In this document: positions 1 through 44,001 of the stretch, in pieces
Position numbering within the stretch: the stretch's first letter is position 1
Layout: each line of letters opens with the position of its first letter
Assembly (NCBI GenBank): GCA_022778905.1
Contig: JALFRV010000222.1
Coordinates: 1-44,001, forward strand
DNA from: Prevotella sp.
Lineage (GTDB): Bacteria > Bacteroidota > Bacteroidia > Bacteroidales > Bacteroidaceae
DNA: 44,001 nt
Direction of reading: 5' to 3'
Notes under the pieces: generated by a model
Database searches by the model: none
What the model was told of the DNA's origin: nothing
The model's input: only the letters and a program-made list of their open reading frames with translations
Translations under genes and position numbers: made by a program

Positions 1-1827
1 AAGGACACGCTGAAGACCATCAATCGGCTCAACGCAACATACAGCCGTGAGTACGCCTGTGCCACGGACGAGGTGTTCCGGCGGCTGTCCGAACATCAGA
101 TCAGGCTCCTCAATGAGACTCAGCTCAATGAAGAGCAGCAGCAATGGCTGCGCGATTTCTTCTACGAAAGGCTGAACGGGTCGGTCAATACGATCTGGAT
201 GAACAAGATAGATGATATCTCCACCTTGGAGGATAACCGCATCTACCTCCTCGTCAGACAGCATGAAGTGGCCCGGAACAAGAGCCATCTGGCCATCGTA
301 AAGGTCCCCGACCGCATCTACGGGCGCTTTATCACCGTTCCTCCATCGGAAGGTTTCAGCAACGTCATGTATCTGGACGACATCGTGCGGTTCTGTCTGC
401 CGCTCATATTCATGGGAGGTCCGGAGTCCGAATATAAGGCCTATTCGTTCAAGTTCACCAAGGACGCTGAAATGGATATCGAAAACGACTCCGACTATTC
501 GGTCATCGAGAAGATCTCCCAGGGTGTTTACTCCCGCAAGAAGGGTGATCCCGTGCGCTTGATCTATGACCGCGAGATGCCCCGCGAGATGCTCAAGAAG
601 ATCGTGAAGCGCCTCAACGTGACCGAGTTGGACACGCTCTTAGGGACCAACCGCTATCAGAACCATAAGGACCTCATGTCGTTTCCCGACTGCGGACACA
701 CCGAGTTGAAGTACGAACCGTGGCCCCGGATCATGAAAGAGGAATTTCTCGACAGCCGCAGCGTGCTCGACTCGATCCGCGAGAAAGACCGTTTCATCCA
801 TGTTCCTTATCACAGTTTCGAGAGCTATGTGCGTGTCTTGCAGGAGGCCGCCCTGCGTCCGGAGGTGGTATCGGTCAAGACCACGCTCTACAGATTGGCC
901 AAAGACTCGAAGGTCGTCAAGAGTCTGATATCGGCGGCACGCAACGGCAAGAAGGTCACGGCAGTGGTGGAGCTGCTCGCCAGATTTGATGAGGAGAGCA
1001 ATATCAAGTGGAGTCGGCGCATGCAGGAAGAAGGGATCAACGTCATCTTCGGTGTGGAAGGGCTCAAGATCCATTCAAAACTGTTGCTCATAGAATCCAA
1101 ACGGGGCAACATCGCATGCATTGGGACGGGCAACTTTCATGAAGGCAACGCCCGCGTCTATACCGACTACCTGATGATGACGGCACGTCCGCACATCGTG
1201 GGGGAAGTCGCCAAAGTCTTCAAATTCATCGACCGGCCGTTCTCGCAGGTCCGTTTCCGCGAGCTGATGGTATCTCCCAATTCGATGAAAGCACGCATCC
1301 TGCGCTACCTCAACGCCGAGATCAAGAACGCATCCGCCAAACGTGAGGCCTGGGTAAAGATCAAGATCAACCACATCACGGATGCAGACATCGTCGCAAA
1401 GCTCTATCAGGCCTCCCGCGCAGGTGTCAGGATCGACATCCTCATACGCGGCAACTGCTCGCTAATGCCGGCAGTCAGAGGCCTGAGTGACAACATCCGC
1501 TGTGTGGGCATCATAGATCGCTATCTCGAACATTCGCGCATCCTCATCTTCTGCAACGGCGGCAGCCCGCGCTATTTCTTAGGTTCGGCCGACTGGATGC
1601 CTCGCAATCTCATCAACAGAATAGAAGTCATGACGCCCGTTTACGATGAGGCGCTGCAGCGAGACCTGCTCCGCACCATCGACTACGGCATGCGGGACAC
1701 GACCAACGGACGCCTTGTCGACGGTCATGGCGGTGATCCCATACAGGACGGAAGCATCCGCTTCCATTCACAGGAACAACTTTACAAAGCATATTCAGAT
1801 GAAAGCAATGAATCTGGCAGCGATTGA
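1..1827 (+). CDS. ppk1: Polyphosphate kinase (PPK1), 5'-truncated by the window edge
   Basis: Frame is open from base 1; PPK1 motifs KIHSKLLLIE and GTGNFHEGNARVYTDY; followed by ppx. Confidence 0.95.
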   Translation, partial: KDTLKTINRLNATYSREYACATDEVFRRLSEHQIRLLNETQLNEEQQQWLRDFFYERLNGSVNTIWMNKIDDISTLEDNRIYLLVRQHEVARNKSHLAIVKVPDRIYGRFITVPPSEGFSNVMYLDDIVRFCLPLIFMGGPESEYKAYSFKFTKDAEMDIENDSDYSVIEKISQGVYSRKKGDPVRLIYDREMPREMLKKIVKRLNVTELDTLLGTNRYQNHKDLMSFPDCGHTELKYEPWPRIMKEEFLDSRSVLDSIREKDRFIHVPYHSFESYVRVLQEAALRPEVVSVKTTLYRLAKDSKVVKSLISAARNGKKVTAVVELLARFDEESNIKWSRRMQEEGINVIFGVEGLKIHSKLLLIESKRGNIACIGTGNFHEGNARVYTDYLMMTARPHIVGEVAKVFKFIDRPFSQVRFRELMVSPNSMKARILRYLNAEIKNASAKREAWVKIKINHITDADIVAKLYQASRAGVRIDILIRGNCSLMPAVRGLSDNIRCVGIIDRYLEHSRILIFCNGGSPRYFLGSADWMPRNLINRIEVMTPVYDEALQRDLLRTIDYGMRDTTNGRLVDGHGGDPIQDGSIRFHSQEQLYKAYSDESNESGSD

Positions 1828-2734
1828 TATCGGCTCCAATGGAGCCAGACTGCTGATCAAGAGATTTGATGATGACGGACCGGAAGAAAACCGCGTCCGG
1901 CGCGTAATGTATCTCCGTGTCCCCCTGAGACTCGGTAAGGACGTCTTTACCCTTAACAAGGTGTCGAAGGAACGTGAACGGATGATGCTCCATATGATGA
2001 AAGGCTACAAGCATTTCATGAAACTCAACAACGTGGAAGCATACCGTGCCTGCGCCACATCAGCCATGCGCGATGCCGAGAACGGCCGGAAGGTGCTCAA
2101 GAAGATCGAAAAGGAGACGGGGATCAGGCTCGACATCATCTCCGGAGATGAAGAGGCGAAGCTGCTGGCAAGCAATTTCTTCCCGCTGATGTCTGAAGGT
2201 GACTACGCCCCGGAGACCCTTCCGGCCATCGACGAGTCGCTTACGTATGCCTATGTTGATGTCGGCGGTGGATCCACGGAAGTCTCCCTGATCCAGAACA
2301 GGCAGCTTTTGGTCAGCCATAGTTATGACTGCGGAACGCTCAGAATGCTGAGCGGGAAGGTCAGGAAGGAGACGCTCAACGAGCTGAAGGCCGATTTGGC
2401 CGAATACGCAAAGCGCTTCGGCAAGATCTGCATCATCGGTTCGGGCGGCAATATCAATAAGCTTTATAAGCTCGCACGCGTCAAGGGCGACAAGAAGGAA
2501 CTCCAACTGAAGGAATTGGAATCGCTCTATCTGCAGTTGAAACCATTGAGCATCGAAGAGCGGATGGAAACTTTCGGCCTGAAAGAAGACCGTGCCGACG
2601 TCATCATACCTGCTGCGGAGATCTTCCTGATGGTTGCCAACGGGCTTAAATCTGACCGTATCCTCGTCCCATACATATCTTTAGCCGACAGCATCGTGGA
2701 CGGATTGTATGAGCAGATGCGCAATGAAACATAA
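1799..2734 (+). CDS. ppx: Exopolyphosphatase / guanosine pentaphosphate phosphatase (Ppx/GppA family)
   Basis: MKAMNLAAIDIGSNGARLLIKRF N-terminus, AYVDVGGGSTEVS motif; start moved from 1646 to 1799 (short overlap with ppk1). Confidence 0.9.
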   Translation: MKAMNLAAIDIGSNGARLLIKRFDDDGPEENRVRRVMYLRVPLRLGKDVFTLNKVSKERERMMLHMMKGYKHFMKLNNVEAYRACATSAMRDAENGRKVLKKIEKETGIRLDIISGDEEAKLLASNFFPLMSEGDYAPETLPAIDESLTYAYVDVGGGSTEVSLIQNRQLLVSHSYDCGTLRMLSGKVRKETLNELKADLAEYAKRFGKICIIGSGGNINKLYKLARVKGDKKELQLKELESLYLQLKPLSIEERMETFGLKEDRADVIIPAAEIFLMVANGLKSDRILVPYISLADSIVDGLYEQMRNET

Positions 2735-2795
2735 TTGAAAAACAAATGTAAATGGATCATTAAACTGCTGTAACGCTATTGCAATAATGCCCCCT

Positions 2796-2803
2796 TACCT
2801 TTG
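2796..2803 (+). promoter_or_regulatory. Putative -7 box (TACCTTTG) upstream of the TonB-dependent receptor gene
   Basis: Matches Bacteroidetes TAnnTTTG; no good -33 box found. Confidence 0.4.
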
Positions 2804-2838
2804 CATCGTGAATTATGAAGCAAAAAACAAGGTAAGAA

Positions 2839-5643
2839 ATGAAAGATTACAGAAGGGGATTGACAACGATAGCGTTGTTGTTTGTTTTAATCATCACATG
2901 CAAGGCTCAGCGATTGCTGGGCTTGGTGCAGGACGCACAGACCAAGGAGCCGCTCACGGGCGCGCTTGTGTCCGTTAAAGGAAGCGATGCCAAGGCGGTG
3001 ACAGATATCGACGGATTGTTCGAAATCAAAGTTCCGGTTAATGCGCCCTGCACCTTAATCATATCCTATGTAGGTTATCAGTCGCAGCAGATCGGCGGTC
3101 TGTCGCCTTCGGCATCTTCCGACGGGCAGCGGATAACGGTCTCCATGCGTCCCGACGAGCATGAGCTGACCGGCGTCACCGTGACGGGTATAGCCCGCAA
3201 GAACACGGAGTCGGCGGCCATACTGCAAGTCAAGAACAGTTCGGTCATCGTCAGCAACGTCTCCGCCCAGGAGATCAGCAAGACCCAGGACACCAATGCG
3301 GGTGAAGTGATCCGCCGTGTTCCGGGCGTCAGTCTTATCGAAGACAAGTTCGTGATGGTGCGCGGGCTGTCCCAACGTTATAATAATGTATGGATCAATG
3401 GCAGTGCCGTGCCGAGCAGTGAAGCCGACTCCCGCGCCTTCTCCTTCGACATCATCCCGAGCAGCCAGATTGATAACCTGACGATCGTGAAGACACCCAG
3501 CGCCGAGTATCCTGCCGACTACACCGGCGGTTTCATCATGGTCGACACGAAGGAGATACCGGCCGAGAACAGCTTCTCCGTCTCATTGGGCGGCAACTGG
3601 AACACTGCTTCCGCGTTCAAGGATTTCTCTTACAACAAGGGATCTGGCACCGACTTCCTCGGTTTCGACGGTGGGCTGCGCTCACTCGACGGAGGAATCA
3701 ACGCCGCATTGAATCCCATCGCCGGCGAGGGGACTGATCTGCTCCATAATGGACTGAACAATGACTGGTCGGTCAGGAACCATAAGCCGATGGGAGACCT
3801 TAAACTCGCAGCCAGCCTCAACCGCAGATGGCAGTTGGGCGGACGATGGCTGGGCATGATTGCAGCCGTCAATTACACCAACGAATACCGCACCTATGAG
3901 AACATGCAGAACAATCTCTTCGGGGTATACGACGTGGCCAACGACCGTTCCAACTATCTGCGGCACTCTGTCGACGATCAGTTCAACCACAATGTGCGTG
4001 TGGGAGCGATGCTCAACTTTACCTTCCTGTCAAAGGACGGCAACCATAAGTATCAGCTGAAGAATATCTTCAACCAATTGGGAAACAGCCGATACACGTG
4101 GCGTGAGGGTGTAAGCGCACAGGCGAACATCGAAAATTCAGCCGAATACTACTACCGCAGCCGCACGACCTACAATGGTCAGCTGACCGGAAAGCACACC
4201 CTCGGCAGCAACTCTGTCGACTGGAGCGCCGGCTATGCCTATGCCAACCGTCACCTGCCCGACCGCCGCCGCTATCTCGTCGATGACGCCATCGAGAGCA
4301 ATGTGATGGCGCTGACAACGGGAAATGACATCTCCCGCGAGTGGACACAGTTGGATGAGCACATCCTTTCGGCCAATGTCAACGCCCGGCACGACTTTGA
4401 CTTCAACGGCTGGCGTCCGTTCCTCAAGGCCGGAGCCTACACGGAGTATCGCACGAGGGAATATACGACCCGCGAATTCATCTACAACTGGAATGTCTCC
4501 GACAACAACATGCCGGCCGACTTCCGCCACGCCTATATCCCGGACCTGCTCAGCAACGCGGACAACTTCGGTGCGGACAAGCTCTATCTCTTGGAGCAGG
4601 TGAGATGGCGCAACAACTATAGCGGACACAACACGTTAGGGGCGGGCTACCTGACTGCTTCTATCCCCTTCGGCAAGTTGGGTATCAACGCCGGTGTCCG
4701 CTACGAACACAATGACATGGAGCTTGTCTCCAACACACGAGATAATGAACGCAGCGAAACGTCACGCCACTACCGGACCAACGACCTCTTTCCTTCGGTC
4801 AACGCGGTCTACAAGTTCAATGACCGCAACCAGCTCCGCATGTCCTACGGAAAGAGTGTCAACCGTCCCGAATTCCGTGAGGTTTCCTCCTCGGTATTCT
4901 ACGACTTCGACCTCGCCTCGAGCGTTCAGGGAAACACAGAGCTGCGCAACTGCTACGTCCATAATGCCGACTTGCGCTACGAGTTCTACCCTAACCAGGG
5001 CGAACTGATCTCGTTGGCCGTCTTCTACAAGCATTTCGATTCGCCCATCGAGTGGACTTACACCGTAGCGGGCGGTACAGATCTCATCTACTCTTATAAG
5101 AACGCGAAGAGCGCCAACAACTATGGACTTGAGGTGGATGTGCGCAAAGACCTCACCTTCATCGGGCTGCCGGGCTTCAGCTGGTCGTTCAACGGATCGC
5201 TGATCAAGAGCCGCGTCGAGTTCGAAAAGGGCAGCAAGGAGGAGAACAGACCCATGCAGGGACAGTCACCTTACCTGATCAACACCGGCCTTTTCAACAA
5301 GAACGACCGCCATCAGCTCAATGTCGGCCTGCTCTACAACCGCATCGGAAAGCGCATCATCGGTGTGGGCCGCAGCGAGGGCACCACGGGAAGCGATGAG
5401 AACGCGCGCATCCCGGACAGCTACGAGATGCCCCGCAATGTCTTCGACCTCACGGCGAGCAAGCTGTTCGGCAAGCACTGGGAGCTGAAGCTCACCGTCC
5501 GCGACCTGCTGGCCGAGAAAGTATACTACAAGCAGTTTGCCGATGTCAGGCGCTCGGGCGGCAGCAGCCGCACCGTCGAGGAGATTACGCGCTGCTATGA
5601 TGCAGGCCGTAACATCGGCTTCAACTGCATCTACAGATTCTGA
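2839..5643 (+). CDS. TonB-dependent receptor with N-terminal CarboxypepD_reg-like domain (no SusD partner)
   Basis: Signal peptide, GLVQDAQTKEPLTGALVSVKGSDAKAVTDIDGLFEI, plug domain, beta-barrel with C-terminal aromatic residue. Confidence 0.9.
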   Translation: MKDYRRGLTTIALLFVLIITCKAQRLLGLVQDAQTKEPLTGALVSVKGSDAKAVTDIDGLFEIKVPVNAPCTLIISYVGYQSQQIGGLSPSASSDGQRITVSMRPDEHELTGVTVTGIARKNTESAAILQVKNSSVIVSNVSAQEISKTQDTNAGEVIRRVPGVSLIEDKFVMVRGLSQRYNNVWINGSAVPSSEADSRAFSFDIIPSSQIDNLTIVKTPSAEYPADYTGGFIMVDTKEIPAENSFSVSLGGNWNTASAFKDFSYNKGSGTDFLGFDGGLRSLDGGINAALNPIAGEGTDLLHNGLNNDWSVRNHKPMGDLKLAASLNRRWQLGGRWLGMIAAVNYTNEYRTYENMQNNLFGVYDVANDRSNYLRHSVDDQFNHNVRVGAMLNFTFLSKDGNHKYQLKNIFNQLGNSRYTWREGVSAQANIENSAEYYYRSRTTYNGQLTGKHTLGSNSVDWSAGYAYANRHLPDRRRYLVDDAIESNVMALTTGNDISREWTQLDEHILSANVNARHDFDFNGWRPFLKAGAYTEYRTREYTTREFIYNWNVSDNNMPADFRHAYIPDLLSNADNFGADKLYLLEQVRWRNNYSGHNTLGAGYLTASIPFGKLGINAGVRYEHNDMELVSNTRDNERSETSRHYRTNDLFPSVNAVYKFNDRNQLRMSYGKSVNRPEFREVSSSVFYDFDLASSVQGNTELRNCYVHNADLRYEFYPNQGELISLAVFYKHFDSPIEWTYTVAGGTDLIYSYKNAKSANNYGLEVDVRKDLTFIGLPGFSWSFNGSLIKSRVEFEKGSKEENRPMQGQSPYLINTGLFNKNDRHQLNVGLLYNRIGKRIIGVGRSEGTTGSDENARIPDSYEMPRNVFDLTASKLFGKHWELKLTVRDLLAEKVYYKQFADVRRSGGSSRTVEEITRCYDAGRNIGFNCIYRF

Positions 5644-5677
5644 AACAGTTTTTCATGTTTAACAAACATAACGCAAG

Positions 5678-7201
5678 ATGAACAAAAAACAATGGATGGG
5701 ATGCCTCGGCATCCTGATGCTTGCAGCCGGCATGACGGCTTGCAGCAGTGACGACGTGACAGAACCAAGTAAGCCAGACACAGGCTCCTATGTCTGGACA
5801 ACGGACGGAGGGCTCAAAGCCTGTGACCATCTCCTCTTCGCAAGCGGCAAGGAGGATGCCAACGGCACTGAAATCGGAAACGGAGATCAGGAGTTTGTCT
5901 TCACTGGAAAGCAGACGCTGAAGAAAGGAACATATCTGTTGAAAGGATGGGTCTATATTGCCGCAGGCGCGGAGCTGACCATCGAACCGGGAACTGTCAT
6001 CAAAGGTGACAAGCAGACGAAGGCTTCGCTCATCGTGGAACGCGGTGGCAAGCTCATTGCCAAAGGCTCCGCCACGGCCCCGATCGTCTTCACTTCGGCA
6101 CAGCCTAAAGGTAGCCGCAAGCCGGGCGACTGGGGAGGACTCATCCTTTGTGGAAAAGCGCAGAACAACCAGACCGAAATGCAGATCGAAGGCGGTCCGC
6201 GCACCAAGCACGGAGGCAACGACAACGCCGACAACTCGGGCGTGCTGAGCTACGTGCGCATCGAGTTCTGCGGCTTCCCATTCGAGAAGGACAAGGAGAT
6301 CAACGGCCTTACGCTCGGCTCTGTGGGCAGCGGCACGCAGATCGATCACGTGCAGGTGTCCTACTCGAACGATGATTCGTTCGAGTGGTTCGGCGGCGCT
6401 GTCAACTGCAAATACCTCGTGGCCTACCGCGGGTGGGATGATGACTTCGACACAGACAACGGCTTCTCGGGCAACGTACAGTTCGGTCTCGTCGTCCGCG
6501 ACAGCCGTTTGGCCGACACGTCACAGAGTAACGGCTTTGAGAGTGACAACTGCGCCGACGGCAGTCTGGTCAGTCCGTACACCACGGCCACATTCTCCAA
6601 CATCACGTTCGTAGGCCCCAAGCTCGACCCGAACTTCCAGAACACCACCGACTACATCAACGGCGGCAACATGAACCCGAACAACGGATCCGCCCTGGGC
6701 AAGTTCCAGTCAGCCATGCAGATCCGCCGCAGCTCCCGCCTGAACTGTTTCAACACTGTCGCCGTGGGCTTCCCGATCGGCCTCATCCTTGACAATCAGA
6801 AGGGAGACACCCAGGGCGCTGCCAAAGCAGGCAACCTGAAACTGCAGAACGTCTGGTTCGCCGGCATGGATGTGGCCGGTTCCGATGCCAACAAAGTCTA
6901 CGAAGACGTGCTCGTCACCGGCTATGACGCCAGTTCGAAGCCCGTCACCGACGCCACGAAGAAGAGCTTCTCAAGCACCTGGTTCCTTGCTCAGACAGGC
7001 AACAAGGTCTATCCTGCCATCACCGACCTGCTGCTGACCAACGGCTATATGCCCGCCGCAGGCAGTCCGGTGCTCAACGCCGCTTCCTTCGCCAACCTCG
7101 GCAGCTGGTTCCAGAAGGTCAGCTACATCGGTGCGTTCAACAGCGGTGACAGCTGGCTCAACGGCTGGACCAACTTCGATCCGCAGCAGACTGACTATTG
7201 A
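5678..7201 (+). CDS. Secreted lipoprotein with predicted beta-helix-like repeats
   Basis: Lipobox LAAGMTACSS; LTIEPGTVIKGDKQTKASLIVERGGKLIAKGSATAPIVFTSA pattern. Confidence 0.75.
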   Translation: MNKKQWMGCLGILMLAAGMTACSSDDVTEPSKPDTGSYVWTTDGGLKACDHLLFASGKEDANGTEIGNGDQEFVFTGKQTLKKGTYLLKGWVYIAAGAELTIEPGTVIKGDKQTKASLIVERGGKLIAKGSATAPIVFTSAQPKGSRKPGDWGGLILCGKAQNNQTEMQIEGGPRTKHGGNDNADNSGVLSYVRIEFCGFPFEKDKEINGLTLGSVGSGTQIDHVQVSYSNDDSFEWFGGAVNCKYLVAYRGWDDDFDTDNGFSGNVQFGLVVRDSRLADTSQSNGFESDNCADGSLVSPYTTATFSNITFVGPKLDPNFQNTTDYINGGNMNPNNGSALGKFQSAMQIRRSSRLNCFNTVAVGFPIGLILDNQKGDTQGAAKAGNLKLQNVWFAGMDVAGSDANKVYEDVLVTGYDASSKPVTDATKKSFSSTWFLAQTGNKVYPAITDLLLTNGYMPAAGSPVLNAASFANLGSWFQKVSYIGAFNSGDSWLNGWTNFDPQQTDY

Positions 7202-7284
7202 TCGCCAAGGTGCGGTCATTCCGCAGGCGCAGAAAAGCCTGCCGGCAGATCGTGAACCTCTCTCTTACAAAGCTATATAACAAG

Positions 7285-7320
7285 GCCGGGCAGACGTCGA
7301 TTGATGTCTGTCCGGCATTC
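7285..7320 (+). terminator. Rho-independent-type terminator
   Basis: GCCGGGCAGAC / GTCTGTCCGGC stem (one G-U) followed by ATTCTTTT, downstream of stop at 7201. Confidence 0.75.
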
Positions 7321-7441
7321 TTTTGCCCTGTCGGAAACCCTCGGCGACGGTCACGCAGCGTGCTTCCGCCGGTCCTGATCGGCACGTCCGGCGTTCCCGA
7401 TAGGGGGATCCGCCCTTCCTGTTCAGCCCTTCCGGATCGCG

Positions 7442-7529
7442 TGCAGGCCTGCTGCACCGTCCGTGCAGCTATCCTGCACATCCCGTGCACCGGTCCTGCA
7501 CATCTCGTGCAGCATATCTGCACGCGCCC
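7442..7529. repeat. Array of eight TGCA tetranucleotides at exact 11-bp spacing
   Basis: TGCA at 7442, 7453, 7464, 7475, 7486, 7497, 7508, 7519; 22-bp consensus about TGCACATCYCGTGCASCNATCC. Confidence 0.9.
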
Positions 7530-7651
7530 CGTAGACGGTCTTTGGCCAGTGTGGAAAGTAGCCCGGAACGTTGCGGAAGATCGTTCCGGCCAGCGCAGAA
7601 TATAGGTTGGCATCCGGAAAAGCGAAAAAAGAAAAAAAACGGAGCCGTTTT

Positions 7652-7683
7652 CTTGCTTTTGCTGTGCAGATCTGTTAACTTTG
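7652..7683 (+). promoter_or_regulatory. Putative promoter for the DUF6078-like gene
   Basis: -7 TAACTTTG at 7676-7683; weak -33 CTTG at 7652-7655 with 20-bp spacer. Confidence 0.5.
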
Positions 7684-7684
7684 C

Positions 7685-7838
7685 AGCAGCGGCATCCGAC
7701 GGTGGCATGCGGCTGCGCTTCACCTGGCTGCAATCGTATTTGCATCTGGCATGCGGCTGCGATTCATGTTGCGGTTGTGGCATCCGATGGTTGTATGCGG
7801 CTGCGCTTCACTTTGCCGCAACTTCATTGGCTCGCGTC
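7685..7838. repeat. Degenerate 22/44-bp repeat array in the probable 5' leader of the next gene
   Basis: ATGCGGCTGCG at 7707, 7751, 7795 (exactly 44 bp apart); GGCATCCGA at 7691 and 7779 (88 bp apart). Confidence 0.85.
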
Positions 7839-7959
7839 ATCCGTCTGCCGGGCTGCCGTTGCCCGGAGTCTTCGGCGCTTCTGCAGGAGCGGAGCGGTCA
7901 TGGATCGCTGTGCGCCCGTGTCCTGCCGCATCATCAAGGATAACCTTCAAATCAATCAG

Positions 7960-8391
7960 ATGAAAAACATGGATTTCGACTTAGTACCTACGGGATGGCC
8001 CCTGTGTTTCAGGGACGAGTGCGGTCAGCGCGACCGTTGTCTGCGTTATCAGGCCGGCATGGCTGTGCCCACGGAGCAGCTGACCGCGACAGCAGTGGTG
8101 CCGCAACCGCTCACCGAAGCCGGCTGCAGGGCCTTCCATGCCATCCGGGAAGAGCGGGTGGCGTGGGGATTCACGCATCTTTTCGATGCGGTGAGCCATC
8201 GCGACTATGCCGCCTTGCGGCGGGAGGTGGAGCAACTGTTAGGCAGCCGCTACGCATATCATCGCTATCACACCGGCGAACGCAAGCTGCGCGAGGAGCA
8301 GCAGCGGCAGATCGCCCGGCTGCTGGCGGTCCATGGCTACCCTTCAGCCCCCGTCTTCGACCATCAGGCCGCGGCCCTCGTCTTCGGATAG
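7960..8391 (+). CDS. Small Bacteroidetes protein, DUF6078-like
   Basis: MKNMDFDLVPTGWPLCFRDECGQRDRCLRYQAG; start moved to 7960 because the upstream extension is repeat array. Confidence 0.65.
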   Translation: MKNMDFDLVPTGWPLCFRDECGQRDRCLRYQAGMAVPTEQLTATAVVPQPLTEAGCRAFHAIREERVAWGFTHLFDAVSHRDYAALRREVEQLLGSRYAYHRYHTGERKLREEQQRQIARLLAVHGYPSAPVFDHQAAALVFG

Positions 8392-8426
8392 AGGCGGGCA
8401 GGAGGGGCGGGCAGTGATGTGCGGCT

Positions 8427-9110
8427 TCAGGGCATCTGGTGTGCGCGGATGATGTCGGCGGCCTTTTCGCGGTCGGACTCAAAGGTGAAGGTGTGGGTGA
8501 CGGCCGGTGCGTTCTGCGGATCGACGATGTGCCGGGCTATCAGGCGGAGCGCCCGCAGCTTGTCATCGTTGAAAGTGAAGATGCCGAGCAGCTGTCCGCC
8601 TTGTGTGCAGGTGTAATAGCAGCCGAGCGTAGCGACCTCGAGGAGCGTGTATCTGTCGTCATCGAATCGGGCTTGCCGCAGCTTTTCGAGCAGGATGTTG
8701 AAGTCCTGACCGCTCATGGCGCAGACTCCGTAGGGGCCTCCAGTGCCGGGCAGGCCGCCCATGGGATAGCTGCCGTAGGACGGGAGCATCGGGCTGTAGG
8801 TCCGTGGATCGATGCTGCTGCCTTTTGGAAACACCATGTCGCGATAGGCGCTCACACGTCCGCTGCGGTCGAAGTTGACCAGGATGACATGCTCGTCGCC
8901 GATGAGTTCCGTCTTGTGGAATTCCCACTGCTCGCCGTAGTTGTCGAAGTTTGTTGCCTTGGGGCGTCCCATGATTTCGGTCACTTCCTCCTTTGTCATG
9001 CCGCGCTGAACGATCCTGCGGGGCTTGGCGGTCATGTCGATTTGACAGAGGGTCATCATGATTGAGAGAATCAGAATCAATTGCCAGTTTGTTCGTTTCA
9101 TATCTTTCAT
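8427..9110 (-). CDS. Secreted protein with BamE/SmpA-like N-terminal and DUF4476-like C-terminal regions
   Basis: VQRGMTKEEVTEIMGRPKATNFDNYGEQWEF; C-terminal FDDDRYTLLEV...LLGIFTFNDDKLRALRLIARHIVDPQN. Confidence 0.65.
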   Translation of the reverse strand: MKDMKRTNWQLILILSIMMTLCQIDMTAKPRRIVQRGMTKEEVTEIMGRPKATNFDNYGEQWEFHKTELIGDEHVILVNFDRSGRVSAYRDMVFPKGSSIDPRTYSPMLPSYGSYPMGGLPGTGGPYGVCAMSGQDFNILLEKLRQARFDDDRYTLLEVATLGCYYTCTQGGQLLGIFTFNDDKLRALRLIARHIVDPQNAPAVTHTFTFESDREKAADIIRAHQMP

Positions 9111-9127
9111 GTTTTGCGTTCATGAGA

Positions 9128-9159
9128 CGAAGGTACGCCTATTTTCCCGACCGGCCAAA
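9128..9159 (-). promoter_or_regulatory. Promoter of the BamE/DUF4476-like gene
   Basis: Minus strand TTTG (9159-9156), 20-bp spacer, TACCTTCG (9135-9128; one mismatch to TAnnTTTG). Confidence 0.55.
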
Positions 9160-9162
9160 GGG

Positions 9163-9201
9163 AAACCCCTAAACCGGCGGGTGAAATCCCTAAACGGCGG
9201 G
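9163..9201 (-). promoter_or_regulatory. Candidate LytTR-type direct-repeat operator
   Basis: Minus strand CCGTTTAGGGA and CGGTTTAGGGG, CTAAA cores 21 bp apart, directly upstream of the -33 box. Confidence 0.45.
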
Positions 9202-9329
9202 CAGGGACGGCGTCCGCACGCGAGACCTGACGGACACCGTCGGGACTTCGATGCTGCAGGGGAATGGCGGTCTGCCTGCACGCATGCCCGGCGGTCTGTC
9301 TGTTGGATGGAAAGTGATGGGAAAGCGGG

Positions 9330-10046
9330 TTACGGGGTCTTTTTTGCCTGCCGCTCCTTGACTTCATTGGCAAAGTCAATCATGTTGGCAAGATGGCGAA
9401 GTTCCAAGTCCCGCATCTTTTCAGGCTTGTCTTCGATGATGTATTTGAGGTATTCGCGATGCTCCTCCATGACCTGCGTGTCATGCACGGCGCACGCGCG
9501 ATACTTCAGGTAATAGTTCATGATGTCGGGGGTAATGATGACCAACAGCGACTCCAGCACCTCGTTGTGGCTGCACTGGATGACGGCACGGTGGAACTGG
9601 AAGTCCTTTTCGACGCGCTGTTCGGTATCAATGCACTTCTCAAACTCGCAGATCGCCCGCTTCACGCGCTCGATGTCCTTCGGCGTCTTGTTGCGGACGG
9701 CGAGCCGGCAGGCCTCCGTCTCGAGGAGCACACGCACAGAGACTAAGTCGGCAAAGTCGTACTTGCTGACCTTGAGTGTGTCGGCAAAGAGCTTCTCCAT
9801 CTGCTCCTTGGAAAACTCGGTGACCACCGTTCCGCTCTGGGGATAGGTCTTCACGATACCGTAGAACTCCATTTTCTGGATGGCTTCACGCACATGCGCA
9901 CGTCCTACTCCCAAGAGCTCGCCCAACTTGCGTTCGGAGATGAGGCGGTCTCCCGGTGCTACCCGCTGTTCGTAGATTTCGTTCTTGACGTATTCGATGA
10001 CCTTTTCAACAGGCTTTTGCCCACCTTGTGTCGCGTACATAATCAT
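9330..10046 (-). CDS. GntR-family regulator, FadR subfamily (FCD domain)
   Basis: Winged HTH VAPGDRLISERKLGELLGVGRAHVREAIQKMEFYGIVKTYPQSGTVV plus all-helical C-terminus; divergent to susC. Confidence 0.9.
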   Translation of the reverse strand: MIMYATQGGQKPVEKVIEYVKNEIYEQRVAPGDRLISERKLGELLGVGRAHVREAIQKMEFYGIVKTYPQSGTVVTEFSKEQMEKLFADTLKVSKYDFADLVSVRVLLETEACRLAVRNKTPKDIERVKRAICEFEKCIDTEQRVEKDFQFHRAVIQCSHNEVLESLLVIITPDIMNYYLKYRACAVHDTQVMEEHREYLKYIIEDKPEKMRDLELRHLANMIDFANEVKERQAKKTP

Positions 10047-10160
10047 GATATTTGATGCAAAAATAAATCTTTTTTAATGATCGTTAGAATATTCTGTGTA
10101 AAAAATACCTAAATCGCGCGATGTTTAAATTTATTTTAAACAAATATTAAATAATACTAA

Positions 10161-10189
10161 TTGGTTAGCCAAAACATTTGGTCAACCAA
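10161..10189. promoter_or_regulatory. Tandem palindromic operator for the divergent FadR-type regulator
   Basis: TTGGTTAGCCAA (10161-10172) and TTGGTCAACCAA (10178-10189), centres 17 bp apart. Confidence 0.75.
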
Positions 10190-10207
10190 TTTTTTGATAT
10201 ACTTTTG
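10177..10207 (+). promoter_or_regulatory. susC promoter
   Basis: -33 TTTG (10177-10180), 19-bp spacer, -7 TACTTTTG (10200-10207). Confidence 0.75.
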
Positions 10208-10231
10208 CAGTAAACAATCTAACAACCAACA

Positions 10232-13200
10232 ATGAATAATATGATAGGAAAACATCTCATGCGCTTACTTTCCCTGTTGTTTTTGCTTACATGCGCAACG
10301 GCATCTTATACGCAAACGGTCATCAAGGGAACGGTCAGTGATGATCAAGGGCCGTTGGCCGGTGTGTCGGTGACCCTCAGGGACGCGAAGGTTCCTGCCG
10401 GGACCGTGACCGACCGCGACGGCAACTACGAGCTCAAAGTGAACAACAGCAAGTCGATCCTTGTTTTCTCTTACATCGGCTACAAAGAGCAGGTGCAGAT
10501 AGTGGGCAACCGCAAGGTCATCAATGTGATGATGATCGAGGATGCAAAGTTGCTCGACGAGACCGTGGTCGTCGGTTATGGTACGCAGCAGAAGTCGCAC
10601 TTGACCGGCTCCATCTCGAAAGTGAACGGTGACAACTTGGTCAATGCGCCTGTGAGCGATGTCACGCAGGCCCTGCAGGGTGTCATGACCGGTCTTGAAG
10701 TGTCCAACCAGACGTCGGAGGTAGGCGTGGTGCCCTCCATCCGCGTGCGTGGTACGGGCTCGATATCGGCCGACAGCGAACCGCTCGTGATCATCGACGG
10801 CTTCCCTGTGACGAACGGTCTGTCGCAGATCAATGCGTCGGATATCAAGTCGATCGAGATCCTGAAGGATGCCGCCTCGGCAGCCATCTACGGGTCGCGG
10901 GCCGCCAACGGCGTGATCATGGTGACCACGAAGAGCGGCACGCCCGACAAACCGAAATATTCGTTCAAGTTCTATGAGGGATTCAAGTATGCCTATCAGC
11001 TGCATGACATGATGACTTCCACCGACTGGTATAACCAGATGGTCGAGGAAGCAGCGCTCGGCGGCAGGCCGGTGATGGCCAATGCGCGCAGTGCGGCCTA
11101 TTTGGAAAGTCTCTACGGACCGACCGACTGGCAGAAGCAGGGACTGAATGACGTGGCTGATATGACCAACGTTCAGTTCAGCGTATCGGGCGGCAAGAAG
11201 GAGTCGCGCTACTTTGTCTCGGCCGCCTACACGAAGGACAAGGGTATCATGAAGCACAACTCGTTGGACAAGATGACCTTCCGCGCCAAGCTGGACTCGA
11301 GACTTTCGGGCATCGTGAATATGGGCATCAACCTCTCGGGCACGTACAAGAAGACCGAAAGGCCCCGCAACAACTTCATTGACTTCTATCGCACGCCTTC
11401 GTTCCTGCCCGTTGTCCACAACGATATCACGACTGCACTGACGGGATATTCCGGTTTCGCGCGAGGCAGCCACTTCAACAACATCTCCACGCCGACGGGT
11501 GAGGTGGACGAAAGCGGCAATCCCGTCATGGAGACAACATCCCCCTTCACCTCGGCCAACAACAATCCCTGGAGCGTGATGGCCAACACCAAGCGCTGGA
11601 GCGAAGACTTCTCGGGGCTGGCCAGCATCTATTTCACGGTCGATATCTGCAAGGGACTGCAGTTCAAGACATCCAACGGTCTGAACATCAGCTTTGCTCC
11701 ATCCTATTATTATGGCAAGAAGAACGCGACCAAAGACGGTGAGGCGAGCCTGGCAACCTATTTCAGCACGCTCTATGTCGACCTCCTTACGGAGAATACC
11801 TTGACCTATCAGAACCGCTTCGGGCAGCATAAGGAGCATTCGTTGGAAGTGCTTTTGGGCTACACGGCGGAGTCGACGCGCAACCAGCGGGTCGCCCTGA
11901 CAGGCACAGGATTCGCTACCGACGACATCGAAACGCTCAATGCGGCCACGGTCTATGAGATTGCCAGCAGCGGAAACGGCAATACCGACGGCACCGGAAC
12001 TTTCAGATACCCCAACGTGATCTTGGAATCCTACTTAGGACGTATCAACTACAGCTACTTGGACAGATACCTCCTGTCTACCTCCCTGCGTCTTGACCGT
12101 TCGTCACTTTTCGCCAAAGGCAACCGCAATGCGTGGTTCCCGTCGGTCTCATTGGGATGGCGTGTCAGCGAGGAACCATTCATGCGCAATCAGAAAGCCA
12201 TCTCCAACCTGAAACTGCGTGCCACCTATGGCGTCACCGGAAACAACCGGATTCAGTACCAGGCTGCCTTGGAGGTGCTCAATGGCGCCAACTATGTGAC
12301 CGGTGCAGGAAACGGCTCATTGGTCAACGGTACGGCCAACACATCGTCGACCTTGGCCAATTCGGACATCACATGGGAGAAGACCAATGAATACAATGTC
12401 GGCTTCGACCTCGGACTGTTTAAAAACCGGATCAACTTATCTGTCGATGCCTACTACTCCGAGACCAAGGCACTGCTGTTTGCACAGCCTACCCAATCGT
12501 TCACGGGCTACAGCTATTTCTGGAACAACATCGGCCGAGTGAGCAACAAAGGTGTCGAGATACAGCTCGAGACCCACAACTTCGCTAATCGGAAGTTCAG
12601 CTGGGACACCAACTTCAACCTCTCCTTGTCGCGCAACAAACTGCTTGAGCTTGGCGGAGAGAGTCAGGTCATCAGCCAGGGAGAGCGCAATGAGTGCTAC
12701 ATCGCGAAAGTAGGCGAACCGCTTATCCAGTATTACGGCTACAAGACAGCCGGCGTCTGGAACACCATCGAGGAGATCAATGCGGCCCCGCATTTCTCGG
12801 ACGACATTCCGGGCGGATTGCGGATCGTGGATGTCAACGGCGACAAGGTGCTCAATGCCGATGACCGCGTGGCATTGGGAAATCCTTATCCTGACTTCAC
12901 CTGGGGCATTACCAATACCCTGAAGTGGAAGAATTTCGACTTCTCAATCCTCATTCAGGGGGTGCAGGGCATCACCGTCTTCAACGGAGACGTTTACTAC
13001 AACGAGTCGCTGCGATGGAACCGGGCCTACACCGACAACCATTGGGTCAGTCCGGAGCATCCGGGAGACGGCAAGACACCATACTGGAAAAACGGGCATG
13101 ACCTGTGTCTGACCGACTATCCGCTGGAGGATGCCTCCTATGCGTGTCTGCGCAACCTCTCCATCGGCTATACGCTGCCCAACGCACTGACCCGCAGACT

Positions 13201-13393
13201 GCATCTGACAGGCCTCCGGTTCTATCTCTCCGGCAGCAATCTGCTCTATATATGGAGTGGAGATTACCGTGGCATCAATCCCGAGTCGAGGATGATCACC
13301 AACCAATATAGCAGTTCGATGATTGCCGGATACCAGCGGGGCGGCTTCCCTCTGACCTCGACAGTTTCGGTCGGTTTTGATATTAACTTCTAA
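10232..13393 (+). CDS. SusC-like TonB-dependent transporter
   Basis: CarboxypepD_reg domain, VVGYGTQQKSHLTGSISKV, IRGTGS/DGFP plug motifs, adjacent SusD. Confidence 0.97.
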   Translation: MNNMIGKHLMRLLSLLFLLTCATASYTQTVIKGTVSDDQGPLAGVSVTLRDAKVPAGTVTDRDGNYELKVNNSKSILVFSYIGYKEQVQIVGNRKVINVMMIEDAKLLDETVVVGYGTQQKSHLTGSISKVNGDNLVNAPVSDVTQALQGVMTGLEVSNQTSEVGVVPSIRVRGTGSISADSEPLVIIDGFPVTNGLSQINASDIKSIEILKDAASAAIYGSRAANGVIMVTTKSGTPDKPKYSFKFYEGFKYAYQLHDMMTSTDWYNQMVEEAALGGRPVMANARSAAYLESLYGPTDWQKQGLNDVADMTNVQFSVSGGKKESRYFVSAAYTKDKGIMKHNSLDKMTFRAKLDSRLSGIVNMGINLSGTYKKTERPRNNFIDFYRTPSFLPVVHNDITTALTGYSGFARGSHFNNISTPTGEVDESGNPVMETTSPFTSANNNPWSVMANTKRWSEDFSGLASIYFTVDICKGLQFKTSNGLNISFAPSYYYGKKNATKDGEASLATYFSTLYVDLLTENTLTYQNRFGQHKEHSLEVLLGYTAESTRNQRVALTGTGFATDDIETLNAATVYEIASSGNGNTDGTGTFRYPNVILESYLGRINYSYLDRYLLSTSLRLDRSSLFAKGNRNAWFPSVSLGWRVSEEPFMRNQKAISNLKLRATYGVTGNNRIQYQAALEVLNGANYVTGAGNGSLVNGTANTSSTLANSDITWEKTNEYNVGFDLGLFKNRINLSVDAYYSETKALLFAQPTQSFTGYSYFWNNIGRVSNKGVEIQLETHNFANRKFSWDTNFNLSLSRNKLLELGGESQVISQGERNECYIAKVGEPLIQYYGYKTAGVWNTIEEINAAPHFSDDIPGGLRIVDVNGDKVLNADDRVALGNPYPDFTWGITNTLKWKNFDFSILIQGVQGITVFNGDVYYNESLRWNRAYTDNHWVSPEHPGDGKTPYWKNGHDLCLTDYPLEDASYACLRNLSIGYTLPNALTRRLHLTGLRFYLSGSNLLYIWSGDYRGINPESRMITNQYSSSMIAGYQRGGFPLTSTVSVGFDINF

Positions 13394-13404
13394 TTCCATA
13401 AGCT

Positions 13405-14910
13405 ATGAAAAAGTTTCAATATATTCTTTTACCGTTGGTCTTGGCTCTGCTGACCGCCTGTAATATGGACCAGTATCCATATTCCGAAGTTGCGGCAGAT
13501 GCGTATGTGAAGGATGACAACTCCGTGAATACGCTTGTCATGGGATGCTACAACGGACTCCATGACGTCATGTACTATGAATGGGCCATGACGGAACTGC
13601 GCTCGGACAACAGCAGAATGTACGGCACCGGGTCAACTTCGAATACGACGAAGTTGGTGGAGCAGCTCGATCAGGGCAAGATCACGACCGAGCATGAATG
13701 GGTGTCCAACTACTGGAACGCCTGCTACGCGACCATTTCGCGCGCCAACAATGTCCTGAGTTATTTGGATGCCGTGTCCGATCCTGCCCTCCGGAACCAG
13801 TATCAGGGCGAAGCGCTCTTCGTTCGTGCCTTGGAATACTTTAATCTGGTCCGTCTCTGGGGGCCGGTGTTCATCGTGACGGCGAAGACTCCGTCAGGCG
13901 TTGCGCGCAACATGCAGCGCAGCACGGTGGACGAAGTGTATCAGCTGATCGAGACGGATCTCGAGAACGTCGTGTCCAACGGCCTGCTGCCGCAGCAGAT
14001 GCAAGCCGCCGACTTGGGACGGGCAGACATGAATGCCGCAAAGGCACTGCTGGCCAAGGTCTACGCCACACGCTACAAGGCGGGTTCGGACAAGTATGCC
14101 CGTGCGGCAACGTTATGTAAAGAGGTGTTGGAGAGCGCGCAGGTCGGCAATCCGCAGCAAGGCTCCGACCTTGTCCCCTTTGCCAAGATTTTCAGTATAG
14201 CCAATGAGATGAACAAGGAAATCATCTTCTCCGTCAGGTATCTGTCAGGCAACGTGGGCTTGGGTTCGCCGTTTGGGAACATGTTTGCACCTATCAATAA
14301 CGGCGGCAATGTGATCATCGGAACGACACGCAGCTACAATACGCCCTCGGACAACCTCATCAATGCCTATCTGTCAGAGGGCGACGACGTCCGCCGGAAT
14401 GTAAATATCGCACAACGGTATTATAACGCTACGACCGGCACATGGGTGGACGCAACCTATTGCTGCAAGTACACCTACCCCGTAACCACACAGGAGGACG
14501 GGGAAAGCGACTGGCCCGTGATCAGGGTAGGGGACATCGCCCTGCTCTATGCGGAACTGATGAACGAGATGAACGGTCCTTCGGCCGAAGCCTTGAAATA
14601 TCTCAACATGATCCGGGAAAGAGCCGGGATCAGGCCGTATGCCTTGTCTGACTTGTCCACGAAATACGACTTCCGTGAAGCCGTCAGAAAGGAGCGCCGG
14701 TTGGAGCTGGCTTTTGAGAATCAGCATTGGTTCGACTTGCTTCGCTGGGGCAATGCTGCGGAGACGGTCAACCGTTTCCTGACCGGAGAGTCTTTCTATG
14801 CCGGGTATTCCTATACGATCTCTCCGATTTCTGATTGGCAGACCTTCCTGCCCATCCCTGTCAGCGTTCTCAATATCAATCCTGACGTTGCACAGAATGC
14901 AGGTTATTAA
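13405..14910 (+). CDS. SusD/RagB-like lipoprotein
   Basis: Lipobox LLTACNMD; C-terminal EAVRKERRLELAFENQHWFDLLRWG. Confidence 0.97.
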   Translation: MKKFQYILLPLVLALLTACNMDQYPYSEVAADAYVKDDNSVNTLVMGCYNGLHDVMYYEWAMTELRSDNSRMYGTGSTSNTTKLVEQLDQGKITTEHEWVSNYWNACYATISRANNVLSYLDAVSDPALRNQYQGEALFVRALEYFNLVRLWGPVFIVTAKTPSGVARNMQRSTVDEVYQLIETDLENVVSNGLLPQQMQAADLGRADMNAAKALLAKVYATRYKAGSDKYARAATLCKEVLESAQVGNPQQGSDLVPFAKIFSIANEMNKEIIFSVRYLSGNVGLGSPFGNMFAPINNGGNVIIGTTRSYNTPSDNLINAYLSEGDDVRRNVNIAQRYYNATTGTWVDATYCCKYTYPVTTQEDGESDWPVIRVGDIALLYAELMNEMNGPSAEALKYLNMIRERAGIRPYALSDLSTKYDFREAVRKERRLELAFENQHWFDLLRWGNAAETVNRFLTGESFYAGYSYTISPISDWQTFLPIPVSVLNINPDVAQNAGY

Positions 14911-14935
14911 TCATTAAGCAAGAAAGGATAAAGAT

Positions 14936-16618
14936 ATGAATATGAATCATCTTTTAAGAAGTGTCGGTCTGCTGTCAGTCCTGCTCTTGTTGGCAGGTTG
15001 CGACCAGACTTCAATGAACGAATATATCAGCAGCGCGCCCGTCATCACTTCCTTTGAGCCCGTCAGTGGGAATATCGGAACGGACGTAGTGATCACGGGC
15101 GAGCATTTGGACGATGTCACATCGGCAACAGTAGGCGGTTCGGCTGCCACAATCGTGGAGAAGGTTTCCAATAAGAGGCTGACGATTCGGGTGGCCGGAG
15201 AAGCGAAGACAGGTAAGATCGTCCTGGCCAATGCGATCGGTGACGGAACATCAGACCAGAATTTCGAAGTGACCTATGTGGCCCCGGATGCAGACCAGAA
15301 CACGCTTCCGGCCGAAGTGGAAATGGGCAATAACCTGCTGATCGGCGGTGAGCGGATGAATGTGATCTCCGCAGTGATCTTCACGGCGAAGGGAAACAGC
15401 GTCGGCCATGAGGCCACGATCGTGACGCAAAGCACAGATGAGATCGTCGTAAAAGTCCCATACGTCGAGGATGATATAGCCACCATCGCTTTCAGTTACT
15501 ATGATGGCACCAAGACAACCGTGACAAGTCCGACGAAGCCATTGACCGTCAAGCGTTACCAGCCGGTTGTTTCGACGACCTCATTCCCCGTCGCAGAGGT
15601 GGGGGACATCATAACCTTGGCAGGCAGCTATATGAATAAGGTCAACAAGGTTTTCGTTTCGGGCGTGGAATGTACGATCACTTCCCAGACCGAAAGCCAG
15701 TTGCAATTCCTCGTTCCGTCGTCTGCGAACTTCGTGGATGGCAACAACAAGGCCGACCTGGTGATCTCCTACTTCGACAATATCGAGCAGAAGCTGCTGA
15801 CGGATAAGTTCACCGTGAAGGTTCCGTTTGTCTATTTCTGGAAAGATAAGAAGATTTGGGGACAGGGACGCGATGTGGAAGAGATGACTTCCTTCTTCTC
15901 CCCGGAGACCGGTATGGCCTATTCCAACAGCATGTGGCGCGAGACTGTCGACCCCATTGCCTACAAATATATGGCATCGACATGCTCTGCGAAGAATGTT
16001 CCTGCGGTTACAGAAACCGAGTATAATTCCGTCAATCCCTACTTCTTCTTCTCCGGGGTCAGTGGAGGAACGCTTCAGATCAACAGCCCGGCAGGCTCCA
16101 ACTCGCAGCTCAAGAACTATTACTATTTCAATAATTCTGCAGATGAGTACCGCGTGACAGGCGCCAATGGCAGCTGCTACGGTGCTCCGGTCTTAACATT
16201 TGTTTATTTGGATCCGTCCGTATCAAGTCATAAGGCATTGATTGATCAAGTGGCCAGCGGCTCATTGGAGAAGATTGACGAGCAGACATTCCCGATAGAT
16301 GTTGCCCAGAAGAAGATTGGCAACATCAGTATCGAAAGTGTCAAGCAGTCCGTTAATAACTCTGTGTGGGCACCGGGGGTGTTTACGGTGGGCATTGAAA
16401 AGTCTGCCAATGTTGACGGATACCTGTTAGTGCTCTACTACAACTATAAAGGACAGAATACGGCCAATAGTGCCGAGAATATCAAGCGAATCGGCATCAT
16501 CCACATCAAGCATGTCGATTTCAGGATGTGGAACAACACCAAGGCGCCGTCATCCAGTTCGGTGACCTTCGATATGTATTGGATGAAGCATGATTATGAC
16601 TATTCAAAAGTGAACTAA
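14936..16618 (+). CDS. IPT/TIG-domain surface glycan-binding lipoprotein (candidate)
   Basis: Lipobox LLLLAGCDQ; ITSFEPVSGNIGTDVVITGEHLDDVTSATVGGSAATIV; follows SusCD. Confidence 0.8.
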   Translation: MNMNHLLRSVGLLSVLLLLAGCDQTSMNEYISSAPVITSFEPVSGNIGTDVVITGEHLDDVTSATVGGSAATIVEKVSNKRLTIRVAGEAKTGKIVLANAIGDGTSDQNFEVTYVAPDADQNTLPAEVEMGNNLLIGGERMNVISAVIFTAKGNSVGHEATIVTQSTDEIVVKVPYVEDDIATIAFSYYDGTKTTVTSPTKPLTVKRYQPVVSTTSFPVAEVGDIITLAGSYMNKVNKVFVSGVECTITSQTESQLQFLVPSSANFVDGNNKADLVISYFDNIEQKLLTDKFTVKVPFVYFWKDKKIWGQGRDVEEMTSFFSPETGMAYSNSMWRETVDPIAYKYMASTCSAKNVPAVTETEYNSVNPYFFFSGVSGGTLQINSPAGSNSQLKNYYYFNNSADEYRVTGANGSCYGAPVLTFVYLDPSVSSHKALIDQVASGSLEKIDEQTFPIDVAQKKIGNISIESVKQSVNNSVWAPGVFTVGIEKSANVDGYLLVLYYNYKGQNTANSAENIKRIGIIHIKHVDFRMWNNTKAPSSSSVTFDMYWMKHDYDYSKVN

Positions 16619-16619
16619 G

Positions 16620-18869
16620 ATGAAGTTCGGAAAGCAAATCGCACTCCTCTTGGTGGCTTTCCTGCCAGCAGTCTGCCCGGCAAAAGACTATCGCGTGTCT
16701 TTTGCCGAGGCAGCTTCGGCGCTGCGGACTGCTGCTCCAGGTGATCGTCTTTTGATCAAGGATGGCGTAGAGAGGGATGCTTCGTTGAAATGGGTAGCGC
16801 AGGGAACATCGGAGAAGCCTGTCATCATCGAGGCCGAACATCCAGGGAAGGCAGTCGTCAGTGGCCGCTCTTCCTTGCAGATAGCGGGCAGTCACATAGA
16901 GATCAGGGGGCTTCTGTTCAAGGATGGTTATCCTGAAAGGCGTAGCGTCGTGGAGTTTTCCGTCGGCAACGACTATGCCACCCATTGCCGACTGACGGAT
17001 TGTGTCATTGACAACTTCAACACGAACCGTCGCGATGAGACCAAAACCTATGTCATACTTGCGGGCCGTAACAATCGGATTGACCATTGCTCCTTCCTCC
17101 GGAAGTATAATTTAGGTGTGACGCTGATTGTCAACCTGAACGGCGAAAGATGCCTTCAGAACCGTCATCAGATAGATCACAATTACTTTGGGCCGCGGGG
17201 CGTGTATGCTTCAAACGGCGCGGAGACCATCCGGGTGGGTACATCGCAGCAGTCGTATGAGTCTTCTCAGACCCTGATCGAGCATAATCTGTTTGATCAA
17301 TGTTCGGGAGAAGTGGAAGTCATATCCATCAAGTCGTGCGACAACATCATCCGTAACAACGTGCTTTTCGAATGTCAAGGTGTCCTCGCACTGCGTCACG
17401 GGAAACGGAATATCGTCGAGAAGAATCTCTTTCTTGGCAATCATGTCCGGAACACAGGTGGCGTGAGGATCGTCGACTCGGATCATATCGTGCGCGAGAA
17501 CATGTTTGTGAACCTTGCCGGGCATCGGTTCTTCAGTCCCTTGGCAGTCATGAACGCCGTGCCCAATTCGTTACCGAACCGCTATGTGCAGCCCAAAAAC
17601 GTGACCATATCGGGCAACACGTTCATCGGTTGCTCGAAGCTCGAGTTCGGAACAGGTGCGGATTCAGAGCGCTCCTTAGCTCCCACGGATATCTATTTCT
17701 GTGATAACCGTTTCCTGAATGGCGCTGGAGGAGAGTTGATCGACATGATAGACAAGGATGCAAAGATCATATTTACGAAGAATCTAATTGAAAAATCGTC
17801 GCCTTACAGCCATGAAGGGTTTGAGCAAGCGAAGCTGAAAGCCCCCAAGGTTCCCGATATCTCTGCGATCCGGAAGGGCGTCGGGGCTTCCTGGAGCGTG
17901 CAATCCGGCGATGTCGCACATGACTTGTCGGCCGGCTCGGAGATCCAAGTCTATCCCACAGATGATCTGGCTCAGGTCCTCAAGTCTGCCAAGCCGGGAA
18001 GCAAGTTGATGCTCCATGAGGGCGTCTATCAGAATGATGCAACCCTCCATGTCGACAAACCGGTCTCGATTATCGGCGCCGGAATGGATCAGGTGGTGCT
18101 CCGTTACAAAGGCAGAAACGCAGAGAGCATCCTCACGATCGCGGATGGCGGCGTCCTGTATGTGAAAGGTGTGACCTTCGATGGTACGCTGACGCCGGGC
18201 GCTACAGTGCCCGCGGCAGGCATTTCAACGGCCGAGAACATGATCCGGCCCTATGGTCTGGTCGTGGAAGACTGCGGCTTCTGCAACTACGGAGAGAACG
18301 ACAACTCGTGCATCCGCGGTACAAAGGCGACTTTCGCCGATACGGTCATCATCCGCAACTGCCGCTTCTATGACTCGGCCGGATCAGGTGTCAACTATGC
18401 GGAGGAACGTGACGACAAAGGAAGATACAATGTGGACGACCTGATCATCGACAATTGCAGCTTCAGTCATTTCCTCGGTATACCCATCAACGTATATCGG
18501 GGCGGCAGCGATGAGAGCACGGCGGGGCCGTATGTCCGCATCACTCATTGCAACTTCTATGACTGCTGCAACAAGCAGCGGGGCAGTGTGCTGCGTCTGA
18601 TCGGGCCACAATTGCTCGAGATCAGTCATTGCAACTTCGACGGCAGCGGCCGTGGCGGCGCGTCGGTCCGATTGGATGAAGCCGTCTGGGAGGAAATCAG
18701 CATTCACGATTGCAATCTTTGGAATGCCGGAAAGATCCTCTCCGTGGACGACAGAGTGATCACGGGGCCGATCCTCCGTGTCAAGCCCGACTATCTGCAT
18801 GTCGAAAACCGGGACTTCCGGTTGCAGCCCACCTCAGTCTTGAAAGCTCAAAAGATAGGATTGAAATGA
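16620..18869 (+). CDS. Polysaccharide lyase family 6 (alginate lyase / chondroitinase B-like)
   Basis: YRVSFAEAASALRTAAPGDRLLIKDG...GTSEKPVIIEAEHPGKAVVSGRSSLQIAGSHIEIRGLLFKDG; parallel beta-helix motifs. Confidence 0.88.
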   Translation: MKFGKQIALLLVAFLPAVCPAKDYRVSFAEAASALRTAAPGDRLLIKDGVERDASLKWVAQGTSEKPVIIEAEHPGKAVVSGRSSLQIAGSHIEIRGLLFKDGYPERRSVVEFSVGNDYATHCRLTDCVIDNFNTNRRDETKTYVILAGRNNRIDHCSFLRKYNLGVTLIVNLNGERCLQNRHQIDHNYFGPRGVYASNGAETIRVGTSQQSYESSQTLIEHNLFDQCSGEVEVISIKSCDNIIRNNVLFECQGVLALRHGKRNIVEKNLFLGNHVRNTGGVRIVDSDHIVRENMFVNLAGHRFFSPLAVMNAVPNSLPNRYVQPKNVTISGNTFIGCSKLEFGTGADSERSLAPTDIYFCDNRFLNGAGGELIDMIDKDAKIIFTKNLIEKSSPYSHEGFEQAKLKAPKVPDISAIRKGVGASWSVQSGDVAHDLSAGSEIQVYPTDDLAQVLKSAKPGSKLMLHEGVYQNDATLHVDKPVSIIGAGMDQVVLRYKGRNAESILTIADGGVLYVKGVTFDGTLTPGATVPAAGISTAENMIRPYGLVVEDCGFCNYGENDNSCIRGTKATFADTVIIRNCRFYDSAGSGVNYAEERDDKGRYNVDDLIIDNCSFSHFLGIPINVYRGGSDESTAGPYVRITHCNFYDCCNKQRGSVLRLIGPQLLEISHCNFDGSGRGGASVRLDEAVWEEISIHDCNLWNAGKILSVDDRVITGPILRVKPDYLHVENRDFRLQPTSVLKAQKIGLK

Positions 18870-21031
18870 TACGCAAGATATTTGTCTATATATTTTTAGT
18901 CTCGACGGCCACTATTGCCAAGGCCCAGCATCCTTCGCTCCTCATCACCGAGGAGGACGTGAAGGAGATGCGGGCAGCGAAGGGTCAGGTGCCCGCTTTT
19001 GACCGGACCATCGACGATCTGTTTCTGAAGGCAGACGCGGAGATAGCCCGTCCGATATCCCTGCCCATTCCCAAGGATGGGGGAGGAGGACCTGTCCATG
19101 AGCAACATAAGCAGAACTATTACACCATGTTCCATTGCGGGCTGGCCTATCAGTTGAGTGGAGAGAGGAAATATGCCGATTATGCCGGCCGGATGCTGAT
19201 GGCCTACGCCAAGCTCTATCCGACACTCGGACTTCATCCGCTGACCCTTTCGTCAGTCCGAGGGCGCCTTTTCTGGCAGACGTTGAATGAAAGTGTGTGG
19301 CTGTTGCACGCCGCCATCGCCTACGACTGCATATATGCCGCCCTGACGGCCAAGCAACGAAAGACGATCGAAGACAAACTGCTGTTCAACATGGCCGACT
19401 TTCTGATGAATGGATATGGGGACTATCAGGTCAACCGGAAGACTTTCAACCGGATGCACAATCATGCAACCTGGGCTACGGCTGCCGTCGGAATGACCGG
19501 CTTGGCCACCGGAAATCAGTCGCTCGTGCGCAAGGCGCTCTACGGATCCGATGAGACCGGCAAGCACGGAGGATTCCTGCAGCAGATGGATGAGCTGTTC
19601 TCTCCGGACGGTTATTACACCGAAGGAGCCTACTATCAGCGCTATGCATTGTGGCCGTTCGTCATCTTCGCCCAATGCTTAGATCACCGTATGCCGGAGC
19701 TGGATGTGTTTCACCGGCGGGGCAATATATTGAAAAAGGCTTTGGATGCACTGATCCAGTTGTCCTATAACGGTGAGTTCTTCCATTTCAATGATGCCTT
19801 GTTGAAAGGCTTGTCCGCGCAGGAGATGGTCTATGCGGTCAATATCTTGTATCGGAAGTTCCCCGAGAGCAAGTCCTATCTGACGGTGGCCGACCGCTAT
19901 CAGCATGATCTCCTGCCGGTCATGGGCGGGTATATGATAGCCCGGGACCTGCAACGGGGCGAGGCAAAGCCCATCGCCTACAGCAGTCAGCTGTTCCGCG
20001 ACGGGCGGAACGGGGATCAGGGAGCCGTCGCCGTCCTGCGTCCGGAACGGCAAGACCTGCACTCCGCCATCACCCTGAAGGCCACTTCCCACGGGATGGA
20101 TCATGGTCACTTCGACAAACTTGCCATTGCCTACTACGACAATGGCAGCGAGATCCTGACCGACTACGGCGCTTCCCGCTTCCTGAACATTGAGGCCAAG
20201 AACGAGGGACATTATACGAAGGAGAACAAGACCTATGCCAAGCAGACTGTAGCCCATAACACGGTGACGGTCGATGAACGATCCGACTATGACGGAAAGG
20301 TCGATGTGGCCAATCAATATCATGCGGACATCATCTACCATCAGATGGTGCAGGCGGAACGGCAGATTGTGACTGCCGTCGACACAACGTCCTATCCGGG
20401 CGTGCGGATGATGCGTACGGTCGCCTATCTCACGGTGCCCGGACTGTCCTATCCGCTGATATTGGATGTCTATCAGCTCCGGTCCGCCACGCCGCATCAA
20501 TATGATTACACGCTCTGGTATCAGGGACACTTCGTCTCCTTGAACATGCCCTACGTCAGGCATACGACCTGCCTGCGCCCGTTGGGGACAAAGAACGGCT
20601 ATCAGCACATCTGGCTCGACGGCGAGGGGAATAACGAAGGGAAAGATTACACCTGCTTCACGTTCTTCCAGAACGACCGCTTCTACTCGATCAACATGAC
20701 CAACGGCCCGCAGACAGCTTTCAAACTGCTGAAGTTAGGCGCCAATGATCCCGACTTTAATCTGCTCGATCGGCATGGCATCATGATCCGGGAGACGCAG
20801 AAGAAGGATCATGTGTTTGCCGTCGCCATCGAGACCCACGGTGCCTATGACCAAGTGATGGAGACTTCGGACGACCTGAAATCCAAGTGCAAAGCGCTAC
20901 GCATCGTGAGTCAGGGCAGGGACGCGACGGAGGTGGAAGGCATATTTGGCCGGCAGACAGTCCGAATCAGGATCAACAACCTGAACGGGCAGGCCATCAT
21001 ATCGGTATCGGAATGCATGCAGAAAAAATAA
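18866..21031 (+). CDS. Alginate lyase family PL17-like (heparinase II/III fold), probable oligoalginate lyase
   Basis: MHNHATWATAAVGMTGLATGN; HGHFDKLAIAYYDNGSEILTDYGASRF; ATGA overlap with the PL6 gene; start moved from 18710. Confidence 0.88.
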   Translation: MIRKIFVYIFLVSTATIAKAQHPSLLITEEDVKEMRAAKGQVPAFDRTIDDLFLKADAEIARPISLPIPKDGGGGPVHEQHKQNYYTMFHCGLAYQLSGERKYADYAGRMLMAYAKLYPTLGLHPLTLSSVRGRLFWQTLNESVWLLHAAIAYDCIYAALTAKQRKTIEDKLLFNMADFLMNGYGDYQVNRKTFNRMHNHATWATAAVGMTGLATGNQSLVRKALYGSDETGKHGGFLQQMDELFSPDGYYTEGAYYQRYALWPFVIFAQCLDHRMPELDVFHRRGNILKKALDALIQLSYNGEFFHFNDALLKGLSAQEMVYAVNILYRKFPESKSYLTVADRYQHDLLPVMGGYMIARDLQRGEAKPIAYSSQLFRDGRNGDQGAVAVLRPERQDLHSAITLKATSHGMDHGHFDKLAIAYYDNGSEILTDYGASRFLNIEAKNEGHYTKENKTYAKQTVAHNTVTVDERSDYDGKVDVANQYHADIIYHQMVQAERQIVTAVDTTSYPGVRMMRTVAYLTVPGLSYPLILDVYQLRSATPHQYDYTLWYQGHFVSLNMPYVRHTTCLRPLGTKNGYQHIWLDGEGNNEGKDYTCFTFFQNDRFYSINMTNGPQTAFKLLKLGANDPDFNLLDRHGIMIRETQKKDHVFAVAIETHGAYDQVMETSDDLKSKCKALRIVSQGRDATEVEGIFGRQTVRIRINNLNGQAIISVSECMQKK

Positions 21032-21060
21032 ACATTAATCACTTAAATAAATAATAAGGT

Positions 21061-21411
21061 ATGAAGACAAGTAGTGAAATTTTCCAGATCGGAAAGGAAA
21101 TGAATTGGGAAAATCCCGCACCCGGTGTACAGCGTCAGATCATGGGCTACGACGGCCAGCTCATGATGGTAAAGGTGAAGTTCGAACAAGGGGCCGTGGG
21201 AACATTGCATGAGCATTACCACAGTCAGGCCACCTACGTCGCGAGCGGGAAGTTCGAACTGACGATCGGTGACGAGAAGCGCGTCATCGAAGCCGGAGAC
21301 GGCTATTATGTAGCACCGGACGTAAGGCACGGATGTGTCTGCTTGGAGGCCGGGATATTGATAGACACGTTCAGCCCGATGAGAGCTGACTTCTTAGTAA
21401 AGAGCGAATGA
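21061..21411 (+). CDS. kdgF: KdgF-like cupin (unsaturated uronate linearisation)
   Basis: HEHYHSQATYVASGKFELTIGDEKRVIEAGDGYYVAPDVRHG; context. Confidence 0.82.
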   Translation: MKTSSEIFQIGKEMNWENPAPGVQRQIMGYDGQLMMVKVKFEQGAVGTLHEHYHSQATYVASGKFELTIGDEKRVIEAGDGYYVAPDVRHGCVCLEAGILIDTFSPMRADFLVKSE

Positions 21412-22865
21412 AGATCAAAGGCTTAAGATGGATCATTATCGGCCTGATCATGCTGATAACGGTCATCAACTATTTAGATCGGGGAACGTTGAACTATATG
21501 TGGATGGCAAATGTCGACTACACGGTCGGCAAGGCCGCCACTGAAGGCCAGAACACAGCTGTCCGGTCAGGGAACGATTATATCCTGACATCCGGTCAGG
21601 GCAAACAGATGACGGTTCCGGCGTCTTTGGTCAAGCTGAAGGATAAGGACGGGAAGACCATCCTGACCAACAAGGAAGGCATCGCGATCGATCTCGGCAT
21701 CATAGACCGCCATGATCCGCAGGCATCCGAGAAAGCCAAGGATCTCTTAGGCCTGATCACGATCTTCTTCATGATCGCCTACGGTGTCAGCCAGTTAGTT
21801 TCGGGCCGTCTGTATGACAAGTTCGGCTGTCGGAAAGGATTCGTGGGGAGCGTGCTCGTGTGGGGACTGGCCGATGCGTTGGCCGCTGCTTCCCGCGGCA
21901 TCCTGTCGCTGACCTTCTTCCGGATGATGCTTGGGTTGGGCGAGGCCGGTCCCTGGCCGGGTACGACGAAGAGCAATGCCGAATGGTTTCCGCAGAAAGA
22001 GCGGGCCTTCGCGCAGGGACTGTTCGGCGCAGCCGCCTCGTTAGGCTCTATCCTTGCACCCGTGATCATTCTCATGCTCTTCATTGCGTTCGGCTGGAAA
22101 GCCACCTTTGTGACCATCGGATCATTGGGGCTGATATGGATCATACCCTGGATGATCATCAACAAGAAAGGTCCGAAGGAACATCCCTGGATCACCGAGG
22201 CCGAGCGCGACCATATCCTCTCCGGTCAGCCGGAGAAGGTGGAAGCGCCGGAAGATAAGGGAAAAAGCTGGGGCGAACTGCTGCGGGAGAAGAAGAACTG
22301 GTCAGTCATTCTCGGTCGTTTCTTCCTTGACCCCATCTGGTGGATGTTCGTCACGTTCCTGCCGCTTTACTTAGCTGACGTGTTCCATCTCAATATCAAG
22401 GAGGTGGCATTCTCGGCATGGGTGCCCTATGTCGGTGCGGCGTTGGGAAGTATCGCAGGCGGATGGTTCTCAGGATGGCTGATCAACCGGGGGCACACGG
22501 TCAACTACGCGCGGAAAGCCGCGATGCTGTTGGGCGGAGCCATCATCATCCCCTCGGTGCTTGCGGCCATCTCGAGCTCGTCGCCGGTGTCGGCTGTCAT
22601 CTTCATGGCTTTCGTGCTGGGCGGATTCCAGTTCTTCATCGTCAACCTTCAGACCATCCCGAGCGACCTCCATCGAGGAAAGTCAGTGGGGGCGTTGGCC
22701 GGTCTGGGTGGTGCAGCTGCAGTCCTCGGTACGATCTTAGCCATTCTCTTCTCCGGATACATTACCAATTGGATCCTGCTGTTCAGTCTGCTGGCAGCCT
22801 TGGTTCCGCTTTCCTGGCTGTCCGTATTCCTGACAGTGGGAGAGATCAGGCAAATTGATGATTAA
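21408..22865 (+). CDS. MFS transporter, hexuronate (ExuT/ACS) type
   Basis: INYLDRGTLNYMW, GRLYDKFGCRKGF, LGLGEAGPWPGTTKSNAEWFPQKERAFAQGLFGAAASLG; ATGA overlap with kdgF. Confidence 0.9.
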   Translation: MKIKGLRWIIIGLIMLITVINYLDRGTLNYMWMANVDYTVGKAATEGQNTAVRSGNDYILTSGQGKQMTVPASLVKLKDKDGKTILTNKEGIAIDLGIIDRHDPQASEKAKDLLGLITIFFMIAYGVSQLVSGRLYDKFGCRKGFVGSVLVWGLADALAAASRGILSLTFFRMMLGLGEAGPWPGTTKSNAEWFPQKERAFAQGLFGAAASLGSILAPVIILMLFIAFGWKATFVTIGSLGLIWIIPWMIINKKGPKEHPWITEAERDHILSGQPEKVEAPEDKGKSWGELLREKKNWSVILGRFFLDPIWWMFVTFLPLYLADVFHLNIKEVAFSAWVPYVGAALGSIAGGWFSGWLINRGHTVNYARKAAMLLGGAIIIPSVLAAISSSSPVSAVIFMAFVLGGFQFFIVNLQTIPSDLHRGKSVGALAGLGGAAAVLGTILAILFSGYITNWILLFSLLAALVPLSWLSVFLTVGEIRQIDD

Positions 22866-22887
22866 CAATTATAATTGATTAACAAAA

Positions 22888-23640
22888 ATGGATTTTACAG
22901 GTAAAGTAGCCATCGTTACAGGTGGCTCGCGCGACATCGGTCGTAGTGTTTCAGTTCGGTTGGCAGCCTTGGGTGCCAAAGTGTGTGTCAACTATTTCGA
23001 CAGTCCCGCCGACGCGGAAGAAACGTTGTCGATCATCGAGCGGGCAGGTGGAAAGGCCATGCTGTGCAAGGGTGACATGACAAAGACGGCGGATGTGAAA
23101 GCATTGGTTGAAAGCGTGCGCCGGACGTTCGGAGACCGCATTGACGTGCTGGTCAACGTCGTGGGCGGCATGGTCGGAAGAAAAAAACTAGTCGAGCAGG
23201 ATGACGACTGGTATGACAAGGTCATGGATGTCAACTTCCGCTCGTGCTATCTGATGACGCGCGAGGTCGTTCCGTTCATGGGCGAGGGATCGGCCATCGT
23301 CAACTTCTCCTCACTCGCCGCGCGCGACGGAGGCGGTGGCGGCGCATCGCTCTATGCAACCTCAAAGGGCGCGGTGTCAACGTTCACGCGGGCCATGGCC
23401 AAGGAACTCGGGCCGCAGGGAATCCGCTGTAACGCTGTCTGCCCTGGCACTATCGCCACGTCATTCCATGACCGTTTCAACACGCCGGAGAACCGCGAGC
23501 GCCTGAAAGGCTCCTATGCACTGCGTCGTGAGGGAACGGCCGACGAGGTGGCTGACTTGGTCTGCTATTTGGCTTCGGATGACGCGTCTTATGTGACCGG
23601 TGCCAATATTGACATCAACGGAGGCAGTTTCTTCTCCTGA
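22888..23640 (+). CDS. SDR-family oxidoreductase, probable DEH (4-deoxy-L-erythro-5-hexoseulose uronate) reductase
   Basis: TGGSRDIGRSV cofactor motif, YATSK catalytic motif; function from context. Confidence 0.82.
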   Translation: MDFTGKVAIVTGGSRDIGRSVSVRLAALGAKVCVNYFDSPADAEETLSIIERAGGKAMLCKGDMTKTADVKALVESVRRTFGDRIDVLVNVVGGMVGRKKLVEQDDDWYDKVMDVNFRSCYLMTREVVPFMGEGSAIVNFSSLAARDGGGGGASLYATSKGAVSTFTRAMAKELGPQGIRCNAVCPGTIATSFHDRFNTPENRERLKGSYALRREGTADEVADLVCYLASDDASYVTGANIDINGGSFFS

Positions 23641-23652
23641 TGAGCATGCGTC

Positions 23653-23695
23653 TCACCTCTGTCTGAAAGCAGTTCGGACAGAGGTGATTGTTTTT
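23653..23695 (+). terminator. Hairpin plus U-tract inside the alginate locus
   Basis: TCACCTCTGTC / GACAGAGGTGA perfect 11-bp stem followed by TTGTTTTT. Confidence 0.8.
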
Positions 23696-23714
23696 CCAAA
23701 CGATTGAACGGCCT

Positions 23715-24917
23715 ATGAAAAGGTTTCTGACAGCTGTCCTTGTCCTGCTGCCTTGTCTGATGTTTGGTGCGGAACCGCTGATTCCGGCCAACATGGTATT
23801 GCTGAGGGATCTGAAGACAGCGCATGAAAAGAATGATCCGCAGGTGGCCCGACTTGTCGGCAAGTATGAAACTGCGGCCGAAAAGGTGATGCAGACGAAG
23901 GCTCCATCGGTGACCATGAAGAAGAAGCTGCCGCCCAGCAATGACAAGCGCGACTATGTCTCGCTCTCGCGTTACTGGTGGCCCGACTCCACGAAGCAGA
24001 ACGGACTGCCCTATGTGAGACGAGACGGACGGGTAAATCCCGAAATCTACGACTATATGGACATTGAGAACGGCGACAGGATGGTGAATGCCGTCGAACT
24101 GCTCTCCACCTTATATTATATTACGGGCAACGAATCGTATGCGCAGCATTGCGCCCGCTACCTGCGGACATGGTTCACCGACCGCAAGACAGGCATGAAC
24201 CCGAACATGGTGTTTGCCCAGTTCATTCCCGGACGGACCACCCTTCGGGGAACCGGACTGCTCGACGGGCGCCGCTTTGCGCGTGCGCTGTGCTTCTCGC
24301 AGCTCATCGAAGGCTCTGGCGCATGGACGCCGTCCGACCGTCAGGCGCTGAAGGCATGGGCCCGGGCCTACTGCTATTGGTATGAGAACAGCACCCAGGG
24401 GCAGCTCGAACATCAGGCAAAGAACAATCATGGGCTATGGTATGACATCACCCATCTGATGCTCCTCGCCTATTTGGATGAACGCGAGGCAGCGGCCGGC
24501 GTGATCAAGGGGGACATCATGGACAAGCTCGACAGCCAGATCGCGGCTGACGGATCGCTGCCGGAAGAACTGGCACGCACGCTCTCGCTCCATTACTCGA
24601 CCTTCGTCATGGAGTCGCTGACGACCGGCAACTATATTGCCCGCCAGTTAGGAATGAGCATCTGGTCCATGCGGACCAAGTCGGGCAAGACGGCCGCACG
24701 GTGTCTCGACTTCCTCTTTCCCTACTATCTGAATCCGGCATCATGGCCCCACAAGCAGATCAGTCCATTTGACACCAAGCGCGTCGCAGTCATCCTCTAT
24801 GAGGCGGGAACCGACCTTGGGAACACCAGATTCGTCAGGCAGGCAGAGAAGGTGGGCGTCGACGGAGCGTCGACCGATACGTCTCTCTTACCCTATTATA
24901 AACTCAGAAAACCATAA
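23715..24917 (+). CDS. Alginate_lyase-domain protein, PL38-like
   Basis: YVSLSRYWWPD, ARAYCYWYENSTQG, KNNHGLWYDITHLM; start moved from 23688 to 23715. Confidence 0.75.
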   Translation: MKRFLTAVLVLLPCLMFGAEPLIPANMVLLRDLKTAHEKNDPQVARLVGKYETAAEKVMQTKAPSVTMKKKLPPSNDKRDYVSLSRYWWPDSTKQNGLPYVRRDGRVNPEIYDYMDIENGDRMVNAVELLSTLYYITGNESYAQHCARYLRTWFTDRKTGMNPNMVFAQFIPGRTTLRGTGLLDGRRFARALCFSQLIEGSGAWTPSDRQALKAWARAYCYWYENSTQGQLEHQAKNNHGLWYDITHLMLLAYLDEREAAAGVIKGDIMDKLDSQIAADGSLPEELARTLSLHYSTFVMESLTTGNYIARQLGMSIWSMRTKSGKTAARCLDFLFPYYLNPASWPHKQISPFDTKRVAVILYEAGTDLGNTRFVRQAEKVGVDGASTDTSLLPYYKLRKP

Positions 24918-24926
24918 ACAGCAACC

Positions 24927-25931
24927 ATGAACAAGTCAAATATGAAAAAGTTCCTGTCCGTCTGTCTGATGTTGCTCCTGCAGTTGGCTGCTCCGGCCCA
25001 GACCGACGGCCCCCAGATCACCAACCGCTACGGCATGAAGATGACCCGGAATGCGGACGGGAGCTACGCGCTGGTCTCCCAAAAGAAGCTCGAGCGGATC
25101 ATCGACATCAGTCGCATCCCTGATCTCTACGTGCCCTATACCTACGTCAGCGACAGGTTGAAGAGCAAGGACTACAAGGGCGTGGAGACACAGGATATCG
25201 TATTCAAGAAACATGACGGCTACGAACTCGTGCTGTCGGTCGACAAGGCCGTCAGTGCAAGTCCGACGCCCTTCATGATTTATCTCCACGGAGGCGGCTG
25301 GTCTCGCGGCGACAACGGATCTTCGCGGTCGCTTTCACAGTATCTCGCCAGGCAGAAAGGCATCACCGGCATCCGCGTCTCTTATACGCTCGCTCCGCAG
25401 AAAGGCGCCAGCGTGGCCGTTTCCGTGCAGGATGTGCTCGACGCCGTGACCTATGTGCAGCAGCATGCCCGTGCGTTGAACGTTGACCCTAACGTGTTCG
25501 GGTTTCTCGGTACGTCTGCCGGCGCCCATTTGGCAGCCGTGGCCGCGATGACCGTTCCACGTACCAAGCTCCTTGTCTGCTACTCCGGCATCTTTGATCT
25601 TGAGACCGCTTCGCTTGTCGCAAAGACCAAGGACCGGCAGCGCATCACCTACTTCGACCAGCTGTCGGCCAAAACCCTGCAAAAGTATTCGCCCGTCAAT
25701 CTGGTCCCCAAGCAGAATGTGCCGGCGGCGATGCTCGTCTGCGGTACCTGCGACGTGACCGTGGAGCACGCGCAGAGCCAGCTGTTTGCCACGGCGCTGA
25801 AGAAACGCGGCGGAAGCGTTGAGCTGTTGGAATATCCGTTCTACGACCACAACCTGAGTTCAAAGGGATCGGACAAGATGGAGGAAATATTCTTCAAGAC
25901 CGTCGATTTCGTGACGGCGCGGCTCAAATAA
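24927..25931 (+). CDS. Secreted alpha/beta hydrolase (esterase, BD-FAE/Abhydrolase_3-like)
   Basis: IYLHGGGWSRGDNG oxyanion hole, GTSAGAHLA nucleophile elbow, CGTCDVTV...YDHN; signal peptide. Confidence 0.82.
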   Translation: MNKSNMKKFLSVCLMLLLQLAAPAQTDGPQITNRYGMKMTRNADGSYALVSQKKLERIIDISRIPDLYVPYTYVSDRLKSKDYKGVETQDIVFKKHDGYELVLSVDKAVSASPTPFMIYLHGGGWSRGDNGSSRSLSQYLARQKGITGIRVSYTLAPQKGASVAVSVQDVLDAVTYVQQHARALNVDPNVFGFLGTSAGAHLAAVAAMTVPRTKLLVCYSGIFDLETASLVAKTKDRQRITYFDQLSAKTLQKYSPVNLVPKQNVPAAMLVCGTCDVTVEHAQSQLFATALKKRGGSVELLEYPFYDHNLSSKGSDKMEEIFFKTVDFVTARLK

Positions 25932-26059
25932 GCCTTCTTCTTGCTTGCGGAAATACAGGTTATTGATCTGTCAGCCAGATTGTTATGCCGTACGCGGGCA
26001 CCCCTCGTGAAAAAGGTCCTGCAGACCTCGGTTCGAAGGATGATTCGTCCGCCTTCTGC

Positions 26060-26138
26060 AGAGCTATCATCCGGGCCGCCCGGATGATAGCTCTTCGCCG
26101 TCGAAAGGATAGCTCTTGGCGGCCCGGATGATAGCTCT
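26060..26138. repeat. Perfect 17-bp inverted repeat plus 22-bp-phased GATAGCTCT repeats
   Basis: AGAGCTATCATCCGGGC (26060-26076) / GCCCGGATGATAGCTCT (26078-26094 and again 26122-26138); GATAGCTCT at 26086, 26108, 26130. Confidence 0.95.
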
Positions 26139-26215
26139 GCGGAGACCGCTGATTGAGGGCGGAAAATAAGGAAATACACAATTTTGGGGCGAAGGCAATA
26201 AAATACGGCTAAAAA

Positions 26216-26247
26216 GTTGGCTGATTGAGAAATTTGCAGTAATTTTG
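26216..26247 (+). promoter_or_regulatory. rpsU promoter
   Basis: GTTG (26216-26219), 20-bp spacer, TAATTTTG (26240-26247). Confidence 0.6.
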
Positions 26248-26312
26248 CACCCGCAATTGTGGTGATGAGTCCCAATGCGAATGTTAAACAATTAAATAAT
26301 TAGATCAATAGC

Positions 26313-26504
26313 ATGATTATTGTACCAGTTAAGGACGGTGAGAACATCGAAAGAGCTTTGAAGAAGTTCAAGAGAAAGTTTGAAAAGACAGGCGTTGTGA
26401 AAGAACTCCGCGCTCGTCAGCAATACGATAAGCCTTCTGTACTCAAGAGACTCAAGATGGAGCATGCCGTATACGTACAGCAGCTGCGTCAGAACGAGGA
26501 ATAA
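26313..26504 (+). CDS. rpsU: 30S ribosomal protein S21
   Basis: MIIVPVKDGENIERALKKFKRKFEKTGVVKELRARQQYDKPS. Confidence 0.97.
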   Translation: MIIVPVKDGENIERALKKFKRKFEKTGVVKELRARQQYDKPSVLKRLKMEHAVYVQQLRQNEE

Positions 26505-26589
26505 TATTTTTCCCGGGAAATCCTTGGTGGTTTGAATATTTTTCTATATATTCGTTGCCGATAAGCATTCGTGATGTTAACGGCGCTCT

Positions 26590-27471
26590 ATGGTTATAGA
26601 AGAATTTTTGAACTACTTGCAGTACGAGAAGAATCGTTCCCGGCTGACAGTCGGAAGCTATGGCGATGATCTTCGGGCCTTTGAGGCGTACTTCAAAAAA
26701 ATGGATAATCAGCTCTCGTGGGAGTCGGTAGACTCGGACGTCATCCGTGATTGGATGGGGAGTATGATGGATAGAGGAAACAATGCAACTTCAGTCAACC
26801 GGCGACTGAGTGCATTGCGTTCTTTCTATCGTTATTGTCTTTCGCGCAAGTTGATCGCGAAAGATCCCTCGCGCGGCATTGAGGGGCCGAAAAAGAGCAG
26901 GCCTCTGCCGCAGTTCCTGAAGGAAAGTGAAATGGACGCGCTGTTTGACGGCTTGGCATGGAAGGATGATTATAAAGATGTTCGCGCGAAGACCATCCTG
27001 CTGACATTCTATGCCACGGGCATGCGTTTGGCGGAACTTGTTGGCCTGAATGATGAGGCTGTGGATTTTTCCATGCGCCAGATCAAGGTCGACGGCAAGC
27101 GTAACAAACAGCGGCTGATCCCGTTTGGTGATGAATTGGAGCAGGCTCTCCGGCACTTCATGTCGGTCCGTGACGGTTCGGTTGGCAAGCAGTCGGGGGC
27201 GCTCTTCCTGACAGAGTCGGGCAAACGGATGAATGCCAATCAGGTGCGCTACGAGGTCAAGCGGAATCTCTCGAAAGTCTGCACGCTGAAGAAACGTACC
27301 CCTCACGTGCTCAGGCATACCTTCGCCACGTCGCTCCTCAATCACGATGCTGAGTTGGAAAGCGTGAAGGATCTGTTGGGACACGACAGTCTGTCGACCA
27401 CGGAAATCTACACGCACACTACTTTTGAACAGCTCAAGCGAGTATATACGAATGCCCATCCGCGGGCTTAA
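26590..27471 (+). CDS. xerC: Tyrosine recombinase, XerC/XerD-like
   Basis: TGMRLAEL, HVLRHTFATSLLNHDAELESVKDLLGHDSLSTTEIYTHTT catalytic motifs. Confidence 0.9.
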   Translation: MVIEEFLNYLQYEKNRSRLTVGSYGDDLRAFEAYFKKMDNQLSWESVDSDVIRDWMGSMMDRGNNATSVNRRLSALRSFYRYCLSRKLIAKDPSRGIEGPKKSRPLPQFLKESEMDALFDGLAWKDDYKDVRAKTILLTFYATGMRLAELVGLNDEAVDFSMRQIKVDGKRNKQRLIPFGDELEQALRHFMSVRDGSVGKQSGALFLTESGKRMNANQVRYEVKRNLSKVCTLKKRTPHVLRHTFATSLLNHDAELESVKDLLGHDSLSTTEIYTHTTFEQLKRVYTNAHPRA

Positions 27472-27495
27472 TCTAATTTAAAACAGGAGGTAACT

Positions 27496-27795
27496 ATGGA
27501 AATTAAAATTCAATCGATTCATTTCGATGCTACCGAGAAGTTGCAGGCGTTTGTCGAAAAGAAAGTCGCCAAGTTGGAAAAGACTTATGAAGACATCAGG
27601 AACGTAGAGATACAAATGAAAGTGGTCAAGCCGGCAACGGCATTGAATAAAGAAACAAGCCTGACAGTGCTGGTTCCCGGCGGTACGCTGCATGTGGAAA
27701 AAACGTGTGATACGTTTGAAGAAGGGGTGGATCAATGCGTGGATGCTATGAAGGTTCAATTGACCAAATTCAAGGAAAAACTTCGTGATCGCTAA
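27496..27795 (+). CDS. hpf: Ribosome hibernation-promoting factor (HPF/RaiA family)
   Basis: MEIKIQSIHFDATEKLQAFVEKKVAKLEKTYEDI; size and position. Confidence 0.88.
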   Translation: MEIKIQSIHFDATEKLQAFVEKKVAKLEKTYEDIRNVEIQMKVVKPATALNKETSLTVLVPGGTLHVEKTCDTFEEGVDQCVDAMKVQLTKFKEKLRDR

Positions 27796-27812
27796 AAAAA
27801 AATAAGAAAAAT

Positions 27813-27843
27813 TTTGGCGATTAGAAAATAAGTCGTATCTTTG
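27813..27843 (+). promoter_or_regulatory. Promoter of the tRNA-tuf unit
   Basis: TTTG (27813-27816), 19-bp spacer, TATCTTTG (27836-27843). Confidence 0.8.
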
Positions 27844-27896
27844 CAGCCGTTTTACAACACGTTCTAACAAGAGTCGCTTGGCGGCTGCAAGGATTT

Positions 27897-27970
27897 GCCT
27901 CTTTAGCTCAGTTGGCCAGAGCACGTGATTTGTAATCTCGGGGTCGTTGGTTCGAATCCGACAAGAGGCT
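27897..27970 (+). tRNA. tRNA-Thr(TGT)
   Basis: GCCTCTT/AAGAGGC acceptor, loop TTTGTAA, GGTTCGAATCC T-arm. Confidence 0.93.
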
Positions 27971-28056
27971 CAGAAAGACGTGGATGTCGGAAGTGTCCCG
28001 ATGGATCGGAAGAGGCGGAAGACTTGTCTTGGACGGGATGATGTTGTAGGCATAAA

Positions 28057-28139
28057 GGGTGGTTACCAGAGTGGCCAAATGGGGCAGACTGTAAATCTGC
28101 TGGCTCTTGCCTTCGGTGGTTCGAATCCATCACCACCCA
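28057..28139 (+). tRNA. tRNA-Tyr(GTA)
   Basis: GGGTGGT/ACCACCC acceptor, anticodon GTA, long variable arm. Confidence 0.95.
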
Positions 28140-28225
28140 CTTCAGTTGAAGTTTTGCGGATTGTTCGTTCACACGAATGGCACAAAAACGAGGCCGTTGC
28201 CGAGTGAAGCCGAACAAGCCCATTT

Positions 28226-28298
28226 GCGGAAATAGCTCAGTTGATAGAGCACTAGCCTTCCAAGCTGGGGGTCGCGGGTTTGAGTCCCGTTTTCCGCT
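28226..28298 (+). tRNA. tRNA-Gly(TCC)
   Basis: GCGGAAA/TTTCCGC acceptor, loop CTTCCAA. Confidence 0.95.
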
Positions 28299-28307
28299 CT
28301 AACTTAT

Positions 28308-28379
<72 letters not shown>

Positions 28380-28460
28380 CTGCTTCGGATCTATTTTGTA
28401 GACGAAGAAAAACAGAATGTAATAGTGGATTATTCATTTATTTAAATAAAAAGTAAAGCT

Positions 28461-29657
28461 ATGGCTAAGGAAGAATTCGTACGTACCAAACCCCATGTGA
28501 ACATTGGTACAATTGGTCATGTCGACCACGGTAAGACTACTTTGACAGCTGCCATTTCCAAGGTGCTCCACGATAAGTTGGGTACAGGTCAGGATGTCAA
28601 GTCTTTCGATCAGATTGATAATGCTCCCGAAGAGAAAGAGCGTGGTATTACCATTAACTCTTCTCACATTGAGTATGAAACAGCTAACCGTCACTATGCG
28701 CACGTTGACTGTCCGGGACACGCTGACTATGTAAAGAACATGGTTACCGGTGCTGCCCAGATGGACGGTGCCATCTTGGTAGTTGCTGCAACTGATGGTC
28801 CTATGCCTCAGACTCGTGAGCACGTGCTTCTGGCTCGCCAGGTAAACGTTCCCCGTCTGGTTGTCTTCCTGAACAAGTGTGACCTCGTTGATGACGAGGA
28901 AATGATGGAACTCGTTGAAATGGAACTTCATGAACTGCTCGAGCAGTATGACTACGAAGAGGATACTCCTATCGTTCGCGGTTCTGCCCTCGGTGCTCTG
29001 AATGATGTTGACAAGTGGGTTGATTCAGTTCTGAAGCTGATGGATACCGTAGACACTTGGATTCAGGAGCCTGTACGTGAGGTCGACAAGCCTTTCTTGA
29101 TGCCTGTTGAGGACGTCTTCTCCATCACTGGTCGTGGTACAGTTGCTACTGGTCGTATCGAGACTGGTCGTTGCAAGATCGGTGACGAAGTTCAGCTGCT
29201 CGGTCTTGGTGAGGATAAGAAGTCGGTTATCACCGGTGTTGAAATGTTCCGCAAGACGCTTCCTGAAGGTGAAGCTGGCGACAACGTAGGTCTGTTGCTT
29301 CGCGGTATCGACAAGGAGGAAGTGAAGCGTGGTATGGTAGTCGTACACCCGGGAGCCATCACTCCTCACGATCACTTCAAGGCTTCGATCTATGTATTGA
29401 AGAAGGAAGAGGGTGGCCGTCATACTCCATTCGGTAACAAGTATCGTCCTCAGTTCTATCTGCGTACGATGGACTGCACCGGCGAGATCAAGCTTCCTGA
29501 AGGAGTTGAGATGGTAATGCCAGGTGATAACGTTGAGATTGAGGTTGAACTGATCTACAGAGTTGCTCTGAACGAAGGTTTGCGTTTTGCTATCCGTGAA
29601 GGTGGCCGTACCGTTGGATCTGGTCAGATCACTGCAATCCTGGACGACGTTAAGTAA
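28461..29657 (+). CDS. tuf: Elongation factor Tu
   Basis: [44 protein letters not shown]. Confidence 0.99.
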
Positions 29658-29687
29658 GTCAAACATCTTTTATAAGATACACTAAGG

Positions 29688-29719
29688 GTTCCCGCAACCG
29701 CGGTTACGGGAACTTTTTT
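29688..29719 (+). terminator. tuf terminator/attenuator directly abutting tRNA-Trp
   Basis: GTTCCCGCAACCG/CGGTTACGGGAAC (one mismatch) then TTTTTT. Confidence 0.75.
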
Positions 29720-29792
29720 ACGGGTTTAGCTCAGTTGGTAGAGCACTGGTCTCCAAAACCAGGTGTCGAGAGTTCGAGTCTTTCAACCCGTG
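29720..29792 (+). tRNA. tRNA-Trp(CCA)
   Basis: ACGGGTT/AACCCGT acceptor, loop CTCCAAA. Confidence 0.95.
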
Positions 29793-29809
29793 CAAAAATA
29801 AAGCATGAT

Positions 29810-30022
29810 ATGTTTGGGAAGATCGCAGTTATTTATAAGAAGATCGTAAATTCTTTTAAAGCTTCATACGATGAGCTTCTGCACAAGACAAGCTGGCCAA
29901 CCCGCAAAGAGTTGCAGCATAGTGCAGTGGTAGTATTGTCTGCATCACTTGTCATTGCAATCGTTGTCTTCGTAATGGACAGCGTATTCAGATTTGTGAT
30001 GAGTACACTCTATTCCATTTAA
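29810..30022 (+). CDS. secE: Preprotein translocase subunit SecE
   Basis: [42 protein letters not shown]; start moved from 29735, which lies in the tRNA. Confidence 0.95.
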
Positions 30023-30038
30023 AGATAAGTTGGAAAGA

Positions 30039-30584
30039 ATGGCTGGGGCTAATTTGAATTGGTATGTGCTTCGTGCCGTGAGCGGCAAGGAGGCGAAGCT
30101 GAAGGAATACATCGAGGCGGAGATGAAGCACAATGAGTTGCTTTCAGCTCATGTGGCACAGGTGTTGATTCCTGTTGAACGTCATGCAGCGCTGCGTAAT
30201 GGAAAGCGGGTCGAAAAAGAAAAGATCAGCCTTCCCGGTTATATCTTTGTGCAGGCTGAGCTGATCGGTGATGTCGCACATACGTTGCGGTTTATGCCCA
30301 ATTGTCTCGGATTTCTCGGAGGTCTTGACAATCCCTCACCTGTTCCGCAGGTAGATATCAATAGAATGTTGGGTGCTGCAGAGGATACCGAACTTGACAA
30401 TACTGCCTCGATCCCTTATGCTGTTGATGAAACGGTGAAAGTTACTGACGGACCGTTCAGTGGATTCAGCGGCGTCATAGAAGAGGTGAATGCAGAGAAG
30501 CGGAAACTGAAGGTCATGGTGAAGATCTTTGGGCGCAAGACGCCTCTGGAACTCAGTTTCATGCAAGTAGAAAAAGAAGGATAA
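30039..30584 (+). CDS. nusG: Transcription termination/antitermination protein NusG
   Basis: [38 protein letters not shown] (KOW); ATG at 30039. Confidence 0.96.
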
Positions 30585-30679
30585 GGTCATATTGTTACGG
30601 TGACTTTATCTTTATATATAGCAGAAAAGGCTTCCACTTTTCATGCTCATATCTATAACAAATAATTATTAACAAGAAA

Positions 30680-31120
30680 ATGGCTAAAGAAGTTGCTGGA
30701 TTAATCAAATTACAGATTAAAGGTGGCGCTGCAAATCCCTCTCCTCCAGTAGGACCGGCTTTGGGTTCTAAGGGTATCAACATCATGGGATTCTGTAAGG
30801 CTTTCAACGCCCGTACCCAGGATAAGGCAGGTAAGATTCTTCCTGTTGTTATCACTTACTATACAGACAAGTCATTTGATTTCATTGTAAAAACTCCTCC
30901 AGCTGCCGTGCAGCTGAAAGAGTTGACCAAAGTGAAGTCGGGTTCGGCCCAGCCAAATCGTCAGAAAGTAGCCAGCGTAACCTGGGATCAGGTACGCACT
31001 ATTGCTGAAGACAAGATGGTCGATCTCAACTGCTTCACAGTGGAAAGCGCTATGAAATTGATCGCCGGTACTGCAAGGAGCATGGGTATTACTGTAAAAG
31101 GGGACTTCCCTGGTAAATAA
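30680..31120 (+). CDS. rplK: 50S ribosomal protein L11
   Basis: [41 protein letters not shown]. Confidence 0.99.
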
Positions 31121-31147
31121 TTTGAAACTTCAATTTAAGTAAGTAAG

Positions 31148-31840
31148 ATGAGTAAACTGACAAAAAATCAGAGATCAGTAGCTGAGAAGGTTGAAGCAGG
31201 GAAGGTATACACGTTGAAAGAGGCATCGGAATTGGTGAAGGATATTACCACCACCAAGTTTGATGCGTCTATCGACATTGATGTACGCTTAGGTGTAGAT
31301 CCGCGCAAGGCTAACCAGATGGTTCGTGGTGTTGTCACACTGCCGAACGGTACTGGTAAGGTAACGCGTGTACTTGCACTCTGTACGCCCGATCAGGAAG
31401 AGGCTGCGAAGGCAGCCGGTGCTGACTATGTTGGTCTTGATGAATATATCGAAAAGATCAAAGGTGGATGGACAGATGTTGATGTCATTATCACGATGCC
31501 TTCTTGCATGGGAAAGGTAGGTCCTTTAGGTCGTGTACTCGGTCCGAGAGGTTTGATGCCTAATCCTAAGAGTGGCACTGTTACTATGGATGTTGCTAAG
31601 GCAGTAAAGGATGTAAAGTCGGGAAAGATTGACTTCAAGGTTGATAAGACCGGTATTATCCATACGTCAATCGGTAAAGTCAGCATGAGTGCTGATCAGA
31701 TCTACGGTAACGCAAAGGAGTTTATTGCTACCGTTATCCGTCTGAAGCCTGCCGCTGCTAAAGGTACCTATATCAAGAGTATCTTTATTTCGAGCACGAT
31801 GAGTAAGGGTATCAAGATTGATCCTAAATCAGCTGAATAA
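31148..31840 (+). CDS. rplA: 50S ribosomal protein L1
   Basis: [35 protein letters not shown]; order. Confidence 0.99.
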
Positions 31841-31858
31841 CTCTAAAAGTTTTGTAAA

Positions 31859-32383
31859 ATGAAGAAAGAAGTAAAAGATACTATCATTGTCGAACTTGGA
31901 CAGAAGCTGAAGGAGTATCCGCATTTCTATCTGGTAGACGTTACCGGACTGAATGCTGAAGATACGAGCGCTTTGCGTCGCAAGTGCTTCAAGAATGAAG
32001 TGAAGATGGTCGTTGTGAAAAACAAACTCCTTCACAAGGCTTTCGAGGCTTCTGATATTGATTTCGAACCTTTATACAGCACACTGAAAGGAAACACTGC
32101 TGTCATGTTCACACAGACCGCAAACGTTCCTGCCAAGATGCTGAAGGAATATCAGACAAAGAAGGCAGAGATCCCTGCTCTGAAAGCAGCCTATGCAGAG
32201 GAATGCATCTATGTAGGTGCACAGAACCTTGATGCGTTGGTAGCAATCAAGAGCAAGAACGAACTTATTGGAGACATTGTCAGCTTGCTGCAGTCTCCTG
32301 CAAAGAACGTTGTTTCTGCTTTACAGTCAGGCGCAAACACAATCCACGGTGTGCTCAAGACTTTAGGCGAGCGTCCTGAATAA
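31859..32383 (+). CDS. rplJ: 50S ribosomal protein L10
   Basis: Sequence and order between rplA and rplL. Confidence 0.97.
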   Translation: MKKEVKDTIIVELGQKLKEYPHFYLVDVTGLNAEDTSALRRKCFKNEVKMVVVKNKLLHKAFEASDIDFEPLYSTLKGNTAVMFTQTANVPAKMLKEYQTKKAEIPALKAAYAEECIYVGAQNLDALVAIKSKNELIGDIVSLLQSPAKNVVSALQSGANTIHGVLKTLGERPE

Positions 32384-32484
32384 TCATAAGGGAGCTGAGG
32401 AGTTGTCCTATGGGCGCTCCATCCGATACCTTTATAAAGTCAAAAGGATATATTTATAAACGATCAATTAAATTTTAGAATAAA

Positions 32485-32865
32485 ATGGCAGACGTAAAAG
32501 CTATTGCTGAAGAATTAGTAAATTTGACAGTTAAAGAAGTAAATGAGTTGGCAACAGTCCTGAAGGACGAGTATGGAATTGAACCCGCTGCTGCAGCTGT
32601 CGCTGTTGCTGCCGGTGCTGCTGCAGGAGGTGCTGCTCCTGAGGTTGAAGAGAAGACTTCTTTCGATGTAGTATTGGCAGAAGTTGGAGCTACGAAGCTT
32701 CAGGTCGTAAAGGCTGTTAAGGAAGCTTGTGGCCTCGGTCTGAAGGAAGCAAAGGATCTCGTTGACGGTGCACCTGCTACTATCAAGGAAGGCTTGACCA
32801 AGGAAGAAGCTGAGAATCTGAAGAAGGCTATCGAGGAAGCTGGAGCCAAGGTAGAGCTCAAGTAA
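32485..32865 (+). CDS. rplL: 50S ribosomal protein L7/L12
   Basis: [43 protein letters not shown]. Confidence 0.99.
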
Positions 32866-32893
32866 TCGGTACTTGATATTCTTTTAATCATAC

Positions 32894-32931
32894 GGTTAGG
32901 ATTTGCCCAGTCGGTGGATCCTAACCTTTTT
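32894..32931 (+). terminator. rplL-rpoB intergenic hairpin (attenuator-like)
   Basis: GGTTAGGAT/ATCCTAACC perfect 9-bp stem followed by TTTTT. Confidence 0.75.
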
Positions 32932-32998
32932 GTGTCTTTTGGCACATTTCCTATTAGCTCTGTAGCTAATTTATCCAATAGATCTATAAAATTTATAT

Positions 32999-35900
32999 AT
33001 GGCTTCAAAAATTGTTGATAACAGAATGAACTTTGCCAGCGTGCATAGTCCGTATCCTTATCCGGACTTTCTCGATGTGCAATTGAAGTCTTTCAAGGAC
33101 TTCTTACAGTTGGATACTCCGCCTGAGGAACGCAAGAATGACGGTCTGTATCGGGTGTTCGCAGAGAACTTCCCGATCACCGACACGCGTAATAATTTCG
33201 TTCTTGAGTTCTTGGACTACTATATTGATCCGCCACGTTATACCATCGACGAGTGTCTGGAACGCGGCTTGACCTATAGCGTACCCTTGAAGGCCCGTAT
33301 GAAACTCTACTGTACGGATCCTGATCATGAAGACTTTGCACCTGTTACTCAGGACGTCTTCCTGGGAACAATCCCGTATATGACTTCGAATGGAACCTTC
33401 GTTATCAATGGAGCTGAACGTGTTGTTGTCGCTCAGTTGCACCGTTCGCCCGGTGTATTCTTTGGTCAAGGCGTCCATGCAAACGGCACGGTGCTTTACA
33501 GCGCACGTATTATTCCGTTCAAAGGATCTTGGATTGAATTTGCGACAGATATCAATAACGTGATGTATGCCTATATTGATCGCAAGAAAAAGTTGCCCGT
33601 AACAACACTTCTTCGTGCGGTAGGCTACGAGAGTGATAAGGATATTCTGCAGATATTCGACCTCGCCGAGGAAGTGAAGGTCAACAAGAAGAATATGAAA
33701 GAAGCTGTTGGGCGCCGCCTTGCAGCCCGTGTCCTAAAGAGTTGGAATGAAGACTTCGTGGACGAAGATACCGGCGAAGTTGTTTCGATTGAGCGCAATG
33801 AAGTGATCATGGAACGTGAGACTGAGATCACAGAGGATAATGTCCTTGAGATTCTTGAAAGCGGAGCATCGACGGTATTGCTTCATAAGGACGCTGAAGG
33901 ATCCAACCGCTACGGCATTATCTTCAATACACTTGCCAAAGACCCCAGCAACTCGGAGAAGGAAGCCGTCAACTACATTTACCGGCAGTTGCGTAATGCA
34001 GATCCTGCTGATGATGCCAGTGCGCGCGAAGTGTTCCAGAATCTTTTCTTCTCGGATAAACGTTATGACCTCGGTGAGGTTGGTCGCTATCGTATCAACA
34101 AGAAGTTGGGGCTCAATATTGATGCAGACACGCTTGTTCTGACCAATGAGGACATTATCGCAATTATCAAATATCTCATCCAGCTGATCAACTCGAATGC
34201 GACGGTTGACGATATTGACCACTTGTCAAATCGTCGCGTCCGCACCGTCGGTGAGCAGCTTGCCAACCAGTTCTCTATCGGACTGGCCCGTATGAGCCGT
34301 ACCATTCGCGAGCGCATGAACGTTCGTGACAACGAGATCTTTACTCCGACCGATCTGATCAACGCGAAGACGATCTCCAGTGTGATCAACTCGTTCTTCG
34401 GAACGAATCCTCTGAGCCAGTTCATGGATCAGACCAACCCATTGGCAGAAGTCACTCACAAGCGCCGTCTCTCAGCGCTTGGGCCTGGTGGTCTGTCACG
34501 CGAGCGTGCAGGATTTGAAGTTCGAGACGTTCACTACACCCACTACGGTCGTCTTTGTCCTATTGAGAGTCCTGAAGGTCCTAACATCGGACTGATCTCC
34601 TCACTGTGTATGTATGCGAAGATCAATGATCTCGGCTTCATTGTTACGCCTTATCGTAAGGTTGCAAATGCCAAGGTCGACATGGACAACGAGGATGTGG
34701 TCTATCTGACAGCCGAGGAAGAGGAAGACAAACTTATCGGTCAGGGTAACGCCCCATTGAAAGTCGATGGCTCATTCATTCGCACTTTTGTCAAGTGCCG
34801 TCAGGATGCCGACTACCCCGTTGTTGCTCCCGATCAGGTAGACTTAATGGACGTATCACCCCAGCAGATCGCTTCCGTTTCAGCCGGCCTTATTCCGTTC
34901 CTCGAGCATGATGACGGTCACCGTGCCTTGATGGGCTGTAATATGATGCGCCAGGCAGTTCCGCTCCTTCATAATGATGCCCCGATCGTGGGTACAGGAC
35001 TGGAGAAGCAGGTCTGCGAGGATTCCCGCACGATGATTACCGCTGAAGGCGACGGTGTGATCGAATACGTTGATGCCACGACAATCCGTATTTTGTACGA
35101 CCGTACCGAAGAGGAGGACTTCGTAAGCTTTGAACCTGCATTGAAGGAATACCGCATTCCGAAGTTCCGCCGTACCAACCAGAACATGGTTGTCGACCTA
35201 CGTCCGATCTGCAGCAAGGGCCAACGCGTCAAGCAGGGCGATATCCTGACAGAGGGATATGCTACTGAAAACGGTGAGTTGGCATTGGGCCGTAACCTCC
35301 TTGTTGCCTATATTCCGTGGAAAGGATACAACTATGAGGACGCTGTCGTCATTTCTGAGCGCATGGTACGCGAGGATGTGCTGACTTCAGTCCATGTAGA
35401 CGAGTATAGTCTTGACGTGCGTGAGACAAAGCGCGGCGTTGAAGAATTCACGGCAGACATCCCCAACGTTTCTGAGGAAGCTACCAAGGATCTCGACGAC
35501 AATGGTATTGTTCGTGTAGGTGCACGTGTCGAACCGGGCGATATCCTCATCGGTAAGATCTCACCCAAGGGTGAAAGCGATCCTTCTCCCGAAGAGAAAC
35601 TGCTTCGCGCCATCTTCGGTGACAAGGCCGGAGACGTAAAGGATTCTTCATTGAAAGCCAATCCATCGCTGAGTGGTGTCGTCATTGACAAGAAACTATT
35701 CTCGCGTGCTGTTAAGACCCGCGATTCAAAGAAGCAGGACAAGGTGATACTTGCCAAGATCGATGAGGAATACGAAGCCAAGAACAATGACTTGAAAGAC
35801 ATCCTCGTGGACAAACTCCTGACGCTGACCGAAGGCAAGAAGTCACAGGGTGTAAAGGACTACACCGGTGCCGAAATTATCACCAAGGGCAGCACTTTCA

Positions 35901-36811
35901 CTGCTGCGACTCTCAAGAATCTCGAATATGACGGAATTCAGAGCAACGGATGGACCAATGACGAGAAGAATAACGTCCTGATCCAGCAGTTGATCATGAA
36001 CTACATCCGTAAATATAAGCTGCTTGATGCGGAGCAGAAGCGCCGCAAGTTCGCCATCACTATAGGCGACGAACTGCCCTCCGGCATTCTGCAGATGGCT
36101 AAAGTCTACATCGCTAAAAAGCGTAAGATCCAGGTAGGTGACAAGCTTGCTGGTCGTCATGGAAACAAGGGTATCGTGTCTAAGGTCGTTCGCATGGAGG
36201 ATATGCCGTTCTTAGAGGATGGCCGTCCAGTCGACTTGGTGCTCAACCCGATGGGTGTGCCTTCGCGTATGAACCTCGGACAGATCTTCGAAGCGATCCT
36301 TGGTGCTGCGGGCAAGAAGCTCGGCGTCAAGTTTGCTACGCCGATCTTCGATGGTGCAAAGCTTGAGGACCTGCAGCAGTGGACTGACAAGGCCGGTTTG
36401 CCTCGTCTGTGCTCCACCTATATATATGATGGTGAGACGGGCGAGAAGTTCGACCAGCCTGCTACGATCGGTATTACTTACTTCTTGAAGTTAGGCCACA
36501 TGGTCGAGGACAAGATGCATGCACGTTCCATTGGTCCGTACTCTCTCATTACCCAACAGCCGCTCGGTGGCAAGGCCCAGTTTGGTGGCCAGCGTTTTGG
36601 AGAGATGGAAGTCTGGGCGCTCGAAGCCTTCGGAGCCAGTCATGTATTGCAGGAAATCCTTACCATTAAGTCTGATGATGTTGTTGGACGTTCCAAGGCT
36701 TATGAGGCCATCGTCAAGGGCGAGCCCATGCCGACACCGGGTATTCCGGAGTCACTGAATGTGTTGCTCCACGAGCTCCGTGGTCTTGGATTAAGCATCA
36801 AGTTGGATTAA
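32999..36811 (+). CDS. rpoB: DNA-directed RNA polymerase subunit beta
   Basis: [43 protein letters not shown]; full length. Confidence 0.99.
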
Positions 36812-36827
36812 TAAAAGAGAATAAAAC

Positions 36828-39800
36828 ATGGCTTTCAAAAAAGATATCAAGGTAAAGAATAATTTTACGAAGATTTCCATCGGCCTTGCTTCACCTGAAG
36901 AAGTCCTGGAGAACTCGTATGGTGAGGTGACGAAGCCCGAAACCATCAATTATCGTACATACAAGCCGGAGCGCGACGGTCTGTTCTGTGAGCGCATTTT
37001 TGGTCCGACCAAGGACTATGAGTGTGCTTGCGGCAAGTACAAGCGCATCCGTTATAAAGGCATCGTGTGTGACCGTTGCGGCGTTGAGGTGACCGAGAAG
37101 AAAGTCCGTCGTGAGCGCAGTGGCCATATCGAATTGGTTGTTCCGGTAGCTCATATCTGGTATTTCCGTTCATTGCCCAACAAGATCGGCTACCTTCTCG
37201 GTATGCCTACCAAGAAGCTCGACTCCGTGATCTATTATGAGAAGTATGTCGTCGTCCGTCCGGGTGCCTTGGAAGGTGCGAAGGATGCCGAAGGCTTAGA
37301 GCTGAATGGTTCCCACAAGATGGACCTGCTCTCTGAAGAGGAGTATATGGACATCCTTGACAACCGGCTGCCGGAAGGCAATGAGTACTTGCCCGATGAA
37401 GACCCGAATAAGTTCGTCGCCAAGATGGGTGCCGAAGCTATCTATGCATTGCTGCTCGACATTGATCTTGACGGTCTGTCTTATGAATTGCGCGACCGCG
37501 CCAACAACGACAGCAGCCAGCAGCGCAAGACGGAAGCCCTGAAGCGTCTGCAGGTTGTAGAGGCCTTCCGCTCATCCAAGGAGATGAATAGGCCCGAATG
37601 GATGATCATGAAGATTATTCCCGTCATTCCGCCAGAGCTGCGCCCGTTGGTACCTTTGGATGGTGGACGTTTTGCAACGTCCGATTTGAACGATCTCTAT
37701 CGTCGTGTGATCATCCGTAACAACCGCTTGAAGCGTCTCATGGAGATCAAAGCTCCCGAAGTCATTCTGCGCAATGAGAAGCGTATGTTGCAGGAGGCAG
37801 TCGACTCATTGTTCGACAATTCCCGCAAGAGTTCAGCGGTCAAGAGCGAGAGCAACAGACCTTTGAAATCGCTGTCCGACTCCCTCAAGGGTAAGGCCGG
37901 GCGTTTCCGTCAGAATCTTCTGGGTAAGCGTGTCGACTATTCTGCACGTTCGGTAATCGTGGTAGGTCCAGAATTGAAGATGGGAGAGTGTGGTCTGCCC
38001 AAGCTGATGGCTGCAGAGCTCTACAAACCGTTTATCATCCGCAAGCTCATTGAGCGCGGCATCGTCAAGACGGTGAAGAGTGCGAAGAAGATTGTTGACC
38101 GTCGTGAGCCGGTCATTTGGGACATCTTGGAGAACGTCATGAAAGGTCATCCTGTTCTGCTCAACCGTGCCCCGACGCTTCACCGTCTCGGTATTCAGGC
38201 TTTCCAGCCCAAGTTGATCGAAGGAAAGGCAATTCAGCTGCATCCGTTGGCATGTACGGCGTTCAATGCCGACTTCGACGGCGACCAGATGGCTGTCCAT
38301 CTTCCATTGAGCAATGAGGCTGTTCTCGAGGCCCAGATCCTCATGCTGCAGAGCCACAATATTCTCAATCCTGCCAATGGTGCTCCAATTACGGTTCCTT
38401 CACAGGACATGGTGCTCGGTCTCTATTATATTACGAAGGTTCGTCCGGGTGCGAAAGGCGAAGGCTTGACGTTCTACGGACCCGAAGAGGCGATTATTGC
38501 CAACAATGAAGGCCGCTGTGATCTTCACGCACAAGTGAAGGTGCTCATCGATGAAAGTGCTGCCGGAAAGCCGGGCAAGCAGCTTGTCGAGACTACTGTC
38601 GGTCGTGTGATCGTCAATCAGATCATCCCCGACGAGATCGGATTCTTCAATGGCATCATCTCCAAGAAGTCGCTCCGCGGTCTGATCGCCAATGTGATCA
38701 AGGCAGTAGGTATGGCCCGTGCCTGCTCGTTCCTTGATGGCATCAAGAACCTCGGCTATCATATGTCCTATGTTGCCGGTCTGTCCTTCAACCTCGACGA
38801 TATCATCGTTCCCGAGGAGAAGGAGAGCATTGTCAACAAAGGTAACAAGGAAGTCGAAGAGATCACCAACAACTATAACATGGGTTTCATCACCGACAAG
38901 GAGCGTTATAACCAGGTTATTGATACCTGGACCCATGTCAACACCAATCTGAAGGCTTCTGTGATGAAGCGGATGACGGAGGATGACAAGGGCTTTAATG
39001 CTGTTTACATGATGCTCGATTCCGGTGCCCGTGGTTCCGCAGACCAGATTGCCCAGCTTGCTGGTATGCGCGGTCTGATGGCCAAGCCGCAAAAAGCCGG
39101 TGCAGAAGGTGCACAAATCATTGAGAACCCGATCCTCTCCAACTTCAAGGAGGGTATGTCCGTGCTCGAATACTTCATTGCTTCCCACGGTGCCCGTAAG
39201 GGTCTTGCCGACACAGCTATGAAGACGGCCGACGCCGGTTATCTGACACGCCGTCTGGTCGATGTTTCCCACGATGTGATTATTACCGAGGAAGACTGCG
39301 GCACGCTGCGTGGGCTTGAATGCCGGGCCCTGAAGAACGGTGATGAAGTGATCTCCACACTCTACGAACGTATTCTCGGGCGTGTCTCCGTGCATGATGT
39401 GATCCATCCGACAACGGGTGAAATCCTCGTCTATGCTGGTGAAGAGATCACTGAGGACAAGGCTCAGCAGATCGAGGATTCACCGATCGAGATGGTCGAA
39501 ATCCGTTCGGTGCTGACCTGCGAGAGCAAGCATGGAGTCTGCATGAAGTGCTATGGCCGCAACCTTGCTACTGCCCGCATGGTGCAGTTGGGTGAGGCTG
39601 TGGGTGTGATAGCTGCACAGGCTATCGGTGAGCCTGGTACACAGCTGACCCTCCGTACTTTCCACGCCGGTGGTGTGGCCGGTAATGCTGCCGCCAATGC
39701 AAGCATTGTGGCCCGTAACGACTCCAAACTCGAGTTTGATGAACTGCGTACGGTACCGTTCGAAGACGAGGCCGGCACTGCTTGTGAGATGGTTGTCAGC

Positions 39801-41150
39801 CGTCTGACAGAAGTCCGTTTCGTCGATCCGAATACAGGCATTGCTCTCAGTAACCTCAATGTACCCTATGGTAGTTCACTCTATCACAAGAACGGAGATA
39901 TCGTCAAGAAAGGCGAGCTTATAGCCAAGTGGGACCCGTTCAATGCGGTTATCGTCAGCGAATATGCCGGTACGCTGAAATTCAATCATGTCAAGGAAGG
40001 TGCTACCTACCGTGCCGAGACCGACGAGACTACGGGTCTCATCGAGCGTATCATCACCGACTCCAAGGACCGCACGCAAGTGCCGACCGTGGATATCATC
40101 GGCAAGAATGGTGAAGTCCTCGGTACTTACAACTTCCCTGTAGGTGGTCACATCTCGGTCGATGACGGTCAGACCATCTCAACAGGTGCTACGCTTGTCA
40201 AGATACCGCGTGCCGTGGGTGGTGCTGGTGATATCACCGGTGGTCTTCCACGTGTCACTGAGCTCTTCGAGGCCCGCAACCCCTCCAATCCTGCTGTCGT
40301 TTCCGAAATTGACGGTGAGGTGACCATGGGTAAGGTAAAGCGCGGCAACCGCGAGATCGTCGTCACATCCAAGACGGGTGATCAGCGCAAGTATCTCGTC
40401 AGCCTCAGCAAGCAGATCCTCGTGCAGGAACACGATGCGGTGCGAGCCGGTACGCCGCTTTCCGACGGTGTCATCACCCCCGACGACATCCTTGCCATCA
40501 AGGGTCCGACGGCCGTTCAGGAGTATATCGTCAATGAGGTTCAGGATGTCTATCGTCTGCAAGGCGTGAAGATCAACGACAAGCATTTCGAGATCATCGT
40601 GCGTCAGATGATGCGCAAGGTACAGATCAACGACCCGGGTGACACCGCATTCCTCGAGCAGGAATTGGTCGACAAACTTGACTTCGCTGATGAGAACGAC
40701 CGTATATGGGGCAAGAAAGTTGTTACTGATGCAGGCGACTCCGACAACATGAAGCCTGGTCAGATCGTGACTGTGCGCAGGCTCCGTGACGAGAACTCAA
40801 GCCTCAAGCGTCGTGATCTGCGGCCTGTTGTCGTGCGTGATGCCGTTGCGGCCACGTCTACCCAGGTGCTTCAGGGTATCACCCGGGCTGCTCTCGGTAC
40901 CAAGAGCTTCATGAGTGCGGCCTCCTTCCAGGAGACAACGAAGGTGCTCAACGAAGCTGCGATCCGCGGAAAGGTAGACCGTCTCGAAGGCATGAAGGAA
41001 AATGTGATCTGTGGTCACCTTATCCCTGCCGGTACCGGTATGCGTCAGTGGGAGAAACTGATCGTCGGTTCGAAGGAAGAGTACGACCGCATCGAGGCCA
41101 ACAAGAAGAATGTCCTCGACTTCGTAGAGCGTGGATCCGCAGAGGATTAA
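36828..41150 (+). CDS. rpoC: DNA-directed RNA polymerase subunit beta'
   Basis: [12 protein letters not shown] catalytic motif, zinc-binding [22 protein letters not shown]. Confidence 0.99.
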
Positions 41151-41211
41151 GCCGCTTCTCTTTTCATAGGAAAGGGTCACTGACGATGCGTCAGATGACC
41201 AATCTCATAAC

Positions 41212-41250
41212 AAGGCTGTGCCGGAATGATTTCCGTGCACGGCCTTTTTT
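41212..41250 (+). terminator. Terminator downstream of rpoC
   Basis: AAGGCTGTGC...GCACGGCCTT stem (one G-U, inner CGGAA/TTCCG) then TTTTTT. Confidence 0.85.
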
Positions 41251-41408
41251 GATAGTCTGTTGTTCATCCTCCATCTGTCACCCGCCTGTTTCAATGCCGG
41301 GAAACATAGAATCTGTTGGAAAAAGGTGGGCATTCCTTTTGAGGAAAAGTATGTTTTGAGGGTGCAATATGATGTCTTGGCACATGGGCACAAAGTAGAC
41401 TTGACAAG

Positions 41409-41450
41409 TGCAGTGTTGTGATTTGCCCAAGTCACAGCACTGCATTTTTT
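41409..41450 (+). terminator. Second strong terminator downstream of rpoC
   Basis: TGCAGTGTTGTGA/TCACAGCACTGCA 13-bp stem (one G-U), 10-nt loop, TTTTTT. Confidence 0.85.
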
Positions 41451-41521
41451 GATGGTTAATTATGACTTTGGCTATGCCAGAAATGACTTTACTCGTTTAT
41501 GGTTATTGTTACCGGATCGGT

Positions 41522-41800
41522 TTACATCTTTTCATGTGCTTTCTGAAACGCTTTAAACTGTCCGGCAAAGTCAACGGCAGGTTTGGCGAAGCAGGCATAA
41601 GGTCTATCCTCACCGTATACCGACAGAACCTGAACATCAGGCCAAAGAGCGTCTTCGGCAGCATCAGCAGGCAGCCGCACAGACATTCATGTATGCAGGA
41701 TGCCGTCTTCAGGGTCTCCTGCTGACACTTCCCGCCGGATCTGTTGGCACAGCTCCAAAGGCGGGCGGTGGAAGATGGCGATAAGGAATGGTTGTCATAG
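41522..41800 (-). pseudogene. Possible decayed CDS fragment
   Basis: Minus frame reads PLELCQQIRREVSAGDPEDGILHT*MSVRLPADAAEDALWPDVQVLSVYGEDRPYACFAKPAVDFAGQFKAFQKAHEKM* with an internal stop; composition looks protein-like. Confidence 0.2.
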
Positions 41801-41853
41801 TATTAAGTTCCTTAAACTTCGTTATCAACAGAACAGTTATCCGGTCTTTAGTG

Positions 41854-41861
41854 TATCTTTG
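41854..41861 (+). promoter_or_regulatory. Putative -7 box (TATCTTTG) for the GH18/deacetylase gene
   Basis: Matches TAnnTTTG, 24 bp before the ATG at 41885. Confidence 0.5.
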
Positions 41862-41884
41862 CGCCGTCTTTAAAAATAGGTAAT

Positions 41885-44001
41885 ATGGATCGTCAGGTGT
41901 TCCAGACCGACAGCAGGTCCCGTTGGGTGCGGGTGAAGATCAGCATCGCGCTGATTCTGACACTTGTGTGTCTTTTCATTTCCGTCATGGTTGTTTCTTT
42001 CTTGATAGACAGGATTCCGAACATGCCCTTCAAAGAGGAGTACAGCAGCGTCATCATGGCGCGTAAGCCCTATATGAAATCGAATCGGCTCTCAAAGGAA
42101 TATAGTGGATTCCGCAAGTACTTCAATCGGGAACATAAGCTGCATAGCAACTACGCGAAATGGGATCAGGCCCGCAACCTGAAAATCCGCCGATACAATG
42201 GCAACACCGGACGTTATCTCACCGAATGGGACAGCCGACCAAGCGGCATACGCGCAGCTTTCTATGTCAGCTGGGATCCGATGTCCTTTGCATCCTTGAA
42301 AACTGCACTTGGGAGTTTGAACTTAGTGATTCCCGAGTGGTATTTCATCAATCCGGCAACTGCCAGCGTAGAGACGCATATTGACGCCAAAGGCTATCAG
42401 CTGTTGAAGCATTCGGGGATTCCGGTCATGCCCATGCTCAGCAACGCATGGCACGGCAGCTTCAATGCCAAAGGCATCGGGCGCATTCTGCATGACCGTG
42501 TCCTCCGTGCGCAACTTGTCAGCAGCATGCTCTCAGCGTGCATGAAACATGGTTTTGTAGGAATAAACATCGACATTGAGGACTTGGATGAGACTAACAA
42601 CGATGCTTTCACGGCTTTTGTCAAAGAACTCTCGTTGGCCTTTCATGACCATGGGCTGTTGGTCACCCAGGATATTGCGCCCGGCAATGAGGACTATGAC
42701 GTCAAGGAACTTGCCAAGTATAATGACTATCTGCTGCTGATGGCCTATGACGAGCACAATGTGCTCAGTGACGCAGGGCCGGTCTCTTCACAGCAGTGGA
42801 TCGACCGGACGGTCGGGCTAATAGCCGAACAGGTTCCGCCGGAGAAAGTCATCCTCGGATTGGCTGCCTACGGTTATGACTGGAATGAGAAAGCCGACAA
42901 CAATCAAAGCATCGGTTTCAACGATGCCATGTCGGTTGCGGATGACACGCACTCGCAGATTGATTTCGATGAGGACACCTATAGTCTCGGCTATGCCTAT
43001 AAGGATAATTCCGGTCAGTTGCATCAGGTCTTTTTCAATGATGCTGCCACCAACTTCAATACCATGCGCTTCGGTTCCGAGTACAGGCTTGCCGGCTTCG
43101 GTGTATGGCGGTTGGGCAGCGAGGACAGACGCCTGTGGAGCTTCTATAATAAGGATCTGACAAGGACGGGGGCGGCCCGTCTTCGTGTCGGCGACTTGGA
43201 AGTGCTCCACGGCAGCCGGTATGCCAATTATCTGGGCGAAGGGGAGGTGATGGATATCATCAATACGCCTCACGACGGCAATGCTCACATTGACATGGAC
43301 AACGAAAACCTGCTCATTGCCCGGGAGACCTATACGAAGATCCCCACGTCCTATGACTTGCGCAAATACGGATCATGTGGGAAGAAAGACCTCCTGCTCA
43401 CTTTTGACGACGGGCCCGACCGTCAATGGACACCTGCCATCCTGAAGACGCTGCGCCACTATGGCGTTCATGCCGCGTTCTTTATGGTTGGATTGCAAAT
43501 GGAACGCAATCTGCCGGTAGTCAGGGATGTCTTCGAGGAGGGACATCTGATTGGCAATCACACGTTCACCCATCGCAATGTGGCCACCAATACGCCCCAG
43601 CGGACCTATATGGAACTGAGGCTTACGCGCATGTTGATTGAAACCTGCACCGGCCACAGCACCATTCTCTTCCGTGCGCCTTATAATGCCGACAGCGATC
43701 CGTCAGGCAGCGAGGAGCTTATCCCGTTGGCCGAGGCACGCAAGCAGAACTTCATCAATGTCGGAGAAGCCGTAGATCCCAATGACTGGCAGCCCGGAGT
43801 CACGGCCGACGAGATATTCCGGCGTGTCGTGAAAAGCGTCGAACACGGCGAAGGACATATCATCCTCCTCCATGATGCGGGCGGTGATACGCGGAAAGCC
43901 ACGGTCGACGCGTTGCCGAGAATCATCTCCTACTTTCAGCAACATGGATATCGGTTCATCACGCTTGAGCAGTATCTCGGTGAGTCGAAAACAGACCTGA
44001 T
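41885..44001 (+). CDS. Membrane-anchored GH18-like domain fused to polysaccharide deacetylase (NodB/CE4), truncated at the window end
   Basis: Open from ATG 41885 to the window end; TM SIALILTLVCLFISVMVVSFLI; GH18-like GFVGINIDIEDLDE and LLLMAYDEHN; NodB LLLTFDDGPD and GNHTFTHRN. Confidence 0.9.
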   Translation, partial: MDRQVFQTDSRSRWVRVKISIALILTLVCLFISVMVVSFLIDRIPNMPFKEEYSSVIMARKPYMKSNRLSKEYSGFRKYFNREHKLHSNYAKWDQARNLKIRRYNGNTGRYLTEWDSRPSGIRAAFYVSWDPMSFASLKTALGSLNLVIPEWYFINPATASVETHIDAKGYQLLKHSGIPVMPMLSNAWHGSFNAKGIGRILHDRVLRAQLVSSMLSACMKHGFVGINIDIEDLDETNNDAFTAFVKELSLAFHDHGLLVTQDIAPGNEDYDVKELAKYNDYLLLMAYDEHNVLSDAGPVSSQQWIDRTVGLIAEQVPPEKVILGLAAYGYDWNEKADNNQSIGFNDAMSVADDTHSQIDFDEDTYSLGYAYKDNSGQLHQVFFNDAATNFNTMRFGSEYRLAGFGVWRLGSEDRRLWSFYNKDLTRTGAARLRVGDLEVLHGSRYANYLGEGEVMDIINTPHDGNAHIDMDNENLLIARETYTKIPTSYDLRKYGSCGKKDLLLTFDDGPDRQWTPAILKTLRHYGVHAAFFMVGLQMERNLPVVRDVFEEGHLIGNHTFTHRNVATNTPQRTYMELRLTRMLIETCTGHSTILFRAPYNADSDPSGSEELIPLAEARKQNFINVGEAVDPNDWQPGVTADEIFRRVVKSVEHGEGHIILLHDAGGDTRKATVDALPRIISYFQQHGYRFITLEQYLGESKTDL

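Follow-up and report, generated by a model that had tools for sequence, protein, structure and literature searches.

The window, meaning the whole stretch of 44,001 nucleotides analysed here, contains at positions 26060–26138 a 79-bp array of short repeats. To its right are rpsU and genes for a xerC-like recombinase, an hpf-like protein, tuf, nusG and rplK (26140–31000), followed by rplJ, rplL, rpoB, rpoC and beyond (31500–44001). An earlier note on this DNA described a perfect 17+1+17 inverted repeat at 26060–26094, a third copy of its right arm at 26122–26138, and GATAGCTCT at 26086, 26108, and 26130 in steps of 22 bp, all of which are present in the sequence. The array is composed of four 13-bp near-palindromic boxes and three 9-bp linkers (13+9+13+9+13+9+13), with exactly 22 bp from one box centre to the next, in the orientation −+++. 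Box 1 (26060–26072, minus strand) is inverted and reads AGAGCTATCATCC. Box 2 (26082–26094), box 3 (26104–26116), and box 4 (26126–26138), all on the plus strand, read GGATGATAGCTCT, AAAGGATAGCTCT, and again GGATGATAGCTCT. The linkers between them are GGGCCGCCC (26073–26081), TCGCCGTCG (26095–26103), and TGGCGGCCC (26117–26125). The perfect hairpin is a by-product of this arrangement, since box 1 is inverted relative to box 2 and the linker between them is self-complementary. Arms extended to 26055–26080 and 26118–26143 are 26 nt long and 96% complementary. When 97 array ends are aligned outward, the 22-bp register continues to a degenerate outer box, GGATGATTCGTCC, at 26038–26050, and a weak match, GCTGATTGAGGGC, occupies the outer box position at 26148–26160. 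Eleven bases of the box core AGAGCTATGCT also occur in the Streptococcus pyogenes type II-A CRISPR repeat, probably by coincidence.

The array belongs to a large family. Boxes in the window's own genome, a fragmented metagenome-assembled genome (MAG) with approximate gene calls, have an almost constant right part, ATAGCTYT, with variation in the left five bases and the linkers. The pattern ATAGCTYT-N14-ATAGCTYT (period 22) has 247 exact matches in this genome and 0 in a reversed-pattern control, and with up to two mismatches it yields 427 box pairs against 3 in the control, so the array is far beyond chance. The earlier suggestion of a dispersed repeat family was therefore right, and a single copy without conservation is clearly not the case, as relatives share the architecture as well. 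Within 593 kb of the genome, a sample enriched for contigs known to carry arrays, there are 50 arrays, of which 39 are exactly 79 bp long. After strand normalisation, −+++ is the commonest orientation (18 arrays) and ++++ the next (10). Boxes flip while the 22-bp register is unchanged, which indicates that the box is a dyad unit. Codon-based gene calling places 46 of 47 arrays between genes, with one overlapping a called gene; crude gene calls had put 20 arrays inside open reading frames, and codon-based calling removed all but one. Arrays are over-represented between convergent genes (15 of 46, compared with 28 of 195 intergenic gaps), and 8 of 46 lie between divergent genes. A rough count in this genome makes no preference of array direction for transcription visible, and a plasmid search with the element gave no match.

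Some further features accompany these arrays. Near-identical pairs lie a few kilobases apart (L169:1287 and 7375; L171:1512 and 11029), the L171 pair having ~75 bp of flank in common, as after local duplication. A palindrome, TTGTAAC-N4-TTGATNATCAA-N4-GTTACAA, is dispersed in array flanks of G000 (e.g., L181:11840, L183:7546, L184:11680), with its centre at discrete distances of 10, 22, ~34, and ~46 bp from array ends. It also occurs genome-wide in G004, G017, G003, and G016, and is present too in congeners lacking this box core.

The 22-bp register continues far beyond the arrays. Across the 97 aligned outward flanks, base preferences recur at 22-bp steps and remain in phase for more than 400 bp, entering coding DNA. 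With arrays masked or excluded, coding sequences have excess identity at lags of 22, 44, 66, 88, 110, 132, 154, 176, and 198, each of which ranks first in its mod-3 class or shares the first three places with other multiples of 22. Over all sampled DNA with arrays masked, the comb at multiples of 22 reaches a summed z/sqrt(n) of 44.7 at lags of 22–220 and of 10.0 at lags of 3.1–4 kb, with half-period lags (22k+11) near 0, that is, at background. The fitted period is 21.991 ± 0.003 bp in the own genome and 21.981 ± 0.004 bp in Hoylesella marshii, close to two helical turns of about 11 bp, and the period scan contains 11.0 bp as a harmonic. The array-anchored phase signal falls with distance from the nearest array and persists at 4–8 kb. 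Coherence extends over ~4 kb in autocorrelation and over tens of kilobases in phase maps.

Within genes, the lattice is concentrated where the sequence is free to vary. The signal resides at third codon positions and in noncoding DNA, with almost none at codon positions 1 and 2 (at 200–500 bp, V2 is 0.066 at third codon positions versus at most 0.0075). Shuffling synonymous codons within genes lowers the coding-sequence comb from 35.2 to 3.3–4.4 in the own genome and from 21.1 to 4.3–5.2 in H. marshii, a collapse that places the lattice at the level of DNA and not of protein sequence. Its profile is dyad-symmetric, with C at −8/−7, A at −6 and −4, T at +4 and +6, and G at +7/+8, a symmetry that is partly imposed by the pooling of both strands. 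The A/T maxima alternate at 10- and 12-bp spacing, and the true repeat is 22 bp. Per site, the imprint is weak.

Phase maps of the window were calculated in 1-kb segments with a profile learned without the window. From 1 to 26000, this held-out map shows a nearly continuous 22-bp lattice at third codon positions and in noncoding DNA, with a phase of 0 at the array, a slow drift to −7, and a return to 0 at 1–2.5 kb. The best LOD there ranges from 0.3 to 35.5 per kb, nearly all segments exceeding the permuted 99% point of 3.7, and the lattice is weak at 21.5–23 kb. Through the rpsU-to-rplK region (26140–31000), whose genes were added by hand for the phase map, the lattice is weak or absent, tuf retaining a weak one. 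It resumes from 31500 to 44001 with an offset of +3 to +5 that drifts through 0 to about −4, some segments being weak. Left of the array the lattice is thus strong, and from ~26.1 to 31 kb it is weak or missing, an observation from one case. Lattice strength has no correlation with a CAI-like expression proxy (rho 0.05), so the weak lattice at rpsU–rplK is not generalised. Anecdotally, genes that look accessory or mobile (TnpB, SusD, LRR, and the MFS gene of the window) are among those with the weakest lattice, and the core genes RuvB and MnmG are among those with the strongest. Contig C49 carries the lattice over 60 kb, its phase drifting smoothly, and each of the six arrays there matches the phase around it. 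When each locus is left out in turn and its array is masked together with 40 bp of each flank, the array falls within ±1 bp of the locally inferred phase in 49 of 49 cases and exactly on it in 44, where chance would give 3 in 22 per array.

A role tied to the neighbouring genes is not supported. The earlier note considered a boundary between the accessory locus and rpsU; such a function would not be specific, as the regions upstream of rpsU in 15 congeners hold 0 intact arrays of this core, with a degenerate relative in one (G012), and other arrays adjoin unrelated genes. Regulation specific to rpsU is rejected because of the same missing intact arrays.

Other Prevotellaceae carry the same geometry, often with different cores. 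A scan of named genomes for a three-box pattern has matches in Prevotellaceae MAGs, H. marshii, H. saccharolytica, Xylanibacter caecicola, Porphyromonas pasteri, and others, some of which are probably chance or unrelated repeats. Within the window's genus, this box core is found in 3 of 23 other genomes. The 13+9 architecture occurs with a AAACCTACGGTTT-type core in G017 and with an AAAGGCC...TTT-type core, beside the TTGATNATCAA palindrome, in G004. G017 also has eleven similar intergenic copies of ~215 bp (L272–L282, around position 2000) with ends TGTAAA...TTTACA, inside which four AAACCTACGGTTT-core boxes occur together with a palindrome resembling TTGATNATCAA. The rumen Prevotellaceae RUG178 and RUG12005 (L088, L099, L141, L156) contain longer runs of the same kind of box. 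Matches in Methanosarcina are an unrelated 11-bp tandem repeat: in Methanosarcina/Euryarchaeota MAGs (L068, L083, L089, L114, L139, L145), many tandem copies of AATAGCTTTTG precede a conserved stretch around GAGCACGTAAATTA.

The lattice likewise recurs in independent genomes. The cultured isolate H. marshii DSM 16973 has a comb of 35.9 over 400 kb, with 17 of 18 arrays exactly in phase with a lattice profile that is not cross-validated here. H. saccharolytica, RUG301, KH2P17, G003, G006, G016, and G017 are also positive, as is G004 in one of two samples, and the comb is negative in E. coli K-12, four other Bacteroidales families, and many congeners. In three array-rich Prevotellaceae, no lattice extends beyond about 110–200 bp, where the same test gives its null value; arrays alone therefore do not imply a lattice, and the null value speaks against a methodological artefact. 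The single-contig genome G016 lacks this box core and has a comb of 32; there, the lattice fit alone pointed to intergenic four-box arrays of core ATTTG(CGT/ACG)CAAAT with 9-bp linkers. This core forms 127 pairs in G016 and 0–1 in each of seven other genomes. The lattice thus predicts arrays, the core varying by species while the geometry is kept. HU and HU-HIG were rejected as marker proteins, because all 19 genomes tested have them, whether or not a lattice is present.

The element is best explained as a phase-setting, and probable nucleation, site of a chromosome-wide DNA-binding lattice formed by a putative protein, a reading to which we give a probability of about 0.6. The wider proposal, which stands at even odds, is that a subset of Prevotellaceae has bacterial chromatin with a sequence-encoded register, in which a putative protein lattice with one dimer per 22 bp would be continuous over tens of kilobases, be seeded at four-box arrays of species-variable core, and be strong enough to influence the choice of synonymous codons across much of the chromosome's sequence. 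Long DNA with a regular, phased sequence preference, as of a DNA-coating protein lattice, is present here. The putative protein would line the chromosome in adjoining units, each spanning two helical turns (mean pitch 21.98–21.99 bp), coding DNA included, and its dyad-symmetric footprint suggests that it is probably a dimer. Binding may be contiguous or cooperative. Four adjacent high-affinity intergenic boxes would seed the lattice and fix its register, such that arrays may nucleate it rather than merely mark it, with a possible role in nucleoid organisation. Over evolutionary time, the preferred pattern (A at −6/−4, T at +4/+6, C/G just outside) would be imprinted wherever the sequence can vary, mostly at synonymous third codon positions. 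Within a unit, the ten-base distance between A/T positions would suit a pair of minor-groove contacts, and the species-specific centre of the box may be read in the major groove.

A structural DNA code, of the sort suggested for the 10–11 bp periodicity of many bacterial genomes, could produce periodicity with no dedicated lattice protein if A/T-rich minor grooves phased at ~11 bp favoured curvature or supercoiling, the arrays being the strongest curved sites. The alternating 10- and 12-bp A/T spacing and the 11.0-bp harmonic are in line with it. However, local mechanics give no reason for a phase memory of tens of kilobases or for a dyad-symmetric 22-bp unit, and leave four boxes with a sequence- and species-specific core exactly in register unaccounted for, which makes this code an unlikely, though not negligible, source of the pattern. 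The lattice might instead be a mutational scar, left where a protein or processive enzyme every 22 bp shields or exposes bases and biases mutation, so that the pattern is not functionally needed. Concentration of the signal at synonymous third positions agrees with such a scar, as do the accessory or mobile genes among the weakest, an anecdotal trend expected if the pattern is written slowly. However, a minor part of the comb remains after synonymous codons are shuffled, meaning that amino-acid-changing sites are slightly affected too, and a scar would need a register stable over evolutionary time, hence still a positioned lattice; we regard it as rather improbable.

Explanations confined to the array fare worse. 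An ordinary dispersed intergenic repeat of the REP/BIME/MITE kind, spread by a transposase and without further meaning, would match the copy number, the intergenic placement with enrichment between convergent genes, and the eleven similar elements in G017. It conflicts with linkers that vary from copy to copy at exact box spacing, with a transposase (Y1) whose presence does not track arrays, and with the phase lock between arrays and neighbouring coding DNA, and is accordingly very improbable. Scarcely credible is an RNA element, whether a hairpin terminator or a 3′-end stabiliser of the upstream operon as the earlier note had considered, even though the element folded as RNA forms a strong hairpin (−78 kcal/mol, z −5.7). 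That note correctly stated that no U-tract follows the hairpin, which is succeeded by TCGCCGTCG with no T-run. Linker-linker RNA pairing has no co-variation within the own genome, and apparent co-variation in a multi-genome set probably reflects differing genome base composition. Box 1 and box 4 are complementary above shuffles at p 0.001, in one of many tests. Intergenic placement, including arrays between divergent genes, together with the lack of direction preference and of linker co-variation, points away from an RNA function, and arrays in register with the third codon positions of neighbouring genes indicate a DNA-level rather than an RNA-level element.

If a protein coat is responsible for the lattice, it would constitute sequence-positioned bacterial chromatin and a DNA-level force on codon choice that is independent of translation. 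The long-standing question of how helical-period patterns arise in bacterial genomes would become directly testable in culturable isolates, and DNA-recognition cores, at least four of which are seen, would be changing rapidly on a conserved scaffold. The chromosome sequence looks as if written to fit a regular protein coat. We know of no bacterium for which a phase-coherent DNA lattice over kilobases has been described. Open-access literature in PMC, preprints lying outside its coverage, contained nothing relevant on the repeat, its sequence, the 22-bp period, or a kilobase lattice, and a prior description is possible.

Among known systems, the 10–11 bp periodicity of bacterial genomes (A-tract phasing; Herzel, Trifonov, Schieg; Mrazek, PMC3940949) shares the weak periodic placement of A/T that is readable in coding DNA, and is commonly linked to supercoiling, curvature, or packing. 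Its coherence is short (about 100–200 bp), whereas the present lattice holds for ~4 kb and more, has a dyad-symmetric 22-bp unit, keeps its phase over distances from kilobases up to tens of kilobases, and is locked to intergenic arrays of specific sequence. The papers on this periodicity that were examined for Prevotella or a 22-bp period mention neither. REP/BIME elements with RAYT resemble the arrays in being intergenic, many-copy, palindromic boxes of mixed orientation and regular spacing, and high-copy short extragenic palindromes are what the own genome contains (427 box pairs; 46 of 47 arrays intergenic). By eye, the aligned arrays have no constant GTAG or CGTC tag at box ends, CGTC occurring in a few outer flanks only. 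A RAYT origin is rejected, as G012 has arrays without a PF01797 match, G000 has one weak partial match, and array-free genomes have strong matches. Unlike REP/BIME, the register of the arrays runs on into neighbouring genes.

Several other classes are set apart by their form. CRISPR arrays have near-identical repeats of about 23–47 bp with unique spacers, in place of the 13-bp variable boxes, 9-bp linkers, and mixed orientations seen here. An intrinsic terminator has a G+C-rich hairpin and then a T-run, where TCGCCGTCG stands instead. Rfam holds no family matching the element above the gathering score, the sub-threshold hairpin (miRNA) matches being spurious. Iteron and centromere arrays, such as type II parC bound by ParR and tubC by TubR, consist of tandem boxes at regular helical spacing on which a protein assembles into a superhelix. 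The tandem boxes and helical spacing are shared with the arrays, the protein here being putative, but well over a hundred arrays are distributed across this chromosome with a lattice imprint between them. Nucleosome positioning sequences favour A/T in the minor groove and G/C in the intervals, and coding DNA carries this imprint as well. The A/T preference, the intervening G/C, and the extension into coding DNA are common to the lattice, which differs in its fixed register over tens of kilobases, its 22-bp repeat, and its sequence-specific anchor boxes.
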